The translations under genes were made by a program, and so were the position numbers. The notes beneath the pieces are model-generated. The model did not search any database. It saw only the letters and a program-made list of their open reading frames with translations, and was not told the origin of the DNA. Below, piece by piece: positions 1 through 39,540 of a stretch of 39,540 bases of DNA. Numbering within the stretch: the stretch's first letter is position 1; each line of letters begins with the position of its first letter. Source of the DNA: an uncultured Lachnospiraceae bacterium (lineage in GTDB: Bacteria > Bacillota > Clostridia > Lachnospirales > Lachnospiraceae); NCBI GenBank assembly GCA_947588845.1, contig CANQAR010000031.1:1-39540 (forward strand), written 5' to 3'.

Positions 1-888
1 TCTTCTCCCGTGTACGTCTGATCCGCTATCTCATCCACCGTACAGTCCTCCAGATTCAGAGGCTGAATCCGGAACGTCACAGTCAGTTCTCCCTCACAGT
101 TTTTCCGGCCCGTAATTTTTGCGGCAGCTGTTCCGACATCTGTATTACTCTCGTATTCCACCGTATAATCTGATTCATCTATCAAAAATTCGCCGTTTTT
201 CACTGTCACAGATGGACGAATCTCTTCTCCGGTGTATATCTGATCCGCAATTTCGTCCGCCGTACAGTTCTCCAGGTTCAGAGGCTGAATCCGGAACGTC
301 ACAGTCAGTTCTCCCTCACAGTTTTTCTGCCCCGTAATCTTTGCGGCAGCTGTTCCGACATCTGTATTACTCTCGTATTCCACCGTGTAATCTGATTCAT
401 CCAGCAAAAATTCTCCGTTTTTCACTGTCACGGATGGACGGATCTCTTCTCCCGTGTACGTCTGATCCGCTATCTCATCCGCCGTGCAGTTCTCCAGATT
501 CAGAGGCTGAATCCGGAACGTTGCAGTAAGTTCTCCTTCACAGTTTTTCTGCCCCGTAATCCTTACAGAAGCTGTTCCTGCATCCGTATTACTCTCATAC
601 GCCACCGTGTAGTCTGACTCATCCAGCAAAAATTCTCCGTTTTTCACTGTCATGGAAGGACGGATCTCTTCTCCGGTGTATGTCTGATCCGCTATCTCAT
701 CCACCGTACACCCCTCCAGATTCAAAGGAAGGATCGTAAATGTCCCGGTCAGTTCTCCTTTATAATTTCCCTTCGCGGTAATCGTTACAGAAGCCTGTCC
801 CGCATTTTCGTTATTGCTGTATTCAACCTCATAATCCGTTCCAGGATCCAGTTCTTTTTCTCCGCAGACGACTGTCACCTCCGGCTTG
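1..888 (-). repeat. Tandem 222-bp coding repeats
   Basis: Four units start at 1, 223, 445 and 667, an exact 222-bp (74-codon) period marked by the recurring tcttctcc.gtgta.gtctgatcc block. The units differ by scattered substitutions. A more diverged unit follows, with its matching block near 891. They encode the Ig-like repeats of the CAP-domain protein and continue past the left edge. Confidence 0.9.
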
Positions 889-2111
889 ATCTCGGAACCG
901 GTGTAAACCAGAGCATCCTGTTCCACCGTCACACTGGACTCGCTGTCCAGTTCTTTTGCGGCAATCTCGAACTCTTTCGTAATCGTCCCTTCATAATTCC
1001 CTGCCCCGGTGATCGTCACCACCGCAGTCCCGGCATCCGTATTATTCTCATACGTTACCGTATAATCCGTCTCCGCAGTCAGGACTGTTCCATTCATCGT
1101 AACTGTCGGAACCGGCTCGAAGTTTTCCCCGCTGTAGGTGTAGGAATCCTGTTCCAGCACAACCTGCGCAGGATTCTCAGCAGAATCGATCGGTATTCTG
1201 ACAACTGTGACAGGAACTGTGATCTCTGTTCCCATGACGGTCGTCGTTATCTCTGTCGTCCCAATCCCGACAGCCTCTATCGTTCCCTTCCCGCTGTCAA
1301 GCTTTATATAATTTTCCCCGGTATCTGCGGATGTCCATTCGTAGGACAGTTCGACCGGACATATGCCGCCCAGCCAAGTTTCAACAGTCTGAATCCCGCC
1401 CGTAACTCCCGGCAGTTCAGCAAATCCCCCATAAGGCAGTTCAATAGAATTCACCGACGGCTCTGCCGATTTATTCGTAATCACAGAGGAATCCACTTCA
1501 ATCTCCACTGTCGTCTCCGAATCATTAGCCGGCGTTGGACTGGTACTGCCTACAAGATCACGGAACAGCTGCACCCAGTAATGATACCCATTATAGTACA
1601 CATGGCCGATCCCGACAGCCGTCACATCACTGCTGAGCATATTTCTTCTGTGTCCCTGCCCCTCATAGTCTTCATTCGTTTCCTGCCAGCCCTCAAATAC
1701 ATCGGCGGCATCCATATAGCCGGCCGCAATATTTTCGGCAAACGCATACCATCCACCATAACCTGAAGCCACCAGTTCTGACGCATACCCGCTCATATTT
1801 GGTCTTGCGTGATCATAGTAAACCGCAATTTCCATCGCCCTCAGCATGGCCGCTTCTTCCAGCTGATAATCATAGACCAGTGGCTGTAGCCGCCCCCGCA
1901 AACTGACTTCCTGTCCGTTTTCGCCGTAGTACCACGCGTCGGATCCGGTTCTGAAATCATTGATCATTTCCAGCATACTTCTTGCTTCTGTCTGTCCGTA
2001 TTTTCCTGTCACCTTCACAGCCTCAATCTGCGCGGATGCCGTAAGACCTCCCAGAAACAGAGCCGCCAGCATTGCCAGGCAAATGATGTAAATTTTCCGT
2101 CTTCTCTTCAT
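1..2111 (-). CDS. Secreted CAP/SCP-domain protein with tandem Ig-like (MBG-type) repeats, 3' end outside window
   Basis: The open frame runs from an ATG at 2111 (RBS GGGAGGG just upstream) off the left edge, so the C-terminus is missing. Residues 1-27 are a signal peptide: a KRRRK n-region, a hydrophobic core and an A-S-A cleavage site. Next comes a CAP/SCP domain with the family landmarks DHARP, ENIAAG, a Trp-containing helix and GHRRNML. After a linker and a BIG2-like segment there are several ~74-residue Ig-like repeats with the pattern YTGEEIRPS...DYTVEYESNTD.GTA, typical of surface proteins of gut Clostridia. Repeats nearest the left edge are almost identical at DNA level. CAP domains are extracellular and of varied function, so the target is unknown. 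No anchor is visible because the end is missing. The domain call is firm; the role in adhesion or wall biology is inference. Confidence 0.88.
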   Translation of the reverse strand, partial: MKRRRKIYIICLAMLAALFLGGLTASAQIEAVKVTGKYGQTEARSMLEMINDFRTGSDAWYYGENGQEVSLRGRLQPLVYDYQLEEAAMLRAMEIAVYYDHARPNMSGYASELVASGYGGWYAFAENIAAGYMDAADVFEGWQETNEDYEGQGHRRNMLSSDVTAVGIGHVYYNGYHYWVQLFRDLVGSTSPTPANDSETTVEIEVDSSVITNKSAEPSVNSIELPYGGFAELPGVTGGIQTVETWLGGICPVELSYEWTSADTGENYIKLDSGKGTIEAVGIGTTEITTTVMGTEITVPVTVVRIPIDSAENPAQVVLEQDSYTYSGENFEPVPTVTMNGTVLTAETDYTVTYENNTDAGTAVVTITGAGNYEGTITKEFEIAAKELDSESSVTVEQDALVYTGSEIKPEVTVVCGEKELDPGTDYEVEYSNNENAGQASVTITAKGNYKGELTGTFTILPLNLEGCTVDEIADQTYTGEEIRPSMTVKNGEFLLDESDYTVAYESNTDAGTASVRITGQKNCEGELTATFRIQPLNLENCTADEIADQTYTGEEIRPSVTVKNGEFLLDESDYTVEYESNTDVGTAAAKITGQKNCEGELTVTFRIQPLNLENCTADEIADQIYTGEEIRPSVTVKNGEFLIDESDYTVEYESNTDVGTAAAKITGRKNCEGELTVTFRIQPLNLEDCTVDEIADQTYTGE

Positions 2112-2210
2112 CCTGTTATTCCCTCCCTGTTGTTTGTGATGCTGCCCTGCAATACAGGGCGTAAATATCTGCCGGGAAAACAATTGTCCTCAATCTTTCC
2201 CGATAATCCC

Positions 2211-2238
2211 AGTATACTCTTTCCGCCGGCAAAGTCAA
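2211..2238 (-). promoter_or_regulatory. Sigma-A-type promoter of the CAP-domain gene
   Basis: Read on the minus strand: TTGACT (2238-2233), 16-bp spacer, TATACT (2216-2211), about 100 nt before the ATG at 2111. The untranslated leader contains a GCCCTG/CAGGGC hairpin (2144-2160) of unknown role. Confidence 0.6.
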
Positions 2239-2324
2239 CAACTCTTCACTTTACACTTCATTCTCTCTCTCATTAAAGCTGCGGTTACAAGATAGTCAGA
2301 CTCTGTTATTTCTTAAAAAATCTG

Positions 2325-2353
2325 TCGACATTTTCCGCTTCTTATATTATAAT
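2325..2353 (+). promoter_or_regulatory. Sigma-A-type promoter of the DAHP synthase gene
   Basis: TCGACA (2325-2330), 17-bp spacer, TATAAT (2348-2353). Transcription should start near 2360, leaving a leader of about 150 nt before the chosen TTG start. Confidence 0.7.
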
Positions 2354-2457
2354 ATACGCGTTTGTTATTTTCCTCAGGCAGTAAGTTATCACAAATCCGC
2401 ATAAATCCGGCACACTCAGCGCCGACCAGAACAAACGGAGACTGCCGCAGGGACAGA

Positions 2458-2479
2458 GACCGGGGGAACTGCTCCGGTC
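2458..2479 (+). promoter_or_regulatory. Hairpin in the DAHP synthase leader
   Basis: GACCGG (2458-2463) pairs with CCGGTC (2474-2479), extendable by a G-T and a G-C pair. It ends 17 nt before the RBS and has no U-run, so it is not an intrinsic terminator. No T-box core and no leader peptide rich in aromatic codons was found. A regulatory role is speculative. Confidence 0.3.
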
Positions 2480-2508
2480 AAAATATTCTGACAACAGAGG
2501 TGGAGACA

Positions 2509-3543
2509 TTGGCTATCAATTTTGTTAAGAAGCTTCCGATTCCGCAGGAAGTCAAGAAACAATACCCTCTTTCCGAGAAGGTTATTTCTATTAAAAAGGA
2601 GAGAGACGCCCAGATCCGCAAAGTATTCACGGGAGAATCCGACAAGTTCCTTGTGATCATCGGACCGTGTTCCGCAGACAATGAGGAATCTGTCTGCGAT
2701 TACATCATGCGCCTTTCCAAAGTACAGGACAAGGTCGGCGACCGCCTGATCCTGATTCCGCGCATCTATACGAACAAACCCCGCACGACAGGCGAAGGCT
2801 ACAAAGGACTGGTCCACCAGCCGGATCCCGAGAAAAAACCTGATCTGCTCGCCGGTATCGTAGCGATGCGAAAGCTTCACGCAAGAGCGATCGAGGAATC
2901 GGGCCTTACGGCCGCGGACGAGATGCTCTATCCGGAAAACTGGCGCTATATCGACGATCTGCTCTCCTATGTCGCAATCGGTGCGCGTTCTGTCGAGGAC
3001 CAGCATCATCGAATGACCGTCAGCGGCATGGACGTACCTGCCGGTATGAAGAATCCGACAAGCGGCGATCTTTCTGTCATGTTTAACTCAATCGTTGCAG
3101 CGCAGAACAAGCACAACTTTATCTACCGCGGATGGGATGTGTACACAGACGGAAACGATCTCGCCCATGTAATCCTGCGCGGCGCTGTAAACAAGCATGG
3201 AAACTGTATACCAAACTACCATTACGAGGACCTGATGCTGCTTCTCGAGATGTACGGCAAGCGCGGACTGAAGAATCCGGCTGCCATCATTGACACAAAC
3301 CACTCCAATTCCAACAAAAAATATCTGGAGCAGATCCGGATTTCCAAGGAAGTGCTGCACAGCCGCAAATACAATCCTGAGCTCCGCTCTCTCATAAAAG
3401 GGCTGATGATCGAGAGCTATATCGAGGACGGCGCTCAGACAATCGGCTGTACACCGCATGTGTACGGCAAATCAATCACCGACCCCTGCCTTGGATGGGA
3501 AAAATCAGAGCAGCTGATCTATGACATCTACAAAGACTGCTGA
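2509..3543 (+). CDS. aroF: 3-deoxy-7-phosphoheptulonate (DAHP) synthase, AroF/G/H type
   Basis: Catalyses condensation of phosphoenolpyruvate and erythrose 4-phosphate to DAHP, the first step of the shikimate pathway, in the cytoplasm. The product is 344 residues from a TTG at 2509, preceded by AGAGGTGGAG; this matches the usual ~350 residues. An upstream in-frame extension to 2362 has no RBS and unrelated composition. Metal and active-site motifs of class I AroF/G/H enzymes are visible: IGPCSADN (Cys54), PRIYTNKPRTTGEGYKG, GARSVEDQ, KNPTSGD, NHSNSNK, MIESYIEDG and SITDPCLGW. The gene stands alone with its own promoter, convergent with xerD. Which aromatic amino acid feeds back on it cannot be read here. 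Confidence 0.93.
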   Translation: MAINFVKKLPIPQEVKKQYPLSEKVISIKKERDAQIRKVFTGESDKFLVIIGPCSADNEESVCDYIMRLSKVQDKVGDRLILIPRIYTNKPRTTGEGYKGLVHQPDPEKKPDLLAGIVAMRKLHARAIEESGLTAADEMLYPENWRYIDDLLSYVAIGARSVEDQHHRMTVSGMDVPAGMKNPTSGDLSVMFNSIVAAQNKHNFIYRGWDVYTDGNDLAHVILRGAVNKHGNCIPNYHYEDLMLLLEMYGKRGLKNPAAIIDTNHSNSNKKYLEQIRISKEVLHSRKYNPELRSLIKGLMIESYIEDGAQTIGCTPHVYGKSITDPCLGWEKSEQLIYDIYKDC

Positions 3544-3570
3544 GATGATACAGATCCGCCAGGCAGCTTG

Positions 3571-3597
3571 TGTCACAGGACGAATTTTCCTGTGAAT
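3571..3597. repeat. Intergenic repeat B, palindrome module
   Basis: TCACAGGA (3573-3580) and TCCTGTGA (3588-3595) form a short palindrome 30 nt after the DAHP synthase stop. The same module is complete at 33170-33196 and present as a half-copy at 32045-32054. Confidence 0.6.
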
Positions 3598-3615
3598 CGA
3601 GTTGGATGCGGCTTT

Positions 3616-3764
3616 CCCTCCTGCTCGCCCGTGCGGCCCGGTGCTGCGTCAGCAACTGATTTCCATGTGTGGGCGTGATTGAGCAGGAGGCGGTTTTTCC
3701 CTCCTGCTCGCCGCGCGGCCCGTGTGCTGCGCCAGCAGCTGTTTTCCTTACACGGGCCTGCGCA
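3616..3764. repeat. Intergenic repeat A, two tandem copies
   Basis: Copy 1 (3616-3690) and copy 2 (3699-3764) share the series cctcctgctcgcc, gcggcccg, tgctgcg.cagca.ctg, ttcc..., acggg, cctgcgc. Copy 2 can fold through GGCCCGTGT pairing with ACACGGGCC. Related copies lie at 6015-6098 and 7818-7880. Small open frames here are by-products of the repeat. The rest of 3544-3959 holds the terminator at 3762-3810 and repeat B next to xerD; I see no gene in it. Confidence 0.75.
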
Positions 3765-3810
3765 AAAAAAACGGACAGGGATAAGGATAACTGATCTCTG
3801 CCCGTTTTTT
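3762..3810. terminator. Bidirectional intrinsic terminator between the DAHP synthase gene and xerD
   Basis: AACGGACAGGG (3770-3780) pairs with CTCTGCCCGTT (3796-3806) with one mismatch and one G-U. The plus strand continues in a T-run, and on the minus strand the A-run at 3764-3771 becomes a U-run. It can therefore stop both convergent genes. Confidence 0.7.
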
Positions 3811-3884
3811 ACATTCTGTTCTCCTCAGTCTGTTTCATTCTCAATTCCCCGGATTTCTCTGCCGTTCAAAACCTTCCTCCGGAG

Positions 3885-3959
3885 GATGCGCACAAATTTG
3901 AAACGGAAAATGCCGCTTGACCGGCGCAAATTCGGCGCGGGGAATGAACAGAACGAAAA
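3885..3959. repeat. Intergenic repeat B, inverted copy abutting xerD
   Basis: Contains cacaaatttgaaacggaaaa, tgccgcttga, caaattcggcgcg and gaacgaaaatcac, the reverse complement of the block at 33236-33300. It ends at the xerD stop codon (3960-3962), so the repeat forms the immediate 3' flank of the gene. Confidence 0.6.
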
Positions 3960-4844
3960 TCACATCCTGGGATGTACCTGCTCATACATGTTTCGCATAC
4001 GTCCGATATGCAGGCCCTGGTAGATCTGCGTCGTCGATACATTGGAATGACCAAGCATCTCCTGGACAGATTTGATATCAGCGCCGTTTTCCAGCAGATG
4101 CGCCGCAAAACAATGACGCAGCGTATGAGGAGTTATCTCCGCGTAAATCCCCGCTTTCCTCGCATACTGCTTGATCAGTTTCCAGAAACCCTGCCTGCTC
4201 ATGGGATTTCCGGAACAATTGACAAACAGATACATCTGCCCTTCCTCTTTCAAAAGTGCTTCTCTTCCTTGTTTCATATAGCGTTCCAGAGCTTCCTTCG
4301 CGCTGACGCCAAAGGGAATCACACGCTCTTTTTCTCCGTCCCGGCAAATCACATAATTCATCTTCAGGCTGACATCCTTCAGCTTCAGAGAAATCAGCTC
4401 GGACACTCTCATGCCTGTCGCATACAAAAGCTCCAGCATGGCACGATCCCGCAACTCTTTCGGGGAATCTCCCGACGGCTGTTCCAGAAGCCTCGTCACC
4501 TCTTCCGCAGTCAGGACATCCGGCGCTTTCTTGTCGATATGTGGCGCCCGGATTGTCTCCGTCGGATCATTCTCCATCTTGTTCTGACAGCAGATATACC
4601 GAAAAAAAGCTCTCATCGACGCTACATTCCTTGACACAGTAGCCGCGGACAGCCCTTTTTTCTCAAGATCTGCAAGATAGGACGACAGATTCCGCGGCGT
4701 AACTCCTGCAAGAGAATCAACTCCTGACTCACTTAAATACATTTCCAGTCTTTTCAGATCGCGCTCATAAGAAACCACCGTACTGCGCGACGCATTTTTT
4801 GTGTTTTCCAGATAATCCAGAAACAACGGTATTTCCAGCTCCAT
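3960..4844 (-). CDS. xerD: Site-specific tyrosine recombinase, XerD type
   Basis: 294 residues, the normal XerC/XerD length. Residues 1-90 are the SAM-like N-terminal DNA-binding domain; the rest is the catalytic domain. The catalytic set is complete: Arg146 (ATGMRVSEL), Lys172 (DGEKERVIP), His240 and Arg243 (HTLRHCFAAHLL), His266 (GHSNVSTTQIY) and nucleophile Tyr275. The motif has Cys244 where Ser is most common. The ATG at 4844 follows GGGGAG. XerD-type enzymes resolve chromosome dimers at dif with a partner recombinase. The neighbouring spoIIM-like gene upstream matches the spoIIM-xerD order known from Bacillus and Clostridia, which favours XerD over a phage integrase. No mobile element surrounds it. 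Confidence 0.87.
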   Translation of the reverse strand: MELEIPLFLDYLENTKNASRSTVVSYERDLKRLEMYLSESGVDSLAGVTPRNLSSYLADLEKKGLSAATVSRNVASMRAFFRYICCQNKMENDPTETIRAPHIDKKAPDVLTAEEVTRLLEQPSGDSPKELRDRAMLELLYATGMRVSELISLKLKDVSLKMNYVICRDGEKERVIPFGVSAKEALERYMKQGREALLKEEGQMYLFVNCSGNPMSRQGFWKLIKQYARKAGIYAEITPHTLRHCFAAHLLENGADIKSVQEMLGHSNVSTTQIYQGLHIGRMRNMYEQVHPRM

Positions 4845-5085
4845 TTTTATCTCCCCGTATTTTTCCTGGCGGACTGTGCCGCCGATTCTCCACAGAGCTC
4901 TATCTCAACCCCTGCGCTCTGCTCTCCTTTCTGTTTCATTTGTTCCCCTTCATTTCCGCGGACTGCAGATCCTCACATGTCCGTATATGACTGACGGTTC
5001 CAGGCGTTTTACATTGCAAAAACAATATGTTCGCCGCAGAACCGGCCAAAACAACGTGAAAACTGCCGCGGCAGCGAGCGAAACC

Positions 5086-5303
5086 GTTACAGTTCACTCT
5101 CCCATTAAATTCGAGGTGATTTTCGGACAAAATGTCCGGAAATCCCGAGGTCTGAGGCGCGAAATGCTGCAAAAGCAGCATTTTTCTGTGCATACCTGAG
5201 TATGCAGAAAAGCCTCCAGTGGAGGGTTTTCTGTATCGCGAAGCGTTGTTGCTGGTCACGGAGTGAACAGTAACGCGAAACCCGTGCAGCGTGTCCCGGC
5301 TCG
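5086..5303. repeat. Structured multi-hairpin element with near-perfect terminal inverted repeats
   Basis: GTTACAGTTCACTC (5086-5099) and GAGTGAACAGTAAC (5261-5274) are inverted copies with one mismatch. Between them are four further hairpins: 5118-5144 (around CGGACA/TGTCCG), 5162-5183 (AAATGCTGC/GCAGCATTT, then T's), 5189-5206 (TGCATAC/GTATGCA) and 5205-5233 (CAGAAAA and CCTCCA arms). A fifth motif (5273-5303) resembles a hairpin at 11742-11773. A 135-codon open frame crosses it (4936-5343), but I read that as non-coding. The rest of 4845-5350 shows nothing else. Confidence 0.7.
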
Positions 5304-5350
5304 TTATGTAACGTATTATACTCAATTTCATGTGTGATTTCAAGGGGATT

Positions 5351-5923
5351 TTACAGATACTGCAGGAATATCTGAAACACTTTCAAACCGATTCCCGCCT
5401 CCACGACAGAGCCTGCCGCCATTAGAAGCAGCATGCCGGTCAGCTCCTTCCAGTCCGCCAGCCTCATGGTCCGGACCGGCAAAGAATCTGCACGATGCAG
5501 CAGCCGCCTCTTTTTTCCAAGAAATTTTAATTCCCGCGCAAGCGCAGACAGATAAAGCAGCCATTGCGGAAGCAGGCAGCATAAAAACAGGAGGAACCCC
5601 ATGTACCCCTGACGCAGAACAAAAACAGAAAGCAGAATTCCCGACAGAAGACTGATCCAGAACAGATACGCCATGTGCAGGAACAGACCGGGAGGCGTGT
5701 AGCAGCTCATCCACAAAAACAGGATTGTCCGCAGACGCACGCCAGCCACATAAGGAAGAAGTGACAAAATATCCAGCCGCTTCATCCCAAATTCTCTCAG
5801 CCCGTACATGCTGACCAGCCCCGCATAGGAACCTCCCCCTGTACGTATCAGTTCCGGTATCAGAATTCCCAGAAAAAAACCTGTCACGGCAATAGCCGCA
5901 GTCATAATATGAAATCGCTTCAC
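5351..5923 (-). CDS. spoIIM: Stage II sporulation protein M-like membrane protein
   Basis: 190 residues and strongly hydrophobic, with about five membrane segments: one at residues 8-25, several between 55 and 130, and one near the C-terminus. The C-terminal segment AGSVVEAGIG and the overall layout fit the SpoIIM family. In Bacillus subtilis SpoIIM is part of the DMP complex (SpoIID, M, P) that drives septal peptidoglycan remodelling and engulfment of the forespore. The start is GTG at 5923; an internal ATG at 5905 is an alternative that would still keep the first membrane segment. It lies upstream of xerD, the order known in spore formers, separated by the structured element. Sequence similarity is weak by eye, so context carries much of the call. 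Confidence 0.72.
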   Translation of the reverse strand: MKRFHIMTAAIAVTGFFLGILIPELIRTGGGSYAGLVSMYGLREFGMKRLDILSLLPYVAGVRLRTILFLWMSCYTPPGLFLHMAYLFWISLLSGILLSVFVLRQGYMGFLLFLCCLLPQWLLYLSALARELKFLGKKRRLLHRADSLPVRTMRLADWKELTGMLLLMAAGSVVEAGIGLKVFQIFLQYL

Positions 5924-6014
5924 AGATCGTTCCCGTTTCTTCTTTCTTCCATTTTATTGCCCGCATGATCCAAATCATGCACAAATTTTGTGAATACCGG
6001 AAGGGACTGCGATC

Positions 6015-6098
6015 GAGCAGGAGGCGGCTTTTCCTCCTGCTCGCCGCGCGGCCTGCATGCTGCGCCAGCAGCTGATTTCCATGTGCGGGCCTGCGCAT
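6015..6098. repeat. Intergenic repeat A, third copy
   Basis: Starts gagcaggaggcggcttttcc and continues with the shared tgctgcgccagcagctgatt block, ending gcgggcctgcgcat. It lies three bases beyond the rny terminator, in the downstream direction of rny. Confidence 0.75.
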
Positions 6099-6100
6099 AC

Positions 6101-6144
6101 AAAACCCCATATACCGCACTTTCCAGTCTGCACGATATATGGGG
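6101..6144 (-). terminator. Intrinsic terminator of rny
   Basis: On the minus strand CCCCATATA (6144-6136) pairs perfectly with TATATGGGG (6113-6105) and is followed by TTTTGT. It lies 14 nt after the rny stop codon. Confidence 0.8.
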
Positions 6145-6157
6145 CTACTCAAAAATT

Positions 6158-7708
6158 CTATTTCGCGTAATCGACAACCCTGTTCTCTCTGATCACGCTT
6201 ACCTTTATCTGGCCCGGATACTCCAGCTCGGCCTCTATCTGCTTCGCTATATTCCTTGCCAGAAGTACCATGTCTGCATCAGAAACCTGATCCGGTACTA
6301 CCATAACACGAACTTCTCTACCCGCCTGAATAGCAAATGATTTCTCAACACCCTTGAAGGTGTTCGTAATATCTTCTAACTGTTTTAATCTGTTTGTATA
6401 TGTTTCAAGTGTCTCACGTCTTGCACCCGGACGTGCCGCCGATATCGCATCGGCCGCCTGTACGATACATGCAATCAATGATTCCGGTTCAACATCTCCA
6501 TGATGCGATTCAACAGAATTGATCACAACCGCCGACTCCTTATACTTCTTGCACAGGTCGGCCCCAATTCTGATATGAGAACCTTCAATCTCATGGTCGA
6601 TGGATTTGCCAATGTCATGCAGTAATCCAGCACGCTTTGCCAGTCTCACATCCACACCGATCTCTCCGGCGAGCAGCCCTGCCAGCTGTGCCACTTCGAT
6701 GGAATGCTTCAGTGCATTCTGACCGTAGCTTGTCCTGAATTTCATTCTTCCGAGAAGGCGCACGAGCTCAGGATGAATGCCATGAACTCCCACTTCCAGT
6801 GCGGCAGCCTCGCCTTCTTCCCGAATAATCGCCTCAACTTCTCTTTGTGCTTTCTCCACCATTTCTTCAATTCTGGCCGGATGGATTCGGCCATCCACAA
6901 TCAGCTTTTCAAGAGCAATCCTTGCCACTTCTCTTCTGATTGGATCAAAGCCTGATAAGATGACTGCCTCCGGTGTATCGTCAATAATCAGATCCACTCC
7001 GGTAAGCGTCTCAAGGGTACGAATGTTTCTTCCTTCCCTTCCGATGATCCTTCCCTTCATTTCATCATTCGGAAGCTGTACCACAGAGATGGTCGCCTCT
7101 GCTACATGGTCCGCCGCGCATTTCTGAATCGCCGTAACCACATATTCCTTTGCCTTCTTGTTAGCTTCTTCCTTTGCCCTGCTCTCAAGCTCCTTATAGA
7201 GCTTCGCAGTGTCATTTTTCACTTCATCTTCAACAGTTTTTAAAAGATATTCTTTTGCTTGTTCAGAGGTAAGTCCTGAGATTCGTTCGAGTTCCTGAAG
7301 TCTTTGTCCGCGAAGCTTTTCAACTTCTGCACTTTTCTTCTTTAGCTCTTCTTCCTTCGCCGCAATCCCCGCTTCACGCCGTTCCAGAGAATCCGCTTTC
7401 TTATCAACGCTCTCTTCCTTTGATAAGACGCGTTTCTCATAGCGCTGCAATTCTGTTCTGCGCTCTCTCGTCTCTTTTTCCAACTCATTCTTCGTCTTCA
7501 AAGATTCTTCCTTCGCTTCCAGAAGTGCCTCACGCTTTTTCGTCTCTGCAACTTTCAGTGCGTCGTCGATAATCTGTCTCGCCTTTTCGTCAGCGCTGCC
7601 AATCTTCGCCTCAACTACCTTTTGCCTGTAGTTGATTGCAAACAGACCGGTTACCGGCACCGCAATCACCAGGGTGATCACAGCAGTAATAATTACTGCT
7701 ATAAGCAC
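6158..7708 (-). CDS. rny: Ribonuclease Y
   Basis: 516 residues, as expected for RNase Y, the membrane-anchored endoribonuclease that starts decay of many mRNAs in Firmicutes. Layout: a transmembrane segment (about residues 3-25), a long charged coiled coil (about 30-200), a KH RNA-binding domain with [15 protein letters not shown], and an HD phosphohydrolase domain with the metal motif [12 protein letters not shown] and a downstream SHHGD. The start is GTG at 7708 behind AAGGAGGTG. The gene is monocistronic: it has its own promoter at 7756-7784 and a terminator 14 nt after the stop codon. Confidence 0.97.
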
Positions 7709-7755
7709 AGGAGCACCTCCTTATTCAATTTTCATTGTTCGTAAACAACAGTTCA

Positions 7756-7784
7756 ATTCTATACTGTTTTAAAGGTTATGTCAA
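7756..7784 (-). promoter_or_regulatory. Consensus sigma-A promoter of rny
   Basis: On the minus strand: TTGACA (7784-7779), 17-bp spacer, TAGAAT (7761-7756). The start codon is about 48 nt downstream of the -10 box. Confidence 0.8.
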
Positions 7785-7817
7785 GCAAATGTGACCGGGT
7801 TTTTATCAGTTTATTTT

Positions 7818-7880
7818 TCCTCCTGCCGCGCGGCCCGTGTGCTGTGTCAGCAGCTGGTTTCCTTACACGGGCCTGCGCAT
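7818..7880. repeat. Intergenic repeat A, fourth copy
   Basis: Contains cctcctgccgcgcggcccgt, tgctgtgtcagcagctggtt and cacgggcctgcgcat. GGCCCGTGT and ACACGGGCC can pair. It starts about 34 bp upstream of the rny -35 box and ends 7 bp from the BMP-operon terminator. Confidence 0.75.
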
Positions 7881-7885
7881 AGAAT

Positions 7886-7931
7886 ACAAAACAGGCGAAA
7901 CCTGCATCGCAAAAGAGTTTCGCCTGTTTTA
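7886..7931. terminator. Bidirectional intrinsic terminator after the BMP transporter operon
   Basis: ACAGGCGAAAC (7891-7901) pairs perfectly with GTTTCGCCTGT (7917-7927). T's follow on the plus strand and TTTTGTATTC follows on the minus strand. It lies about 80 nt past the last permease gene. Confidence 0.8.
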
Positions 7932-8007
7932 TTGCGCCGCTCAGGCGGCATTTTTCCGCTTCAAATTCGTGCACGTCTCCACTTCGTTCCGGTCGGCGCT
8001 GGACATT
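7931..8007. repeat. Intergenic repeat B at the 3' end of the BMP operon
   Basis: gccgctcaggcggcattttt, cttcaaattcgtgcacgtct and cacttcgttccggtcggcgc match 33250-33316. It fills the space from the terminator to the permease stop codon. Confidence 0.65.
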
Positions 8008-8949
8008 TCAGCGCTGTCCCTTGTCGTACGGAATTCCTTCCGCCTTCGGAGCCCTCGACTTTCCTGAAGTGAACGCAAGAACAATCAGTGATATGATATA
8101 GGGCAGCATATTATAGATGCTTCCCGGAAGCTTCAGAGCAACCAGCACGTCAAAGCCTGTGTAAACATTGGAAAGCGCACGGAACAGTCCAAACAAAAGC
8201 GCCGCGAGCGCGATGCGCATCGGCTTCCACTGTCCAAAAATCATAACGGCAAGCGCCAGGAAACCAAAGCCGGCAACGCCGTTTTCGAACTTCCACTCGC
8301 TGACGCCTGCGGTGATGTACACAATACCGCCGAGTCCGCCGAGCATGCCTGAAATCAGCACGCCCGCGTAGCGCATCTTGTAAACGCTGATACCTACGGA
8401 GTCCGCCGCCTGCGGATGCTCGCCGCACGCCTGAAGCCGGAGACCGAAACGTGTCTTGTAAAGCACTACATAGGACGCCGCCAGCGCGATAACCGCCACC
8501 AGCATAAACCAGTTAAACTCAAACCTGCCGATATTGACAAGAAACGCCTTCTTCTGATCAATGTACTGGATCGAAGAAGAAACATTGCTCGCGTCCTCGG
8601 CCGAGTTGATCGCACGCACCATAACAGTCGCCGCCGCCGTGCCGAGCAGATTCATCGCTGTGCCGACCAGTGTCTGATCCGCCTTGAAATTGATCGCCGC
8701 CACCGCGAGCAGAAGGGAGTAAACCATGCCGGCCGCAATACTTGCGAGAATGACCAGAAGAATCATCACAACCGGTGACGTTCCTCCGCCAAGGAATTTC
8801 ATCATCAGCGCGCCGCCAAGCGCTCCTATGACCATGATACCCTCAAGTCCGATGTTGATTACACCACTGTGCTCCGAAAAACAGCCTCCCAGCGCAACCA
8901 GAAGCAGAACCGAAGCGAATATCAATGTATATTGAATCAATAACAGCAT
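8008..8949 (-). CDS. BMP-type (nucleoside-like) ABC transporter permease, NupQ-like
   Basis: 313 residues with eight or more hydrophobic segments. The conserved segment GVINIGLEGIMVIGA near residue 30 and the later GGLGGIVY block are typical of the BPD_transp_2 permeases that pair with Bmp/PnrA binding proteins, such as B. subtilis NupQ. It forms the membrane channel with the neighbouring permease. The ATG at 8949 follows AGGAGGCGAGGCATA and shares one base with the TAA of the upstream permease, so the two are translationally coupled. By homology the substrate is probably a nucleoside such as guanosine or inosine, but simple sugars cannot be excluded for the wider family. Confidence 0.87.
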   Translation of the reverse strand: MLLLIQYTLIFASVLLLVALGGCFSEHSGVINIGLEGIMVIGALGGALMMKFLGGGTSPVVMILLVILASIAAGMVYSLLLAVAAINFKADQTLVGTAMNLLGTAAATVMVRAINSAEDASNVSSSIQYIDQKKAFLVNIGRFEFNWFMLVAVIALAASYVVLYKTRFGLRLQACGEHPQAADSVGISVYKMRYAGVLISGMLGGLGGIVYITAGVSEWKFENGVAGFGFLALAVMIFGQWKPMRIALAALLFGLFRALSNVYTGFDVLVALKLPGSIYNMLPYIISLIVLAFTSGKSRAPKAEGIPYDKGQR

Positions 8950-10085
8950 TATGCCTCGCCTCCTTTCTGACTGCCTTTCACTCTGCGCTCATCCCTCCGG
9001 TCAAGCATCCTGTTCATGAAAATCTTGAAGAAGAACACGAAACCGCAGAGGTAAATGATCACAGCCGAAATAAAATCAGAAATCTGCGCGCAGTACAGTG
9101 TCTTGTCCACATATGCTCCGCCGTTCGTGATATGCTGAATAAAATAGGAAGAGAATACCGCGCCGATCGGGTTCAGACCGCCGAGGAAAGCCGCTGCGAT
9201 CCCGTTGAAGCCCATCGCCGGAACGCTCGTCTGCGTACACATCCACTGCTCCATCCCGCTCAGGTAGAAAAATGCGGCGCCAAGTCCCGCAAGGGCTCCG
9301 GAAATCATCATCGTCAGGATAATGTTGCGCTTCTCGCGCATACCGCAGTATTTCGCCGCCTGCTTGTTGAGGCCGGTTGCTTTGAGTTCATACCCGAATT
9401 TTGTCTTCTCAAGCAGAATCCAGACAAGTACGGCCACCACCACGGAGAGCGGAATTGCGATCGTCACATACTGATTATTCGAAAACAGGGTATTCAGTCC
9501 CATCTTCGGCAGAAGCGCGGAAGGATTTCCGCTGGTGAGCTGTACGGTGTAGGGGCTTGCCGGCTCCTTCACGCCGGTCAGAATCATATTCACCGTATAC
9601 AGACCGATCCAGTTCAGCATGATGCAGGAGATAACCTCATTCACATTGCAGTAGGCCTTCAGGAAACCGGAGATGCCTCCCACGAGAGCCGCGGCCACAA
9701 CCGCTGCCAGCACACAGACATACCACGGCATCTTGAATCCAAGCGCAAAATACAGGCACGCACCCGCGCCCGCCACATACTGGCCGGCCGCTCCGATATT
9801 GAACAGACCTACCTTGTACGCAAAGAGAACCGACAGGGAGCAGAGCACCAGAGGAGCCGCCTTGACCAGCGTGCTGCCGAAATACATCATCGCCGCCATC
9901 GGGCTCGGATAGTAGAGGAAATTCTTCATGACTGCGACGATCGCTTTTCCGGCGCCCGCTGGATTGATGATCAGCAGGGCGATATATCCAATCAGAAGTC
10001 CGATCACGATACAGACCAGAGCCGCGATCAGCGACTGAAGACTGCTGTTGCGCAGCAGGCCGCCTTTTTTCTTTTGCCCGTTCAT
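8949..10085 (-). CDS. BMP-type (nucleoside-like) ABC transporter permease, NupP-like
   Basis: 378 residues, multi-spanning, with the paralogous permease motif (LFNIGAAGQYVAGAGA, and GLGAAFFYLSG later). It is longer than its partner through an N-terminal segment, as in NupP/YufP. I start it at the ATG at 10085, one base after the TAG of the ATPase and behind GGGGGAG; a longer in-frame reading from 10112 would begin inside the ATPase gene. It forms the heteromeric membrane pore with the next permease. One-base coupling on both sides shows tight operon structure. Confidence 0.87.
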   Translation of the reverse strand: MNGQKKKGGLLRNSSLQSLIAALVCIVIGLLIGYIALLIINPAGAGKAIVAVMKNFLYYPSPMAAMMYFGSTLVKAAPLVLCSLSVLFAYKVGLFNIGAAGQYVAGAGACLYFALGFKMPWYVCVLAAVVAAALVGGISGFLKAYCNVNEVISCIMLNWIGLYTVNMILTGVKEPASPYTVQLTSGNPSALLPKMGLNTLFSNNQYVTIAIPLSVVVAVLVWILLEKTKFGYELKATGLNKQAAKYCGMREKRNIILTMMISGALAGLGAAFFYLSGMEQWMCTQTSVPAMGFNGIAAAFLGGLNPIGAVFSSYFIQHITNGGAYVDKTLYCAQISDFISAVIIYLCGFVFFFKIFMNRMLDRRDERRVKGSQKGGEA

Positions 10086-10086
10086 C

Positions 10087-11619
10087 CTACTTCTCCCCCT
10101 TTCTCTTCGCACCCGCCATGTAAAGGCCGAGTTCCTCGACCGTCACCTTCTTCGGGTCAAACTCACCGACAATCTCCCCTTCGTACATGACGAGGATTCT
10201 GTCGGAAACATTCATGACTTCATCCAGTTCAAGACTGACCAGCAGCACGCCTTTTCCGGCGTCCCTCTGGGCAACAAGCTGCTTATGTATGTACTCAATC
10301 GCTCCGACATCCAGGCCTCTGGTCGGCTGTACCGCGATCAGCAGTTCCGGATTCCGGTCGATCTCTCTGGCGATGATCGCCTTCTGCTGATTTCCGCCGG
10401 ACATCGCACGCGCGACCGTGACAGGCCCCTGTCCGGAACGGACATCGTACTGCTCAATCAGGCGCTCCGCATAAGAACGGATCGCTTTTCGCTTCAGGAA
10501 TCCGGCCTTGTTTGTAAATTCCGGCTCGAAATATCTCTGAAGTACGATATTGTCCTCCAGCGTATAATCAAGCACAAGGCCATGTTTATGACGATCCTCC
10601 GGAATGTGGCTCATACCCAGGATCGAGCGTTTGCGGATGCTCTCGTTTGTGATATCTTTCCCGTCCAGTGTGATTTTCCCCGACTTGAGCGGTTCCAGGC
10701 CAGACAGTCCGTACACGAATTCCGTCTGCCCGTTGCCGTCGATCCCGGCGATGCAGACAATCTCTCCGCGGCGCACCTGCAGCGAAACATTGTTCACCGC
10801 GTTGTTCTTGTGACGTCTGGAGGCGACCGTCATTCCCTGAATATCCAGGACGACATCTTTCGGCTTTGCCTCTGTCTTCTCGACCGCAAATGTGACATTG
10901 CGTCCCACCATCATGGCCGAAAGTTTTTCCGGCGTTGTATCCTTCGTCTCAACCGTGCCAATATATTTGCCCTTGCGAAGCACGGAACAGCGGTCGGATA
11001 CCTGCATGATCTCCGAGAGTTTGTGGGAGATAAAGAGAATGCTTTTCCCCTCCGCCGCCAGATTCTTCATAATCTGCATAAGCTCCTGGATCTCCTGCGG
11101 CGTCAGCACCGCGGTCGGCTCGTCAAAAATCAGAATCTCATTGTCTCGGTAGAGCATTTTGAGGATTTCCGTTCTCTGCTGCATACCCACTGTGATATCC
11201 TCAATCAGCGCGTCCGGATCTACCTGAAGACCATATTTTTTCGAGAGCTCCAGCACCTTTTTGCGCGCCTCGCTCTTCTGCAGAAATCCATTCTTTACAG
11301 GTTCCACTCCGAGAATAATGTTGTCAAGTACGGTAAAACATTCCACCAGCTTGAAATGCTGATGGACCATGCCGATGCCCAGATCATTCGCGTCGTTCGG
11401 ATCCTTGATCTCCACCTTTTGGCCGTCCTTGCGGATCTCTCCTTCTTCCGGCTGGTAAAGTCCGAACAAAACGCTCATCAGCGTGGATTTTCCGGCTCCG
11501 TTCTCACCGAGCAGCGCGTGGATCTCGCCCTTCTTCAGCTGAAGCGTGATGTCGTCGTTGGCGATGATCCCCGGAAAACGCTTCGTAATGTGGAGCATTT
11601 CAATGGCATAATTGTCCAT
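10087..11619 (-). CDS. BMP-type ABC transporter double ATP-binding protein, NupO-like
   Basis: 510 residues with two fused ABC domains, the form found in Bmp/Nup and ribose-type importers. Domain 1 has a normal P-loop GENGAGKST (38-46), a signature region VGMQQRTEILK and Walker B ILIFDEPTAVL. In domain 2 the P-loop is degenerate (GIDGNGQTEF, no Lys), while the signature SGGNQQKAIIARE is kept and the Walker B region reads AVQPTRGLDVGA. This asymmetry is usual for the family. The ATG at 11619 sits 10 nt after AAAGGAGG. It powers import through the two downstream permeases, and the upstream gene supplies the binding protein. Confidence 0.9.
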   Translation of the reverse strand: MDNYAIEMLHITKRFPGIIANDDITLQLKKGEIHALLGENGAGKSTLMSVLFGLYQPEEGEIRKDGQKVEIKDPNDANDLGIGMVHQHFKLVECFTVLDNIILGVEPVKNGFLQKSEARKKVLELSKKYGLQVDPDALIEDITVGMQQRTEILKMLYRDNEILIFDEPTAVLTPQEIQELMQIMKNLAAEGKSILFISHKLSEIMQVSDRCSVLRKGKYIGTVETKDTTPEKLSAMMVGRNVTFAVEKTEAKPKDVVLDIQGMTVASRRHKNNAVNNVSLQVRRGEIVCIAGIDGNGQTEFVYGLSGLEPLKSGKITLDGKDITNESIRKRSILGMSHIPEDRHKHGLVLDYTLEDNIVLQRYFEPEFTNKAGFLKRKAIRSYAERLIEQYDVRSGQGPVTVARAMSGGNQQKAIIAREIDRNPELLIAVQPTRGLDVGAIEYIHKQLVAQRDAGKGVLLVSLELDEVMNVSDRILVMYEGEIVGEFDPKKVTVEELGLYMAGAKRKGEK

Positions 11620-11644
11620 TGCGCATTGTCCTCCTTTCTGTTTT

Positions 11645-11677
11645 CTGAAAAAGAGCGGGCACGAAGACCCGCTCTTT
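11645..11677 (-). terminator. Attenuator-like terminator between binding-protein and ATPase genes
   Basis: On the minus strand AAAGAGCGGG (11677-11668) pairs perfectly with CCCGCTCTTT (11659-11650), continuing into TTTTT. It sits inside the operon, 25 nt before the ATPase start codon. Partial termination here would give more binding protein than transporter, a common arrangement for ABC importers. Confidence 0.75.
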
Positions 11678-11741
11678 CGCTGATTTACGCGAGCAGAAAC
11701 CGTCGCACATGTCCGCATGTGTCTGACAAACCTCGCGATAA

Positions 11742-11773
11742 CGAGCGAAACTCATGCAGTGTGTTTCGACTCG
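11742..11773. repeat. Hairpin repeat C behind the BMP binding-protein gene
   Basis: CGAGCGAAAC (11742-11751) faces GTTTCGACTCG (11763-11773) around a tgcag core. A diverged copy with the same gcgaaac, tgcag, gtgt, ctcg order lies at 5273-5303. A second small hairpin, CACATG/CATGTG, lies at about 11706-11721. Confidence 0.5.
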
Positions 11774-11788
11774 CTGAGTTCCGTATAA

Positions 11789-12964
11789 TTATTTGATATT
11801 ACCCTGGTCATTTACTGTGATCTCAACCTCCGGCATCGCGGAAACGTCGTTGGATACCGTGATGTCGCCCGCAAACATGGATGCGACAAGCGCTTTGTAG
11901 TCATCCTGCGTAAAGCTGTCGTTCCACTGGGTGCTCTCAAGCGGAAGCTGTACATAGTTCTCTTCCGGAGTCTCGGATACAAGGCCAAGGTTCTGGATCT
12001 GGCCCTTGTATGCATCCCAGTTGTCATTCAGGATGATCTCGGAGAGGATCGTATTGACCGTCGCGCCGAGACCCTTCATCGCGGATGTGATCGTCATGCC
12101 ATCGCCGTACGCATTGATGATGCCCGCCTGGTCAACGTCAACGCCAATCACCTTGCCGCCGTCTACCTTCGCCGCAGCCTCTGCCGCTGAAGTATAGATG
12201 CCGCCGCCGCACGCGAACACAGCTTCCACACCGGAAGTCTGATACCAGGTATCCATGGCCGCCGTGATGTCCGCGTCGCCGTAGAACTGATTGCCGTACG
12301 CATACTCAACCGTAACGTCGCCCTGGATGCCGAGCTCAACAGCCGCATCGTTCACACCCTGCACAAAACCGTAGCCATAACGGATAACCGCCGGAACAGC
12401 CATGCCGCCCAGGAATCCAAGGTGCTTGTAACCAAGCTTCACCGCAGCCTGTCCTGCCATGTAGCCGGACAGCTCTTCCTGATAAACCGCGATATAGACG
12501 TTGTCGCTGTAATAATACTCTTTTACATCCCAGTTGTCCGGATTGTAGTCATACTCTCCGCCGAGAGCCGCTTCAAGAATATCGCCTGCTCCTACGTCAA
12601 GAGCCACGAACTTGACGTCCGGATACATCTCAGCACGCTCAACGATCGTACCTGCAAACGCATAACCCGGCATAACGATGATATTGTAGCCTTCCGCTAC
12701 TGCCTGATCCACGCTGGCGACACGCTCCGCAGTGGAATCTCCGGTCGGTTTGAAATACTGGAACTCAACTCCGTTCTCATCACAGAAAGCCTTGCAGGCT
12801 TCATATGTAGTCTGGTTGAAAGACTGATCCGTGATGTCGCCGTAATCGGTAACCATCGCGACTCTGTAGCTGCCCGCTTCATCTGCGGACACCACGATAC
12901 CCGTCAACGACAAAACCATTGCGCAGGCCATAAGTAATGACAGGAATTTGCTCAATTTTTTCAT
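11789..12964 (-). CDS. BMP/PnrA-family ABC transporter substrate-binding protein
   Basis: 391 residues. The mature part has the Bmp fold markers: VAMVTDYGDITDQSFNQ at the start, IIVMPGYAF, KFVALDVG, YMAGQAAVKLGYKHLGFLGG and GVDVDQAG. PnrA/Bmp proteins bind purine nucleosides. The N-terminus is a Sec signal (KK, hydrophobic core, VSA cleavage near residue 27). No lipobox stands at the usual place; the only candidate is LMAC at residues 11-14, inside the hydrophobic core. ATG at 12964 behind GGAGGT. First gene of the importer operon, with a promoter at 13027-13055. The family is certain; ligand and mode of anchoring are open. Confidence 0.9.
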   Translation of the reverse strand: MKKLSKFLSLLMACAMVLSLTGIVVSADEAGSYRVAMVTDYGDITDQSFNQTTYEACKAFCDENGVEFQYFKPTGDSTAERVASVDQAVAEGYNIIVMPGYAFAGTIVERAEMYPDVKFVALDVGAGDILEAALGGEYDYNPDNWDVKEYYYSDNVYIAVYQEELSGYMAGQAAVKLGYKHLGFLGGMAVPAVIRYGYGFVQGVNDAAVELGIQGDVTVEYAYGNQFYGDADITAAMDTWYQTSGVEAVFACGGGIYTSAAEAAAKVDGGKVIGVDVDQAGIINAYGDGMTITSAMKGLGATVNTILSEIILNDNWDAYKGQIQNLGLVSETPEENYVQLPLESTQWNDSFTQDDYKALVASMFAGDITVSNDVSAMPEVEITVNDQGNIK

Positions 12965-13026
12965 TTCTCTACCTCCATATAAATTTTATGCAATCGGTAC
13001 ATTCCGCCGATTATTGTAGCAAAAGA

Positions 13027-13055
13027 ATTATATCGTATTTTTCCCACAAAGGCAA
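13027..13055 (-). promoter_or_regulatory. Promoter of the BMP transporter operon
   Basis: On the minus strand: TTGCCT (13055-13050), 17-bp spacer, TATAAT (13032-13027). The leader is only about 55 nt, too short for a purine riboswitch. Confidence 0.65.
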
Positions 13056-13212
13056 GATGATTTTTACTATTTGTCTCAAATTTTTCTGCTTTTTTGTAAT
13101 TCTTTGTTAAAATTTCACAGCAGACCTTCATGTCCTGCAGACAGGACAGCGCCATGAACGAAAGAAGGTTAAAAAAGCGAAAATTTTATTGTGTAATTTT
13201 CAAAAATAATTC

Positions 13213-13241
13213 TTTACTATTCAGCCATTATCGTATATAAT
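13213..13241 (+). promoter_or_regulatory. Promoter of tRNA-Pro
   Basis: TTTACT (13213-13218), 17-bp spacer, TATAAT (13236-13241), 18 nt before the mature tRNA 5' end. Confidence 0.75.
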
Positions 13242-13259
13242 AAGAAGCGTTCGAAACGT

Positions 13260-13333
13260 CGGGGTATGGCGTAGCTTGGTAGCGCGCTCGGCTGGGGGCC
13301 GAGAGGTCGCAGGTTCAAATCCTGTTGCCCCGA
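13260..13333 (+). tRNA. tRNA-Pro (anticodon GGG)
   Basis: Cloverleaf read by eye: acceptor CGGGGTA pairs with TGCCCCG, the anticodon stem CTCGG/CCGAG encloses the loop CTGGGGG with GGG at positions 34-36, and the T-arm is GCAGG-TTCAAAT-CCTGT. The discriminator base is A at 13333. CCA is not encoded. It is a single tRNA gene with its own promoter and terminator. Confidence 0.95.
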
Positions 13334-13343
13334 TATATTGTAA

Positions 13344-13374
13344 AAACAGAGCCGTAGAAGGCTCTGTTTTTTCG
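13344..13374. terminator. Bidirectional terminator shared by tRNA-Pro and the ABC permease gene
   Basis: AACAGAGCC (13345-13353), loop GTAGAA, GGCTCTGTT (13360-13368), then T's on the plus strand. On the minus strand it ends in TTTTTAC, so it also serves the permease gene that stops at 13396. Confidence 0.85.
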
Positions 13375-13395
13375 CCCTGTGACACAAAAAGCACA

Positions 13396-16182
13396 TCATG
13401 TCTCCGCCTCCCGCAGCCTTTCCACAATACTCGCCTTCTCAAGCTTCCGGCAGGCGAGATACGGCAGCAGCACAGAGGCCGCCAGAAACACCGGCAGCAG
13501 TACCAGATATGGAAGCGCCGTAAAGCGGTACTGGAAAAACATAATCATCTGTTCGAGGCTGCTCACCGCGAAATATCCTGCGGCGCTGCCGAGCACAACG
13601 CCGAGTACGCCGGAGATCAGCGCATAATACAGTCCTTCGCAGACGAGCAGCTGTATCAGCTGTTTCCCAGTCAGGCCAATGCTCTGCAGCATCGCGAACT
13701 CGTGACGGCGCGCCTGGATGCCGGTCAGGATCGCGTTCAGGAAATTCAGGATGCCAACCAGCGCAATGACCGCCGCCATCGCGACGCCGATCAGACCGAT
13801 CGACTGCTGCATGCTGGAAAATTCCGCACGCAGCACATCTGCCGAAAGATATCCCATCTGCGTGTTGACATTTTTCGTGTACTGTTTCAGAAAACCTTCA
13901 AACGCCTCCCTGTGTTCCGGTTCCACGTCGTAGGAAACTGCCAGCAACTGGCTTGCCTCATACTGCTCCTGCTCTTTCATATCCGCAAGCGGCAGTACAA
14001 GCTGAAGAGAATTCGAGGTGTATCCTCCGTCCATCATGCTATGCGGCAGATTGACGACCGCCATCACCTCGTACTCTTTTTCCCTGCTGTTTGTCATATC
14101 CCAGTACAGGACATTCCCGTCCTCATCTTCCTCATAATTATACTCTGAATCCTCCGTCACCATTGGGATGCTGATCCGGTCTCCCACATGATACAAAGAT
14201 TCGCCCGTATGCGTATTCCCGTAAAATTCCCCCGCCAGCACATAATTCCCGCTCTGAAATTTCTCCGCGTCAATCGTTCCTTCCAGTACGGAAATCTGTT
14301 CCAGCAGACCGGGTGTGTACGCATACGCATCCAGGGAAATCCCATATTCCCCTGTTTTGATCCGCTCAATTATGTCGCTGCGCAGACCTCCGAACTTACT
14401 GTCCGAATAGACCAGCCCCTGTTCATCCAGCGCGGCAAATTTCTCTCTTGCTTTTTCATTTAAGCGCAGTTTCGGGACTCCGTATCCCACCCAGATTTCA
14501 TTCCGGTCCGTGATTCCCTTCTGTTTGTCCGCCTCCGCGATATAGGATTTGTCCAAAGACATATCCGCAGTGATACGGGTTCCGGTCAGATTCGTGTTCG
14601 CAAGCAGAAAATCTCCGGTCAGACGTGTTTCAATGTAGGAATCCAGGCGAAAGCTGTGCATCGCGGTCAGCACAAAAGAAAGCAGGATAATCGAGAAGGT
14701 CATCGACAGTATGACCGCGCAGGTCTTTGCTTTGCTGCGGCCAAGGTTCGCAAGCGCCATGCGCGGAATCCTGCCAGTGAAAGCATTTCTTTTTTGATTT
14801 TCCAGAGTTTCAGAATGCCGTTTTTCTTCCGTCCGCAAAGCGTTTTGACTGTTCCATGATTCCTCTGTCCTTATTCTGACAGGGTGTCTTTTTGCCTGCT
14901 TTAAAATTCTTTTCCTTTTGCCGGATAGCCGGGAACGGGATCCGGAAATCTCCATCCCTGTGTAGCGCACCGCTTCCACCGGCGAAATTCTGCCCGCAAT
15001 CTTTGCAGGCTTCCGGCAGCTCACATATACGGTAGCCAGAGAAAACAGCGCTCCAAACACAAAGATCCACGGCTCAAAGGAAACGCTTATCCGCATGCCT
15101 TTCATGTCCAGAAAACCAAGCGCAAGCGGAAACAGCAGTTTGCCGAGGATAAATCCCAGGAACAGCCCTGCTGGAATCCCGACCGCCGAGAGAATCCAGG
15201 CCTGCCGGCGCACCAGCTTTCTGATCTGTTTGCCGGTCGTCCCGACTGTCTTCAGCAGACCGTAAAACCGGATATCTCCCATTATTGATATCTGAAAGAT
15301 ATTATGGATGATCAGATAGCCTGTGAAAATCACAACAAGCAGCGCACTGACGCAGATTCCGATCTGGAACGGGTCCAGGTTTTCCATGCGGCTGCTCATG
15401 TAGGCCCAGTTGATTCCATAATTAATCTCTTCTTCCGGCTCATACCCGGCCTCTTCTATGACCGCGCGCATGCGCTCCTCGATTCCCCGCGAACTGCCAA
15501 ACCATATATTTACATTATAAAGTCCCTCACCATTGCCTTCTGGATGAGTCTTTCCCCAGGCGGCAAAGTCTTCATCCGTGAGCGTGCCGCGCAGTTCCTT
15601 CCAGTAACTTTCTGAGAGGTACAACTCGCTGGCATGGCTGACGTAATCCCCGCGATACCAGCCGCAGAGCGTAAACGTTTCGCTGTGATGTTTTCCCTGA
15701 AATTCAAACTCGATCGGCACCTGCGCGCCGATTTCCGGTTTTGCGCCAAGCGCTTCCAGCACAATCGTATCCGCGATCAGATCAGACCGCTCCTTCGGCA
15801 TCGTTCCTTCCTCCAGCTCAATAAAGGAGTTTTCCAGCTCATCCTCGCCGGAGGCATAGCGCAGTTCACTCTGGCGTGTCGTTACGTTCTCTGCAGTCCC
15901 GATATAAATATTCCAGGAAAAGCTTTTTATCTGCGTATTTCCAGTGATTCGTTCCATCTGTTTCCACGTTACATTTTTCAGGCCGGCATGCGTGCGTGTT
16001 CCCACCTCGCGCATTGTCTCCTCTTCCGCAATCTGGCCCACTCCGATCATGAATGTGAATATTCCGGAAAACAGCAGGCTTGTGAGAATGATTGCCAGAA
16101 TCGCGATCCGGTTGCGCACACGGCTCTGACGCAGGCTGCGTACGGACAGGCGGCGGATGATTTTCCGATTGTTATTTCTCAT
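13396..16182 (-). CDS. ABC transporter permease with two FtsX-like domains
   Basis: 928 residues. Layout: N-terminal membrane helix (about 26-48), a large extracellular domain, three helices around 270-400, a basic linker of about 75 residues, another helix near 500, a second extracellular domain, and three C-terminal helices (about 795-920). This is the double-FtsX architecture of MacB-like and peptide-resistance exporters rather than an importer. ATG at 16182; it overlaps the ATPase gene by 11 bp. The linked kinase and regulator suggest a transporter induced by an envelope stress such as a peptide antibiotic; that role is inferred from context. The highly charged linker is longer than usual. 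Confidence 0.85.
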   Translation of the reverse strand: MRNNNRKIIRRLSVRSLRQSRVRNRIAILAIILTSLLFSGIFTFMIGVGQIAEEETMREVGTRTHAGLKNVTWKQMERITGNTQIKSFSWNIYIGTAENVTTRQSELRYASGEDELENSFIELEEGTMPKERSDLIADTIVLEALGAKPEIGAQVPIEFEFQGKHHSETFTLCGWYRGDYVSHASELYLSESYWKELRGTLTDEDFAAWGKTHPEGNGEGLYNVNIWFGSSRGIEERMRAVIEEAGYEPEEEINYGINWAYMSSRMENLDPFQIGICVSALLVVIFTGYLIIHNIFQISIMGDIRFYGLLKTVGTTGKQIRKLVRRQAWILSAVGIPAGLFLGFILGKLLFPLALGFLDMKGMRISVSFEPWIFVFGALFSLATVYVSCRKPAKIAGRISPVEAVRYTGMEISGSRSRLSGKRKRILKQAKRHPVRIRTEESWNSQNALRTEEKRHSETLENQKRNAFTGRIPRMALANLGRSKAKTCAVILSMTFSIILLSFVLTAMHSFRLDSYIETRLTGDFLLANTNLTGTRITADMSLDKSYIAEADKQKGITDRNEIWVGYGVPKLRLNEKAREKFAALDEQGLVYSDSKFGGLRSDIIERIKTGEYGISLDAYAYTPGLLEQISVLEGTIDAEKFQSGNYVLAGEFYGNTHTGESLYHVGDRISIPMVTEDSEYNYEEDEDGNVLYWDMTNSREKEYEVMAVVNLPHSMMDGGYTSNSLQLVLPLADMKEQEQYEASQLLAVSYDVEPEHREAFEGFLKQYTKNVNTQMGYLSADVLRAEFSSMQQSIGLIGVAMAAVIALVGILNFLNAILTGIQARRHEFAMLQSIGLTGKQLIQLLVCEGLYYALISGVLGVVLGSAAGYFAVSSLEQMIMFFQYRFTALPYLVLLPVFLAASVLLPYLACRKLEKASIVERLREAET

Positions 16183-17077
16183 GCCTGATTCCTCCCCATG
16201 CGTTTCGTGCAGTCATTTCCTCCGTGTGTTTTCCGGCTGAATTCTGCAGTCGTCTTCCTGTCGCGTTTTCTGCCGCTTTTTGTTCATCTGCCCCCACACT
16301 GATCCGCTGCTCCCGCTTCTCTGCCATGCTTTTCGCAGCTGTTCCATCGCGCATTCCGCTAAAACCATGCTGCTGTGTCCCTGTCCCATAGTTCTGTGCA
16401 GAATTTTTCCCATCTTTCCAGATCTTTCCGTCCTCGATGCGGATCACGCGGCTGCAGAGCTGCGCCAGCGCCTCATTGTGCGTAATCATCACGATCGTCT
16501 GCCCGAACTGCTCCCCGGTCACCTTCAAAAGTCCCATAACCTCTTTCGAATTGCGTGAGTCAAGATTTCCAGTCGGCTCGTCGGCGAGAATAATCGCCGG
16601 TTTTGACGCCAGCGCCCGTGCGATCGCCACGCGCTGCTGCTGCCCTCCGGACAACTGGTTCGGCATGCTGGCCTGCCGTTCGTAAATCCCCAGCGTCTCC
16701 ATCACCTCACGCACAAATTCCCTGTCCGGTTTCTCCCCGTCCAGTTCCAGCGGCAGCACAACATTTTCATAAACGTTCAGCACCGGAACAAGATTGTAAT
16801 TCTGGAAAATAAAGCCGATATTCCTTCTTCGAAAGATTGTCAGCTCTGTCTCCTTCATTACGGAAATATCTTTTCCATCCACGATCACCTTTCCTTCCGT
16901 GGGATAGTCCAGTCCTCCCAGCATGTGCAGAAGCGTCGATTTTCCGCTCCCGGAAGTGCCGACCACCGCGGCAAACTCCCCTTCCTCAATGCTCATGTTG
17001 ATCCCGTCGAGCGCTTTTACCAGACCGGCTCCGTTTCCATAATACTTCTTCAGTCCGATTGTCCTTAAAATTTCCAA
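16172..17077 (-). CDS. ABC transporter ATP-binding protein (LolD/MacB type) with C-terminal tail
   Basis: 301 residues. The ABC domain (1-225) is complete: Walker A GTSGSGKST, Q-loop FIFQNYNLVPV, signature LSGGQQQRVAIARAL, Walker B IILADEPTGNLDS and H-switch MITHN. It pairs with the FtsX-like permease directly downstream, whose start overlaps its end. The start is TTG at 17077 behind AAAGGAG. Residues about 226-301 are a polar, low-complexity tail rich in Ala, Glu, Lys and Gln, beyond the usual ~225-250 residues; its function is unknown. The promoter region at 17217-17285 carries phased repeats likely bound by the upstream response regulator. Confidence 0.9.
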   Translation of the reverse strand: MEILRTIGLKKYYGNGAGLVKALDGINMSIEEGEFAAVVGTSGSGKSTLLHMLGGLDYPTEGKVIVDGKDISVMKETELTIFRRRNIGFIFQNYNLVPVLNVYENVVLPLELDGEKPDREFVREVMETLGIYERQASMPNQLSGGQQQRVAIARALASKPAIILADEPTGNLDSRNSKEVMGLLKVTGEQFGQTIVMITHNEALAQLCSRVIRIEDGKIWKDGKNSAQNYGTGTQQHGFSGMRDGTAAKSMAEKREQRISVGADEQKAAENATGRRLQNSAGKHTEEMTARNAWGGIRHEK

Positions 17078-17216
17078 AGCCTTTTTCTCCTTTCATGGCG
17101 GTGACAATTCTTCAGATTCCATAAACAGCACGACCGTCTTCCGGATATCCGGACTTTCTCCCGGTACTCCTGTTTTTACTTTTATCCTGCTGTTTTCTCT
17201 GCAGCCTGTACTTCCA

Positions 17217-17285
17217 ATTCTACCGCCTTTTCCTGACAGAGCCCTGACAAACCCATGAAAAAATACTGACAGTTTTGTCAGTATT
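17217..17285 (-). promoter_or_regulatory. Probable activator-dependent promoter with phased CTGACA boxes
   Basis: A -10-like TAGAAT (minus strand, 17222-17217) has no good -35 box. Instead CTGACA occurs at 17233-17238, 17244-17249 and 17266-17271, spaced 11 and 22 bp, one and two helical turns. An inverted TGTCAG at 17276-17281 closes a perfect 9-bp palindrome (17262-17270 / 17277-17285). OmpR-family regulators bind direct repeats of this spacing. The rest of 17078-17422 holds the leader and repeat D. Confidence 0.6.
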
Positions 17286-17314
17286 CGCTCATTCCTATCA
17301 TTCATTTCTGAGTA

Positions 17315-17425
17315 CTCCTCACTTTGCCTTCGCGCAATTCAAGAAACTTTCTTCGTTCGCTTCTCTCATTGCCTCGGGCGCGTTCGGGCATCTTACGCAG
17401 GCATTTTCTTCGCTCATTTCTCTCA
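17315..17425. repeat. Intergenic repeat D, copy 1
   Basis: Shares with 18357-18454 the series cctcactttgcct, gagaaact or aagaaact, cttcgttcgcttctc, cattg, cgggcgcgttcggg and cacgcaag-like blocks. It lies directly behind the histidine kinase gene. Confidence 0.6.
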
Positions 17426-18352
17426 CAAAGAACTCTGCTCGTTCAGCAGGAACACAGAAAAACAGCTTCCGCCCTCCGGATTTGCCGAAACCGTGACATA
17501 TCCTTTCTCCTGCGCAAGAATCACCTGCGCCAGATACAGACCAAGCCCGGTTCCTTCTTCTTCTCCCATATGCCGTCCGCGGTAAAAACGCTGAAAAATC
17601 TGGTTATATTCCTCCTCCGGCACACCCGGCCCCTGATCCATAATATTGATCTTGGTGTAGATAGACAATGGCTCAATCCCAATCTGAATCCGCGATCCAC
17701 AAGGACTGTACTTAACCGCATTTTCCAGTATATTTGTAAGCGCCTCCGCCGTCCACTTCCGGTTGTGGTACAGTTTTCGGTCCTTATCTGTCTCCGTCTC
17801 AATGGATATTTCCTTCTCCTGCGCCTGACTGTACACGGCGCTGATACTCTGCGCAAGTGTCGGCCGTATATCCTGCATTTCAGCCTGAAAATGCAGAATT
17901 CCATGTTCCAGCCGCGAAGATTTTATCAGAGCCGACAACAGCCACTGCATCTTTTTTGTCTGCTCTTCCATATGATCCAGGAACCTTCTCCGCTCCACAT
18001 CCGAAAGACCATCCTCTTTCAGAAGTTCTTCATCCATAACCAGATTCGCAAGCGGTGTTTTCAATTGATGCGACAGATCAGACAGAAGTCCTGCCAAACT
18101 TTCCTGATCCTTCTGCGCCTGCTCCCGAAGAGAATTCGACTGCCGCAAAAGTTTCCGGAGCTGTCCTTCCAGTTTGGATTCCCGCGTATCAGAAAGCGTT
18201 TCCTGTTCCCATACGCCGCTCTGATACATCCGCAGCATTTTCGACATTCGTCCGATCAGCCGGCGGTAATACAGGAAGCTGCCGGCGCCTGCCAGAATCC
18301 CAATCAATACAGCTATGGCAGCCGCGATATACCAGATATCAAATCCCTTCAT
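17423..18352 (-). CDS. Sensor histidine kinase
   Basis: 309 residues. One clear membrane helix (about residues 8-28), no extracellular sensor domain, then a HAMP-like/coiled region. HisKA has the H-box SHQLKTPL with phospho-accepting His95. The HATPase_c domain has N-box NILENAVKYSP, G1 DQGPGVPEE, an F-box around FQRFYRG and G2 GTGLGLYLA. It autophosphorylates and passes phosphate to the regulator encoded just upstream. Kinases with little outside domain often sense through a partner transporter, as in Bce-type modules; here the FtsX-like permease downstream could play that part (inference). ATG at 18352 after GAGGAAAA. Repeat D separates it from the regulator gene. Confidence 0.93.
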   Translation of the reverse strand: MKGFDIWYIAAAIAVLIGILAGAGSFLYYRRLIGRMSKMLRMYQSGVWEQETLSDTRESKLEGQLRKLLRQSNSLREQAQKDQESLAGLLSDLSHQLKTPLANLVMDEELLKEDGLSDVERRRFLDHMEEQTKKMQWLLSALIKSSRLEHGILHFQAEMQDIRPTLAQSISAVYSQAQEKEISIETETDKDRKLYHNRKWTAEALTNILENAVKYSPCGSRIQIGIEPLSIYTKINIMDQGPGVPEEEYNQIFQRFYRGRHMGEEEGTGLGLYLAQVILAQEKGYVTVSANPEGGSCFSVFLLNEQSSL

Positions 18353-18356
18353 TTTT

Positions 18357-18454
18357 CCTCACTTTTCCTCCACGCAGATTTGAGAAACTTCCCTTCGCTC
18401 GTTTCTTTCATTGTCGCGGGCGCGTTCGGGAGACTCACGCAAGCGTGGTCTCCC
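18357..18454. repeat. Intergenic repeat D, copy 2
   Basis: Begins cctcacttttcctccacgca and continues with cttcgctcgtttctttcatt and cgcgggcgcgttcgggagac. It sits between the response regulator and kinase genes, directly behind the regulator stop codon. Confidence 0.6.
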
Positions 18455-19204
18455 TCACTTTGCCTCGCGCAGGATATACCCCATACCGCGCACAGTCTGA
18501 ATATATTGTGGTCTGGCCGGATCATCCTCCAGCTTCCGGCGCAGCCTGCGCACTGTCACCTGCAGGGTATTTTCATCGACAAAACTGCCTGTATGATCCC
18601 AAACATGAGCCAGAATCTGTTCTTTGAGCAGCACCTGTCCGCAGTTTTCCATCAGATAATACAGCAGCCGGAATTCTGTCGCGCTGCACTCAATTTCTTT
18701 TTCTCCCCGGAAAACTTTCACGCTGCCGGGCAACAGGCGGATTTCTCCCACATTCAGAACATCCGAACCCGGAATATTCTGAGGACAGTTCTTCTTAGCT
18801 TCAGAAAAATTTCCGGCGCTCCTTAGCCGATCCTCGTCCATTCCACCCGCACTCCTGCGCAGAACCGCATCCAGCCGCGCTTTCAGCACCGCCAGCGAAA
18901 ACGGTTTGGTCAGATAGTCGTCCGCACCGCTCAAAAGCCCCTGCACTTCGTCCGTCTCCATATCGCGGGCGGTCAGCATCAGAATCGGCGTTCGGGAAAC
19001 TGCGCGGATCTCTCTGCAGAAATCCATGCCGTCTCCATCCGGCAGGTTCAGATCAAGCAGAACCGCGTCCGGCCTTTCCTTCTCAAACACCCTCCGCGCA
19101 TCCGCGATCGTCCCGGCGGCAAAAACCGTGTGGCCGTCCCGCTCCATCGAAAACGTAATGCCATCTGCCAGCCCGCGGTCATCCTCAACAATCAAAAGTT
19201 TCAC
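18455..19204 (-). CDS. OmpR/PhoB-family response regulator
   Basis: 249 residues. The receiver domain (1-115) has the acidic pair Asp8/Asp9, phospho-acceptor Asp51 (LLDLNLPDGDG), the Thr switch region LTARD and Lys100 (TKPFS). After a linker of about 30 residues comes a winged-helix Trans_reg_C domain ending TVRGMGYILRE. The GTG start at 19204 follows GGAGGAGGT by six bases. It is first in the order regulator, kinase, ABC ATPase, permease. It probably binds the phased CTGACA boxes at 17233-17271 to switch on the transporter; this is inference from position and spacing. Confidence 0.94.
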   Translation of the reverse strand: MKLLIVEDDRGLADGITFSMERDGHTVFAAGTIADARRVFEKERPDAVLLDLNLPDGDGMDFCREIRAVSRTPILMLTARDMETDEVQGLLSGADDYLTKPFSLAVLKARLDAVLRRSAGGMDEDRLRSAGNFSEAKKNCPQNIPGSDVLNVGEIRLLPGSVKVFRGEKEIECSATEFRLLYYLMENCGQVLLKEQILAHVWDHTGSFVDENTLQVTVRRLRRKLEDDPARPQYIQTVRGMGYILREAK

Positions 19205-19281
19205 GCCATTACCTCCTCCTGTTTGGCTTCACCGAGCGGGCAAATGCGCCCCTCAGACACCAGAAAGAAAGGGAGTACAGC

Positions 19282-20970
19282 TCACGCAAGCGCCACCCTG
19301 CACCGCTTTTTATAACACGCGATCCCATACTTCAAGATCTTCTCCACCCCATCGTCCTCCAGATCATCCTCATATCCGGTATGCTCAATCTGCCTCAGCG
19401 CTTCCTCACACGCCCTCTCCAGATCCCCGTCATGCGCATATTTCACTTCGATAATAATCCCCATGTCCCCCGTGTCCGGCTCCGCCAGGATGTCCGCATA
19501 TCCTTCTCCCATCTCGCGGTTCGAGGTGACTCCCCACCGACTCTTCACTCCCAGGATCCCAAGCAGCACGCCATGATAGAAGTTCTCCTTCATTTCCTTC
19601 CTCACGGCTGTGTCGCGGATGCTGATCGTCCTTCTCAGGTAATCCGTGAAGATCCGCTCTACATTCTCCGCCTCCCCGTTTCGCAGGGCATCACAGAAGC
19701 GGTTCAGCGTCTCCCCGTCCTCCCGCACGTTCTCCTTGAAATACTCCATGATCTGCGTCACAAAGATGTCGCGCACCGCCAGATTGGGAATTGCCAGCTT
19801 CATAATCCTTCCCTCTGGCTTCCCCCTTTGAGTCAGATAGCCCGTCGTAAAGAGCAAGCTCCAAATGTTGTCGACCGTCTGGTATATCTCCGGGTAAGTC
19901 AGTTCCTGCCGGATCTCCTTTGTGACGGTCCCACCTTCTACCAGACGCTCGATCTCCCGCTTGAGCGTCGCCGCGTTTCCCGTTTCCTGAATAAAGCGCC
20001 TCACTGCGTCATTGCTGCTCGTGTTGATCCAGTAATTCTCCGGCTGCGCGTCTCTGTCACCCAGTAAAGAATCGCAGTAGTTCAGAACATCCCACGGACA
20101 GTAGACATCCACATTTCCAAAGTGATAGCCGTCATACCACTCTCTGGCCGCATGATAGCCGTCCGGATAGCCATAATACTCCAGAAGTTCCTTTACCTCC
20201 GCATCCGTAAAACCGAAATACTCGTCAAAATGCACATCCGTAATGGAACGGACCTTCAGGTTGTTCAGCCCGGTAAAGATACTCTCCTTTGAGATCCGCA
20301 GACACCCGGTCAGCACCGCGAACTTCAGGCTGCTGTTCGTCTTCAGCGCCTGCCCTAGAAAACTGCGGATCAGGGAGATCATCCGGTCATAGTACCCGTT
20401 TGCGTGGGCTTTCGCCAGAGGAACATCGTATTCATCGATCAGCAGGATCGCTTTTGTACCATGATGCTTCTCCAGCAGTTCTGACAACATCTTCAGACCG
20501 TTGCCAAAGACGCCTTCGCTCATATTATCATCCAGAAGTTTTCGGTAGTCTGCTTTGTCCTGTTCACTCAAAGCATCACTGTTCAAAAGATACTGCATCT
20601 TTCCCGCCGCGCTTTTCAGGGTCATCGCCGCCATTTCGAACGCCGTCTCATAGGTACGCGCGTCGATCCCTTTCAGAGAGATGAAGACGACCGGATATTT
20701 CCCCATATATTCCTCACAGAGCCCCTTCTCCCCCGCGATCTCCAGCCCGTCAAAAATGCTTTTATCCCCCTCCAGGGAGAAAAAATGCTCCAGCATGCTC
20801 ATGTTCAGCGTCTTCCCGAATCGCCGCGGACGGGTGAATAAATTTACTTCTCCCCAGTTGTTAAGCAGATCGCGGATCAGTCCGGTCTTGTCAACGTAGT
20901 AAAAATCGTCAGAACGAAGTTTTTCGAAATTTTCAATCCCGATCGGAAGTTTCTTCCTGGACATCTTCAT
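19282..20970 (-). CDS. AAA-ATPase-like protein with C-terminal PD-(D/E)XK nuclease domain
   Basis: 562 residues from the ATG at 20970 (AAAGGGGGT upstream; family members start close to the KLPIGIENF motif). The N-terminal AAA-ATPase_like domain shows the variant P-loop RPRRFGKT (47-54) and Walker B LLIDEYD (176-182). The C-terminal domain fits the PDDEXK_9 nuclease fold: GYADIL (Asp493) followed by IEVKY (Glu508, Lys510). This family is multi-copy and abundant in gut Bacteroidetes and Clostridia, and its biological role is unknown; a link to mobile elements or defence has been suggested only by its domains. A longer reading to 21093 lacks a comparable RBS. Confidence 0.85.
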   Translation of the reverse strand: MKMSRKKLPIGIENFEKLRSDDFYYVDKTGLIRDLLNNWGEVNLFTRPRRFGKTLNMSMLEHFFSLEGDKSIFDGLEIAGEKGLCEEYMGKYPVVFISLKGIDARTYETAFEMAAMTLKSAAGKMQYLLNSDALSEQDKADYRKLLDDNMSEGVFGNGLKMLSELLEKHHGTKAILLIDEYDVPLAKAHANGYYDRMISLIRSFLGQALKTNSSLKFAVLTGCLRISKESIFTGLNNLKVRSITDVHFDEYFGFTDAEVKELLEYYGYPDGYHAAREWYDGYHFGNVDVYCPWDVLNYCDSLLGDRDAQPENYWINTSSNDAVRRFIQETGNAATLKREIERLVEGGTVTKEIRQELTYPEIYQTVDNIWSLLFTTGYLTQRGKPEGRIMKLAIPNLAVRDIFVTQIMEYFKENVREDGETLNRFCDALRNGEAENVERIFTDYLRRTISIRDTAVRKEMKENFYHGVLLGILGVKSRWGVTSNREMGEGYADILAEPDTGDMGIIIEVKYAHDGDLERACEEALRQIEHTGYEDDLEDDGVEKILKYGIACYKKRCRVALA

Positions 20971-21049
20971 TTTGCCAAACCCCCTTTCATTTCTCATGTT
21001 TATATCCATTCCTTTCGCTTTGCTCAGGCATAAAACATTATGAGATTTT

Positions 21050-21439
21050 TTACTTACCGCCCACTGTCTGCAGATGCATAAGCTTCTCTTCAAGCTCCCG
21101 TATCTTCCGCTCTGCTGCTTCCGCTCGGATTTTCTCCCTGTTCGCCCGGTTCCTTTCCCTGACTGTATTTACACGTTCTTCCGCTCTTCCTTCTTTTCTT
21201 CCTTCCTCTCTGATCCTGTCCATCACTTCACACATGATTCTCTGGCCTCCTTCTTCTTTCTTTAAATATCTCACTCTTTCTGATAACGCCCCCTGGCTCA
21301 TGTCTTCTGGATCCGCTGTCAGAAAATATTTCATCAGTTTCGCTGTCTCCGTCCCGTCATCCACCGCCGCGTTCACATACAGGATATGCTCCCCGTCCTC
21401 ATACACCGGTCTTTCCTTGTATGTCTGACCTGTCCTGAT
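21050..21439 (-). pseudogene. Truncated Rpn/PD-(D/E)XK family transposase-like gene (C-terminal part)
   Basis: The frame encodes a segment reading KERPVYEDGEHILYVN, then ALSERVRYLKKEEGG and a charged C-terminal helix (REEGRKEGRAEE...). These match the end of Rpn-family recombination-promoting nuclease/putative transposase proteins, which are normally about 300 residues. The nuclease core (catalytic D...ExK) is absent. In-frame similarity continues upstream of the first GTG (21406) to about 21439 without a good start or RBS. I read it as a decayed gene. It sits 80 bp before the AAA-ATPase-like gene, downstream of a good promoter. Confidence 0.6.
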
Positions 21440-21490
21440 CCGGGCCGGCGTTTTTCGGAACAGAAAGAAGATAAAAGATTCCCTGTTCCC

Positions 21491-21519
21491 ATTATACCCA
21501 CAGCGTTCTTTTCCATCAA
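21491..21519 (-). promoter_or_regulatory. Promoter upstream of the Rpn remnant and AAA-ATPase-like gene
   Basis: On the minus strand: TTGATG (21519-21514), 17-bp spacer ending TGGG, TATAAT (21496-21491). It may now drive the AAA-ATPase-like gene across the remnant. The AT-rich stretch 21520-21787 shows no gene. Confidence 0.65.
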
Positions 21520-21787
21520 GTATTTTTTGTTTATAGTATCTGATTATTTTTTATATGCTGTATTATTTTGGATTAACCTGGATTTTGTGAAAATTTTTAA
21601 ATTTTAGAATGTTGCTCGATATTTTTATTATTCTTTAATTGTATCATATATATATTGAAATTTTTATACTATCTTTTTTCTATCTGCTTTGGCTGGTGTG
21701 ATCTCCTATTACATCTGTAAGTGGTAGACGGAAAGTTATAACGGCAGCCAACCCATAGATACATGACCATTTACATTTAAAAACAGG

Positions 21788-21820
21788 AAGAAAGCCCTCA
21801 AGTCCGATACACTTGGGGGC
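21788..21820 (-). terminator. Intrinsic terminator of the sigma factor/DUF4179 unit
   Basis: On the minus strand GCCCCCAAGT (21820-21811) pairs with ACTTGAGGGC (21803-21794) with one mismatch, followed by TTTCTTCC. It lies about 105 nt after the DUF4179 gene. Confidence 0.6.
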
Positions 21821-21924
21821 CTTCATAAGCTGTCCATAAAACCTGTTTCTTATCCGTAACCAAGACAGTCGGCACCTTTTCCAGCCGCCAGATCACACGG
21901 CTGAAAACAGCCTCAATAGAACCA

Positions 21925-23082
21925 TCATTCTACCGGCACAAAGTACAGATTCTCCTCGGCAATCGGCTGTTCTCCTTCCGGATAAGACTTGACAAACGCA
22001 AGACTTTCCACCTGATCTACATCGATCACACGGTTCAGAATCGTCTTAGACTCATAAAATTCATAACTTTCGTCTGTATATCCCGCAGATCCTCCGTTGG
22101 AAATACTAGTATAGAGCGTTCCGTCTTTCAGGCGCACTCCTGTGAAAAACGGAGGCTCCGCGTATGTGCTGCTGACAATCGGTTCCCCATTTTCATTCGT
22201 TCCCAGCTCTGTCTCTTCCTGCATCGGGAAATCATAGACCACAGATATGGAAACCGGAGAGAGTTCCGCCTTCACCACGGACGCGCCGCTGTCCCCCAGC
22301 GCTGTGTCCATCTCGCATGTCTTCATTTCCCCGCTTCCTTCCATAGTCCAGTCGAAGCTCCAGGTTCCTTTTGCATCCGGTATAAGTTCTTCCGCCTTCC
22401 CCGAATAAGTACCCAGATCCTTCAGCTCCACATGGATCGGCTTGTCGATAAAATACCCTTTCTCGTCACTTACCATCGTAACCAGATATTCCAGACTCCC
22501 ATCTTCCATCGTGTAAGTGATCTGATCACCGCCCGTATACGGCGTGCCGTCCGCAAACACTGCCTTTCCGTCATTTCCCGCAACCAGACCATCATAGAAA
22601 GACGAGCTCCATCCACCGGGGAAATCTCCCTTTCCATCTACCTGAACAGCCGTCTGTCCAAATCCCGGCTCTTTCCCGGCCGCAAGCTCATAACCTTCCA
22701 CCTTAAAAGCCAGATGCGCACAGTTATTGTCCACAATGCTCTCCTCCATCGTCACCGTGACTCCGTTCTGTGTCACGGACTGTCCGACCGCAGAAGCAAT
22801 CCTGCTTTCCTCCAGTTCCTTATGCTGCTCCTCTGTGATCCGCAGATGTTCCTCCAGCGCTTTGCTCCACTGCATGTAAGCCGCGGTGCTGATACCGGCT
22901 ACGCCGACAAACAGGGCGGCCGCCGCCGCGACCGGCCATTTTATCCTCTTTACAGATTTGCGGGACGCCTGTCCCTTCTGATCCGGAAGATGAGAAAGCG
23001 TATCCGTATATTTTTCCCATACCATCTCCGGAACCTCGATATCTTCCCGCAGTCCTTCAACCATATCTTCAAATCTGCCCAT
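21925..23082 (-). CDS. DUF4179-type membrane protein, probable anti-sigma factor
   Basis: 385 residues from the ATG at 23082 (AGGAG eight bases upstream). A cytoplasmic N-terminus of about 55 residues (MGRFEDMVEGLREDIEVP...) precedes one membrane helix (about 51-68, AAAALFVGVAGISTAAYM) and a large extracellular beta-rich part. The latter contains the SVTQNGVTVTMEESIVDNNCAHLAFKV-like start typical of DUF4179 proteins. It follows the sigma factor gene by 69 bp; such pairs are usual in Clostridia, with the membrane protein thought to hold the sigma factor. The anti-sigma role is inferred from this pairing; no ZAS zinc motif (HxxxCxxC) is present. Confidence 0.75.
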   Translation of the reverse strand: MGRFEDMVEGLREDIEVPEMVWEKYTDTLSHLPDQKGQASRKSVKRIKWPVAAAAALFVGVAGISTAAYMQWSKALEEHLRITEEQHKELEESRIASAVGQSVTQNGVTVTMEESIVDNNCAHLAFKVEGYELAAGKEPGFGQTAVQVDGKGDFPGGWSSSFYDGLVAGNDGKAVFADGTPYTGGDQITYTMEDGSLEYLVTMVSDEKGYFIDKPIHVELKDLGTYSGKAEELIPDAKGTWSFDWTMEGSGEMKTCEMDTALGDSGASVVKAELSPVSISVVYDFPMQEETELGTNENGEPIVSSTYAEPPFFTGVRLKDGTLYTSISNGGSAGYTDESYEFYESKTILNRVIDVDQVESLAFVKSYPEGEQPIAEENLYFVPVE

Positions 23083-23151
23083 ACCATGATCTCCTTTCAA
23101 ACTGTGTATTTCACTCTGTATGCCTGATTCCTCCTCATTGAAATACGCTTT

Positions 23152-23694
23152 TCATATCACCCAGGAAGACGGCATCCTTCCCGTCCGCCGGAAACTGCCA
23201 GCCCGCATATACTGCGCTTCCAGTTTTTTCCGGGCCGATGCCAGTCTGCCCCGCACGGTATTTTCATTTACCTGAAGAATCTCCGCAATCTCCTTCGTCT
23301 TGAACCCCTGCACGTAGTACAGAATGATCACCGTGCGGAATTTCTCATCAAGACAGCTCAGAAACTCTTCCCACTCCGCGTTTGCATAGCCATCCTCCTG
23401 TGTCCATGCTTCCGGTGCGTTTTCCTCCGGCGCGCTTCGCGCTCTCTGACGGCAGATCGCATTGCAGTTGTTAATCAGGATACGCGTCAGCCATGTCTGA
23501 AAATATTTGTCCTTTTTCAGTGTGTCAATCTTCTCCCAGCACATAAGGACTGTCTCCTGCATCGCGTCCGCGGCATCCTCATCATTTTTCAAAATGGCTT
23601 TCGCGATCTTGTACAGGGACTGACCCTGCTGCTCCATCAGCTGGCAGAATGCCTCCTTGTCATGCTTTCTGGCTTTTCTTATCAGCAAATCCAT
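23152..23694 (-). CDS. RNA polymerase sigma factor, sigma-70/ECF type
   Basis: 180 residues. The sigma-70 region 2 segment (LYKIAKAILKNDEDAADAMQ, then CWEKIDTLKKD.YFQTWLTRILINNC) and the region 4 helix-turn-helix (VIILYYVQGFKTKEIAEILQVNENTVRGRLASARKKL) are both clear. Region 3 is missing, as in ECF sigma factors. I start at the ATG at 23694 (AAGGAAAT upstream); a longer reading to 23871 is hydrophobic, unlike the family, and has no RBS. It directs RNA polymerase to a small regulon, probably including its own operon. The downstream DUF4179 gene is its likely control protein. Confidence 0.9.
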   Translation of the reverse strand: MDLLIRKARKHDKEAFCQLMEQQGQSLYKIAKAILKNDEDAADAMQETVLMCWEKIDTLKKDKYFQTWLTRILINNCNAICRQRARSAPEENAPEAWTQEDGYANAEWEEFLSCLDEKFRTVIILYYVQGFKTKEIAEILQVNENTVRGRLASARKKLEAQYMRAGSFRRTGRMPSSWVI

Positions 23695-23859
23695 TGTAAT
23701 TTCCTTTCTTTCTTCAGAGGTCCGGATCTCTTGTTTTACAATAATTAGATGGAGAAAGCGGCGTTTTTGTTTGCCCGTTCTGAAAAATAAAAGATATGTT
23801 TGTAAACTACTGAACGGTAAAAAGAAACTATGAAAGAGTTGAATTGTCTTTAAAAGAAA

Positions 23860-23889
23860 GAGAAATGGCACCGTATCCCTACGATGCCA
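23860..23889 (-). terminator. Intrinsic terminator of the SdpI-like gene
   Basis: On the minus strand TGGCATCGTA (23889-23880), loop GGGA, TACGGTGCCA (23875-23866), then TTTCTCTTTC. It separates the SdpI-like gene from the sigma factor unit. Confidence 0.65.
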
Positions 23890-23901
23890 CTCTCTTGTAA
23901 A

Positions 23902-24300
23902 CTATTTGCAAACGCCGACCTTTTCCCGCGGCAGTCCCTCGTCCGTAAACGTTCCTTTCAGAGCAAGCTCCGTCGGAAGGATCGTCAGCAGCATGACTGT
24001 ACACTGCACTATGCACAAAATTATACTGACCGTTCCAACCACGCCCTCTGAGCTTTTATAAAACGGAAGATGCAGGGCAAAGGAAAACGGTAGCATAATC
24101 CATCCGGCTTTCCACCACAGCTGTCCGCAGTACTCATTCGCGAATTTCCATGTATCCATATTTTTTATCGAGCGCGGCGTATGATAGCCGCTCAAACTGC
24201 TGATCTTCCGGGAAGAATGTTTCCAGATCACTCGTCCTCCGATGATCATGGCCAGCGGGACGAGCAGATCACAGGCAAGCATAAAATACCAGAACCACAT
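23902..24300 (-). CDS. SdpI-family small membrane protein
   Basis: 132 residues with three or four membrane segments (about 3-22, 62-82, 86-108). The motif GYHTPRSIKNMDTWKFAN fits the SdpI/YhfL family, where GxRTPRSxKNxxxW is the hallmark. B. subtilis SdpI gives immunity to the SdpC toxin, but most relatives are uncharacterised, so immunity cannot be claimed. ATG at 24300 with GGGGGAA upstream. It follows the PNPOx-fold gene by 63 bp and may be co-transcribed with it. Confidence 0.72.
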   Translation of the reverse strand: MWFWYFMLACDLLVPLAMIIGGRVIWKHSSRKISSLSGYHTPRSIKNMDTWKFANEYCGQLWWKAGWIMLPFSFALHLPFYKSSEGVVGTVSIILCIVQCTVMLLTILPTELALKGTFTDEGLPREKVGVCK

Positions 24301-24363
24301 AAAAATTCCCCCTTCTCTCTATTTCTCCACGGCAAGCAGCGTCCGGAAATCATCCCCGCTTTC

Positions 24364-24768
24364 TTATATATGCAGAACCTCCGGCTCATGCGTAAAGGAG
24401 CTGAACGTCGCTTCCGCGTCTTTGAAATAGAAGACCTGCGTATTCCCGTCGTCCGCGGCATACATTTTCTGCAGGGAAGGATAGGCGTCCAGCATGGACT
24501 GTCTTGCTTCCACACGGTCATCCTCGACCAGCTCACCGGCCACACGCAGCCATTCTCCCTTCATAAACGCGCAGATCTCAGCCTTCGGGTTCGCCAGAAG
24601 CTGCTTTGAAACGCTCTTTACCTTGCCGGTCTGAATATACAGTTTGTCCTCAAACACATGCGCCGTGCCAAAAGGACGCACTCTGGGCTGATCTCCCTCC
24701 ACCGTCGCAAGATAATATACATTTGCTTCCTTCAAAAAACTGACTACTTTTTCCATGTTCTTATCCAT
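24364..24768 (-). CDS. Pyridoxamine 5'-phosphate oxidase-fold (flavin-binding) family protein
   Basis: 134 residues from the ATG at 24768 behind GGAGGT. The short split-barrel fold is recognisable from FLKEANVYYLATVEGDQPRVRPFG at the N-terminus, the LYIQTGKVKSVSKQLLANPKAEIC block and WLRVAGEL. Members bind FMN or F420; many in Clostridia are annotated only as pyridoxamine phosphate oxidase-like and act on unknown substrates. True PdxH proteins are longer, so vitamin B6 synthesis is unlikely. It has its own promoter at 24812-24840. Confidence 0.85.
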   Translation of the reverse strand: MDKNMEKVVSFLKEANVYYLATVEGDQPRVRPFGTAHVFEDKLYIQTGKVKSVSKQLLANPKAEICAFMKGEWLRVAGELVEDDRVEARQSMLDAYPSLQKMYAADDGNTQVFYFKDAEATFSSFTHEPEVLHI

Positions 24769-24811
24769 GACTGTACCTCCCATTTCTTTTTTGCATGTCT
24801 GATTTTTTTTA

Positions 24812-24840
24812 ATTATATGCTTTCGCAATGCAGGATTCAA
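24812..24840 (-). promoter_or_regulatory. Promoter of the PNPOx-fold gene
   Basis: On the minus strand: TTGAAT (24840-24835), 17-bp spacer, TATAAT (24817-24812), 44 nt before the ATG. Confidence 0.65.
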
Positions 24841-24862
24841 GATATAATTTCAAGATTCATTT

Positions 24863-25510
24863 TTACCGTCGTTTCAGCTTCCCCCATACTTTTTTCATCA
24901 GACCTTTTTTCATATCTTTTCCTGCCAGTATGGAAAACTGCATTTCATCTCCTGTTATCTGTGAACCCATAAGGTTTTCTATAAACTCAAAATACCCATT
25001 TGATCCTGCCTGTTTTTCCCAGATGTCTATGGACTCTTTAATTCTTAACAGGCACATAACCGGTTCTTTATAATATTCGTGGAGTTTTTCCGGATCGGTC
25101 TGGTCCCCGAGAATCTTTCTGATATCCTCGTTTGTAAAGGGATCAAACGCCATTAACAATGCCTGTTCCAGTTTCGCGGTATCTTCATCACGGAAATTTT
25201 CCACATCATAGTTCTCCCCCGTACACCGGTTTTTTATATCAAAGAGCACGAGCGCAATTGCCTCCCGCAAACGGCGGCTGTTTGATTTCGGGTTCGCCCG
25301 ATGTATCTTCAATGCGTTGCCTTCCATTGGGAAAAGCATCATTTCATGGCCTTCCTCTTCTCCTTTTTTAATCTTTCCAAACTCTTTCTCCATCTGGGAA
25401 TAAATTTTCTCAAACTGATACCTCTGCATTTTCTGGTTACTCCTTCCTGTCTCTTGTAATAATTTCTGTTTTCTCCGCTCCTGTTCTTTGGTGTATGTGG
25501 TTCCCTTCAT
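24863..25510 (-). CDS. Unrecognised 215-residue protein, fourth gene of the SMC-like operon
   Basis: I do not recognise this protein. It is soluble, highly charged and probably mostly helical. Residues 1-55 are rich in Lys, Glu and Gln; a central part (about 78-180) reads like a helical bundle (LREAIALVLFDIKNRC, LEQALLMAFDPF, YKEPVMCLLRIKESIDIW); the C-terminus is strongly basic (KKGLMKKVWGKLKRR). It has none of the Toprim or DUF2220 features expected of a JetD/MksG nuclease and is about half that size. The ATG at 25510 lies 10 bp after the jetC-type stop codon and has no good RBS, suggesting translational coupling. An internal ATG at 25429 with GGAG ten bases upstream is an alternative start. 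Confidence 0.7.
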   Translation of the reverse strand: MKGTTYTKEQERRKQKLLQETGRSNQKMQRYQFEKIYSQMEKEFGKIKKGEEEGHEMMLFPMEGNALKIHRANPKSNSRRLREAIALVLFDIKNRCTGENYDVENFRDEDTAKLEQALLMAFDPFTNEDIRKILGDQTDPEKLHEYYKEPVMCLLRIKESIDIWEKQAGSNGYFEFIENLMGSQITGDEMQFSILAGKDMKKGLMKKVWGKLKRR

Positions 25511-25520
25511 TCAATGATCA

Positions 25521-28500
25521 TTAAGCATTTCGACTCCCAATCCCCCCTTTCACCAGCCCTTCCACCGCGTTCGTGTACCGGCCGGTCATCACAAGGCTCA
25601 CCGTCGACTGGATAAACGAGCCGATGCTGCTGATCTTCTCCGGCGGGGCGGCGTAAATCACCTGAAACTGATTTTCTTCCAGATATTTGACCATCTGTTC
25701 GATGCGCTCCCGTGAGAGCGCGGAGAACGCCTCGTCGATAAACGCCAGCCGCGCGCAGCAGACGTTTCTCGGATAGCACTGCAGCAGGCTGGCCGCCAGA
25801 ATGATAAAATACGGCGTCTGTTTTTCCCCGTTGCTTGCCGACCCCTGTTTCTTCGAGAGATCCGCCACCACCTCGTCGCTGCCTTGACGGCTCACGATCT
25901 CCATGTCATAGGAAAAGTATTTGCGGTAATCTGTGTACTGCGACTCATCTTCTTCATCGAGAATCATCGCCATGAATTCCTGGATATCGTGCTCCATCTC
26001 CTCGTCATCCCGCGCGGAATTCATATAGACTTCCGGCGAATTCATGTAATTCTCCAGCTTTCTGCATATATTGAAAAAGACAGCGCGGTCCGTTTTCTCT
26101 TTCATGATAAACTTATAGGTGTCATTCCCGAACGGAATCTGCTTCAGTTCCCGGTTGATTGAGTCAATCTCCGCCCTCGCTTCGCGGATCGTCTCATTAA
26201 TTTCCGCGACAAAGTCATTCATAAACGCGCTTTCCAGCTTCACCGCCTGCTCCTTAAGCTGCTGGTGCGCCTCCTCAATCCTGATGTTGGCAATATCCCG
26301 GTACTGTTCCCGGTAAAACGGGATATAGGCGACACCTCTCCTGCTCATATCCAGATCCGCCAGTCTGCAGTACTCAAGCTGTACGCTCTCGAGCTGACTC
26401 ACACACTCAGACAGATCACTGCGCTGCTTCGCCACTGTCTTCTGTGTGATCACCTGCCGGGAACCTCTCTTCTCCTTCAACTTCTCATACTCTTCAATCA
26501 TCGGCCTTTTCAGATCCATGTGCTCCCGGCATTTCTCCTCATACTCTTCCCGCAGCATGCGGATATTGTCCGAAAGCGCTTTTCTCGCCTCTTCCTGGGA
26601 AGACATTTCGGATCTGCATTTCCCGATATCTCCCACAACCGCATCCCGCTGTTCTTTTACCTGCTCATATTCCCTGCGGGCATTCTCCCTCTCCTGAAAA
26701 ATCGTCATAAAGTCCGGATTTTCCCGGATCTCTCTGATATTTTCCCGGACATTTTCCCGCTTTTGCCGTGCCTGGGCAAGATGCGTCCCCGCGAGAAAAT
26801 CATAATTCTCCTGCCGCCAGTCGATCGCTGCAATTTCTTTCCTCCAGCGACGGTTCTGATCCATTTTCCTTCGGTTCAGGTCACGCTCTGCCGCCAGTTT
26901 TCCCCGCTCCTGCTCCGCTTTCTCCAGCTGACGTCTGACGGCGTCCGTTCCAAGGCAGAACTCCGTCTTTTCAATATCCATACAGGCCGCGGCGTAACCT
27001 TTCGCCAGCATTCCATTCTGCATCAGCCCGCCTTTTGGATATTCGTGCAGTTCCTCCAGGGTATCACACAGATGAATCCCGTTCAGCAGATAATTTGCGT
27101 ATCTCCTCGCGAAAACATTCGGGATATCAAGAACCGCGGCCGCGGAGCCTTCTGTGATCTCCGTATCGGGAAGCTTATCCGTAATGACGACATTCACTTT
27201 ATATATCTTATGTTTCATCAGAATTTTCATCGCTCTGTGACAGTATTTTCCGTCCACAATGAGAAAATACCGCTTCCTGCCAAGAAATGTCTCGATGGCC
27301 GCGCGCCATCCGGCATCTGTGATCCCGCGCACCAGTTCTGCAAATACCCGCACCTCTGCATGGATCCCCTGCCGCTCCAATTCCTCGCTGATCACCTGTT
27401 TCGCGCGCTGTACTTCCCCGGGAAATACCAGACGGTTCGCTTTCAGGGCCCGGATCCGCTCATCCAGTTTCTCAATCTGATGTTCCAGATCCCTGACAGC
27501 ATCCCTGAAATGAACTCCATCGGCTTCCAGAATCTCGTCCTGCTGCCGCACCATGGACGCAAGTCGAAGAAATGTCCCGACCTTTTCATCCTGGTTGTCC
27601 GTCTCAGACGCAAGTTCTCCGAGAAGCTTCCGGTCTTCCTCCGAAACGGAAAGAAATTCCTTCATCCACCGCATCATCTCCGCAATCTGCAGCTGAAGCC
27701 CGATCACCTTCGCCAGGCGGCTCTCATATTTCTCCACATCCCGGTCAAGCTCCGCCTCCTGTCTTTCAAGCGCATGCAGACTCTCTGTCATACCGCGGAA
27801 GATATCATTGTTCTCCGCGATCCGGTAACGTTCTCCTGCCGCTTCATACTTCGCGTCAAGCTCCGCGCGCCTGTCCTCCAGCGTCTTCTGTCTGTGCTTT
27901 AAAGTCTCGATCTTCAGCTGAAAGCCTTCCTCCTGCACCTCCTTCTCCTGAAGTTCCTGATAACAGAGCATCAGTTCCCGGATATGAAAACTACGCAGTT
28001 TGTTCTCATATTCCGTACTTTTCTTTTCAACCTCCTCCAGCTTCGCGCGGCTGCTTTTCAGATTGTCATAGATCGCCCGGATCCGCTCAAACTGACTTCT
28101 CTGCTCGCGCAGTTCTTTCAGCGACTCGACAGGCCCCGGTTCCAGCACACATTCCTGAATAAACTGATCAATGTTATTCTCCGGATTGAACGCCATCATC
28201 TTGACAAGCTTGGAGCGGTATTTCGCGGCGTTGCAGCGCAGTCCCAGCGCGCGCAGCAGCTGTTCCACGCCGCGGTCTCTGCCCAGAAACTCTGCAGATT
28301 TCAGAACTCTTCCGTTCACGGAAAGTCCGCTGCGCGGGGTAATCTTCAGGATCCCTCCTTCTTCCCGGACAAAATTCATGTCCTCGATCCCGGCATCCCG
28401 GCAGATAAACCAGCTCCCCTTCTGAGAAGTCTCATTTGCCGACTCGATACAGACACCGACGACAAGGCTGGACTGCTCGACCGGCGACCAGAACTCCATC

Positions 28501-28802
28501 GCAATGTAGCTGACCACCTCGCCGGTCCGAAGATAACGCTTGTCCCCATTGCTTCTCGTGTCGCCGCGGACATACGCGAGCACCGTCCGGTCACGGTCCT
28601 TCGCCGCCTTGTTAAACTGCGTGTTGCCGGTCAGAAGATAAGTCATCGCGTCCAAAATCGTCGATTTTCCGCTGCCGTTGACCCCTGTAAACAGTGTGGA
28701 CCCTTCCAGACGGATACAGATATTCTGAAACCTTGACCACTGCACTAAAAGCAGCTTCGTCGCCGTTTTGCGGTTAATCTGCCGGTTCATCTGTCTGTTC
28801 AT
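25521..28802 (-). CDS. SMC/MukB-like ATPase, JetC/MksB type
   Basis: 1093 residues from the ATG at 28802 (GGGGGAGG six bases before). Walker A GVNGSGKST lies at 40-48. Long coiled coils run at about 230-480 and 650-960 around a hinge-like globular segment (about 490-640). The C-terminal head has the signature SNGEKQTP (about 990) and Walker B LAFIDEAFSALSRERIEQM (about 1019-1037). This is the MukB/MksB/JetC layout: the protein dimerises and extrudes DNA loops with the kleisin and KITE-type partners encoded upstream. In Wadjet it recognises and helps cleave plasmid DNA with JetD; no JetD is seen here. It overlaps the JetB-type gene by 29 bp. Confidence 0.88.
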   Translation of the reverse strand: MNRQMNRQINRKTATKLLLVQWSRFQNICIRLEGSTLFTGVNGSGKSTILDAMTYLLTGNTQFNKAAKDRDRTVLAYVRGDTRSNGDKRYLRTGEVVSYIAMEFWSPVEQSSLVVGVCIESANETSQKGSWFICRDAGIEDMNFVREEGGILKITPRSGLSVNGRVLKSAEFLGRDRGVEQLLRALGLRCNAAKYRSKLVKMMAFNPENNIDQFIQECVLEPGPVESLKELREQRSQFERIRAIYDNLKSSRAKLEEVEKKSTEYENKLRSFHIRELMLCYQELQEKEVQEEGFQLKIETLKHRQKTLEDRRAELDAKYEAAGERYRIAENNDIFRGMTESLHALERQEAELDRDVEKYESRLAKVIGLQLQIAEMMRWMKEFLSVSEEDRKLLGELASETDNQDEKVGTFLRLASMVRQQDEILEADGVHFRDAVRDLEHQIEKLDERIRALKANRLVFPGEVQRAKQVISEELERQGIHAEVRVFAELVRGITDAGWRAAIETFLGRKRYFLIVDGKYCHRAMKILMKHKIYKVNVVITDKLPDTEITEGSAAAVLDIPNVFARRYANYLLNGIHLCDTLEELHEYPKGGLMQNGMLAKGYAAACMDIEKTEFCLGTDAVRRQLEKAEQERGKLAAERDLNRRKMDQNRRWRKEIAAIDWRQENYDFLAGTHLAQARQKRENVRENIREIRENPDFMTIFQERENARREYEQVKEQRDAVVGDIGKCRSEMSSQEEARKALSDNIRMLREEYEEKCREHMDLKRPMIEEYEKLKEKRGSRQVITQKTVAKQRSDLSECVSQLESVQLEYCRLADLDMSRRGVAYIPFYREQYRDIANIRIEEAHQQLKEQAVKLESAFMNDFVAEINETIREARAEIDSINRELKQIPFGNDTYKFIMKEKTDRAVFFNICRKLENYMNSPEVYMNSARDDEEMEHDIQEFMAMILDEEDESQYTDYRKYFSYDMEIVSRQGSDEVVADLSKKQGSASNGEKQTPYFIILAASLLQCYPRNVCCARLAFIDEAFSALSRERIEQMVKYLEENQFQVIYAAPPEKISSIGSFIQSTVSLVMTGRYTNAVEGLVKGGIGSRNA

Positions 28803-29454
28803 CTGATTCCTCCCCCTCATCAGTCGGATCCCCGCCGTCCTCGTCTGGTTCCTCCCACATTCGCTTTGCCGTCACGCTGACAAAACGGTCAAATTCAGCC
28901 GGGTCAAGCGCAAACTGCAGAGACGGGTACAGCAGAATCCGGCAGTCTTCCTCCCCGATTCTCCCCTTTACATCGACCAGGCTGAATCTTGAGAAAAGCG
29001 CCAGGGCGCCGCTCACCGTGCTCTTATCGATCTGATCCCGGATTCCGTATTTCTCCAGCTCAAACCGCAGTTCCGTAACCGAAATGCTCACTGTCCTGGA
29101 TAAGTTTCCCTCCCGCAGCCTGTCCGCATACAATGTCCAGAGACAGCAGAGCAGGATGCTCTCCGCCTTTTTGAGCACGTAATGATTGATCTGCATCCGG
29201 CCGTTCTCACTTGCTTCCCGGCAGTTGCGCAGCATGACCACGCCGTTGTCGCGGTCCACAGAAATGTCAAACCCGATATATTTAAAATAAAGGGAAAACA
29301 CATCAGGGTTCCTGGAAATAAAATAATAAGCCCGTTTGCTGTCCTCATCTTTGTCTCTCACAATAAACGTTGATTTCAGCAGCCTGCGGCAGGCCTTCTG
29401 GAACAGATCCCGCTCCGACGATGTGTATAGTTCCCATATTTCTTCCATTCCCAT
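28774..29454 (-). CDS. JetB/MksE-like winged-helix subunit (DUF6063-like)
   Basis: 226 residues from the ATG at 29454, eight bases after AGGAGG. The body looks like a two-winged-helix (KITE) protein of the MukE/MksE/JetB kind: KACRRLLKSTFIVRDKDEDSKRAYYFI and later ELRFELEKYGIRDQIDKSTVSGALALFSRFSLV. Such subunits bind the kleisin and regulate the SMC heads. The last 26 residues are almost all acidic or polar (EEPDEDGGDPTDEGEES...), and their codons overlap the start of the JetC-type gene. The DUF number is from memory and should be checked. Its place between JetA- and JetC-type genes supports the call. Confidence 0.75.
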   Translation of the reverse strand: MGMEEIWELYTSSERDLFQKACRRLLKSTFIVRDKDEDSKRAYYFISRNPDVFSLYFKYIGFDISVDRDNGVVMLRNCREASENGRMQINHYVLKKAESILLCCLWTLYADRLREGNLSRTVSISVTELRFELEKYGIRDQIDKSTVSGALALFSRFSLVDVKGRIGEEDCRILLYPSLQFALDPAEFDRFVSVTAKRMWEEPDEDGGDPTDEGEESDEQTDEPAD

Positions 29455-29545
29455 AACTTCTTCCTCCTGTCACGACCGGCCTGGTCCAAAACGAACCAGA
29501 CAAGATGACCCTGTAAATCCCGTTTTCCTTCTGTCATAACGTCTT

Positions 29546-29593
29546 GATTTATAGGGAACGACAAAACGATTTTCGTTTTGCTCGTTCCCGGCG
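29546..29593. repeat. Intergenic repeat B hairpin inside the SMC-like operon
   Basis: GGGAACGA-CAAAACGA (29554-29569) pairs with TCGTTTTG-(C)-TCGTTCCC (29573-29589): 16 bp with one bulge and a TTT loop. The same hairpin lies at 33201-33236. It occupies the 189-bp gap between the JetA- and JetB-type genes. There is no proper U-run, so it is more likely a processing or stability element than a terminator. Confidence 0.7.
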
Positions 29594-29643
29594 GCATACA
29601 TGCAGACTGACTGTGATACCCTGCAGTACAATCCCCGGTTGTT

Positions 29644-31050
29644 TCAGATTTTTTTAATAATTTCAAATCTGCGCAGCAGCAGATTCTGCGTCTCAAGATA
29701 CCCGTCCAGTGCCCGCACCTCGTAGCCGTTTTCCTGTCCGTACGCCACAGCCGACAGCGCGCAGAGAAGATCTCTCCGGCTCTCCATCGGCAGCGCATCA
29801 CTCTCCAGCTTTCTTCCGGTTCCCAGCGCGTTCTCAAGATACTCTTTCATCTTCTCTTTGGAATAAGGATTGAACGCCTCTCTCTCCTGAGAAGCTTTTG
29901 CTTTCGCGATATCCTCCACCGTCATCTTCTCAATCTGCGCGGACGTCTCATTCTGCACCACCTGCTGCCTGCGCGGAAACCGGACAGAATCCGTGTCTAT
30001 AAATTCATGCGGTTCAAGCAGAAACAGACCGGCCGCCTCCGCGGGAAGCTCCTCCTTCCAGCCGATCTCGTCCATCTCTTCGGCTAGATAACGGATCGTC
30101 CGCTCGATGCTTCCGCGGATATTTAATTCCCGGTTCCGGAGAAATCTCGCCCTGCCGACCGCAATCTGCAGATAAACATTGATCTTATGCCGGATTTCCT
30201 GCATGATCTGGTCATAATCCTCCGTCAGAAAACGGCGCGTCGTCTGCAGCATCTCAAATACCTGATCCTCCGCCTCTTTTTTGCTCAGCCCTTCCTCCTC
30301 GGCACATCCTTTCACAAGCCGCTCAGACAGCCTGCCGTCACTTTGTATATCCATCAGCTTTCCCTTGATAAACGTCCGGTAGATATGGATATTCTGCTGT
30401 TTTGTCAGACGTGCGTATTCCCGCACAAAATTTCCCTCACAGTATTCAATAATGTTTTCTGTCAGACTCTCCAGCGTTTCCTCCCGTACCATCCGCTCGA
30501 TAATTTTTTTGATGAAGGTGGACAGCCGCTTCAAAGCCTTCGCCAGCATTTTCGCGTTGCGGTAGATATTTTTCAGCCCTTCAGCATAGGGATCCTGACT
30601 CCACTGTTCCCCACTGCGCAAAATGCTATAGATATTAAAAATATAACTGGAAAATTCCTCGCGCTCCGGCTGCCTGAGCTGCTCCAGAAACTCCGCCAGG
30701 CGGATTCCCTGCTCCGTCATAATGATATGTTTTTCATACGTGGCGTCGTCGCTGTCTTCCTCAAGCCATCCGATCTCCTTCGAACAGAATCTGCGGAGAA
30801 CGGCGCTGGCCATATCGCTGTAATTCTTCCTGTCTGTCAGCTCTTCTCCGAGTTCTTCCTCTGTCACATGGTTTTCCAGCAGGTAGACGGCAAGCGCATC
30901 GCGCAGCTGATTCCTCGCAATACGGTATGAGATCTCCCTGTCATACTGGTTATAGATGATCTGGAGACAGTCAGAATAGATACGGTTGCTGCTGCCGCTC
31001 GCAAGATTGTTAAAAAAACCGGACGGAATTATATCAAATAAATTTACCAT
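29644..31050 (-). CDS. JetA/MksF-like kleisin subunit (DUF5716-like)
   Basis: 468 residues. The opening MVNLFDIIPSGFFNNLASGSSNRIYSDCL and the long helical body (ERMVREETLESLTENIIEY, RTFIKGKLMDIQ, ...HKINVYLQIAVGRARFLRN) agree with what Clostridial genomes carry as JetA-family/DUF5716 proteins. In Wadjet and Mks complexes this subunit is the kleisin that bridges the two SMC heads and binds the KITE dimer. ATG at 31050 behind AGAGGAAAA. It is the first gene of the operon JetA-type, JetB-type, JetC-type, unknown 215-residue gene. Family assignment rests on recall of the N-terminal motif and gene order. Confidence 0.8.
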   Translation of the reverse strand: MVNLFDIIPSGFFNNLASGSSNRIYSDCLQIIYNQYDREISYRIARNQLRDALAVYLLENHVTEEELGEELTDRKNYSDMASAVLRRFCSKEIGWLEEDSDDATYEKHIIMTEQGIRLAEFLEQLRQPEREEFSSYIFNIYSILRSGEQWSQDPYAEGLKNIYRNAKMLAKALKRLSTFIKKIIERMVREETLESLTENIIEYCEGNFVREYARLTKQQNIHIYRTFIKGKLMDIQSDGRLSERLVKGCAEEEGLSKKEAEDQVFEMLQTTRRFLTEDYDQIMQEIRHKINVYLQIAVGRARFLRNRELNIRGSIERTIRYLAEEMDEIGWKEELPAEAAGLFLLEPHEFIDTDSVRFPRRQQVVQNETSAQIEKMTVEDIAKAKASQEREAFNPYSKEKMKEYLENALGTGRKLESDALPMESRRDLLCALSAVAYGQENGYEVRALDGYLETQNLLLRRFEIIKKI

Positions 31051-31197
31051 TCATTTTTCCTCTGCATGATACTGGAATCAAAAAATGCCGTACGGATTGT
31101 TCCGCGCTCTGCACGCCCGCAGTCCTGCCCGGCCTTTGGAACTCACAGGGGCCAAAAGACACCGGAACAGTCGGAGACGGCAGTGTTTCCCCGTAAC

Positions 31198-31203
31198 ATT
31201 ATA
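31198..31203 (-). promoter_or_regulatory. Possible -10 box of the SMC-like operon
   Basis: On the minus strand TATAAT (31203-31198) in the context TTTTGCTATAATG, about 150 nt before the JetA-type ATG. The best -35 candidate at 17-bp spacing (TTCCTT) is poor. Weak evidence. Confidence 0.35.
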
Positions 31204-31306
31204 GCAAAACAGGACAGAAAAAGGAAGAAAAACGCGCTCCGGCACAGGTAAAATTCCGCAGACTGTTTTTTATTTCATACATAAATGCATAAAACCAGAA
31301 AAAAGA

Positions 31307-31335
31307 TTGTCAAGTTTCAATTTATTTACTATAAT
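31307..31335 (+). promoter_or_regulatory. Promoter of the orphan 138-residue gene
   Basis: TTGTCA (31307-31312), 17-bp spacer, TATAAT (31330-31335). It diverges from the SMC-like operon. Confidence 0.8.
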
Positions 31336-31381
31336 CAGACTAATTTCAACACAATTTCGACATCATTTCAACTGGTTTTTA

Positions 31382-31406
31382 TTGTACCATTACTGCGGCG
31401 GTACAA
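31382..31406 (+). promoter_or_regulatory. Hairpin in the leader of the orphan gene
   Basis: TTGTACC (31382-31388) and GGTACAA (31400-31406) form a perfect 7-bp stem with an 11-nt loop, about 40 nt downstream of the predicted transcription start and 30 nt before the RBS. It could be an operator or RNA structure; no function can be assigned. Confidence 0.4.
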
Positions 31407-31452
31407 CAAATTCATCAATCTGCGGTCATTTTTTTACAAGGAGGGAAAATCT

Positions 31453-31869
31453 ATGGAATGGAAAGACAGATGTTTCAACGCACTCGACGCCAAAAAATTA
31501 TTTGATGATTCCGGGCACCGGACACGCTTCAAGGAACTGACGGACTGCTACGCGTCATATCCGTTCTTCACGCCAGGCCTCTGTAAATGCATGTATCTGT
31601 CGGCCATGGATGACGAACATTTCTGTGTCATGCTGGAGACGCTGACCGATCTTGCCCTCGGAAAGGACAAGACCACGGAAGAGATGCGGATCAAGGGAGA
31701 CGCACTCGTGGAAGAACAGACCACGGAGGAATACTACGTCTATCTTCTGTCGAACGCTTTTCTCGACGACGTTCCGTTCCATCTGGATGAAACTGTAAAA
31801 TTATCGCCCGCGTTTGACCACATTATCCGGCGCGCTCTGCTCGCGGCGGCTGTGATCGATTCCATCTGA
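31453..31869 (+). CDS. Conserved-looking hypothetical protein, 138 residues
   Basis: I do not recognise the family. The ATG at 31453 follows AAGGAGGG at ideal distance; the frame is open further upstream but without coding character. The product is soluble, mixed acidic, probably helical, with four Cys in the first half (CFNAL, TDCYASY, GLCKCMY) and one more at HFCVM. No membrane helix and no known motif is visible. It has a near-consensus promoter, a leader hairpin and a strong terminator, so it is a well-expressed single gene. It is divergent from the SMC-like operon, so a functional link is possible but unsupported. Confidence 0.8.
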   Translation: MEWKDRCFNALDAKKLFDDSGHRTRFKELTDCYASYPFFTPGLCKCMYLSAMDDEHFCVMLETLTDLALGKDKTTEEMRIKGDALVEEQTTEEYYVYLLSNAFLDDVPFHLDETVKLSPAFDHIIRRALLAAAVIDSI

Positions 31870-31995
31870 CAGCGCCTGTATACGGACATCCCGCGGCAGC
31901 TGCTGTGACCGGTGCGATAAACATTTCTGGATTTCTGCGGATCCATTTCCAGACTTTCACGCCAGCGGCACCACGGATAAAAAATTCACAGATTT

Positions 31996-32043
31996 CCCCG
32001 AAGACGGGGGCTTTATTCACCTCCGTCTTCGGGGGATTTTTTT
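31996..32043 (+). terminator. Intrinsic terminator of the orphan gene
   Basis: CCCCGAAGACGG (31996-32007) pairs perfectly with CCGTCTTCGGGG (32023-32034), followed by GATTTTTTT. The minus strand has no T-run, so it acts on plus-strand transcription. It lies about 125 nt after the stop codon. Confidence 0.85.
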
Positions 32044-32076
32044 GTGTCACAGGAAATTTCGCAGAGCAGTACTTTC

Positions 32077-33090
32077 TCAGGATCCTGAGATCGTACCTCC
32101 ATTTGGATGCAGCACCTGTCCCGTCATATAGGAAGCGTCCTCCGATGCCAGGAACACATAACACGGCGAAACCTCACAGGGCTGTCCTGCCCGCATCATC
32201 GGCACCTTCGACGTTTTGCATCCAAATGTGGTGACTTCTTCCGCGGAAAAGGAAGCCGGGATCAGCGGCGTCCAGATGGGCCCCGGAGCGACCGCGTTGA
32301 CCCGGATGCCCTGTTCCGCCAGCGACAGAGCCAGAGAGCGGGTGAGCGCCACGATCGCTCCCTTGGTCGCGCTGTAGTCGATCAGCTGTTTATTTCCTTC
32401 ATATGCCGTGACCGAAGTTGTATTGATGATCGAATCCCCCTCCTTCATATGCGGCAGCACCGCCTGTATCACATGGAAAAAAGAGATAATATTATTCTGA
32501 AACACCAGATCAAGCTGCTCCGGCGAAATATCCAGAATACTGTCCTGTACAAACTGAACCGCATGATTGTTCACAAGAATGTCAATCTTTCCGAAACATT
32601 CCAGCGTCCTGTCCACGCACTGCTGCACAAAACTCCGCTCCTTCAGATCTCCCTGCAGCAGCAGACATTTGCCGCCCATCTGAAGAATTTTCTCCTCTGT
32701 TTCCTTCGCGTCGCGCTCCTCATCGTAATAGACAAGCGCCACTTTTGCGCCTTCCCGCACAAAATCATAGGCGACAGAACGTCCAATTCCACTGTCCCCG
32801 CCCGTGATAAGCGCTGTTTTGTTCTCAAGCCGCCTTCGGCCTGCCGGACGTTCCGAGACCGGTCTCGGATTCATCACATACTCCAGCCCTGGCTGTCTGT
32901 CCTGATGCTGCGGCGGAAACACGACCGGACACAACTCATTTTCACTTTCCAGCACAGGCGGAACCGGCTGATTCATGCCTTTGCAGCCTTCCTCATTTTT
33001 TCTCCGCTCGCAGGAAGAGGGGCTGTTTCCGCACACATCTGTGTTCCCGCCTGCGTTTCCATTTATTCTGCCATATGGATAATTCTGCAT
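32077..33090 (-). CDS. Short-chain dehydrogenase/reductase, YhxC/YghA-like
   Basis: 337 residues from the ATG at 33090 behind AGGAGGT. Rossmann fold motif TGGDSGIGR (96-104), NNHAV (174-178), active-site Ser226, Tyr239 and Lys243 (YSATK). The PPQHQDRQPGLEYVMNPRP segment just before the Rossmann fold is a hallmark of the general-stress SDR group (YhdF, YhxC, YghA). Those proteins are NAD(P)-dependent with poorly known substrates. The first 50 residues are an extra segment with four Cys (at 20, 27, 36 and 54) not usual in the family; its role is unknown. The gene stands alone. A half-copy of the repeat B palindrome lies at 32045-32054. Confidence 0.88.
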   Translation of the reverse strand: MQNYPYGRINGNAGGNTDVCGNSPSSCERRKNEEGCKGMNQPVPPVLESENELCPVVFPPQHQDRQPGLEYVMNPRPVSERPAGRRRLENKTALITGGDSGIGRSVAYDFVREGAKVALVYYDEERDAKETEEKILQMGGKCLLLQGDLKERSFVQQCVDRTLECFGKIDILVNNHAVQFVQDSILDISPEQLDLVFQNNIISFFHVIQAVLPHMKEGDSIINTTSVTAYEGNKQLIDYSATKGAIVALTRSLALSLAEQGIRVNAVAPGPIWTPLIPASFSAEEVTTFGCKTSKVPMMRAGQPCEVSPCYVFLASEDASYMTGQVLHPNGGTISGS

Positions 33091-33169
33091 ATATACACCT
33101 CCTGCCGCTATCATATGCGCAGGAAGTGTTTTTTATACCTTAAAGCTGCCCAGTGGCAGGTCGTCTGCA

Positions 33170-33320
33170 TGTCACAGGAAATTTCGTCCTGTGACATATA
33201 GGGAACGACAAAGCGATTTTCGTTTTGCTCGTTCCCTGCGCCGAATTTGTGCCGCTCAAGCGGCATTTTTCCGTTTCAAATTCGTGCGCGTCTCCACTCC
33301 GTTCCGGTCGGCGGGTGCAC
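33170..33320. repeat. Intergenic repeat B, fullest copy
   Basis: Three modules in order: palindrome TGTCACAGGA/TCCTGTGACA (33170-33196); hairpin GGGAACGA...TCGTTCCC (33201-33236) with an inner CAAAGCGA/TCGTTTTG stem; and a block with gaatttgtgccgctcaagcg, cattttt and caaattcgtgcgcgtctcca (33237-33300). Parts of it recur at 3571-3597, 3885-3959, 7931-8007, 29546-29593 and 32045-32054. It lies directly behind the DUF362 gene. Confidence 0.75.
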
Positions 33321-33331
33321 AGCACCGACCA

Positions 33332-34444
33332 TTACCGCATACATTCATTTTCAATATAGCTCCTAAGCTCCCTGTAAATCTGATCCTCAAGCGGCGGGCA
33401 GCCCTTGATGCAGAAATCAAAGCCGGATGTACACTGCCCGATCCCGAGCCGTCCTCTCTGGCCGCGGTACCCCTGGCCGATACAGATTTTCGTATCAAGA
33501 TACTGCAACAGTCCTTCCTCTTTCAGCTTGTCGAGAGCCGGCAGCAGATAGCCGTAGCAGGCGCTGCAGGAATCTACTTCCTCCACCGCGTCCTTCAGTT
33601 CAACAACCTTGTTCGCGTACGGAAGTTCCTGTTCCGCCCACTCGCTCACGGGACCGCAGAGACGGATCTCCGCCTTCGAGACATCCGCGCAGCCCCTTCC
33701 AAGGCGCTCCGCCAGCCCGATATAAGGCACCTCGCTCACATCATAGTGCAGCAGGCGGCAGACATAGGCATCCACGAGCACCGGATCAAGCGCCGCCATG
33801 ACACAGTTGCGCACCACCGGATTGCCGCCGTCCTCAAAATTGAGGTCCCCGCAGATATGATCCACAACAATGAAATCCTGATGAATCCCCATATTCAGAT
33901 GCGCAATCGGCTTGTGCAGTCCCATCGAATGGAAGTGGCGCTTCTCCTTGTTCGGAATCAGCCCTTTCATATTCTTGAGCGCACAGGTAATCTTCGTCTG
34001 GCAGTGTCCCTTGAGTACCGGAACATTGATCAGAAAATCCAGCGCTTTCGCGCTGTCGCAGATCGCAATCTTCATCCCGGCGCAGTCGTACGTCTGGAAC
34101 TTGTCCTTCTGCGTGTCAATCAGCTCAACTCCATACTTCTTCGCCAGCTTGTCGTACCCGCAGAGGCGGATCACATCGGATGTCCGCGAGCCCACCCAGG
34201 AACCTTCGAGAATCACAAGCTGCGTACAGCCACGCTCCTGCAGATACTCGATGATCCCCGCCACGACCTCCGGGTGCGTCGTCGCCCCCTGCGACGGCTT
34301 TGACGGTGAGACAAAGTTCGGCTTGATGCCGATGCGCCAGCCTTTGTCCCGGATCATGCCGATCAGGTCCGCTTCCTCCAGAAGTTTTTTTGTCATTTCC
34401 AGATAATCTGTGCCGTAAGTTTTTAAAATCTGATTCTTTTTCAT
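33332..34444 (-). CDS. DUF362 domain-containing protein
   Basis: 370 residues. The DUF362 core is seen in KPNFVSPSKPSQGATTHPEVV, ILEGS, the DFLINVPVLKGHCQTKITCALKNMKGLI stretch and MAALDPVLVDAY. The C-terminal part has Cys clusters (CSACYG; C-TSGFDF-C-IKG-C) that may hold an iron-sulfur cluster. The reaction of DUF362 proteins is unknown; some occur with ferredoxin domains. ATG at 34444 after GGGAG, 43 bp behind the sulfatase maturase gene, so probably the last gene of the glycan operon. Why it belongs with sulfatase genes is unclear. Confidence 0.83.
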   Translation of the reverse strand: MKKNQILKTYGTDYLEMTKKLLEEADLIGMIRDKGWRIGIKPNFVSPSKPSQGATTHPEVVAGIIEYLQERGCTQLVILEGSWVGSRTSDVIRLCGYDKLAKKYGVELIDTQKDKFQTYDCAGMKIAICDSAKALDFLINVPVLKGHCQTKITCALKNMKGLIPNKEKRHFHSMGLHKPIAHLNMGIHQDFIVVDHICGDLNFEDGGNPVVRNCVMAALDPVLVDAYVCRLLHYDVSEVPYIGLAERLGRGCADVSKAEIRLCGPVSEWAEQELPYANKVVELKDAVEEVDSCSACYGYLLPALDKLKEEGLLQYLDTKICIGQGYRGQRGRLGIGQCTSGFDFCIKGCPPLEDQIYRELRSYIENECMR

Positions 34445-34487
34445 TTTTGGTCTCCCTGTATTTCTTCTGTTATTACATAATTTTTCT

Positions 34488-35603
34488 TTATAGCGGCGCC
34501 ATGCGCGCAGTCATAAAGATTTCCTTCCCGACTTTTATCATCCGTTCCATCGCGTACGCAAAAAATTCCCGGTAGGCGCTGCAGAACCTGTTTTCCCGCT
34601 CTCCTTCTCCCATGGAGTAATCATTTTTGCAGCCGCCCCGGCACAACCCATAGAAGGAGCACTCCCGGCATTTTCCCGGCTTATACGTCTCAGTGAGAAA
34701 TTCCGTCATTTTTCCGCTTTTCGCAAGCTCCGTGAACGACGCCTCGCGGATGTTTCCCAGATACCAGTCCCGCGACACAAAAAAATCGCACGGATAGACG
34801 CTGCCGTCATTTTCAACCGCAAAATAACCGCCGCACTGCCCCATGGCGGCACAGGAGGATGCATACCGTCCCATCAGAAGATTCAGATAATCATCCAGAT
34901 GGCGCACACTGATGTAAACGCCGTTCTGCCAGTCACGGTACCACAGGTCAAAGACCGCCTTCAGGAAATAGGCGTATGAATCCGTAGAAAGCTGCCAGCT
35001 GGCCGTCTCCGCAGGCGGAATGCACGGGATAAACTGCAGATACGCAACCCCCATCTCTTTCATATACCGGTAAATCTGCTGCGGCTTTTTTGCAGCCTGC
35101 TCTGTCACAACGCACAGCACGTTTGTCTCCACCCTGTGTTCTCGCAGAAGTTTCCAGGCGCGCTCCACGCGCGAAGCCGTACCTTCACCGCCATGGTCAA
35201 GCCGGTTGGCGTCGTGGATCCGCGGCGTCCCGTCAAAGGACAGTCCGACCAGAAAATGATTTTCCGCGAAAAACCTGGCCCATTCACCGTCGATCAGCAG
35301 CCCGTTTGTCTGTATGGCATAAGAGACTGCCGTCCCTCTCCTTTTTTTCTCCCGGACAAGCTCTGTAAACCTGCGGAAGTACCCGAGACATGCCAGCGTA
35401 GGCTCTCCTCCTTGAAAGGTGATCCGCAGAGAGGATTTTGCCTCCGCGCATGCCCTTTCGATCAGCAGCTCCATTGTTTCCTCCGGCATGACTCGCATAT
35501 CCAGTTCCTTATAACGATTCATCTCATCGCGGTAAAAACAGTACCGGCAAGCCATATTACAAAGGCCGGAAGCCGGTTTTACCAGCAGGCTCAGATTATC
35601 CAT
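34488..35603 (-). CDS. Anaerobic sulfatase-maturating enzyme (radical SAM/SPASM)
   Basis: 371 residues from the ATG at 35603, which overlaps the sulfatase end by 8 bp. The radical-SAM motif CNMACRYC has Cys15, Cys19 and Cys22, and FQGGEPTLA follows. The C-terminal SPASM region has two further groups (C...CGGYFAV...YPC; CRECSFYGLCRGGCKNDY; FCSAY) expected to bind two auxiliary 4Fe-4S clusters. anSME converts an active-site Cys or Ser of sulfatases to formylglycine without oxygen. The immediate neighbour is a sulfatase with the Cys-type motif, an obvious substrate. An alternative TTG start 27 bp upstream lies inside the sulfatase gene and is less likely. Confidence 0.93.
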   Translation of the reverse strand: MDNLSLLVKPASGLCNMACRYCFYRDEMNRYKELDMRVMPEETMELLIERACAEAKSSLRITFQGGEPTLACLGYFRRFTELVREKKRRGTAVSYAIQTNGLLIDGEWARFFAENHFLVGLSFDGTPRIHDANRLDHGGEGTASRVERAWKLLREHRVETNVLCVVTEQAAKKPQQIYRYMKEMGVAYLQFIPCIPPAETASWQLSTDSYAYFLKAVFDLWYRDWQNGVYISVRHLDDYLNLLMGRYASSCAAMGQCGGYFAVENDGSVYPCDFFVSRDWYLGNIREASFTELAKSGKMTEFLTETYKPGKCRECSFYGLCRGGCKNDYSMGEGERENRFCSAYREFFAYAMERMIKVGKEIFMTARMAPL

Positions 35604-36942
35604 TCGGCCGTTTCCCCTCTGTTTTTTCAATCCAGCGGAACAGTTTTTCCTTCTGCTCCCGCTTTATGTCCTCATATTCTTTTTCATCGATCAGGTTGTG
35701 GAGCTCCCACGGATCCCGGCGCAGATCGTAAAGGTAATCATCCTCATAGTAGTCCGCCGACGCCTGCGCGCCTCCGTCAATGCCCGGCGCATACACCGCG
35801 TACTTGTAATCCGGCGTGCGGATCACGCGCCCCACGCGGCTCTCCGAAATCTGCGCGTAAATTTCATTGGGGCGGTCCGGATTTTTGCGCGTCACCACAT
35901 CGAGCAGATTCTCACCGATCATCTGATCCCCGACATCCACGCCCGCAAGAGCCAGAATCGTCTTCGGCAGGCTTTCCGTGCTGACCAGTTCCTCCACCGT
36001 GACGCCTCCCCGGTACGGACCGCCGGCAATCACCAGCGGCACACGCAGGCAGCTGTCGTGGCCGGAACGCTTATAATCGTCGGCGCCGTTTAAGTGACTG
36101 TCCCGGTTCCGTGTCCGGAAATGCGACCCATGATCCGAGAAAAAGAAAATCACCGTATTCTCGTAAAGACCCTCCGCCTTCAGCCTGCTAATCAAGCGTC
36201 CCAGATTCTTATCCAGGCTGGCGCACGCGCCAAGGTAGTCCGGATATTCCTCCCGCGCGTCGCCTCCCAGCGCCTCCAGATCAGGCGGAAGCACAAAGTT
36301 TTTGTATTTTTCCTTTGATCCATCCGGTCCCTCATAGTGTTTGTGATCATTCTGGTGATGCGGCTCAATCTGCGACACCGTCATGAAAAACGGCTTGCTC
36401 TTATCCCTCTGGTCAAAAAACTCCAGGGCAAAATCCGCGATGCAGTCCGCCCGGTATCCCTTAAAATCAAGTTTCCGGTTATTCTCGTCAAAAATATAGC
36501 CGTCGTAGCCGTGAGACGTAAACTCCAGCACATCCGCGGCGCGCCAGAAACCGGTATAACCGCCGCGGTATTCCAGGGGAACCGGCGTGACCGTGTGATC
36601 GATGACCGGCGGCTTATCTAGCGCTCCGTCGCTTGCCATATGCCATTTACCGATATAGGCCGTCTCATACCCGGCCTCCTCCATATAATTTGCCAGCGTT
36701 TTCACATCATGCGGAAGCATGATATTGTTGCGGAAACACCCTGTGTCCGTCGCGTATTTTCCCGTCTGAAGAAGCGCCCGGTAAGGTCCGCAGACAGGCT
36801 GCGGCGAATACGCCTGCGGAAACGCCACACCCTCCCGCGCGAGACGGTCCAGATTCGGCGTGATGTCAAGCGGCTGTCCGAAGCAGCCGCAGGTGTCCGC
36901 GCGCTGCTGATCTGTAAAATACAAAAGGATGTTCCAGGCCAT
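35596..36942 (-). CDS. Type I sulfatase (Cys-type, formylglycine-dependent), apparently cytoplasmic
   Basis: 448 residues. The sulfatase signature CGPYRALLQTGK starts at Cys51 (C-x-P-x-R), the residue converted to formylglycine. Other alkaline-phosphatase-fold landmarks: Asp11-Gln12 near the N-terminus, GKWHM (Lys99, His101) and SDHGSH (Asp270, His271). There is no signal peptide, so the substrate is probably a short sulfated glycan taken into the cell. Start ATG at 36942, eight bases after GGGGAGG. It is followed with overlap by its probable maturase and preceded by a GH112 phosphorylase, which points to sulfated host glycans such as mucin O-glycans; this is inference. Confidence 0.92.
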   Translation of the reverse strand: MAWNILLYFTDQQRADTCGCFGQPLDITPNLDRLAREGVAFPQAYSPQPVCGPYRALLQTGKYATDTGCFRNNIMLPHDVKTLANYMEEAGYETAYIGKWHMASDGALDKPPVIDHTVTPVPLEYRGGYTGFWRAADVLEFTSHGYDGYIFDENNRKLDFKGYRADCIADFALEFFDQRDKSKPFFMTVSQIEPHHQNDHKHYEGPDGSKEKYKNFVLPPDLEALGGDAREEYPDYLGACASLDKNLGRLISRLKAEGLYENTVIFFFSDHGSHFRTRNRDSHLNGADDYKRSGHDSCLRVPLVIAGGPYRGGVTVEELVSTESLPKTILALAGVDVGDQMIGENLLDVVTRKNPDRPNEIYAQISESRVGRVIRTPDYKYAVYAPGIDGGAQASADYYEDDYLYDLRRDPWELHNLIDEKEYEDIKREQKEKLFRWIEKTEGKRPNG

Positions 36943-37036
36943 AAGTTAATCCTCCCCTGCCGTATTTATCAGATAAGAAATTAAATCCCTCCACTGATAT
37001 GAATTTGCTGCTCACCGCCCAAAGAAACAGGAGTCA

Positions 37037-39208
37037 TTACCTGTCTGATATATCATACCACTGTATCTCGCCAGGCGCCAGAGTCATCTGGAAAGATCCT
37101 CTGTCGGTGAAGACCGTCGTCTGCTGAAGTTCATAACTGTTATTTACCACACAGTAACAGCCGTTGTCCGGATAGGCATGGAGCTCCGTGCTAATATTGG
37201 AAGAAAACCATTTCTCCAGTTCTCCTTCCCCGTGGCTGCTCCAGAGAACCGCCCGGTGCAGAAGGCGGTTGTTGTCAAAGGAGTACGGCAGCCCGGACAG
37301 ATAAACCGCCCTGCCTTTTCCGAAATCACGGACAGCCATCTGCACTTCTCTGTCCCGCTGGACAAGAACCGTTGTTCCCGGAAGAGCGTAGATGCTCTTT
37401 TTCCCTTCACCAAAATCCACAGGACCTTCGGCATCCGCCAGAATAAAGTGCCCCGGGTGCTCCTCCCAATTGTATTTATCATAGTTGAGCGTGAAACCGG
37501 TCTCCTTCTCCACTCCCAGAACTCCTGTCAGCTGGAGATACCTGCCCTGGTACTGATGCCCGGAGGGTTCGCCCACGCCGATGAATCCGCCGCCATTCCA
37601 GACAAAACGCTTAACAGCGCTGGAAACGCGGGGATCTTCCCAGACTGCGCCGCCGGTGTGGGCCGTATCCCCGTCTCCGATATTCAGCAGCACATCGACA
37701 CCGTCCAGCACAGAGGGATCCTCCAGAAGGTCATCGAAACTCAAAAACTTCACATCATAAGGCGCGCCGGACAGGGCTTCGATCACACCGGCATAAGAGT
37801 AGTTCTGTTTCTGATACAGGGCATGATGAACCATATGGCATCCCCAGGAACGGGCCCTGCCCCAGCAGTTAAGCACCGCGACCTGCCGGACACACCATGG
37901 TTTCTTTCCCTGAATGTTATCATAAAGTTCCCGGAACTCAGCACATACTTGCTCCACATAGTCGATGAAATCCGGGAACTGGCAGGCCAGCTTCAGGTAG
38001 CCGCCATAGCCGATCCGGTCTACAGGTTTTCGCAGGATCGCCCGCCGGGCCGTCAGCCAGTTTTCTTTTGCCTCCCGCACGGGATCGCCCCCGGGATGGA
38101 AGGTGTCCGGAAAGAAATACGGCAGAAATCTTCCCTCCGTGTATCTTACCCCGGGAATGTCGGAAATCAGCCGGAGCGTGGAGCCGTTGCCCACGCTGCC
38201 CACCACCGCGTCCAGACCTATGGAGGCGAACTCGTCCATATATGGCTCTGTGCCGATCCAGTGATCCCCCAGGAACATCATGGCTTCCTTCCCCATCTCG
38301 TGCGTGATGTCCACCAGCTCTCTGGCAAGGGCGGCCACCTCCCGCCGCTGGAACGCCAGAAAATCCTTGTATTCCCTGGACGGAACGCGGTATTGGTTGT
38401 TGTAGTATCCCTGATCGATGATATACTCCGGACGGAAGGGATATCCGACCTCCCGCTCGAAGCGTTCCAGAATATAAGGGCTCACGGAGGCAGAGTAACC
38501 ATACCAGTCCACATACTTCTCCCGCTTAAGCTCATCAAAGACAAGCGTGAACTGATGGAAAAAAGTGGTGTAGCGGATCACATCCACATAAGGATGCTCC
38601 CGGATAAAACGGCGCAGCCGTTCCAGAGAAAACGCGTGGGTTTTGGGCTGGCGCACATCAAAGGTAATCTGATGCTCAAAATCCTTCCATTCGTTAGTAA
38701 CGGCGTTGTACATGTGCACCGGATCCCAGATGAGATAAGCAAGAAAGCTGACTGTATAATCGTGAAACGGCTCCGGCTTTTCAATCATCACGCATCCATC
38801 CGCGCTGTCATAGCGCCAGGCATCCGGTTCCAGAGGTCTGGCCGCCGTGCGATCCATCACCTCCCACCAGCGGCGGATGTCATCCCGGTCGTTCACCGCC
38901 ATCAGTTCCGGGCTCACCCCCTGCATAAGAGGAATGGAAAGCGGCCCCTCTCCTGCCGCGGTGTAAAAACCGGTCATAATATAGCACTGCTGCACCTCGT
39001 CGGGATTCGCCTCCGCCCAGGCGTTGTCCTTCCGGGTAGTATAATAAGTAGCGTAGATTCTGGCGTCCACATCCTTTAGCTGTTCCGGAAAATCAGTGCC
39101 GTCGCAGTCACGGACGGCATCCGCGCCCCACCGGCGCAGAATCTCCAGCGTCTCCGGAACCACATCCCGGTCAGTGGGGATTGTCACGCGGCCTTTTGTC
39201 TTTTTCAT
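37037..39208 (-). CDS. GH112 galactosyl-N-acetylhexosamine phosphorylase
   Basis: 723 residues from the ATG at 39208, behind AAGGAGGG. This is the full length of family GH112. The start GRVTIPTDRDV, the segment GEGPLSIPLMQGVSPELMAVN and the motif LGDHWIGTEPY are characteristic; Asp315 in GDHWIG fits the general acid of the Bifidobacterium longum enzyme. GH112 enzymes act in the cytoplasm, splitting Gal-beta-1,3-GlcNAc or Gal-beta-1,3-GalNAc with phosphate to galactose 1-phosphate and HexNAc. Some Clostridial members prefer Gal-beta-1,4-rhamnose, so substrate choice is open. The sugar ABC permease gene before it and the sulfatase behind it fit mucin-derived disaccharide use. Confidence 0.92.
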   Translation of the reverse strand: MKKTKGRVTIPTDRDVVPETLEILRRWGADAVRDCDGTDFPEQLKDVDARIYATYYTTRKDNAWAEANPDEVQQCYIMTGFYTAAGEGPLSIPLMQGVSPELMAVNDRDDIRRWWEVMDRTAARPLEPDAWRYDSADGCVMIEKPEPFHDYTVSFLAYLIWDPVHMYNAVTNEWKDFEHQITFDVRQPKTHAFSLERLRRFIREHPYVDVIRYTTFFHQFTLVFDELKREKYVDWYGYSASVSPYILERFEREVGYPFRPEYIIDQGYYNNQYRVPSREYKDFLAFQRREVAALARELVDITHEMGKEAMMFLGDHWIGTEPYMDEFASIGLDAVVGSVGNGSTLRLISDIPGVRYTEGRFLPYFFPDTFHPGGDPVREAKENWLTARRAILRKPVDRIGYGGYLKLACQFPDFIDYVEQVCAEFRELYDNIQGKKPWCVRQVAVLNCWGRARSWGCHMVHHALYQKQNYSYAGVIEALSGAPYDVKFLSFDDLLEDPSVLDGVDVLLNIGDGDTAHTGGAVWEDPRVSSAVKRFVWNGGGFIGVGEPSGHQYQGRYLQLTGVLGVEKETGFTLNYDKYNWEEHPGHFILADAEGPVDFGEGKKSIYALPGTTVLVQRDREVQMAVRDFGKGRAVYLSGLPYSFDNNRLLHRAVLWSSHGEGELEKWFSSNISTELHAYPDNGCYCVVNNSYELQQTTVFTDRGSFQMTLAPGEIQWYDISDR

Positions 39209-39227
39209 GGATGAACCCTCCTTATTC

Positions 39228-39247
39228 AAAACTCGCTTGCGAGTTTT
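39228..39247 (-). promoter_or_regulatory. Hairpin between the ABC permease and GH112 genes
   Basis: AAAACTCG (39230-39237) and CGAGTTTT (39240-39247) form a near-perfect stem just before the GH112 RBS. On the minus strand it ends GAGTTTTGAATAAGG, too short a U-run for a strong terminator. It may stabilise or tune the downstream message. Confidence 0.4.
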
Positions 39248-39312
39248 GCGCTCGAGATTCAGATCTGCGTCAGCAGACATCTTCGCTCCGAATCCCTGCG
39301 CTCTCCACTCTG

Positions 39313-39540
39313 TTATCCCTTTACTCCTCCTGCCGTAACGCCGGAAATAATCCGCCGGGACATGGCCAGATAAAGCAGGAACGTCGGAAGAAAGACGATA
39401 ATCACCGCCGCAAACATGCCGCCGTAGTTTCCGCTGTACTTCATGGAGTTGACGATCTGCAGAAGACCCACGCCCACAGGGGTCATCTCCTTGCTGCTGG
39501 TAAAGATCAGCGCCATGAAGAACTCGTTCCAGACGGAAAG
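39313..39540 (-). CDS. Carbohydrate ABC transporter permease (MalG type), C-terminal part only
   Basis: The frame is open to the right edge and ends with TAA at 39313. The visible 75 residues include WNEFFMALIFTSS, the EMTPVGVGLL stretch, the membrane helix MFAAVIIVFLPTFLLYL and the ending GVTAGGVKG, all typical of the second permease of CUT1 sugar importers. The start and the EAA loop lie outside the window. It lies 104 bp before the GH112 gene on the same strand and probably imports its disaccharide substrate. Confidence 0.88.
   Translation of the reverse strand, partial: LSVWNEFFMALIFTSSKEMTPVGVGLLQIVNSMKYSGNYGGMFAAVIIVFLPTFLLYLAMSRRIISGVTAGGVKG

Follow-up and report, generated by a model that had tools for sequence, protein, structure and literature searches.

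A type I Wadjet operon without its JetD nuclease gene in a Lachnospiraceae genome: an intact motor that most likely lost its cutting subunit

What does a Wadjet-type SMC operon do in a genome in which no gene for its nuclease can be found? This question is raised by a jetA-jetB-jetC locus in the window, by which we mean the whole stretch of 39,540 nucleotides that was analysed. According to passages of PMC10586767, JetABC in Wadjet provides shape and size sensing and JetD is the cutting subunit; cleavage depends on the whole complex, on ATP, and on a functional JetC ATPase. Passages of a Corynebacterium paper (PMC7083940) set MksBEFG, which is directed at plasmids, against Pseudomonas aeruginosa MksBEF, which is directed at the chromosome. 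A further published passage speaks, if only mildly, against the idea that the JetD-bearing form acts on the chromosome. For Pseudomonas MksBEF, passages of a review propose a non-cutting, DNA-looping role that arose via "loss of JetD".

Table 1. Features of the jet locus and its surroundings (window positions).
Feature	Position	Strand	Evidence and remarks
jetA, kleisin-type subunit, 468 aa	29644..31050	minus	PF18982 8e-100; PADLOC JetA1 6e-70
jetB, KITE-type subunit, DUF4194, 226 aa	28774..29454	minus	PF13835 3e-32; PADLOC JetB1 1e-72
jetC, SMC ATPase, up to 1099 aa	25521..28820	minus	PADLOC JetC1 3e-172; SbcC_Walker_B/AAA_29
jetD slot	24888..25520	minus	Content from blastn synteny and junction reading: 188-aa gene (window), JetD (L080), about 10 bases (L079), about 140 bases (L081)
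188-aa orphan protein gene	24863..25429	minus	Most likely gene model; in the vacated jetD slot; last residues enter flank DNA common to L079
PNPOx-type flavoprotein gene	24364..24840	minus	Marks the far side of the slot; PF01243 7e-9; matched in L079, L080, and L081
Divergent orphan gene before jetA	31285..31869	plus	Flank, outside the system; common to L079 and L080

The window carries jetA, jetB, and jetC as intact minus-strand frames in this order (31050-25521), and thus the three subunits of a type I Wadjet motor in one operon (Table 1). A preliminary description of this DNA had called the three genes complete and ordered and had stated that the ATPase keeps its motifs, and both claims are borne out: Pfam and PADLOC matches agree, and JetC contains GVNGSGKST, SNGEKQ, and FIDE, which we take to be its Walker A, signature, and Walker B motifs, so that ATPase activity is predicted at the motif level. 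The ATPase residues are kept in the window and in all 31 other aligned JetD-less loci. As the jetC frame overlaps jetB by 47 bases, the real start of jetC may lie slightly downstream. The genome has JetA at one place only, and we confirm that the locus is a type I jetA-jetB-jetC operon without a nuclease gene.

A Toprim-domain JetD nuclease was found neither in the locus nor elsewhere in the genome, as the Pfam model JetD_C (PF09983) and a 15-row JetD alignment both gave no match in the assembly (5.06 Mb), whose 280 contigs and 96.93% completeness leave a small residual possibility that JetD has moved to an unassembled place. This whole-genome search had been proposed in the preliminary description, which had rightly seen no JetD behind jetC or before jetA; the genes at these two positions have no Pfam or NCBIfam match over the curated cut-off, and no PADLOC or PHROGs match of theirs falls below E 0.01. 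The same alignment found no JetD in any of ten JetD-less genomes (G000, which is the window's genome, and those of the loci that we number L079, L081, L092, L093, L096, L097, L126, L130, and L142; the L096 contig ends 636 bases past jetC) and recovered the gene in both JetD-bearing controls. We also considered, and rejected, the presence of a degraded JetD in the slot: tblastn with 51 JetD proteins against these ten loci revealed no convincing remnant. Its only two matches, both weak, fall within L079 jetC (E 0.001) and, in L093, on the opposite strand (E 0.010). Without JetD, plasmid cleavage by the window locus is not expected.

The four nearest loci, namely the window, L079, L080, and L081, share the order jetC, slot, PNPOx gene, and JetA of the latter three is 91%, 84%, and 83% identical to that of the window. 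Of these four, L080 alone contains an intact JetD in the slot, a protein of 408 aa with the conserved stretches ENLTSF and HFGDIDPDG (Toprim motifs). From the far edge of the slot onward, the DNA is common to the window and L079. In subunit types (JetA1, JetB1, and JetC1), gene order, and orientation, the window locus equals type I Wadjet (JetABCD, also termed MksBEFG or EptABCD), and the orthologous L080 with the same neighbours is a complete JetABCD system, the difference being that the executing nuclease is missing from the window's locus and assembly. Among named genomes, a scan recovered 65 relatives of JetA, and 47 of these loci have JetD and an unbroken jetC. The earlier view of a Wadjet/MksBEF-type operon without a nuclease stands. 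However, a recognisable JetD at orthologous loci, which the preliminary description had named as refuting evidence, does occur in the syntenic L080, and 46 other close loci also carry JetD; the window locus is therefore best seen as a Wadjet from whose slot JetD was most likely lost, and ancestral absence is the less simple reading because 47 of the 65 loci have JetD and the tree is rooted on JetD-bearing rows.

We consider it fairly probable that the locus encodes an intact type I Wadjet motor whose jetD was most likely lost from the slot behind jetC, and that this motor is predicted still to load on and loop DNA without cutting it. In such a course of events, jetA, jetB, and jetC would have stayed open when jetD was lost, JetABC alone would load on DNA and extrude loops, and selection would keep it for a role of its own, which may be a condensin-like handling of host DNA or a non-cutting compaction of plasmids.

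Some further differences among the compared stretches may be recorded here. An SDR-type dehydrogenase gene (named by eye) at 32077-33114 of the window is missing from the otherwise syntenic L079, which makes it a small indel beside the jet locus, and in L077 (5645-8211) JetD is placed before jetA, not behind jetC. An intergenic repeat of about 50-100 bases, dispersed and with a strong potential to form hairpins, occurs in the window at 3595-3677, 3683-3764, 3876-3961, 6012-6099, 7814-7881, 7932-7980, 29548-29593 (a partial copy between jetB and jetA), and 33197-33295; it is also present in L080 (8701-8815) and L081 (6731-6850) and was not found in the L079 stretch.

The gene behind jetC had been described as an unrelated protein of 215 residues at 24863-25510. 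It is unrelated to JetD, but the start was set too early: all 31 aligned rows have Met 28 of this frame, 19 of 30 homologues begin at it, and AAGGAG lies slightly upstream, so that the gene most likely encodes 188 aa. Between this gene and jetC, the minus strand shows neither a promoter-like nor a terminator-like site, and the gene is therefore likely transcribed from the jet promoter. Of 716 scored candidates, 612 are homologues of the protein at E <= 0.001, and its AlphaFold model is all-helical (pLDDT 84), with VIA-align rows within the range of chance helical likeness.

The preliminary description had suggested that a different effector could stand in for JetD, and the 188-aa protein could in principle be such an effector that replaced JetD and works with JetABC, given that its gene lies in the exact slot and on the operon strand with no promoter-like site of its own and no terminator in between. 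We nevertheless regard this as very improbable. Among 299 family genomes, just 6 contain the protein, and the window is the single case with jetABC beside it; no jet genes were found in the surroundings of its relatives read in six genomes (L067-L071 and L147, two with partial copies). Within the close set, it is present in 3 of 47 JetD-bearing and 2 of 10 JetD-less genomes, the window's being one of the latter two (1 of 9 when it is set aside), and it is absent from the genome of L079. The model had no Foldseek match among solved folds at E <= 0.001, and the protein has no nuclease family match. As a JetD substitute it was rejected for being rare, absent from the sister locus L079, and not tracking the loss of JetD, and the effector suggestion is weak, as its relatives in the other genomes read lie away from jet genes. 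We read the protein as an unrelated gene that landed in the slot, its position alone favouring a role with JetABC.

An origin as a phage gene was likewise discarded, as a viral scan gave no relative of the 188-aa protein and no PHROGs match reached an E value below 0.06; a viral scan for JetA was equally without a relative. Elsewhere in the window, positions 19282-21093 encode an AAA-ATPase-like protein with a PD-(D/E)XK_9 nuclease domain. In L070, the 188-aa gene is split into two pieces with a relative of this protein between them, an arrangement that suggests a gene that is mobile or prone to insertions.

The window is not the only locus of this kind. Nine close loci are without JetD (the window, L079, L081, L092, L093, L126, L097, L142, and L130), and on a tree of 25 joined JetA-B-C rows this distribution requires five changes, four of which are forced by well-supported branches. 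Holding the nine rows as a single clade was rejected (p-AU 4.9e-10), and uniting the window, L079, and L081 in one loss was not (p 0.26), so that, as far as a sequence tree can tell, the JetD-less state needs four to five separate changes. The DNA right behind jetC is common to L092, L093, and L126 only, which fits one old loss in these three and is the clearest sign of such a shared event. In L097 and L142, the stretch just behind jetC is unlike and common DNA starts 261 and 862 bases further on, and a single common loss is therefore not proven for this pair. Binning error is a poor explanation for all of the cases, as L092 (Petralouisia muris NM01_1-7b), L097, and L130 (Brotaphodocola catenula CLA-AA-H274) are named strains. 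The loci were collected through JetA, and wholly decayed loci would accordingly be missed.

We sampled 299 family genomes, of which 85 contain JetA and 102 contain JetD_C. Ninety JetA places were examined, and in 56 of them JetD_C is present on the same strand no more than 20 kb away; ten were left out (five at contig ends, three with too little DNA behind jetC, and two without jetC). JetD is missing nearby from 24 of the 80 assessable loci, a call for which at least 2.5 kb of DNA behind jetC had been read without JetD_C. The genomes of these 24 loci have a strong JetD elsewhere in 6 cases, a weak JetD_C match elsewhere in 3, and none in 15. For the six loci with a strong JetD elsewhere in the genome, help in trans is possible, and the window's assembly, at 96.9% completeness, could in principle hide such a gene. 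That JetD or another nuclease serves the window locus from elsewhere is nonetheless hardly credible to us, as neither the Pfam model nor the alignment found JetD in its genome, and the alignment found none in that of L079. Many genomes of the family also encode a protein (about 335-450 aa) that matches JetD_C weakly and in part, and JetA is often missing from these genomes.

In a JetC tree of 91 rows, a distant clade of 19 rows with long branches comprises 15 rows without JetD, 3 undetermined rows, and 1 with JetD. The latter is L076 (3239-14919), where about 7 kb of DNA with several genes separates jetC from the JetD gene behind it. The distant clade L039-L054 resembles the window in having no JetD in the locus and varied ordinary genes behind jetC (10 checked), and the one locus tested, L044, has the PADLOC types JetA1, JetB1, and JetC1; it differs from the window in being far from it in the JetC tree and may be an old lineage of JetD-less JetABC. 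A common new effector as the fourth gene of other JetD-less loci was considered as well, and all-against-all families gave none in common. The genes behind jetC in ten checked JetD-less loci encode a GntR regulator, a glycerol-3-phosphate antiterminator, DUF1456, a MYG1 family protein, a methyltransferase, NAGPA, FeoB, a nucleoside hydrolase, a metallo-beta-lactamase fold, and Met-tRNA synthetase.

It was also conceivable that such loci are decaying remnants, in which JetD was lost recently, the system is idle, and jetABC is simply not broken yet. The window and its sister L079 have different contents in the slot, indicating that the site is still changing, and the JetD-less rows are slightly more changed at conserved columns: at 233 columns that are invariant in 31 distant JetD-bearing loci, they have on average 3.9 changes, compared with 1.9 in close JetD-bearing rows (the window and L080 change 2 each). 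However, jetA, jetB, and jetC are open and of normal length in all nine close JetD-less loci despite the four to five separate changes. The Nei-Gojobori dN/dS ratios within JetD-less pairs range from 0.043 to 0.144 (five pairs and three genes, hence 15 comparisons), and those within JetD-bearing pairs from 0.021 to 0.087 (six pairs, two comparisons being undefined through saturation). Neutral drift over the L097-L142 distance would have left tens of stops; in simulations without selection at 0.30 substitutions per site, about 41 stops are expected in the jet genes, and none of 500 runs was stop-free. The long branches of the distant, mostly JetD-less clade also speak against mere remnants, and we regard this explanation as unlikely. 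Judged from these sequences, JetABC in JetD-less loci is strongly constrained, and the slightly higher dN/dS and the larger number of changed conserved columns hint at mild relaxation. We also asked whether JetD-less loci have shed the N-terminus of JetB, which would point to a lost contact with JetD, and rejected this, as the N-terminus is kept; this is a weak test, since the IFDR motif of the review is unrecognisable here.

Between the window and L079, jetABC is more diverged than its surroundings, with dS values of 0.55-0.62 in the three genes and 0.14-0.36 in seven flanking genes. Along the sequence, this rise tracks the jet genes: identity is 82-94% in most 500-base steps of jetABC (window 25521-31300), 93-96% in the upstream flank, and 91-94% in the downstream flank. 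Such a local rise looks like allele exchange. As jetABC dS exceeds that of the flanks, recombination or a faster rate blurs any dating, and the divergence of jetABC between the two loci may be older than the loss of JetD.

An exchange of alleles would be expected of an immune gene, which is consistent with a further explanation, namely that JetABC alone may defend against plasmids without cutting, by looping or compacting incoming plasmids and thereby silencing or destabilising them, in analogy to Smc5/6, which passages of a review describe as acting on viral circular DNA. The motor and the operon are the same as in Wadjet. On the other side, cutting requires the whole complex and JetABC gives shape and size sensing according to passages of PMC10586767. 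We consider such a defence rather improbable.

Another close counterpart is P. aeruginosa MksBEF, a condensin without a nuclease, with which the window locus shares a Muk-like set of SMC, kleisin, and KITE subunits without a nuclease. The two differ in that JetB fits DUF4194 (112 bits) and matches the MksE family PF21980 weakly, at 21.2 bits and thus below the cut-off of 27, and in that JetD-bearing relatives are still close to the window, so that the loss looks young; a chromosome role of the window locus is predicted only.

The usual bacterial condensin, Smc-ScpAB, has the same plan of SMC, kleisin, and KITE subunits as JetABC. The window locus differs from it in lacking a ScpA-type protein, as JetA belongs to PF18982. 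ScpA itself was detected in eight of nine genomes, not in that of L079, and in the window's genome with a single match (5e-30) on another contig (C3). A housekeeping condensin, as the preliminary description had put it, is a live option with respect to condensin-like work, but the locus is not the sole candidate condensin of its genome, and JetABC would be an extra rather than the main one. The step from a kept motor to a condensin-like role is one that we infer.

As a more tentative proposal, which we deem possible but would not yet rely on, recurrent loss of JetD may represent a switch from a plasmid-cutting immune machine to a non-cutting looping machine, with several independent young cases in Lachnospiraceae: the window with L079; L081; L097 with L142; L092 with L093 and L126; and L130. 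Loss of JetD is already in print for Pseudomonas, and what is added here is several young, independent losses with a kept motor in one family. An open-access search, which is no proof that the matter is unpublished, found no literature on repeated JetD loss with kept JetABC in Lachnospiraceae. For annotation, the finding is a warning against listing jet loci of only three genes among plasmid defence systems. If the proposed switch is true, the Lachnospiraceae cases would replicate the step proposed for the origin of MksBEF- or MukBEF-type condensins from Wadjet, and the close pairs with and without JetD, some of them in named strains (L092 in Petralouisia muris and L130 in Brotaphodocola catenula), would allow this step to be tested directly.
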